The notes beneath the pieces were generated by a model. That model searched no databases and was not told the DNA's origin. It worked only from the letters and a program-made list of their open reading frames with translations. Below, one piece after another: positions 1 through 22,334 of a stretch of DNA of 22,334 bases. How positions within the stretch are numbered: the first letter of the stretch is position 1; each line of letters opens with the position of its first letter. Origin of the DNA: a virus; the IMG/VR virus record IMGVR_UViG_3300021963_000719, positions 1 through 22,334 of that record. One strand, given 5' to 3'. Both the position numbers and the translations under genes were made by a program.

Positions 1-421
1 CGAGTTCGATGTTGCACTTTTCTAAAAAGTCCAAACCTATAGTATCTCTGTATGAATGTCTGTAGTAGACTTTCTTGATTCCTGCGCCATGAACTAACTT
101 AGCGCAATGGATGCAAGGAGCATGAGTACAGAATAGACTACTGCCATTTCCGCTCTCACCATCACGTGCAAGTTTAAGAATAGCATTTGCTTCAGCATGA
201 ATTACCTCATCTTTTGTTTTTGTGACAACACCACCATCTTCATGAACTTCAATTACCTCTTCACATTCGTTGGTCCAACCAGATGGCATTCCATTATATC
301 CAATGGAAATGATGCGATTATCCTTGACGACAACCGCACCAACCTGCAACCTCTTAGCAGAAGAAAGCTGAGCAAATCTCTCAGCTGTATCTATAAATGC
401 ATCAATCCACTTCTGCTTCAT
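1..421 (-). CDS. cd: dCMP deaminase (3' end outside window)
   Basis: Converts dCMP to dUMP, the substrate for thymidylate synthase, in the cytoplasm. 140 residues are visible; the C-terminus runs off the left edge. The zinc site of the deoxycytidylate deaminase family is complete: His75-Ala-Glu77 (HAEAN) supplies one ligand and the proton-shuttling Glu, and Cys103 and Cys106 (PCIHC) supply the others. The NGMPSG segment near residue 43 is also typical of T4-like dCMP deaminases. The ATG at 421 lies inside the last codons of the upstream gene (20-nt overlap) and has GGAGAGG about 8 nt upstream, which suggests coupled translation. It fits with ThyX and NrdAB elsewhere in the window. The full-length C-terminus cannot be judged. 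Confidence 0.95.
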   Translation of the reverse strand, partial: MKQKWIDAFIDTAERFAQLSSAKRLQVGAVVVKDNRIISIGYNGMPSGWTNECEEVIEVHEDGGVVTKTKDEVIHAEANAILKLARDGESGNGSSLFCTHAPCIHCAKLVHGAGIKKVYYRHSYRDTIGLDFLEKCNIEL

Positions 422-1097
422 CTTTCAATCCTCTCCAGAAACCAATAGGATCTTTTGGTTTTTTATCATCAATAGTCCACTTTTTTCCATTCCAATATGC
501 AAATTTATAGAATGGCCAACTGTTGTCTTCTCGTGTTTCATAATATCCAACACGTTCAGGATTAACTTCGACTGGATACCATTCGGTAACAGTTTCTTCA
601 TATGCGTCGTTCTCTGCTTCCATCTCAAGTTCTTCTTGACGACTGTGGTAGTAATCAATTAAACCAGTGAAGTCTTTAATTTCTTCGGGAAGTGCTTCCA
701 ATGATTCGAGATCGTCCATATTGTATTCATACTCATCACTCTCACCATCTTCCCACTTACCGCAGTATCCCATACCACCTTCATGATATACAGCATCTAC
801 ATGCCAGTCATTTTCAAACAGGAATTCATAGAGTGCAAGTGGTGGTGCCCAAGCAGTTTCAAATGAGATCCAAATAGTTTCATCATCATATCGATCGTAG
901 TCAATGACAGAGATATCCCATTTAGTACCCCAATTGTTACAGTTCCACTCATACCAGTTTTCTTCTTCAGATTCTGGACGTGGGCGTAAATGTTGAAATA
1001 CTTGTTGATTGTCTTTATCTTCTAAGACAGCAACGAGAGCATCAATTTTCTCTTTACTTGCAGTAAGAGTTGCAGCATTATCACACCAATTAGGCAT
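402..1097 (-). CDS. YubB/Api92-like ferredoxin-fold phage protein
   Basis: 231 residues, very acidic and rich in Trp and Tyr. The N-terminal MPNWCDN signature and the later alternation of Trp-rich strands with an acidic middle resemble the DUF1281/YubB (Api92-like) ferredoxin-like proteins found in phages and plasmids. No enzymatic motif is visible and no function is known for this group, so the name describes fold resemblance only. It is the first gene after the promoter at 1129-1157, with AAAGGAAA before the ATG, and it overlaps the dCMP deaminase by 20 nt, so the two are probably one transcript. The family assignment rests on the N-terminal signature recalled from memory; the gene itself is certain. 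Confidence 0.75.
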   Translation of the reverse strand: MPNWCDNAATLTASKEKIDALVAVLEDKDNQQVFQHLRPRPESEEENWYEWNCNNWGTKWDISVIDYDRYDDETIWISFETAWAPPLALYEFLFENDWHVDAVYHEGGMGYCGKWEDGESDEYEYNMDDLESLEALPEEIKDFTGLIDYYHSRQEELEMEAENDAYEETVTEWYPVEVNPERVGYYETREDNSWPFYKFAYWNGKKWTIDDKKPKDPIGFWRGLKDEAEVD

Positions 1098-1128
1098 TTG
1101 AATTTCCTTTCACAAATTTCATAATAAA

Positions 1129-1157
1129 ATTATACATCAAAACTACAATTCTGTCAA
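1129..1157 (-). promoter_or_regulatory. Sigma70-type early promoter
   Basis: On the minus strand TTGACA (1152-1157) is followed by a 17-bp spacer and TATAAT (1129-1134): both hexamers are perfect consensus. It lies about 30 nt upstream of the YubB-like gene in a 90-bp gap. Host RNA polymerase should read it without phage factors, as expected for an early promoter of a T4-like phage. Confidence 0.85.
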
Positions 1158-1187
1158 GTAAAGTTTTGTTGGTTGCAAACCTTGCAA

Positions 1188-1652
1188 TTAAGCTGTGGCT
1201 CCACTTGCTGGAGCCTGAGAGTTTTTTACTTTCTTTTCCTTTGTTGCTGGAGCAGGCACAGATGAGAAAGTTTCTGCTACTAACTTCTGTGTAATCTTTG
1301 GATACATCTTTGTTAGTTTCTGATCTTTGATTGCGAGAATTAACTTTGATTCGTAAGGATGTAGATTCTCAAGCAACTGAATGAACAAAGATTCTCTACG
1401 CAGTTTATTCAAATCCGCACGACAGAACACATACAACTTTCTGGCTTCCATATGCAAATTTGCAGGACTCATACCAATCGGTGCAGCATCTTCCTTAAAT
1501 GGAGGATCTCCCTCAGGTAAAAAGAATTTCTTCTCTGGGTCAAATGCATGTTCAAAAATCAAACGCAGTGCACCATTATCTTTATATTTTGTAATAGTAG
1601 CTGGGTCCTCATTGATCTCAGCCAACATCTCAGTAACTAATTTTGTAGACAT
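1188..1652 (-). CDS. DUF6433-like conserved phage protein
   Basis: 154 residues. The first ~115 form a mostly helical domain containing a PPFKEDAAPIGMS segment and a charged stretch around LNKLRRESLF. The last ~25 residues are a low-complexity Lys/Ala/Pro tail. I recall this as the DUF6433 family, which often sits beside rnh in marine T4-like phages; function unknown. The ATG at 1652 shares one base with the RNase H stop (TAATG), so translation is coupled and the pair is co-transcribed. No catalytic motif is visible. A role with RNase H or replication is suggested only by position. Confidence 0.75.
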   Translation of the reverse strand: MSTKLVTEMLAEINEDPATITKYKDNGALRLIFEHAFDPEKKFFLPEGDPPFKEDAAPIGMSPANLHMEARKLYVFCRADLNKLRRESLFIQLLENLHPYESKLILAIKDQKLTKMYPKITQKLVAETFSSVPAPATKEKKVKNSQAPASGATA

Positions 1653-2542
1653 TAAAAGTCCTCCAATTCATCTAATAGTAAACGACATTTATTGGCGATT
1701 AAATAATTCATTATCGTCATCTTGTCGGATGTCGTTTTATAATCCGCATAGGTATCTATAATTTGTTTTGACACATCCTCAGGAATAAACTCAAAGTCTA
1801 CCAGTGTTTGATTGCGATGCCAGTTACGACGTTCTTCGTCAGTCTTACATGCAATAAAACCATTCTCAATAAATTCCTGCAGTCGTTTTGAAGAAACAGG
1901 TTTCTGTCTTTCGCCTTTGAGGAACACATCATCATTACTCAGGATGTTTGGAATACCATCATCACCTGCTTTAACAATGTGAGTAATAGTTTTCTCATGC
2001 AACTCTTTCTTAGTTGCTTTGACATATTTCTTCTGAATAGGTGACCACTGAGTTACATTATCATACTTTTGCAACTGAATGAAGTCGCCATCTGAAGATA
2101 CAACTAAAATCTTCTGTGGTTCTTCTACTAGTCCTTGCTGAACCAATGCATTAGTCTGACACCACTTAGCCATTACTGCGATAATATCGTCAGCTTCTGC
2201 ACGTTCCAGATGTAAAACTTTATACGGAAAGTTCTGTGCAATCTCATCACGAATTTGCGACAGCGTATCAAAGATTAGAGTCCAATCAAGATCGCTGTTA
2301 TCACGTGCTTTCTTACGATTGCACTTGTAGTTAGGGAAGAACTCCCTACGCCAATACTTACGTCCATCGCAACAGATAACCAACTCCCCATACTCTTTGC
2401 CATATTTCTTTTTGTATGACTTGAGTGTTGAGAGTGTTACGTGACGAATCAGGTTTTTAATTTCCGACTCGCTACCTTTCAACTCACGTTGAAACGATAG
2501 AATGTTACTCAGAGCTACCTGAGAGTAATCAACTAAAATCAT
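1652..2542 (-). CDS. rnh: T4-like RNase H (5' flap/RNA-primer exonuclease)
   Basis: Removes RNA primers and short flaps from lagging-strand fragments. At 296 residues it is close to T4 RNase H (305). FEN1/RNase H acidic metal ligands are in place: Asp5 in LVDYSQ, Asp59 in CCDGR, Glu116/Asp118/Asp119 in AEADD, and Asp151/Asp153 in SSDGDF. The Arg/Lys-rich bridge region around residues 61-81 (KYWRREFFPNYKCNRKKARD) matches the family. It lies between two conserved unknown genes with TAATG junctions at both ends, and downstream of a DsbA-like gene; in T4 rnh and dsbA are also neighbours. The identification is firm. Confidence 0.93.
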   Translation of the reverse strand: MILVDYSQVALSNILSFQRELKGSESEIKNLIRHVTLSTLKSYKKKYGKEYGELVICCDGRKYWRREFFPNYKCNRKKARDNSDLDWTLIFDTLSQIRDEIAQNFPYKVLHLERAEADDIIAVMAKWCQTNALVQQGLVEEPQKILVVSSDGDFIQLQKYDNVTQWSPIQKKYVKATKKELHEKTITHIVKAGDDGIPNILSNDDVFLKGERQKPVSSKRLQEFIENGFIACKTDEERRNWHRNQTLVDFEFIPEDVSKQIIDTYADYKTTSDKMTIMNYLIANKCRLLLDELEDF

Positions 2543-3639
2543 TAAAATGCTCCAAGTAAAATAGTTTCTTCATTGAAACGACCATTCGGTACAGCTGGTT
2601 TAGTCTTCAATGTTTTGATTGCACTGTTCAATGCACGTTTACCCAACGATAACCCTTTGAAGAATTCTTCAGGTTTGCGCAGAGTCATACGCTTTGATTC
2701 TTTAATATCGAAACCGATAATGGTAGTTCCCTTAACTGATAGAGTGCCACCATTCTCACCTTTGTATACACCGAGATGTTTGTATTTGGTGTTGTAGTAC
2801 CATACTTCTGTTGAGCCAATGATACTTGCAGGGTTCACAGACTTTAGGTTTAGTTCTGCAAACTCTTTGAGATATTTCATCTTGGCAACCTGCTTACCAG
2901 CTGGTACTTCCTTACGCTTACGTGGAGCACGATTAGCCTTAGCAGTCTGAACCATCTGATTACAGTCAGCAACGATGTTATCCACGAACTCCAAGAATTT
3001 CTTTAGTTCACGTTTAGTGAAGTTTGAGTAACCCTCTACAAGTTGTTCATCTTCACCAGCGATTGCTTCACGCAATTCATCAGCCAAAGGAACAAACAAT
3101 TCACCGATACGTTTAGCGATCGGTGCTGCTACTTGTTGTGCCAGTAGATAATTTTTAGCTGAGAAGTCAGACTTACAACCAGCCAACACAAAGTCATCGA
3201 TGGCACCTTCGATCTCACCAGCAAGATCGTGTGCTTTCTCATCCATTCTATCTTGAATGGAAATTACATTTGTTGGGGTTTCTTCTTTCTTGATAACTTC
3301 TTTCTTGACTTCTTTCATCGCAGTCAATTCTTTGATGCGATTCTCAAGAAATAGTTGATGATTTTCCGATAGGTCACCACCACGATCGGCGATACGTGCG
3401 AGTATACCAGCATAACGAAAATGTTTTTCGTCAATCTTCAGAAGTTGTGCTGCTATTTTTTTGTTTGTCTTTGCGACATGATTGATAAGCCATTTCTTCT
3501 TATCTTTGTCATCATTGTTATAATTGTAGTAGTTGAGTATCTCGAGAAAACTGCTGTTATACCTCGATGAGTTCAACTCAGGTTCACTACCATTAACTTT
3601 TGCAATAAGTTCTTTACGTTTCGCTGTATTCATTACCAT
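2542..3639 (-). CDS. Conserved phage protein of unknown function
   Basis: 365 residues, not assigned. The N-terminal ~110 residues are helical and charged (NHVAKTNKKIAAQLLKID region). A Lys/Glu-rich linker lies near 110-125, a helical middle at 125-245, and a basic patch (APRKRKEVP) near 238. The C-terminal part (~260-345) is strand-rich: VWYYNTKYKHLGVYKGENGG then IIGFDIKESKR. The basic patch and the position upstream of RNase H would fit nucleic-acid binding, but this is inference. The ATG at 3639 is preferred because AGGA lies 9 nt upstream. It is the first gene after the promoter at 3667-3695. Start and stop are well supported; function is not. Confidence 0.8.
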   Translation of the reverse strand: MVMNTAKRKELIAKVNGSEPELNSSRYNSSFLEILNYYNYNNDDKDKKKWLINHVAKTNKKIAAQLLKIDEKHFRYAGILARIADRGGDLSENHQLFLENRIKELTAMKEVKKEVIKKEETPTNVISIQDRMDEKAHDLAGEIEGAIDDFVLAGCKSDFSAKNYLLAQQVAAPIAKRIGELFVPLADELREAIAGEDEQLVEGYSNFTKRELKKFLEFVDNIVADCNQMVQTAKANRAPRKRKEVPAGKQVAKMKYLKEFAELNLKSVNPASIIGSTEVWYYNTKYKHLGVYKGENGGTLSVKGTTIIGFDIKESKRMTLRKPEEFFKGLSLGKRALNSAIKTLKTKPAVPNGRFNEETILLGAF

Positions 3640-3652
3640 AGGAATATTTCCT
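3640..3652 (-). promoter_or_regulatory. Hairpin covering the ribosome site
   Basis: On the minus strand AGGAA, a 3-nt ATA loop and TTCCT form a 5-bp hairpin ending exactly at the ATG at 3639. The 5' arm is the Shine-Dalgarno sequence, so the hairpin would hide it. The stem is short and may be a chance structure. Confidence 0.35.
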
Positions 3653-3666
3653 CACTTTCTATAACT

Positions 3667-3695
3667 ATTATACCCTACTTTTGAATTATTGTAAA
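3667..3695 (-). promoter_or_regulatory. Sigma70-type early promoter
   Basis: TTTACA (3690-3695), 17-bp spacer, TATAAT (3667-3672) on the minus strand. The first eight spacer bases (ATAATTCA) and the TATAATAGT context are identical to the promoter at 7230-7258, which argues for a selected element. It lies in the 59-bp gap before the 365-aa gene and starts the unit 3639-1188. Confidence 0.85.
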
Positions 3696-3698
3696 GCA

Positions 3699-4400
3699 TT
3701 ATTTTAACAGAGCAGATACTGTCTTGCAAAGGTCTTTTCTTCCCTCTTCCAGTAGAATCCAGTGAGATGCTTCTGAGTAAATTTGTGTATTAAATTTACG
3801 ATATGCTCTTTTAATTTGGTCACTGGGAGTTCCAGTAAAGATTACAAGAACTTCATCGCATTTTAAAGAAGAAAGAAAAAATTCGTTTGTGTAAGCTGAA
3901 CGAAATTTTTGTGATGTTTGTATTGGATATTTTGGTGCATAAAACACTTCATCTAAACTTTGGAGATACGCATGCTTCATAGTTTTATTCATAGAAGTTT
4001 GCTCTATCACTTCAGCTACAGAATCTCTACGAAACTCTACCTTATCGTCTAGCTCTTTTTTTGGAATTTTAGTTCCAGGCGAGAAAGGATCTAGTAGAAT
4101 CAGTTTACTAATTTTATTTTGCTGCGCATATTGCAATGCTGTAATACATCCATAACTGTATCCCATAATGTTTTGAACAGTATTTTCTTTAATAATATTC
4201 GTGACATTTTTGAATACATCATCATGATTACTAAATGGTATATCGAAAGTGAATGTCTCGATACCATCCTCAACAAGCATATCACAAAAACTATCTTCTT
4301 CACAATCAAGATCGAACATGGATTTGGTTCTCCATGTCGCACCTTGTAAGTAAAGAAGTTTAGTTTTAGGGTTGCTTGGGATTCTGTGATGAATTTGCAC
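3699..4400 (-). CDS. Alpha/beta-hydrolase fold protein
   Basis: 233 residues, a likely cytoplasmic esterase, lipase or thioesterase-type hydrolase; substrate unknown. An early strand (KLLYLQGATW, 14-23) carries the oxyanion-type turn. The nucleophile elbow is Gly80-Tyr-Ser82-Tyr-Gly84 (IMGYSYGC). The next strand is LILLDPFSPG. A later strand VLVIFTGTPSDQ offers Asp194 as acid and ASHW offers His213, so a Ser-Asp-His triad is complete in the right order. No signal peptide. The predicted start is GTG at 4400; no ATG lies before residue 28, and starting there would remove the first strand. It overlaps the DsbA-like gene by 35 nt. The fold is well supported, the reaction is not. Confidence 0.85.
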   Translation of the reverse strand: MQIHHRIPSNPKTKLLYLQGATWRTKSMFDLDCEEDSFCDMLVEDGIETFTFDIPFSNHDDVFKNVTNIIKENTVQNIMGYSYGCITALQYAQQNKISKLILLDPFSPGTKIPKKELDDKVEFRRDSVAEVIEQTSMNKTMKHAYLQSLDEVFYAPKYPIQTSQKFRSAYTNEFFLSSLKCDEVLVIFTGTPSDQIKRAYRKFNTQIYSEASHWILLEEGRKDLCKTVSALLK

Positions 4401-4647
4401 TTGTTACTTTCTCATACAATTCAACGAAGTCTTCATGGTCTGCTACTTCTTGGTGCAAACTTTGCTTATGAAAAGTTTTAGCAATCTTGTTAATAATTTT
4501 CTTTGGAATTTGCAACTGGTCAGATTGTTCCTTGACAATTTCCTTAATCAAATCACGTTCTGCTTCAGTTCGCACCATTGAGTTACTAATTTCATGAATG
4601 GCTTTCTGCAGATCTTTTTTCTGTTCAGGTGTCAATACGTAATTCAT
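4366..4647 (-). CDS. dsbA: DsbA-like dsDNA-binding late transcription protein
   Basis: 93 residues, helical and charged. T4 DsbA binds double-stranded DNA near late promoters and helps late transcription. The second half here (LQIPKKIINKIAKTFHKQS, then EDFVELYEKV) follows the T4 DsbA pattern as I recall it: a helix ending in a basic turn, then an acidic VELY helix at the C-terminus. T4 has dsbA directly upstream of rnh; here it is separated from rnh only by the hydrolase and the 365-aa gene. The ATG at 4647 overlaps the upstream stop as ATGA. The assignment comes from pattern, length and position, not alignment. Confidence 0.7.
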   Translation of the reverse strand: MNYVLTPEQKKDLQKAIHEISNSMVRTEAERDLIKEIVKEQSDQLQIPKKIINKIAKTFHKQSLHQEVADHEDFVELYEKVTSANSSQNPKQP

Positions 4648-4853
4648 TCTTTATCCTTTTTAATTTCAATTGATTTTGAGAAGAAGATGTGCATCAAAAC
4701 TGCTGCAGACCAAGTCTCTAACGAATAGGGAATTGCGAGCAAAGGGAACAATGTGTTCAGTGCCCAGATGTATAGAATTGGCAGGAGAACTGCCAATGCG
4801 ATAATAATGATGACACCAACAGTGACACCAAACATAGCAATAATAGTTTTCAT
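4644..4853 (-). CDS. Small membrane protein
   Basis: 69 residues from the ATG at 4853, chosen because it overlaps the upstream stop as ATGA; an in-frame ATG at 4862 would add three residues. A long hydrophobic segment (about residues 2-35, FGVTVGVIIIIALAVLLP then an aromatic stretch) is followed by a second weaker one containing WSAAVLMHIFF and a Lys/Glu tail. It is probably a one- or two-pass inner-membrane protein with the charged tail in the cytoplasm. No family function is known to me. It is embedded between a WYL_2/DUF2693-like gene and the DsbA-like gene in a coupled operon. Confidence 0.75.
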   Translation of the reverse strand: MKTIIAMFGVTVGVIIIIALAVLLPILYIWALNTLFPLLAIPYSLETWSAAVLMHIFFSKSIEIKKDKE

Positions 4854-5152
4854 AGCGAACATTCCACTTTAATTACGGAGTCCCAACGAAAGGATCTCCA
4901 CTCTTGTTTTTCTGTATCAAAGACCCGAACTGCGGATCCAGAAGTCTGGCTACTCGTGCTTTCTTCTTTGGGCATCTTGTCTGTAGGTATTCTTCCCTCG
5001 CTGAGAGTGCAAAACATTTTTCTTTCAGTTCCGTCTTTTTTGGTAAAAGTAATGCACAGATCTTTTGCGTTTGCATCTCGTAGTAGTCCATATGTCCACT
5101 CTTTGAATTGTTCAAACTCTTTTTCATTCTTGAGTACTGTTTGGAATGTCAT
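4850..5152 (-). CDS. DUF2693 (WYL_2, SH3-like) phage protein
   Basis: 100 residues from the ATG at 5152 (a TTG at 5158 is also in frame but less likely). The C-terminal two-thirds read as a small beta barrel: LCITFTKKDGTERKMFCTL, then AVRVFDTEKQEWRSFRWDSV. This layout matches DUF2693/WYL_2 proteins common in T4-like phages, in which a KKDGTER turn and a final WRSFRWDSV strand recur. Function is unknown; SH3/Sm-like folds often bind nucleic acid or protein. It overlaps the upstream gene by 29 nt and the next by 4 nt, so it belongs to the unit that starts at the 5485-5513 promoter. Confidence 0.75.
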   Translation of the reverse strand: MTFQTVLKNEKEFEQFKEWTYGLLRDANAKDLCITFTKKDGTERKMFCTLSEGRIPTDKMPKEESTSSQTSGSAVRVFDTEKQEWRSFRWDSVIKVECSL

Positions 5153-5369
5153 TATCAAATCTCACTTTTAATTCATTAATTAATGGTTGGAAAAAATCTT
5201 TAAATTCTTTTGAAGAATAAAATGTAGTATACCCACTGTTTGTAAGTTCTTTCCCATTATTATCATAGGAAACTTGTCTGATTGTAAACTCGACTAGGTC
5301 ATAGTCGTGGGACTTAACTCTGATAGTCCGATAAAGATCGGGTCTACTAATCTCAATATCAATATTCAT
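5124..5369 (-). CDS. Small conserved-looking protein, unknown
   Basis: 81 residues from the ATG at 5369, which has AAAGGTGG just upstream; a GTG at 5375 would overlap that site and is less likely. The sequence alternates charged strands (IEISRPDLYRTIRVKSHDYD) with a Tyr/Phe-rich part (TTFYSSKEFKDFF) and looks like a small alpha/beta domain. I do not recognise it. It is the first complete gene downstream of the promoter at 5485-5513, overlaps the basic miniprotein gene by 11 nt and the DUF2693-like gene by 29 nt. Confidence 0.7.
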   Translation of the reverse strand: MNIDIEISRPDLYRTIRVKSHDYDLVEFTIRQVSYDNNGKELTNSGYTTFYSSKEFKDFFQPLINELKVRFDNDIPNSTQE

Positions 5370-5502
5370 AACCACCTTTCTTGTGCTTAGGTTGACGAGT
5401 GTACTGAACCTTAGACTCCACTTTTCTCATACGATACTTAGGAGTGCGCAAATCCTTAGCAACAGGATTTCTAGGTTTAATTGAATTATACACTACTTTC
5501 AT
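5359..5502 (-). CDS. Basic miniprotein (DUF7230/ArfA-like look)
   Basis: 47 residues, very basic. It contains RNPVAKDLRTPKYRMRKVE followed by a Lys/Arg/Tyr-rich end (YTRQPKHKKGG). Short basic proteins with an NPxAKxLRxPxxRxRxV core are frequent in T4-like aquatic phages. The pattern of a leucine/arginine segment then a KK..Y.R.KHK tail resembles bacterial ArfA ribosome-rescue factors and the DUF7230 family. This is a resemblance only. The ATG at 5502 has no clear ribosome site and lies inside the spacer of the promoter at 5485-5513, so transcripts from that promoter would lack it. Either readthrough from upstream or a downstream start (e.g. Met25) is needed. The end overlaps the next gene. 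Confidence 0.6.
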   Translation of the reverse strand: MKVVYNSIKPRNPVAKDLRTPKYRMRKVESKVQYTRQPKHKKGGYEY

Positions 5503-5513
5503 TTTAATGTCAA
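5485..5513 (-). promoter_or_regulatory. Sigma70-type early promoter
   Basis: TTGACA (5508-5513), 17-bp spacer, TATAAT (5485-5490) on the minus strand, both perfect. It lies just after the stop of the small membrane protein at 5523 and overlaps the first codons of the 47-aa gene. Its expected start point (about 5478) makes the 81-aa gene the first complete gene on the transcript. Confidence 0.8.
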
Positions 5514-5522
5514 CTTATTTTA

Positions 5523-5738
5523 TTATTGCAGTCTGTAGATAACCCCAAAGATATAAACTGCCAACAAACCTGCATTTACCACAATAAGACTTTTCTCTTT
5601 CATTCTTATTGCAGCTGCAAGCCACGTTACAGCACCAGCATTGAACAGATACACATTCAATGGATCTAAAGCCAAAGATGTTGCAACTGCACCAGCAATC
5701 GTCAATGCAGTTCCAACCCATTTCAAAATTTCAGTCAT
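5523..5738 (-). CDS. Three-helix small membrane protein
   Basis: 71 residues, nearly all hydrophobic, with three likely membrane helices: about 7-23 (VGTALTIAGAVATSLAL), 27-45 (NVYLFNAGAVTWLAAAI) and 50-69 (LIVVNAGLLAVYIFGVIY), separated by short polar turns. A DPLN turn after helix 1 and an asparagine in helix 3 give it a look like half-transporters of the SemiSWEET or PnuC type, but no decisive motif is present. Function unknown. Its ATG overlaps the upstream stop as ATGA, so it is the last gene of the unit that begins at the 7230-7258 promoter; the next promoter follows within 10 nt of its stop. Confidence 0.75.
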   Translation of the reverse strand: MTEILKWVGTALTIAGAVATSLALDPLNVYLFNAGAVTWLAAAIRMKEKSLIVVNAGLLAVYIFGVIYRLQ

Positions 5739-5944
5739 TTAACTTCCTCTATAGTCACACGATAACATTTTCCATTTCTGTCCACGACAGTCATGGTCTT
5801 TCTAGTAGAAAGGAATTCTCCCTTCTCTCCGAGATCCCACTGAATCTTCCCAACATTATCAATGTAAGACATACGATTATTAGTCGAGTCTTTCTTCATT
5901 GATTCGCTAATCACTTTAGCGATGTAATCACAATATGCCAACAT
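5735..5944 (-). CDS. Small phage protein, unknown
   Basis: 69 residues with a strong AAGGAG site before the ATG at 5944. The N-terminal half is helical (YCDYIAKVISESMKKD), the C-terminal half strand-like (KTMTVVDRNGKCYRVTIEE). No motif I recognise. It follows the two-hairpin stretch at 5966-6045, so its leader RNA is structured, and its stop overlaps the start of the three-helix membrane protein (ATGA), implying coupled translation. Confidence 0.75.
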   Translation of the reverse strand: MLAYCDYIAKVISESMKKDSTNNRMSYIDNVGKIQWDLGEKGEFLSTRKTMTVVDRNGKCYRVTIEEVK

Positions 5945-5965
5945 AACAACTCCTTCAAAATTAGT

Positions 5966-6045
5966 GCTGGTTTTTCTTTATAGTCTGTAACCAGCAAAAA
6001 TAGACTGCATCAGTTTATGACTCTTTCTTTATAGTCTCTCAGTCA
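5966..6045 (-). repeat. Two hairpins sharing one 14-nt loop
   Basis: On the minus strand the 14-mer AGACTATAAAGAAA occurs twice (6037-6024 and 5986-5973), each time inside a different inverted repeat. The second copy sits in a 7-bp stem GCTGGTT/AACCAGC (5966-5995), the first in a 5-bp stem TGACT/AGTCA (6018-6045). The stems differ while the loop is kept, the pattern of an RNA element read by a protein or by base pairing. The first copy also contains the stop of the 34-aa gene. No gene covers 5945-6028. Confidence 0.55.
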
Positions 6046-6133
6046 AAGGACGCAACGACCTGTAGATGTAGACTGCTGTTTTGGCTAGTTTAAAGTCTTG
6101 CCACGGATATCCCTCCATTAAGACTTTTATCAT
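6029..6133 (-). CDS. 34-residue miniprotein
   Basis: A short reading frame of 34 residues starting with an ATG at 6133 that overlaps the upstream stop as ATGA, the same junction type used throughout the operon. The peptide has an aromatic N-terminal half (MEGYPWQDFKLAKTAVYIY) and a basic/Leu end (SLRPLTERL), giving a plausible amphipathic helix. No family is recognised. Support is the ATGA junction, the continuity of coding without a gap and the reasonable composition; it is too short for strong coding statistics. Its last codons and stop lie in the first hairpin loop at 6024-6037. Confidence 0.45.
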   Translation of the reverse strand: MIKVLMEGYPWQDFKLAKTAVYIYRSLRPLTERL

Positions 6134-6336
6134 CGAATGTAAACTGAAAATTTTTCAGCGTCTCGTTTTAAACATGTCAATGCCATTGCATCATACCTTG
6201 GACCACGAAACCTATAGCGGAGTCCTTTAAAATTCTTTTTCAACTGTGCCTGCACTTCTGCAAGTAAACTGATAGGAATATTTTTGTACAATGCTCGTTC
6301 GCCACGACACTGAAACTGTTGTAGGTTTATTCCCAT
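6130..6336 (-). CDS. Small basic conserved-looking phage protein
   Basis: 68 residues, Arg/Lys-rich. The middle to end reads KGLRYRFRGPRYDAMALTCL followed by KRDAEKFSVYIR, a strand-helix-strand layout I associate with small unnamed proteins of T4-like aquatic phages; function unknown. The ATG at 6336 lies inside the last codons of the upstream gene (10-nt overlap). The basic RYRFRGPR segment could bind nucleic acid, which is inference only. Confidence 0.7.
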   Translation of the reverse strand: MGINLQQFQCRGERALYKNIPISLLAEVQAQLKKNFKGLRYRFRGPRYDAMALTCLKRDAEKFSVYIR

Positions 6337-6563
6337 GATTTCTTATCACCAAACTGTTCGTTGTATTCGTAACCCATAAAGTACGCACGCATTTCTGCAA
6401 TGCTCATGTCTTTAGATTCAACTCGGTTACCACGATAAGATCCCTCAGGATACCAGTGTGGATCTTGCGGACGACTATACCAGCTATCAGCTGCACCACG
6501 ATCAAAGGGACTACCATGACTGCGATCAAAAGTTTGACCACGATATTCAATTTTATTATTCAT
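6327..6563 (-). CDS. Small phage protein with DPHWYPEG motif
   Basis: 78 residues. The N-terminal two-thirds are Arg/Asp/Ser/Trp-rich, with FDRGAADSWYSRPQDPHWY then PEGSY. The end is a helix (SIAEMRAYFMGYEYNEQFG). The RG.ADS.Y.RP.DPHWYPEG pattern is one I recall from many cyanophage and pelagiphage proteins, always unnamed. No catalytic motif is evident. It follows the 70-aa gene by 2 nt and overlaps the next one by 10 nt. Confidence 0.75.
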   Translation of the reverse strand: MNNKIEYRGQTFDRSHGSPFDRGAADSWYSRPQDPHWYPEGSYRGNRVESKDMSIAEMRAYFMGYEYNEQFGDKKSWE

Positions 6564-6565
6564 AA

Positions 6566-6778
6566 TTACGCTCCATAATATTGTGCATCGTCATTTGCCA
6601 TCTCATCGGCATACGACAACATTTCATACTGCTTTTCTAATTCTAAACACTCACGCTGTTCGATTACATCATAAACCATTTCAATCGGACAATTCAATGT
6701 CACTGCAATAAATTTTGGTGACATACCTTCTGACAACAAGTCTTCAATATCCAACGACAACTCTGCCATCTTACTCAT
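6566..6778 (-). CDS. Small helix-turn-helix-like phage protein
   Basis: 70 residues, acidic, all helical. Residues 10-42 (DIEDLLSEGMSPKFIAVTLN, then a CPIEMVYDVIEQ helix) have the spacing of a helix-turn-helix: a helix, a tight turn at GMSP, a short helix, and a recognition-like helix starting at PIEMVYDV. A small DNA-binding or regulatory role is possible but not shown. The acidic C-terminal tail (SYADEMANDDAQYYG) is unusual for a DNA binder. The ATG at 6778 overlaps the upstream stop as ATGA. Confidence 0.7.
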   Translation of the reverse strand: MSKMAELSLDIEDLLSEGMSPKFIAVTLNCPIEMVYDVIEQRECLELEKQYEMLSYADEMANDDAQYYGA

Positions 6779-6927
6779 ATTTTCTCCATTTTAAGAACAC
6801 CAAGATACATAAGAATCAAACCAACAACAGCCAGTGCAATTTGATATGGTAGTTGTGCATCAGTTCCATTATCCATACCACCAACTGCACCGAACACCAA
6901 CAAAAAACCAATAACAAGTCTAATCAT
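6775..6927 (-). CDS. Small two-helix membrane protein
   Basis: 50 residues. Two hydrophobic helices (about 2-17, IRLVIGFLLVFGAVGG, and 30-46, IALAVVGLILMYLGVL) are joined by a short polar loop (MDNGTDAQLPYQ), making a hairpin in the membrane. GAGG precedes the ATG at 6927, and its stop overlaps the next start as ATGA, so coupling supports it as real. Function unknown. Its glycine-rich first helix would suit helix packing or oligomers. Confidence 0.7.
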   Translation of the reverse strand: MIRLVIGFLLVFGAVGGMDNGTDAQLPYQIALAVVGLILMYLGVLKMEKI

Positions 6928-6929
6928 AA

Positions 6930-7199
6930 TTACCTCGACAAGTTAATAACACGACCAGCATATTCCATGAAAGAAACTTCATGGGGTACAAAAACAATTT
7001 TGCCGATGCGAGAAGTACGAACTCCTCTTTGTTTTTTACCATCAAATACATCAGTATGAACAGTAATTTTGTAAGCATTGAAATATTGTTCAGTGCATTT
7101 GACTTGCTCAACCACACCTTCAACAAAACAATCGCCACGACCATTCATAGGTTTGAAGTCATAAGCACGAATCACGTCACCAACTTTCACATCAATCAT
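6930..7199 (-). CDS. Small beta-rich phage protein, unknown
   Basis: 89 residues from the ATG at 7199, which has AAGGA at the right distance; the in-frame ATG codons further upstream would put the ribosome site inside the gene. The pattern is mostly beta strands: VKVGDVIRAYDFKPM, CFVEGVVEQV, YFNAYKITVHTDVF, GKIVFVPHEV. The VGDVIRAYDF...EGVVEQV arrangement resembles small OB- or SH3-like folds, so nucleic-acid or protein binding is possible. It is the first gene of the unit driven by the promoter at 7230-7258. Confidence 0.75.
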   Translation of the reverse strand: MIDVKVGDVIRAYDFKPMNGRGDCFVEGVVEQVKCTEQYFNAYKITVHTDVFDGKKQRGVRTSRIGKIVFVPHEVSFMEYAGRVINLSR

Positions 7200-7229
7200 T
7201 TTATTTCCTTTTTCAATCATCATAAGACT

Positions 7230-7258
7230 ATTATACAGCAGTTCTGAATTATTGTAAA
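7230..7258 (-). promoter_or_regulatory. Sigma70-type early promoter
   Basis: TTTACA (7253-7258), 17-bp spacer, TATAAT (7230-7235) on the minus strand. The spacer begins ATAATTCA and the -10 is followed by AGT, identical to the promoter at 3667-3695. It lies about 30 nt upstream of the start at 7199 and about 25 bp after the terminator at 7284-7310, so this gap separates two transcription units. Confidence 0.87.
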
Positions 7259-7283
7259 CCCCCAGTTTTGCAAAAAAACAACG

Positions 7284-7310
7284 AAAAAACCCCTCTACTG
7301 GAGAGGGGTT
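7284..7310 (-). terminator. Rho-independent terminator
   Basis: On the minus strand a 9-bp stem AACCCCTCT/AGAGGGGTT with a 5-nt CCAGT loop runs into a total of six T residues. It is the strongest terminator seen in the window and would end the transcript that carries the nuclease and the exported-protein genes. Confidence 0.9.
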
Positions 7311-7447
7311 AGAAAGACCCTACAGTTTGTAGGGTTATTTTAAGACTAAATTTGGAGTTTTACAGACTGTATCAACGCTACCTGCTAGTCGATACGGAAG
7401 ATACCAGATTTGTAGAAAATACCAAACCCAGAGATCTGCTGGGTGTA
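7311..7447 (-). other. Hairpin-rich noncoding stretch after the nuclease gene
   Basis: About 137 nt without a gene between the nuclease stop and the terminator. On the minus strand it holds ACCCAG/CTGGGT around a 7-nt loop (7426-7444) followed by a T-rich run; a GTATC/GATAC pair enclosing 17 nt near 7380; and an 8-bp ACCCTACA/TGTAGGGT stem with a 3-nt loop (7317-7335). Tandem terminators are the simplest reading. A small structured RNA processed from the 3' end is possible. No tRNA fold could be drawn. Confidence 0.5.
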
Positions 7448-7873
7448 TCATGCTTTTAATTCGCCACGCTCGATTAAAATCTTTTTATTAGCCTGATGTT
7501 CTGCTTGGGTCAATTCTTTGTTCTCACCTTTGTATGGAACAGCGTAATTATTTTTGATTAGCCACTCATTGACACGAGTACCATCTTCAAGAATAAAAAT
7601 ACCAAGGATCCTACCAAACTTGTCATCGTTGCTGTCAGGTTTTTGTGTTTCAATAATCACATAAGAACCAACAGGTAATTTCTCTGCCAATTTTTTCTTG
7701 GAAAGTTGACCACGAACTTTTTCTTCTGCATTAGTAGTTCTTGATTCTGGTGTATCAATACCTGCCATGCGAACACGTTGGTTAGCTAAAACAATATTAA
7801 AACCTAAATCTAAATCGATATCAACTGTGTCTCCGTCAAGCACCTTTAATATTTTCGCTCTATATTGATACAT
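7448..7873 (-). CDS. Staphylococcal-nuclease-like (thermonuclease) protein
   Basis: 141 residues, the SNase domain with almost nothing added. It likely cuts DNA or RNA using calcium. The family's key residues are present: metal-binding acids in LDGDTVDID (Asp13, Asp15, Asp18), Arg35 and Asp40/Glu43 in RVRMAGIDTPES, and Arg88 in DKFGRILG. The closing VNEWLIKNNYAVPYKG strand-helix also matches. There is no signal peptide, so it would stay in the cytoplasm unless released at lysis. A role in degrading host DNA for nucleotide recycling is the usual guess. It is the last gene before the terminator cluster, with AAAAGGA before its ATG. Confidence 0.9.
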   Translation of the reverse strand: MYQYRAKILKVLDGDTVDIDLDLGFNIVLANQRVRMAGIDTPESRTTNAEEKVRGQLSKKKLAEKLPVGSYVIIETQKPDSNDDKFGRILGIFILEDGTRVNEWLIKNNYAVPYKGENKELTQAEHQANKKILIERGELKA

Positions 7874-7876
7874 ACT

Positions 7877-8092
7877 TTATTCCTTTTTAGCAAACTTTTC
7901 AGATGCAGTAAATCCTAACCCTGCAATCACGATGTATATCATGGACTCAAACAAAGCAGGTGTAACTTTATAGCCAAAGATGTCTGCAATCATTGCGAAT
8001 GCACAAACTAAAAATGCCAATAGAGTTATAACTCTTTTGCTTGAGACAGAGCCATTGACTCCATCACATAACATACTATTAAACCAGTTCAT
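7877..8092 (-). CDS. Two-helix membrane protein, possible holin
   Basis: 71 residues. The polar N-terminus (NWFNSMLCDGVNGSVSSKR) is followed by two membrane helices, about 21-39 (VITLLAFLVCAFAMIADIF) and 46-63 (ALFESMIYIVIAGLGFTA), and a Lys-rich tail. Size and topology fit small class II holins. Phages of this group often carry a protein with the SSKRVITLLAF pattern, sometimes called holin-like, but no experiment that I know of supports the name. It is 3 nt from the nuclease gene and 3 nt from the preceding gene, within one operon. Confidence 0.7.
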   Translation of the reverse strand: MNWFNSMLCDGVNGSVSSKRVITLLAFLVCAFAMIADIFGYKVTPALFESMIYIVIAGLGFTASEKFAKKE

Positions 8093-8095
8093 TTA

Positions 8096-8590
8096 TTAAT
8101 CGTTTCTTGTATTTCTTGCTACAGGATCTCCTGGCTCAAGACCATATGATGCTGTTGGTGTTGCAGTAAATTGACTTGTATTGCCACCAAATGAACCAGT
8201 AAACTGTGATGTATTTCCACCCATACCCATTGGTCTTGGTGGCATACCCATACCACCCATTGGTGAACTCATTGGAGTTGCAGGTGGTGTTGCTGGTTTG
8301 TTTGTCCAACCAGAAGTTGCTGCTTGTAGTGCAGCTTTCTGTGCATCTTTATCCCCACCTGCCAACATAATTCCTGATAGAGTGCCAGTCAAGAATGTAG
8401 CTATAGGAATAATCAACTCAAAGAACTTTTGGTCGATAGGACTGATAGCGTTCAATGGTTGTGTAACGAAGATAATAGAATAAAGAACAACGAAAACAAT
8501 TCCAACAAGGGTAAATGATAAACAAATACCGATGAAGAATTTCAGACGAGCCATCAACTGCTCTTCTGTATACATAACTGGTTCGCTCAT
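8096..8590 (-). CDS. Membrane protein with Gly/Met/Pro-rich tail
   Basis: 164 residues from the ATG at 8590, which overlaps the upstream stop as ATGA and has GGAG 7 nt upstream; an in-frame ATG at 8596 is too close to that site. Two membrane helices, about 17-43 (FFIGICLSFTLVGIVFVVLY and following) and 58-78 (LIIPIATFLTGTLSGIMLAG), are followed by a short AAL helix. A low-complexity tail (~95-164) rich in Gly, Met, Pro, Thr contains the GGNTSQFT unit twice. Such a tail is probably disordered. Function unknown; it belongs to the block of membrane and exported proteins. Confidence 0.75.
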   Translation of the reverse strand: MSEPVMYTEEQLMARLKFFIGICLSFTLVGIVFVVLYSIIFVTQPLNAISPIDQKFFELIIPIATFLTGTLSGIMLAGGDKDAQKAALQAATSGWTNKPATPPATPMSSPMGGMGMPPRPMGMGGNTSQFTGSFGGNTSQFTATPTASYGLEPGDPVARNTRND

Positions 8591-8856
8591 TTGCATGCTC
8601 CTGTAGTTGTTGGTGCAGATGCTGGTTTAGCAACTTCACCATCTTTTGGTGGACCAAGTCTTGGGTCTCTTCCACCTTTAAAAATATGTTCTGGGCAAGT
8701 TCTGTTAACGTCACATAGTGGCAGTTTACAGATATCCTTATCCCAGTTCGCTGGATCTTGGCATGGATAACGGAAAGACTCTTTACTTACTATTGCAAAT
8801 GCAACAGGGATTAGTAATAAAATTCCTATTAACCATAGCAGTTTTTTATCATCCAT
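8587..8856 (-). CDS. Membrane-anchored cysteine-containing small protein
   Basis: 89 residues. One N-terminal hydrophobic helix (~6-23, LLWLIGILLLIPVAFAIV) acts as signal anchor or uncleaved signal. The remaining part carries Cys32, Cys43, Cys48, Cys54 and Cys88, the first four in a compact YPCQDPANWDKDIC...C...C pattern that would form two disulfides outside the cytoplasm. The end is Pro/Ala/Thr-rich. I recall similar Cys-patterned proteins in aquatic T4-like phages, unnamed. With the 157-aa and 720-aa neighbours it makes a third disulfide-type exported protein in the block. Confidence 0.75.
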   Translation of the reverse strand: MDDKKLLWLIGILLLIPVAFAIVSKESFRYPCQDPANWDKDICKLPLCDVNRTCPEHIFKGGRDPRLGPPKDGEVAKPASAPTTTGACK

Positions 8857-8876
8857 ACCTTACTCTCTTATAGTTA

Positions 8877-9374
8877 TTATTTTCCAGCTAATGGATTATC
8901 TAATGCTTTTTGTATCTTTTTATCTACAGCCTGATCCATTGTTTTAAGTTCTTTACGAACTTCATTAACATCTTGAACTGTCTCACGTTGTGTTTGCTTG
9001 GATGAACGCTCCACCTGCTCAACAGTATTTTCCAAACGACGAATATCGCTCTTCAGGTCATTTTTAATGTCCTGAGTGTACTGAACTGATTTCTCAGCAT
9101 TCTGTTGAGTAACTTCTAGTTTCTTATATATTTCAGTCAAGTCTGGTGAAACATATTCTGCAATTTTTTTCTTCATACCCTGATAATCTTTATATACTTC
9201 AAATGCTCCATAAAGACCACCTAGTGTAGATGATACAATTGTAAACGCAACCATTAGTTTTGCTGGAGTAAACTCATATCCACCGATAGAAATTACTGTA
9301 TCTTTGCTGGCGAATTGTTTAGCTGCAGCTTCTAGTTCGTCTACTTTCTTATTTAGGTCTATTTTTTCTGTCAT
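8877..9374 (-). CDS. Single-pass coiled-coil membrane protein
   Basis: 165 residues. A short charged N-terminal helix precedes one membrane helix (~34-57, AKLMVAFTIVSSTLGGLYGAF), then a long heptad-rich coiled coil (~70-155) of Glu/Lys/Gln with V/L spaced at 3-4 residues. The predicted form is an anchored rod. Coiled coils of this kind occur in spanin-like and envelope-bridging proteins, but there is no lipobox partner next to it and the i-spanin candidate lies elsewhere (20554-21009). It starts 13 nt after the stop of the 720-aa gene with AGAGG as ribosome site; a TATAAATA motif lies over that stop. Confidence 0.75.
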   Translation of the reverse strand: MTEKIDLNKKVDELEAAAKQFASKDTVISIGGYEFTPAKLMVAFTIVSSTLGGLYGAFEVYKDYQGMKKKIAEYVSPDLTEIYKKLEVTQQNAEKSVQYTQDIKNDLKSDIRRLENTVEQVERSSKQTQRETVQDVNEVRKELKTMDQAVDKKIQKALDNPLAGK

Positions 9375-9386
9375 TTTTTCCTCTTT

Positions 9387-11549
9387 TTATTTATATTGAC
9401 TATCAACCATTTCATTGTGTAATCTGTCCGTGCCACCAAACATCCTTAAAGCACTACGATTATCGATAGTTCTTTGATTGTTATAAACTGTGAATGGTTT
9501 ATACCCAGATGCATCTGGTACCATCGCTTTACCATACGCATCAAATCCTGGAGTAAACCCCATGGCTTGGATAACTACATTTTGAATTTGTTTCTGTTGT
9601 TCCATGTCAGCAGCTTTGCCCATGTCGTTGGCTAGATTCTTACCCTTTTCTACTGCTTCTGCTTTTGCTGCAGCTTCTCTTCTTGCTTGTAGTTCTTGTC
9701 TTGCTGTAGGTGCTGCTGGTTTATCAGATGAAGTTTGAGCAGTATTAATATTCTGTGGCGAATTATTACCTCCAGTGCCTTTCGGAGCATCATCTTTTTT
9801 ATCCTCTTGTTTGTTTCCACCACCTTTAGGTTCATTACCCTTTGGTTCGTTTTGAGCCATTTGTTGATTTACAGCAGCTGGAGGTGGTGCTAACTGTACT
9901 GCTCCAGCAGGTGCGGTAGAAGAATTTGCACTCGGTGGTGGAGGAGCAATTGCTTTGTCCACATTACTATCACCTGTTTTTGAAACTCCAACAGAAACTG
10001 CACCATCTGACCCAACTGTAGTTGAAGCAGTTGTTGTAGAAACAGGTTGATTGGCAGGATCGTTTCGTGCAACTGTACCTGCAGTTGCTACTATTGATGC
10101 TGTTCCTTGTTGTTCAAGCACCATTTTAGTTGCGTAAGCAGTAGAATAATTCGGGCAGGTTCTATCGTATAATCCATCTAATGAACACTGCTGACTAAAA
10201 TATGCTTGAGCATATCCTGGACAATCTGTGGCATATAATGCACTTATCGTACACTGTTGTGCTTTATAAGCTGCAGCATAGCCAGAACAAGTTGTAGAGT
10301 AAAGAGGATTAGCAGTACACTGTTGGTTATGATAGGCTGCAGCATAACCTGGACAAGTCGTTGCGTGTAATGGATTTATCGAACACTGTTGGTCGTGATA
10401 CGCAGTGGCATATCCTCTACAAGTTGTAGAATATAATGGGTTGATAGAACATTGTTGTTCTAAGTAAGCTGCGGCATAACCTGGACAGTTAGTTGAGTAC
10501 AGTTGATTTAATGAGCACTGTTGATTTTCATACGCTTGAGCATACCCAGAACATGTTGTCGAATATAATGGATTGATTGAACATTGTTGTTCTAGATATG
10601 CAGATTGATACCCAGGACATGCAGTAGAAAATAGTGGATTAGCAGAACATTGTAGAGTTTGATATGCTGCTTGATATCCAGGGCATGTCGGATCGTATAA
10701 TGCACTGATATTACATTGTTGTACTGTATATGCAGCTTGATAGCCAGGACATGATGGTGAAGAAAGAGGATTGGTTATGCATAAATCTGCAGCACCAGTT
10801 CCATTTAATGCTTGCCAACTAAAAATTTTATCACTTCCAGGAGTGATATTTATACCTTGCCCATGATATGCTTGGAAATATTCACCTTTGGATAAGTCAC
10901 CTGCCATACCAGATGTAACTCTGTTCCAACTTACCATAGCACCAGCAATTCTAGTGTCTACTAAACCAGATGAGTTAATTTTAATTTCAAAACTATTACC
11001 ACCTTGTGAAGAACAACATTGACTTGAGTTATACCACCCATAAGTCATTTCGTTTGTGCCACGAAGATAATATTGATTATTGGTCCAAGAATACAAATCA
11101 GTATGTAGACCATAGATTGTATAATTGTATCTTGAATCTCTTGTAGTGCGTAAATCTACACCCTCACAGCAAGCACCACCTAATCCAGATGTTGCTGGGT
11201 TTTGAAATGTAACCAGCCCATTAGTCATTGCCCATGATGTAGTAAAGTTTTGCCCATAGAATGGGAATGTAAATCCTAATGGAACTTCATTGTACCAATC
11301 ATCCCATGTTGAAATATTTACAGCATTAGGATTATTCTTGATTTCCTGAAGTGGTAATGCAGCTGATCCAGTGCCAACTGTAACTGACAAACCAGCACCA
11401 CCTGGAATTGGTACTGATACTAAACCACCTGTTCCACCATTAACTGGTGTCAACGTGAAATCTGTTCCTGGAATTTGTATTTGTGATTTAGCTTCTGGCA
11501 TAAAGAATGCCAATAAAAAGACTATAATAACCAAATACCAGAATCTCAT
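9387..11549 (-). CDS. Secreted 720-aa protein with ten Cys-pair repeats
   Basis: 720 residues. A signal peptide (1-22, ending EAKS) is followed by a Gly/Pro-rich linker and a strand-rich domain (~78-255) with PLGFTFPFYGQNFTTSWAMT, a pattern seen in NIDO-type and related extracellular domains, and extra Cys pairs (127/128, 178/179). Residues 255-474 are ten tandem 22-residue repeats, consensus QQCSxNPLYSTTCPGYAAAY plus two variable residues, with Cys at positions 3 and 13 in every copy (257 to 465). After this come a Pro/Thr/Gly-rich linker, an Ala/Glu/Lys helix (~615-660) and a conserved-looking end (MGFTPGFDAYGKAM). It could be a virion surface or periplasmic adhesin-like protein; function unproven. 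It abuts the 157-aa exported protein (TAAATG). Confidence 0.85.
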   Translation of the reverse strand: MRFWYLVIIVFLLAFFMPEAKSQIQIPGTDFTLTPVNGGTGGLVSVPIPGGAGLSVTVGTGSAALPLQEIKNNPNAVNISTWDDWYNEVPLGFTFPFYGQNFTTSWAMTNGLVTFQNPATSGLGGACCEGVDLRTTRDSRYNYTIYGLHTDLYSWTNNQYYLRGTNEMTYGWYNSSQCCSSQGGNSFEIKINSSGLVDTRIAGAMVSWNRVTSGMAGDLSKGEYFQAYHGQGINITPGSDKIFSWQALNGTGAADLCITNPLSSPSCPGYQAAYTVQQCNISALYDPTCPGYQAAYQTLQCSANPLFSTACPGYQSAYLEQQCSINPLYSTTCSGYAQAYENQQCSLNQLYSTNCPGYAAAYLEQQCSINPLYSTTCRGYATAYHDQQCSINPLHATTCPGYAAAYHNQQCTANPLYSTTCSGYAAAYKAQQCTISALYATDCPGYAQAYFSQQCSLDGLYDRTCPNYSTAYATKMVLEQQGTASIVATAGTVARNDPANQPVSTTTASTTVGSDGAVSVGVSKTGDSNVDKAIAPPPPSANSSTAPAGAVQLAPPPAAVNQQMAQNEPKGNEPKGGGNKQEDKKDDAPKGTGGNNSPQNINTAQTSSDKPAAPTARQELQARREAAAKAEAVEKGKNLANDMGKAADMEQQKQIQNVVIQAMGFTPGFDAYGKAMVPDASGYKPFTVYNNQRTIDNRSALRMFGGTDRLHNEMVDSQYK
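9388..9395 (-). promoter_or_regulatory. Late-promoter-like TATAAATA
   Basis: On the minus strand TATAAATA, the T4 late promoter element, covers the stop codon of the 720-aa gene and lies 13 nt before the ATG at 9374. In this AT-rich DNA one octamer match can arise by chance. Confidence 0.4.
10128..10787 (-). repeat. Ten tandem 66-bp coding repeats
   Basis: Ten in-frame units of 66 bp encode the 22-residue Cys-pair repeats of the 720-aa protein. Copies differ at the DNA level, mostly at silent and loop positions, while both cysteines, the central Leu (…L.. before the second Cys) and GY..AY are kept, which points to old duplication under protein-level selection, not a recent expansion. Confidence 0.9.
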
Positions 11550-12023
11550 TTAGTCTTTACTCTTGACTTTTTGAGGGATTCTTTCTGGATTATTTTCCCA
11601 GATTGATTTGGCTTGCTCGCCAATTTTACCATCTACTGGACATGGTGTTCCAGCATTCATCATTGCTGTAAACACTCTTTCATCTTGACACATAATAGCA
11701 ACTGCTGCTACTTTCATACCCATGTCATATGTAGAACGAGCTAATTTTAGTCTTTCGCAATTCTTATCAGTCATTGTAGCACCAAAAGAGATGCCAAGAA
11801 TTTGCGTTTGAGTTGCACCTGATACAGCAACTGCACAAACATCACTATTAATAATCGTGATGGCTGGAGCCACAGCTGTTGGAGGTGGGGATTTTACTGT
11901 TGTTGTGCTATTTGAAGTAGAATCTGTAGTGCTTCTACTAGTCGAATCAGTTACGATTGGTTGGGCAATCGCAGGGGACAAAACCATGACAAAAAGCACC
12001 GCTGCTGCGATCTTTTTAGTCAT
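11550..12023 (-). CDS. Exported protein with four conserved-type cysteines
   Basis: 157 residues. A clear signal peptide (1-20, AAAVLFVMVLSPAIAQ) is followed by a Ser/Thr-rich linker (~25-50) and a compact domain (~58-150). Its core reads SGATQTQILGISFGAT, then CERLKLARSTYDMGMKVAAV, then MCQDERVF and GTPCPVDG, with four cysteines (in SDVC, KNC, IMC and TPC) suited to two disulfides. I recall this domain from cyanophages and other T4-like aquatic phages, always unnamed. It directly precedes the 720-aa gene and probably acts with it in the periplasm or on the virion. AAAAGG precedes the ATG. Confidence 0.78.
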   Translation of the reverse strand: MTKKIAAAVLFVMVLSPAIAQPIVTDSTSRSTTDSTSNSTTTVKSPPPTAVAPAITIINSDVCAVAVSGATQTQILGISFGATMTDKNCERLKLARSTYDMGMKVAAVAIMCQDERVFTAMMNAGTPCPVDGKIGEQAKSIWENNPERIPQKVKSKD

Positions 12024-12113
12024 TTTAAACCTTTTTTAGTTAATCTGAATAATCTCACTAACTGCCATGGTAACTACACTATTTAGGTATATTTCTTTTA
12101 CGTATCTTCTTTT
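12024..12113 (-). other. Noncoding gap with CTAAATA element
   Basis: Ninety bases without a convincing gene. On the minus strand a CTAAATAG element near 12078-12085, resembling a late -10 with weak match to TATAAATA, lies about 55 nt before the exported-protein gene; this may be its promoter. A nine-codon frame inside is too short to call. Confidence 0.3.
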
Positions 12114-13253
12114 TTACCTAAGTGGCATTCTTGGTGGTTTTTCTGGAGGGAGATCTATAGAGATGTTATCTATAGCTTCGACATTAGATTCAAGTGCTAT
12201 ACGTTTTTCACGTTGACCAAACGTACCATATTCTTGAACTTCAGGAGTAGTTTCTGGAATAACTACATCTACTTCTTTATTCATTTCAGCCATTTGTTCT
12301 GGCTCTAATTCTTCAGGTTTCTTTTTACCAAAGAAATCCTCAATTATCTTCTTAGATTCCACTGGTAATGGACTCTTTTTGAAGAACATATCAGACCACT
12401 TAGGTTTATCAGGTTCTTCTAATTCATGATTATCTTTTAAGATAATGGATTCAATTTGTTGATTACCTTCAGAATCAGTCTTTATTACTACTGCTGGTTT
12501 TATCTCATCATCTTTTCTCATCTGCCAGTTAGCAGCGACAAGCATTAAAACTGCAAGTGGGTCAAATACTATAACAATCAGGATAATAACCCAACGGACT
12601 GCCTTCTCAAGCAAATCCGTTTCTGGATTATCACCGTAAAGTAATGCTGCTATGTATTTTATTGGACCGACTTCGGCTTCGACCTTCCTGACTTCGCTGG
12701 CGATTGGCGCACGCTCTTCGTTGAGTTTGGCGATCTTGGCTTGCGAGTTGCCGATTTCACTGAGGATTCTGGCTCTGTCTTTTTGTTGGTTTCTGCGGAT
12801 GTTAATGGCTCGCTCTGCCCCACTGGCTTCTGTGGTTCTTGCGATGGTTTGATCAACTTGAGAATCGAGTTGAGAAAGTTCTTTACGATTTGCATTTATG
12901 TTTTCCTTTTCTGTTTTAATTTTTTCATCTATTAGTGCAAGTTTTGCTTGCACGTCACCTGTGGGTATTGCTTGGTCCAAATGTGCTTTACTTAGATAAC
13001 CAAAAATTCCCATAGAAGTTAATAGCATCAATATTACTAAAGCAAATGTAAAGTAAGACTTCATCAACACTGGAATTTCTTTCCAAGTGCGATAGAGCCA
13101 TGATGCTACTACAAGTTTCGATGCTTCTAGCAACGAACCCATAATTAAAATAGGAATAACAGCTGCAGCGAAGATTGCTACTAACCCCATGATTGAGTAG
13201 TAGGCTGCGCATGCTGATAATGCTAATGCTGTTATGAATAATAGGTATTTCAT
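12114..13253 (-). CDS. Multi-pass membrane protein with long coiled coil
   Basis: 379 residues. Three N-terminal membrane helices (about 1-21, 23-48 and 66-88) are followed by a long charged coiled coil (~100-200, AKLALIDEKIKTEKENINAN to VRKVEAEVG). A fourth helix (~218-240, WVIILIVIVFDPLAVLMLVA) and a cytoplasmic-type acidic/Pro tail close it. This topology (helices, coiled coil, helix) resembles DUF4407-like membrane proteins and unnamed proteins of marine T4-like phages. The coiled coil probably lies outside the cytoplasm. Its ATG overlaps the GIY-YIG stop as ATGA. DNA for residues ~125-198 is far more GC-rich than the rest of the gene. Function unknown. Confidence 0.8.
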   Translation of the reverse strand: MKYLLFITALALSACAAYYSIMGLVAIFAAAVIPILIMGSLLEASKLVVASWLYRTWKEIPVLMKSYFTFALVILMLLTSMGIFGYLSKAHLDQAIPTGDVQAKLALIDEKIKTEKENINANRKELSQLDSQVDQTIARTTEASGAERAINIRRNQQKDRARILSEIGNSQAKIAKLNEERAPIASEVRKVEAEVGPIKYIAALLYGDNPETDLLEKAVRWVIILIVIVFDPLAVLMLVAANWQMRKDDEIKPAVVIKTDSEGNQQIESIILKDNHELEEPDKPKWSDMFFKKSPLPVESKKIIEDFFGKKKPEELEPEQMAEMNKEVDVVIPETTPEVQEYGTFGQREKRIALESNVEAIDNISIDLPPEKPPRMPLR

Positions 13254-13675
13254 AGTCTGTTAAGTATGTGTGATTTGTGGACTCTCACTGAGATTTGTCC
13301 GTTATAATAATCTTTTGTCTCCAAAACTTTTCTTGAAAACTGCTCCCTTGCTTCGATGTATGAACACTCTGCTTTCGATTTACAGAAATACAGAATTTCT
13401 CGTGTGAAGGACTCCTCGCCCAATCGCTCAACATCTTTATTTAATTCAATGCTAGAACCATAGTAGGTTAGCCAGTCAGATTCGATCTTTCCACGAATCT
13501 TCTTTTTCTTTTTCGTTCCATTTTTCAACTTAACTGTTTTGTAAGTTGTCTTTGCGAACTTGGCTAATTTTTTACCTATGTATTTTCTGTTGTCGGTTTT
13601 GTTCGTAATTAAATAAACAAATCCAACACAATCCTCAGGTAATGATTCTACTGTTTTGTTTTGATAATGCCACAT
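13250..13675 (-). CDS. SegE-like GIY-YIG endonuclease
   Basis: 141 residues. The GIY-YIG nuclease core is visible: the first strand Gly18-Phe-Val-Tyr21 (VGFVYLITN) and the second Lys31-Tyr-Ile-Gly34 (RKYIGKK) form the paired motif. Arg92 follows in FTREIL, and Glu108 in SYIEAREQF is the usual metal-binding Glu. A Lys-rich insertion (~44-62) lies between. It matches the SegE-type subfamily carried by T4-like phages, free-standing homing or DNA-cleaving enzymes. There is no added DNA-binding domain of the usual intron-homing type. It sits in an operon (TAATG and ATGA junctions), unlike a recent insertion. Confidence 0.88.
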   Translation of the reverse strand: MWHYQNKTVESLPEDCVGFVYLITNKTDNRKYIGKKLAKFAKTTYKTVKLKNGTKKKKKIRGKIESDWLTYYGSSIELNKDVERLGEESFTREILYFCKSKAECSYIEAREQFSRKVLETKDYYNGQISVRVHKSHILNRL

Positions 13676-13824
13676 TATTCTTCATCGTCTAGATCCTCTT
13701 CTTCGTAGATGTCAGCAGAACAAACTGGGCAATATACCACATCTTCTGTTGAATGGTCATCTCCTTTGAGGACGATCTTTCCTCGTGCTCCACATGATTC
13801 ACATTCAAAATATTTAGTCGACAT
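13675..13824 (-). CDS. Zinc-ribbon miniprotein
   Basis: 49 residues. Two Cys pairs, Cys8-Glu-Ser-Cys11 and Cys32-Pro-Val-Cys35, 20 residues apart, form a zinc ribbon; the end is strongly acidic (YEEEDLDDEE). Such tiny ribbons bind nucleic acid, RNA polymerase or another protein. The acidic tail argues against simple DNA binding. I recall the same SCGA.GKI.LKGDDH...VVYCPVC layout in cyanophages, unnamed. Its stop shares a base with the GIY-YIG start (TAATG) and its start overlaps the desaturase stop by 11 nt, so it is expressed with both. Confidence 0.85.
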   Translation of the reverse strand: MSTKYFECESCGARGKIVLKGDDHSTEDVVYCPVCSADIYEEEDLDDEE

Positions 13825-14524
13825 TTTTGACCCTTGCTAATCCTAATGTATTAAAAATTCTATACCACATCCAGCCAATATCAAATTCCAATGGTTTTCT
13901 GCTCAATTTGGGATTTGCTGGATCTCCATGATGATTATTATGCAGCTCTTCTCCACCGATTATAATTCCCCATGGAACTATATTGGTTGATTTATCCTTA
14001 CTATCATAGTTTCTATAACCATAATAGTGCCCCATACCATTTATAACACCTGCTGCCCAGAATGGAATCCATATCATTTGAACTCCCCAGACCCACAATC
14101 CCCACCAACCAAACAACAAGAAATCAATAATCAACAATATCGAAACACCAGCGTATGGGAACTTTGAGTAGATATTTTTCTCCACCCAATCATCTGGTGT
14201 ACCAACTCCATACTTCTGAACCATCTCTTTATCTTTTGATGATTCGATATAACAAACAACACCAGCAAACAAAACAAACCAAATACCGAATAAGTGTGGA
14301 GAATGTGGATCTCCTTCTTTATCAGAATTCTGATGATGTTTGCGATGTGTAGCTACCCATTCTTTTGTGACCATACCAGTCGTTAACCACAACCAGAATC
14401 TCATAAAATGAGATAGTCCTGAATTAAACTCAATACCTCTGTGAGTTTGTCCTCTATGTAAATATAAAGTCACGCACACAATTGTTATGTGTGTCATAAT
14501 CAACAGATATATTAGTTCAATCAT
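13814..14524 (-). CDS. Fatty-acid (acyl-CoA/ACP delta-9-type) desaturase
   Basis: 236 residues from the ATG at 14524; it overlaps the upstream gene by 8 nt. It introduces a double bond into an acyl chain in the membrane, using a di-iron centre, oxygen and reduced ferredoxin. All histidine boxes of the membrane desaturase family are present in order: His23-x4-His28 (HRGQTH), His60-x2-His63-His64 (HRKHH) and His195-x2-His198-His199 (HNNHH), plus His166 in NGMGHYYG. Hydrophobic helices (~1-20, ~35-52, ~77-92, ~124-160) fit the fold. It is shorter than most bacterial enzymes (~300) but complete in motifs. In a phage it would alter host membrane fluidity. It lies in the nucleotide operon. Confidence 0.92.
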   Translation of the reverse strand: MIELIYLLIMTHITIVCVTLYLHRGQTHRGIEFNSGLSHFMRFWLWLTTGMVTKEWVATHRKHHQNSDKEGDPHSPHLFGIWFVLFAGVVCYIESSKDKEMVQKYGVGTPDDWVEKNIYSKFPYAGVSILLIIDFLLFGWWGLWVWGVQMIWIPFWAAGVINGMGHYYGYRNYDSKDKSTNIVPWGIIIGGEELHNNHHGDPANPKLSRKPLEFDIGWMWYRIFNTLGLARVKNVD

Positions 14525-15155
14525 TTTTTCTTTCGTACATGACTGTATCAGTATCACCGAGCGACCATTTAGGATCTGTTTCAACAGACCATCGTTTGGT
14601 TGCTACCTTAAAGTCAGGTATCTTTAGTTGTTTTGGATTGCTGCTTGGTTCTAATATAATTAATCGATTATTTGGCTGAGCAGCAAACTGACCATTATCG
14701 CACATAATAAAATTGTAAGACTTATGGTCTTCGACATCTTCAGAAAAGCCAGTATCAAGAACATTAAAATCAGGATGGGCACTATCAATTGTGAAAAGAT
14801 ATACACCATACATCCAATCTCCATTTTTTAATTTAAACTTACAACGCATTGATTGTAGTTGTGCTTTCTTAATAACAGTAATGTCATATGAAAGACAATC
14901 CCATAATTGTAAATAATCTAATGGTAGTGGCTCACCTTCAATTGGTTTCCAACAAAATGCATGTAATGGCAACTTATCATACAAAGCACCATAATGATTT
15001 AGATATGCTTCAATTCTGAACGCTTGACCACGCAACGACTTAGCAGTTATCCACCAGCAAGGTTCTAGTTCACCATGACCTTTTTCAAAGTCATAAAGAA
15101 ACTCTCTACGAACATAACACTTTACTGGTGGTAAGTTCGCTACAATATGTGCCAT
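14517..15155 (-). CDS. Conserved unknown protein beside nrdB
   Basis: 212 residues, not assigned. The N-terminal half is rich in aromatic residues (CYVRREFLYDFEKGHGELEP, CWWITAKSLRGQAFRIEAYL), the middle has strands (CKFKLKNGDWMYGVYLFTID), and the end has LIILEP and a Trp/Asp-rich tail. No active-site motif or signal peptide. I recall relatives beside nrdAB in T4-like aquatic phages, which hints at a link with nucleotide metabolism or DNA replication but shows none. Its ATG shares a base with the nrdB stop and its end overlaps the desaturase start, so it is in the same operon. Confidence 0.75.
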   Translation of the reverse strand: MAHIVANLPPVKCYVRREFLYDFEKGHGELEPCWWITAKSLRGQAFRIEAYLNHYGALYDKLPLHAFCWKPIEGEPLPLDYLQLWDCLSYDITVIKKAQLQSMRCKFKLKNGDWMYGVYLFTIDSAHPDFNVLDTGFSEDVEDHKSYNFIMCDNGQFAAQPNNRLIILEPSSNPKQLKIPDFKVATKRWSVETDPKWSLGDTDTVMYERKND

Positions 15156-16147
15156 TACGCAGCTTTACCCCAAACATCATCCCAGCTACCAGACAAAGCA
15201 CCTTTAGCATAATCGGTAACACGATTCTCAAAGAAGTTACCATGCACTGGTGCATTAATCATTTCCTCAACCCATGGTAATGGATTCTTCTTAACTTTAA
15301 AGATACCTTTCATACCCAAGGAAATTAAACGACGATCCGCAATGTAGCGAATGTATTGTTTAACATCGTTTGAGTTGAGATCTCTCATGTCGCCATTCTG
15401 ATAGCATAGATCAATAAACTTATCTTCTAATGTAACCATCTTTTCAGCGATAGTATATATTTTAGATTTAAGTTCATCGTTCCAGATCTCTGGATTTTCT
15501 TTGATGAACTCTTTAAATAATTTAATCATATTCTCAGCATGCATTGTTTCGTCAACGATTGACCAAGTAACAATCTGCCCCATTCCTTTCATCATGCCGT
15601 GACGTGGAAAATTAAGAAGCATGATAAAAGAACTAAACAACTGCATGCCTTCAGTAAAGGCACTGAAAACAGCAATATGCTCAGCAGTACTAGCGATAGT
15701 ACCATTGCGACTAGAAATATCAAGTACATAGTCATGCTTGTCCCTCATCTCTTGATATTCGAGGAACTCATTGTATGTTGATTCTGGCATTCCAAGAGTT
15801 TCAATTAAATGTGAATATGCTGCAATGTGTAATGCCTCACGTGCAGCAAAACCAGAAAGCATCATGCGAATTTCTGGTTGTGGGAAATATGGGAGATAAT
15901 TCTTAACGTAACCACCAGCTACGTCAATGTCACCTTGTGTGAAGAAACGGAAAATATTAGTCAAGAATGTTTTTTCTTCTTGAGTCAAACTTTTCTTCCA
16001 TTGTTTAACATCTTCTGCCATTGGTACTTCAGTATGTAGCCAATGTGCTTGCTCGTGTTTTAGCCAAGCATCATATGCCCATGGATAATTGAACGGCTTA
16101 AAATAATTTCTTTCATCCGTCATTCTACTTGTTTTTGTTTTTACCAT
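15155..16147 (-). CDS. nrdB: Ribonucleotide reductase small subunit
   Basis: Class I R2 subunit, 330 residues, cytoplasmic; holds the metal cofactor and radical used by NrdA. Di-metal ligands are readable: Asp73 (QGDIDV), Glu104 and His107 (REALHIAA), Glu166 (FTEGMQLF), Glu200 and His203 (DETMH). A tyrosine at 111, four residues after His107, sits where E. coli Tyr122 is, so a tyrosyl radical is expected. The C-terminal part (HGNFFENRVTDYAKGA...) ends SGSWDDVWGKAA, the tail that docks with NrdA. An alternative start is Met9. It is separated from nrdA by the 64-aa gene. Confidence 0.95.
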   Translation of the reverse strand: MVKTKTSRMTDERNYFKPFNYPWAYDAWLKHEQAHWLHTEVPMAEDVKQWKKSLTQEEKTFLTNIFRFFTQGDIDVAGGYVKNYLPYFPQPEIRMMLSGFAAREALHIAAYSHLIETLGMPESTYNEFLEYQEMRDKHDYVLDISSRNGTIASTAEHIAVFSAFTEGMQLFSSFIMLLNFPRHGMMKGMGQIVTWSIVDETMHAENMIKLFKEFIKENPEIWNDELKSKIYTIAEKMVTLEDKFIDLCYQNGDMRDLNSNDVKQYIRYIADRRLISLGMKGIFKVKKNPLPWVEEMINAPVHGNFFENRVTDYAKGALSGSWDDVWGKAA

Positions 16148-16148
16148 T

Positions 16149-16343
16149 TTATTCTCTATCTGTAATTAGTTCTATTGCTTTGATTTCTGCATTCCATTTT
16201 GCTCCAATCACTTCACGATAACCATCGTCAGTCATTATCATAGTCGCCATATGTTGTGTATGTTTTGGTCCAGCTCCGCTTTGTTTATCCGTATTATCCA
16301 TCCAAAGAGTTTTGATTCTCCAGAATAATTCGTATGAGTCCAT
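16149..16343 (-). CDS. Small protein between nrdA and nrdB
   Basis: 64 residues with an aromatic N-terminal helix (DSYELFWRIKTLWMD), a Gly/His-rich middle (GAGPKHTQHMATMIM) and a strand-helix end (REVIGAKWNAEIKAIELI). No recognised motif. Its ATG directly follows the nrdA stop (TAAATG) and it ends 1 nt before nrdB, so it is tightly bound into the operon; a role linked with reductase is possible by position only. It does not look like a glutaredoxin: there is no CxxC. Confidence 0.75.
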   Translation of the reverse strand: MDSYELFWRIKTLWMDNTDKQSGAGPKHTQHMATMIMTDDGYREVIGAKWNAEIKAIELITDRE

Positions 16344-18167
16344 TTATCCCTCGCAGGCTAAGCAAGCACCATCGTCAGCTGATGCCAGTGCTGTTAAATC
16401 AATTTCCTTAATAACTTCTCGCTCGATACGCTTAGCAACTTTATCTGCTTTAGCAATCTTATCTGAACGACAATAATACATTGTCTTCAATCCTTGTTTC
16501 CATGCTTGGAAGTGAACTGCATGAATATATTTGATATGACTATCTGGACGGAAGAATACGTTTAGTGATTGGGCTTGGTCAATATATTCTTGACGATCTG
16601 CTGCATGTTGCACAACCCAACGCTGGTCAATCTCCATAGAAGTTTTGAACACATCTTTAGTCCAATCATCCATCCAATCAAGGTGCTGAACACTACCATC
16701 ATTAGCAATAATACTACGCCAAATATCTTGGTATTCATCTTCACCCTTTGGTGTCAATGGAGCACCATTTGGTGAAAGGTGTTTCATTATCACCTTATCA
16801 AGATAACGATTTTTATTTAGGTGAGAACCCGATAGAGTATCTTGGCGATAAGCATTGGCACGATAAGGTTCAATGCTAGGACTAGTATTGCCCATAAGAA
16901 TGGAAGAAGAAGCATTGGGAGCAATAGCCATAAGATGACTAAAGCGATTACCAGTGCCCACTGCATCAGGAGCTTCACCACGCTCCAATCCAAGTTTCTT
17001 ATTCGCTTCATCTAACTTCTCTCTGATATGTTTGAATATCTTTTTGTTTCGACCAACTGCCATTGGGTTTTCCCATGGTAGGTTATTTCTTTGCAGGAAG
17101 GCATGCCAACCCAACGCACCAATGCCGATGCTTCTCTCTCGCATGGCGGAATATTTCGCTCGTTTGATTGCGGAAGGTGCATGATCAATAAAATACTGAA
17201 GAACATTGTCAAGCATTTCTGCAATATCAGCAAGGAAAAGAGGATCGTCTTTCCACTCATCATAGTACTCCAAATTTAATGAAGAAAGACAGCACACTGC
17301 AGTTCTCTTCTCGTTAGTTGGTAGAATAATTTCTGAACACAGATTAGATTGATTAACCTTTAGTCCTTTATCCTTTAACCACTGAGGTAGTTTGCGATTT
17401 GATTCGTCAATAAAATGTAAATATGGCTCACCAGTAGTCATACGTAACTCTAGGATTTTCTGCCATAGTTCTTTAGCTGATACAGTTTCACGAACTTCAT
17501 TGGAAGCTGGATCTACTAATTGCCACGAATCATCAAAGTTTGGATCGAGCATTGATTGCTCGATAATATGCATAAACGCATCAGGAATGTTTACACCATG
17601 ATGCATGTTTAGGGTTCTCAGATTCTGATCCCCTGTTGGTTTACGCATCTCTAAAAATGGGATAATGTCTGGATGATCAATAGACAAGTAAGCAGCATAA
17701 CTCCCCCTGCGAGTACGACCCTGCCTGTATGCCAGAGAACTGGAGTCATAGATCTTGAGGTGAGGCATGACACCAGTAGACTTATCGTCTGCTGAACGAA
17801 TACCAAAGCCAATACCAACACCACCCCCGAGCATAGAAAGCCAATTAGTTTCTGATAGGTTATCAACTAGTCCCTCCGCTGTATCTTCAATATAGTTAAG
17901 AAAACATGATATAGGCAAGCCACGCTTACTGCGACCAAAAGATAAAATGGGAGTAGAATAAGACAACCAATGCTTACTGCTGTACTCGTATAACCTCTGC
18001 GCATGTTCTTCATTAGAGCCGAATTGTTTTGATACATAAGCGAACCTTTCTTGTGGAGATTGTTCATCATCTTTCATGTAGGATTCTTTTAACCTCATCA
18101 ATCCTAGCGCATCAAATAAATTATCTCGGCTGTAGTCAACCGCAATGCCATGCACGACACTTTCCAT
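16344..18167 (-). CDS. nrdA: Ribonucleotide reductase large subunit, no ATP-cone
   Basis: Catalytic subunit of class I reductase, 607 residues, shorter than E. coli NrdA (761) because the N-terminal ATP-cone is absent. Radical and redox residues are present: Cys88 (ISCFLN), Asn275-Cys277-Glu279 (QSNLCSEI), Cys292 (AVCCLSSLNL) and the C-terminal Cys602/Cys605 pair (CLACEG) that shuttles electrons. With no cone, overall dATP inhibition is not expected in the usual way. The ATG at 18167 has GGAG 7 nt upstream. It follows thyX by 20 nt and is followed by the 64-aa gene and nrdB in one operon. Confidence 0.95.
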   Translation of the reverse strand: MESVVHGIAVDYSRDNLFDALGLMRLKESYMKDDEQSPQERFAYVSKQFGSNEEHAQRLYEYSSKHWLSYSTPILSFGRSKRGLPISCFLNYIEDTAEGLVDNLSETNWLSMLGGGVGIGFGIRSADDKSTGVMPHLKIYDSSSLAYRQGRTRRGSYAAYLSIDHPDIIPFLEMRKPTGDQNLRTLNMHHGVNIPDAFMHIIEQSMLDPNFDDSWQLVDPASNEVRETVSAKELWQKILELRMTTGEPYLHFIDESNRKLPQWLKDKGLKVNQSNLCSEIILPTNEKRTAVCCLSSLNLEYYDEWKDDPLFLADIAEMLDNVLQYFIDHAPSAIKRAKYSAMRERSIGIGALGWHAFLQRNNLPWENPMAVGRNKKIFKHIREKLDEANKKLGLERGEAPDAVGTGNRFSHLMAIAPNASSSILMGNTSPSIEPYRANAYRQDTLSGSHLNKNRYLDKVIMKHLSPNGAPLTPKGEDEYQDIWRSIIANDGSVQHLDWMDDWTKDVFKTSMEIDQRWVVQHAADRQEYIDQAQSLNVFFRPDSHIKYIHAVHFQAWKQGLKTMYYCRSDKIAKADKVAKRIEREVIKEIDLTALASADDGACLACEG

Positions 18168-18187
18168 ATATTACTCCAATTTTATTA

Positions 18188-18883
18188 TTATACGTTTACG
18201 AATTCTTCCACCATTGGGAAGATACTTGCTATTACTTTCGCACATTCACGTGCAACTAACATGTGTTCTTTCTGTGTGCCGTTTGCACTGCGGAGTTCAA
18301 TAAAATGAACCCAACTACGCAAAGTACCATTCATATACAATCTAGAAACAGTTAACCCTTCTGGTAAAACTGCTCTGGCTTGTTCTTTGGCGATACCATT
18401 TTTAATCGCCCAGTCATATGCGTGCTCAGCAGCTTGTATAACTTCTTTCTGCTTCCACTTCCACTGCTCCATTAAATTTTGTTCAGTGAGTGTGAGACCG
18501 CTAAGTTCTATAGAATTTTGTCTGTTCTTCTGGTCCTGTAATCTTGCTTCTCTAAAAACAAAATCAAGTTCTTTTGTGGGGTCAGCATATCGTTGACTAA
18601 ACTCCTGGAAGGAAAAAGAGCGATGACGTAAAATTTGTCTTGCGATATCTCGTGTGGTTTCAATTTCTAAACAAGCACTTACCATCTCTAGTGGTGACCA
18701 ATGTTTGTTTTTAATAAGATATCGAATCAACTTTTCTGCTGTATCTGTGTTGTATTGATTACTGGGATTTGAAACTCTTGCGCAGTAAGCAATTAAATCT
18801 TGAACATTATTTAGACCATCTTCAATAACTTCAGGTGTTCCCTGCGAATAATTTATTAATTTAACTTTCAAATCTTTCTCCAT
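18188..18883 (-). CDS. thyX: Flavin-dependent thymidylate synthase
   Basis: Makes dTMP from dUMP with methylene-tetrahydrofolate, FAD and NADPH. 231 residues, usual ThyX length. The signature RHRxxSxxxxSxR is complete: Arg86-His-Arg88, Ser96 and Arg98 (RHRSFSFQEFSQR), with the dUMP-binding part near residues 190-210 (TLRSWVHFIELR). The ATG at 18883 lies inside the gp61 end (16-nt overlap) without a strong ribosome site, so coupling with gp61 is likely. It replaces the T4 ThyA (td) in this phage, as in many aquatic phages, and works with the dCMP deaminase. Confidence 0.95.
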   Translation of the reverse strand: MEKDLKVKLINYSQGTPEVIEDGLNNVQDLIAYCARVSNPSNQYNTDTAEKLIRYLIKNKHWSPLEMVSACLEIETTRDIARQILRHRSFSFQEFSQRYADPTKELDFVFREARLQDQKNRQNSIELSGLTLTEQNLMEQWKWKQKEVIQAAEHAYDWAIKNGIAKEQARAVLPEGLTVSRLYMNGTLRSWVHFIELRSANGTQKEHMLVARECAKVIASIFPMVEEFVNV

Positions 18884-19899
18884 GTACTAAATTTTAATTT
18901 TGCTTCAACACCTGAAAAGGTATTCGTATTTATCAATTCAACAATTTCGTCAGTGGTCATTTTACCATCTAAAATCATTTCATTGATATCTTTTTGCATT
19001 ACGGTGTCGGGGAACATACAAACATTATAGCCCAAACTAATATATTTGTCAAGTTGTTTTACTATATCTTTATTACGTGGTTCATTATCCATTACTATCG
19101 TTGCATTAGTAAGTAGCTGACGAATAGTGGGGGTATCAAAACTTGCTCCTGACACAGCAATTGCATTTGGTAAGAATAGCGAATCAATTGGTCCTTCAAC
19201 AACGTATATACGTTTGCTATAATCCAAGCGATCGAGTCCATATATTTTCTCCTGCGTTTCATCTACTTTAATTGTATAATACTTGGGTTCTTCTTTACCG
19301 AATGCTCTAGCCTGATATGCGAAACATTTACCAGCAGCAGTGAAGTAAGGAATGATAAGTCTTGGATGTTCATCTACTATTGGCTCTTGAAACTTTGGTG
19401 TAACTGTATTGGTATATGCTTTAAACTTTGGAGCGAAGTAGAGTAACTTCCATTTATCCTCTGGTATCTGTCGGTTCTTTATATATTGAAGTACTGGATG
19501 AGTATCTGGTAATTTATCGATACGTGTAAGATCCTCGAGAATATCATCCTCAAGTAATTCTTCTTCTGGAGTTTCTAAGACGACACTGGTATCAGCAATG
19601 TCTTTGTGGTCATTGTATCTTGTTGCGCCAGATTTATAACGCTCCAAGACATACTCATCATAAAGTTTTGTATCGACATACTTGATTAAGTTGCCGAGAT
19701 TAGTTCCATGTCCGCAGTTGTGACATTTACAAAACAAATCTGACTTTGCTCGATAAATGTATCCACGTGCTTTAAGTTTGTTAGTGGTGCTGTCACCACA
19801 GACTGGGCAGGAATAATTCCAAAGGTAATCTTTTTTCTGTTTGAAATTTCTTAGACGTGATCCAAGAATACTTGCAAACTTAACATCAATGTATAACAT
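18868..19899 (-). CDS. 61: DNA primase (gp61-like)
   Basis: Synthesises RNA primers at the fork with the helicase. 343 residues, nearly the length of T4 gp61 (342). The N-terminal zinc ribbon has Cys31-Pro-Val-Cys34-Gly and Cys59-His-Asn-Cys62 (plus Cys57). The TOPRIM metal site has Glu235 in IYVVEGPIDS and Asp271 in ATIVMDNEP, with KDINEM later. The C-terminal part (ELINTNTFSGVEAKLKFS) resembles T4 gp61. GGAG precedes the ATG at 19899, directly behind the hairpin at 19909-19933. It overlaps thyX by 16 nt. Confidence 0.95.
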   Translation of the reverse strand: MLYIDVKFASILGSRLRNFKQKKDYLWNYSCPVCGDSTTNKLKARGYIYRAKSDLFCKCHNCGHGTNLGNLIKYVDTKLYDEYVLERYKSGATRYNDHKDIADTSVVLETPEEELLEDDILEDLTRIDKLPDTHPVLQYIKNRQIPEDKWKLLYFAPKFKAYTNTVTPKFQEPIVDEHPRLIIPYFTAAGKCFAYQARAFGKEEPKYYTIKVDETQEKIYGLDRLDYSKRIYVVEGPIDSLFLPNAIAVSGASFDTPTIRQLLTNATIVMDNEPRNKDIVKQLDKYISLGYNVCMFPDTVMQKDINEMILDGKMTTDEIVELINTNTFSGVEAKLKFSTWRKI

Positions 19900-19908
19900 A
19901 ATAACTCC

Positions 19909-19933
19909 ACTAGAGTAACTATTTTACTCTAGT
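19909..19933 (-). promoter_or_regulatory. Perfect 10-bp hairpin touching the primase ribosome site
   Basis: On the minus strand ACTAGAGTAA, a 5-nt AATAG loop and TTACTCTAGT form a perfect 10-bp stem that ends exactly where GGAG (19905-19908) begins, 5 nt before the gp61 ATG. It is followed by no T run, so it is not a terminator. It may control or position translation, or be a processing site. Confidence 0.7.
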
Positions 19934-19951
19934 TCACAATTAAAAGCAAAT

Positions 19952-20272
19952 TTATTTTACAATTCTTGTCAATACGTCAATATGTCCTAATGCATATCCA
20001 AGAACTATTGCACCACCAACAATCATCCACTTCCAGCGTTCAAGAACATCAACACGCTGCCTAACTTCATCCATTGAGGATTTCAATGCTGTGTGTTGTT
20101 CTTTATCTGCTTTTGCAAGACCATCGATTTTTTCGTCAAATTTATCCATAATCTCACGATTGCCTGTGGTGATACGTGAATGCAATTCTTTAATGTCTGA
20201 TTTAACATCAGCAACATCTTCTTTGATTGATTCGACTTGGGCTTCCAATTTTGCGATTCTTTCTTGATCCAT
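19952..20272 (-). CDS. Coiled-coil protein with C-terminal membrane helix
   Basis: 106 residues. A long heptad coiled coil (1-80, IAKLEAQVESIKEDVADVKS and on) ends in one membrane helix (~83-98, MIVGGAIVLGYALGHI) and a short tail. This order is that of XhlA-type haemolysin/holin-associated proteins: a cytoplasmic coil tethered at its C-terminus. With the spanin pair next door it could take part in lysis. No direct evidence. The ATG at 20272 has only a weak site. Confidence 0.7.
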   Translation of the reverse strand: MDQERIAKLEAQVESIKEDVADVKSDIKELHSRITTGNREIMDKFDEKIDGLAKADKEQHTALKSSMDEVRQRVDVLERWKWMIVGGAIVLGYALGHIDVLTRIVK

Positions 20273-20290
20273 AATTGTTAGTTTCTTTGT

Positions 20291-20557
20291 TTATTTTACA
20301 CTGTCAAAGATATCTTTTTGGGTTTTATACCACTCGACCCAAGTATCCACTTTTATTTTACATTCATGGTATTGTCCATAATTTTCAATAACAACTTTAA
20401 GAACTTCAGATAACTTCTCTGTAGGTTCAGTTTTCTTTAAATCAGGACACGCTTCAACAAGTTCCTTTGGAACTTCTGGGAATTTTCTTTTAACAGGAGT
20501 GGTAACTAAACATCCTGCCAATAATAATACTGGTAATACTAATAGAAGTCTTTTCAT
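20291..20557 (-). CDS. Lipoprotein, outer-membrane spanin (Rz1-like) candidate
   Basis: 88 residues. A signal sequence with lipobox (Leu-Leu-Ala-Gly-Cys16) predicts cleavage and lipid attachment at Cys16, and the next residue (Leu) does not signal inner-membrane retention, so it would reach the outer membrane. The mature part is charged and ends in a Tyr/Trp-rich helix (WVEWYKTQKDIFD) with a Cys pair (C37 and C65). It follows the inner-membrane spanin candidate with an ATGA overlap, the order of Rz then Rz1. This would fuse the membranes at lysis. Longer than many Rz1 proteins and not embedded in the Rz frame. Confidence 0.8.
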   Translation of the reverse strand: MKRLLLVLPVLLLAGCLVTTPVKRKFPEVPKELVEACPDLKKTEPTEKLSEVLKVVIENYGQYHECKIKVDTWVEWYKTQKDIFDSVK

Positions 20558-21009
20558 TTCTTGACTCCTGCTGCAGCATCATTCAATATATTTATTGCTT
20601 CTGGGACAACTTTACACTGTGCATCAATCTTAACTTCTACTGTTTTTAATTTTTCTTGTATAACGACTTGAGTATCTTTAACCACTTTCACTCTGTCGAT
20701 ATAAACTTTTTCTATCTTAGTGTTGGCAGTCTTACTTTGCTCTTCAGCAATGGCAACCTTAGCTTCTAAGTCTTTAACTCTGGCTCTCCATTCTTGCTCG
20801 ATGGCGAGTCCACCCTTAAAATATACACCAGCTAAAAGTAATGCTATACTGATAACTTGTAATAGTGTGCGATACGGAATAATCCAAGGTATCCAACGAA
20901 TGGCAAATTTAAATAAAATTGAAACTGTTGTACCTACTATACCAGCAAGTAAAACAATATTGATTATCCAGACCAGAAATGCATCTGGAAGAAAACTTAA
21001 CATCCACAT
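20554..21009 (-). CDS. Inner-membrane spanin (Rz-like) candidate
   Basis: 151 residues. Two hydrophobic segments (~10-35, ILFKFAIRWIPWIIP between, and ~48-65, LLQVISIALLLAGVYF) precede a periplasmic coiled coil (~72-105, EWRARVKDLEAKVAIAEEQS) and a C-terminal end KVVPEAINILNDAAAG, which resembles the Rz ending. Partner lipoprotein follows by ATGA overlap. The first helix pair is unusual, since Rz has a single one; the extra segment may be a signal or a second pass. The ATG at 21009 abuts the upstream stop (TAAATG); ATG 21003 is an alternative. Confidence 0.75.
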   Translation of the reverse strand: MWMLSFLPDAFLVWIINIVLLAGIVGTTVSILFKFAIRWIPWIIPYRTLLQVISIALLLAGVYFKGGLAIEQEWRARVKDLEAKVAIAEEQSKTANTKIEKVYIDRVKVVKDTQVVIQEKLKTVEVKIDAQCKVVPEAINILNDAAAGVKK

Positions 21010-21525
21010 TTATGCTACCTCAACTGGTGGTTTGCGTCTCGCCATCTGTTTATGTTTAGCAATGTCTTTCTTCAATGGTGCTGGAGTATCAGTAGCTACA
21101 CCTGCGCCAGTGACATTGGCAACTGCATCTTCTTGCAAGAAGTTGCGAACTAAAATTTCTTCTTCAACCAAATACACATTTTCATCAAGCATCTCTAATA
21201 TTTGATTGTATCTTTGTTCCATTAAAGATGTAGTTCTATCGTTACTTTGATAATATTCTTTAACTAAAAACAATGCAGCAACAAGACTTTTTAACTTACT
21301 CTCTCCACCTGGAAGTTTGTTAATAATCTTTTTCATATTAAACACTAGACGATGCAAATAAGTATAAGCATCTTTCTCTGCAGAAGTTTTTAATGTGCTT
21401 GACTTTCTAAGGTTCTTACCTTTAGCATCAATTATACCAAGTTTGTATGCTTGAGTATCTTCGAATGGCTTGATTAGCATAGATAAAATTCTATATGCTA
21501 TCAAGTTGTCTATTAGTCTGCTCAT
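21010..21525 (-). CDS. Conserved T4-like phage protein, unknown
   Basis: 171 residues. A helical, charged N-terminus (SRLIDNLIAYRILSMLIKPF), a conserved-looking middle (KTSAEKDAYTYLHRLVFNMK), a helix ALFLVKEYY, and a C-terminal low-complexity part rich in Pro, Lys and Val. I recall relatives in T4-like aquatic phages close to structural genes. No enzymatic or membrane feature. It overlaps the 126-aa gene (ATGA) and abuts the spanin. Probably virion- or assembly-related by position; function unknown. Confidence 0.7.
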   Translation of the reverse strand: MSRLIDNLIAYRILSMLIKPFEDTQAYKLGIIDAKGKNLRKSSTLKTSAEKDAYTYLHRLVFNMKKIINKLPGGESKLKSLVAALFLVKEYYQSNDRTTSLMEQRYNQILEMLDENVYLVEEEILVRNFLQEDAVANVTGAGVATDTPAPLKKDIAKHKQMARRKPPVEVA

Positions 21526-21902
21526 ATCTTCCTTAATACTGCAATAATCGTTTCGTCCAATTTAATATCGGTAAGATTAATTCCATATTCTGGAATAGTC
21601 TCTGGCATTCTATTCAAATAAACTAAGAAAGTTATTAACTGTGGCCACAAGTCTTCTTCGATTTTATAGAATAACATTTTGGTTGTTGCTTCTCCAAAAA
21701 TATTATATAAAACGATAATGTGGTTTAATATTAATCGCTCTCTTAATTCACCTGCGTTTTTATATCTGTATATTAATTTCTTCAGGTATATAAACTTTTT
21801 CAGATCATCTTCAAATTCAGCTATACTATGACACTGTGGGTTATCATAATTGTGCATAGCATAAATTAAAAAATTAGCATCATTTATTTTCTCTTGCATC
21901 AT
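21522..21902 (-). CDS. DUF7207-like conserved phage protein
   Basis: 126 residues from the ATG at 21902; a TTG at 21938 would give 138 but the extra residues look like hairpin sequence. The conserved-looking core NFLIYAMHNYDNPQCHSIAE, then EDDLKKFIYLKKLIYRYK, GELRERLILNHIIVLYNIFG is one I recall from cyanophages and relatives (DUF7207). All helical, no catalytic motif. Often near structural and assembly genes. There is no strong ribosome site before the start, and the hairpin at 21917-21936 lies just upstream. Confidence 0.72.
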   Translation of the reverse strand: MMQEKINDANFLIYAMHNYDNPQCHSIAEFEDDLKKFIYLKKLIYRYKNAGELRERLILNHIIVLYNIFGEATTKMLFYKIEEDLWPQLITFLVYLNRMPETIPEYGINLTDIKLDETIIAVLRKI

Positions 21903-21916
21903 AACCCATTCTAAAG

Positions 21917-21936
21917 GAGGGAAGGAATCTCCCCTC
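21917..21936 (-). terminator. Weak hairpin/terminator upstream of DUF7207-like gene
   Basis: On the minus strand GAGGGGA, a 6-nt loop and TTCCCTC form a 7-bp stem with one G-U pair, followed by CCTTTAG. The T run is poor, so it may only slow transcription after the 90-aa gene. It may also affect starting of the next gene. Confidence 0.4.
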
Positions 21937-21951
21937 AACCAAGTTTATTTA

Positions 21952-22224
21952 TTAAGCTGGATCAACACCAACTGTTGTATCATCAGCATTATTGTCGCCA
22001 GTGATAGAACTCATAGCAACTAGAACTTCTGCTTTCTTACGAACAACACCTTGTGCGTCAGTATATGTAGTATACTCAACCCAACCAGCATGTGCTGCAC
22101 CTTTTGCTTTATTTGCAACAACTGCTGCTTCTGCAGATGAAACACCTGCTGTAGCAGCTTTTTCTGCTGCTGTTAAATATTTTGGTTTGCTATTTGCAAC
22201 GTCTGTATTTCCCCATAGTGCCAT
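21952..22224 (-). CDS. Probable virion structural protein
   Basis: 90 residues. Begins MALWGNTDVANSKPKYL, then an Ala-rich part and AAHAGWVEYTTYTDAQG, ending EVLVAMSSITGDNNADDT. This pattern (MALWGN, HAGWV.Y..Y.D..G, AM..I.GD...DD) is one I recall from many T4-like aquatic phages near neck, tail and head genes, where it is taken as a structural protein. AAGGAG lies just before the ATG. No membrane or catalytic feature. Exact part of the virion unknown. Confidence 0.72.
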   Translation of the reverse strand: MALWGNTDVANSKPKYLTAAEKAATAGVSSAEAAVVANKAKGAAHAGWVEYTTYTDAQGVVRKKAEVLVAMSSITGDNNADDTTVGVDPA

Positions 22225-22234
22225 TTTATTCTCC

Positions 22235-22334
22235 TTATTTGAAATTAGGCAAGTGTACTGGATAGCCTGTCATTTCGACACCACTACCTTTTCTCTTAGC
22301 GATAGTTCCCTTCTGACGTGCGCCAGATGTAGAA
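22235..22334 (-). CDS. C-terminal end of an unidentified gene
   Basis: Only the last 32 residues are visible: a basic stretch (SGARQKGTIAKRKGSG) then VEMTGYPVHLPNFK and the stop. It lies 10 nt before the 90-aa structural gene on the same strand, so it is probably another structural or assembly gene. Too little is seen to name it. Confidence 0.6.
   Translation of the reverse strand, partial: STSGARQKGTIAKRKGSGVEMTGYPVHLPNFK

Follow-up and report, generated by a model that had tools for sequence, protein, structure and literature searches.

A putative phage fatty acid desaturase of the DesA type without the C-terminal domain of the bacterial forms examined

The desaturase locus and its relatives

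The window, by which we mean the whole stretch of DNA analysed, is an entire virus record of 22,334 bases, in which no tRNA gene was found. Its minus strand carries, from 14524 to 13814, a frame encoding a 236-aa protein, P0001 (Table 1), while the plus strand over the same positions contains many stops. The initial annotation had read this gene as a fatty acid desaturase with three histidine boxes, linked by overlaps to a gene beside nrdB and to a zinc-ribbon gene. Its coordinates and boxes were confirmed, with the gene on the minus strand, and so were both junctions: the ATG of the desaturase overlaps the TGA of the 212-aa upstream gene (14517-14524), and its stop region overlaps the ATG of the 49-aa zinc-ribbon gene. 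Since a protein identical to P0001 is encoded on three further IMG/VR contigs (L002-L004), the gene is not an assembly artefact.

Table 1. Coordinates of the desaturase gene, its metal-site motifs and neighbouring genes in the window
Feature	Position	Strand	Basis or remark
Secreted-looking protein, 720 aa	9387..11549	-	about ten tandem Cys-bearing repeats, type LYSTTCPGYAxAYxxQQC; no match in Pfam or PHROG
Membrane protein, 379 aa	12114..13253	-	tetraspanin and DUF4407 matches below threshold
SegE-like GIY-YIG protein	13250..13675	-	PF19835, 4.2e-32
Zinc-ribbon-like protein, 49 aa	13675..13824	-	every Pfam match under cut-off
Core-only DesA-type fatty acid desaturase (putative), 236 aa (P0001)	13814..14524	-	Pfam, NCBIfam, model fold
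Histidine box 3, HNNHH, residues 195-199	13928..13942	-	154/155 rows; the other row ends at 104 aa
Additional metal-site motif NGMGH (N162, H166)	14027..14041	-	sequence; alignment with SCD1
Histidine box 2, HRKHH, residues 60-64	14333..14347	-	H60, H63, H64 in 155/155 rows
Histidine box 1, HRGQTH, residues 23-28	14441..14458	-	H23, H28 in 155/155 rows
Neighbour, 212 aa, phrog_3704	14517..15155	-	PHROG match; directly after nrdB
nrdB, ribonucleotide reductase small subunit	15155..16147	-	PF00268, 8.2e-77
nrdA, ribonucleotide reductase large subunit	16344..18167	-	PF02867, 2.8e-103
thyX	18188..18883	-	PF02511, 1.4e-43
DNA primase	18868..19899	-	phrog_47, 4.2e-87

Upstream of the desaturase, and in the same direction, lie nrdB, a 64-aa frame, nrdA, thyX and the primase gene. 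Homologues of the 212-aa neighbour are labelled PurM, ferredoxin or hypothetical in phage records; a ferredoxin was considered for this protein and set aside, as it has scattered cysteines, no CxxC pair and no Pfam match, so that the name appears to be a mistaken annotation. The name "NAD synthetase" that PHROGs gives to the SegE-like protein (phrog_447) is probably a label error too.

At least 590 related stretches occur in IMG/VR. The 154 viral loci compared here comprise the best 80 of a first scan and 74 more from a second scan with a full-length bacterial query; they include nine repeat contigs (leaving 145 contigs) and, together with the window, encode 114 distinct proteins. A homologue of the window's nrdB is found nearby in 63 of the 154 loci, the zinc ribbon in 54, the SegE-like gene in 70 and the 379-aa membrane protein in 51, and flank length varies among loci. 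Elsewhere the desaturase stands beside a primase or helicase, a Gp23 capsid gene, an epimerase, an aldolase or a nuclease. The nucleotide operon proposed in the initial annotation is supported in the window, where the gene overlaps its neighbours and is co-directional with the nrd/thyX/primase block, but it is one of several contexts in relatives; a proposed tie to lysis or to an envelope block is unsupported. Further matches occur in two relatives: a 356-kb virus record encodes, besides its DesA-type enzyme, a distant one with 33% identity in a 258-aa open frame (L063:1048-1758, minus strand), and virus record G013 has a second match as well.

No redox partner was recognised among the window's own neighbours or among 20 neighbour proteins from relatives (20 of 174 listed were scanned). 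A gene of about 340 aa that recurs downstream in relatives was considered as an oxidoreductase and rejected: among three copies scanned, the one in L162 resembles a Toprim primase, and Pfam gave no match for the other two. Among 24 related virus records, five carry a T4-type Gp23, two a ketoacyl-synthase and four an AdoMet decarboxylase, the latter two genes occurring together in G013. The capsid protein of one relative (G006) is nearest to that of Methylophilales phage Melnitz-3 at 66.8%, with cyanophages next at 66%. Methanol dehydrogenase was found in none of the 24 records, and no host was assigned to the window.

Family, fold and metal site

P0001 passes the gathering cut-off of Pfam FA_desaturase (PF00487; 50.5 bits against 29.7, E 3.2e-13) and matches NCBIfam DesA_fam_desat (NF049918) at E 1e-118 over profile positions 11-242 of 385, which places its membership of the desaturases far beyond chance. 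Judged from sequence, the named family nearest to it is that of DesA, a delta-9 desaturase of proteobacterial phospholipids, and not the desaturases in general. DesA is the sole NCBIfam model that P0001 matches at E 0.01, and its 396.9 bits fall 3.1 short of the equivalog cut-off of 400; six of ten related virus records pass that cut-off, some with scores that include read-through past the stop. With this family, named after P. aeruginosa DesA and compared here as a profile, P0001 shares the core.

An AlphaFold model of P0001 built on a 54-row alignment (pLDDT 85.2, pTM 0.83) superposes on SCD1 (4ymk_D) with Z 18.2 and rmsd 3.0 over 224 aligned residues, and Foldseek with the same model returned SCD1 (6wf2) at E 3.7e-07. 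SCD1 structures clearly top both structure searches, and a sequence search of the PDB also finds SCD1, at 1.5e-07. The fold and metal-site pattern of SCD1 (PDB 4ymk, 4zyo, 6wf2) are shared by P0001 at about 20% identity, in an alignment that begins at SCD1 residue 94; the part before that residue, unmatched in P0001, presumably includes SCD1's first membrane helix. Loss of this helix in phages was considered and dismissed, since bacterial DesA likewise begins just before box 1 (alignment A3).

Residues H23, H28, H60, H63, H64, N162, H166, H195, H198 and H199 are what we take to be the ten positions of an SCD-type di-iron site. They align with SCD1, are invariant in alignment A2, and are retained in 154 of 155 viral rows (window included), the exception being a frame cut at 104 aa. 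The histidine boxes and the additional Asn and His are shared with bacterial DesA at 53-61% identity (25 bacterial rows of A2). Loss of a required histidine had been named in the initial annotation as a point to check; every histidine ligand is present in P0001, the metal site is intact, and the assignment to the desaturase family was right in kind.

The fold superfamily also includes hydroxylases and alkane monooxygenase (8f6t, Z 7.6 to the P0001 model), and sequence does not reveal the substrate, so a desaturase-fold enzyme with another reaction, be it a hydroxylase, a ketolase or a desaturase of another lipid or position, has to be weighed. We regard it as unlikely in view of the single NCBIfam model matched, the clear lead of SCD1 in the structure searches, and the 55-63% core identity to bacterial DesA. 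The reading of P0001 as a DesA-type desaturase is therefore preferred.

The C-terminal domain and the viral clade

The initial annotation ascribed the small size of the protein to streamlining. The size is real, since the viral clade measures 231-241 aa with two exceptions among 154 loci, but one whole C-terminal domain is absent in comparison with bacterial DesA. In the first viral scan all 80 best loci are 231-238 aa long and end in a stop; among the 74 further loci, 72 are of 233-241 aa, one is of 257 aa and one is broken at 104 aa. Of the best 80 bacterial loci from a scan of 84,980 species, in contrast, 78 encode complete proteins of 374-398 aa and the other two are cut by the contig end. 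The approximately 140 extra residues beyond the bacterial core are homologous to part of ISL3 transposases: DDE_Tnp_ISL3 lies above the Pfam cut-off after the core in all four bacterial proteins scanned at full length (1.6e-07 to 4.8e-12). Bacterial DesA proteins with such C-terminal parts include L133, L151, L082 and L108; in L092:5956-7101 (plus strand), a DesA from a bacterial MAG, this domain has diverged to an unusual degree, and the protein sits on a long branch.

An HMM of the C-terminal domain recognises 80 of the 80 best bacterial loci and none of 156 viral sources (the 154 loci and two copies of the window), in agreement with the profile match of P0001, which ends at 242, the ISL3-like part (about 243-385) being absent. 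The same HMM found nothing downstream of the viral stops (best E 0.63). Nine viral matches past the core were examined as possible relics of the domain and rejected, since their alignments cross stop codons and have a random appearance. When IMG/VR was scanned with one C-terminal domain, no relative turned up, at a reach that for a single-protein query extends to close relatives only.

A sample of 398 Pseudomonadota genomes yielded 61 places in 58 genomes over the DesA cut-off. All are full length, with matches that begin at profile position 4 at the latest and reach at least position 383; these genomes yielded no short DesA, and the next score falls to 110.6 bits. Phyla beyond Pseudomonadota were covered by the 84,980-species scan only. 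The Pseudomonadota list also contains repeated C-terminal-only matches (positions about 231-384, in places with several identical copies in one genome). These look like ISL3 transposases and hence agree with the relationship of the DesA tail seen in Pfam. Foldseek of a bacterial DesA model returned no PDB match for the tail, which leaves room for one, and a literature search found no paper linking DDE_Tnp_ISL3 with a desaturase.

The absent domain is what might speak for a protein that is made but is no catalyst by itself, for example a dominant-negative partner or decoy of host DesA, given that all examined bacterial DesA loci possess it. A pure decoy would need no metal ligands, however, and the conservation of all ten in 154 of 155 rows makes this reading improbable. 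We infer that the C-terminal domain is dispensable for catalysis, and its absence may free the viral enzyme from a host control.

Purifying selection on the viral core-only clade is evident from dN/dS values of 0.032-0.203 in 16 of 17 pairs of viral desaturases, one pair being saturated. A passenger gene without function, picked up from a host, might be suspected on account of the metagenomic origin of the record and of the one broken frame among the 154 loci (L183, 104 aa); set against these values, the diversity of the separate viral clade and the abundance of related stretches in IMG/VR, we give it hardly any credence.

In a tree of core columns, 61 viral and 46 bacterial rows are split at one branch with an SH-aLRT of 99; this 116-row tree was built after removal of near-duplicates (at 80% for viral and 78% for bacterial rows), with L183 and L095, which is short by contig end, excluded. 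A more careful 76-row tree, with every second viral representative, no outgroup, and L183 and L116 excluded, supports the viral/bacterial branch at 100/95, in a bootstrap that had not fully settled. The diversity within the viral clade speaks against its having been acquired recently from any host sampled. The outgroup is very distant (inner branch 6.5, one row 7.6), which makes the root unsafe, so that the viral form may have arisen from a fused ancestor by truncation or may continue an ancestral state without the fusion. Phylogeny had been expected to name the donor host; the viral forms all fall on one side of the branch, apart from all sampled bacterial forms, and P0001 has 55-63% core identity to its best bacterial matches, so that with an unsafe root no donor was named.

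Proposed role in infection

Taken together, P0001 is probably an auxiliary enzyme that works for the phage, an acyl-lipid desaturase of the DesA type with the core only, as argued by its sequence and model; the ketoacyl-synthase encoded in two of the 24 related virus records also speaks for this reading. It would be made alongside the nucleotide-synthesis genes during infection, insert into the host inner membrane and bind two irons through nine histidines and one asparagine, the latter through water. Oxygen and electrons from a host redox carrier would then drive the formation of a cis double bond, most likely at delta-9, in acyl chains that membrane phospholipids already carry as esters; a donor from the host is assumed because no redox partner was recognised beside the desaturase. 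One study describes P. aeruginosa DesA as introducing a delta-9 double bond into 16:0 at sn-2 of existing phospholipids, and DesB as requiring the oxidoreductase DesC, and there the electron donor of DesA appears to be unsettled (PMC10634369). The delta-9 position, the phospholipid substrate and the activity of the phage enzyme we infer by analogy with this named family, and since P0001 scores just under the family cut-off and is without a domain common to all bacterial members examined, activity cannot simply be transferred. Acting on finished lipid, which needs no new fatty acid synthesis, would suit a phage. The phage might benefit from a membrane whose fluidity is maintained in cold water or once the host no longer makes lipid or, plausibly, from a membrane altered for virion production.

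Phage desaturases are known as a class. Cyanophage lipid desaturases were reportedly described by Roitman et al. in ISME J in 2018, and they, too, are phage-borne membrane lipid desaturases regarded as auxiliary metabolic genes. A tblastn search with P0001 at E 1e-3 gave no match in 50,697 phage records, so that any cyanophage desaturases among those records are not close relatives. In BFVD, one phage match lay under E 0.001; A0A6J5LCH2 of that database, an OLE1 fatty-acid desaturase of 233 aa from an uncultured Caudovirales phage, reaches TM 0.83 to the P0001 model at only 36% identity. Viral fatty acid desaturases (FADs) are reported from Arctic brines, where their authors read them as aiding fluidity in the cold or as altering the membrane for virion production (PMC7300359). 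Freshwater SAR11 myophages are reported to carry fabF, speH and a "stearoyl-CoA desaturase" (PMC7029224); the ketoacyl-synthase and AdoMet decarboxylase of G013 are comparable to their fabF and speH. Both sets are likened to P0001 by description, and the accessible text mentions no missing DesA domain. In the phage desaturase literature, with subscription papers thinly represented, no description of a core-only DesA clade was found, and what this analysis adds is a core-only DesA architecture seen in phages only.

It is tempting, though we hold the idea only tentatively and below even odds, that phages keep their own stand-alone lineage of phospholipid desaturase without the transposase-related tail, with the tail either cut away or an unfused ancestor preserved. 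In the former case, phages would have removed a regulatory or donor-docking domain, leaving the enzyme unchecked during infection; in the latter, they would preserve an ancestral enzyme that predates capture of the ISL3 domain.

Outside cyanophages, how phages remodel membranes is poorly understood. That purifying selection acts on a large viral clade suggests that phages gain from retaining lipid desaturation during infection. Its consistent lack of the domain offers a natural experiment on the function of the ISL3-like tail in bacterial DesA, for which there is as yet no explanation, and the phage core represents the smallest part that the electron donor of DesA should recognise.
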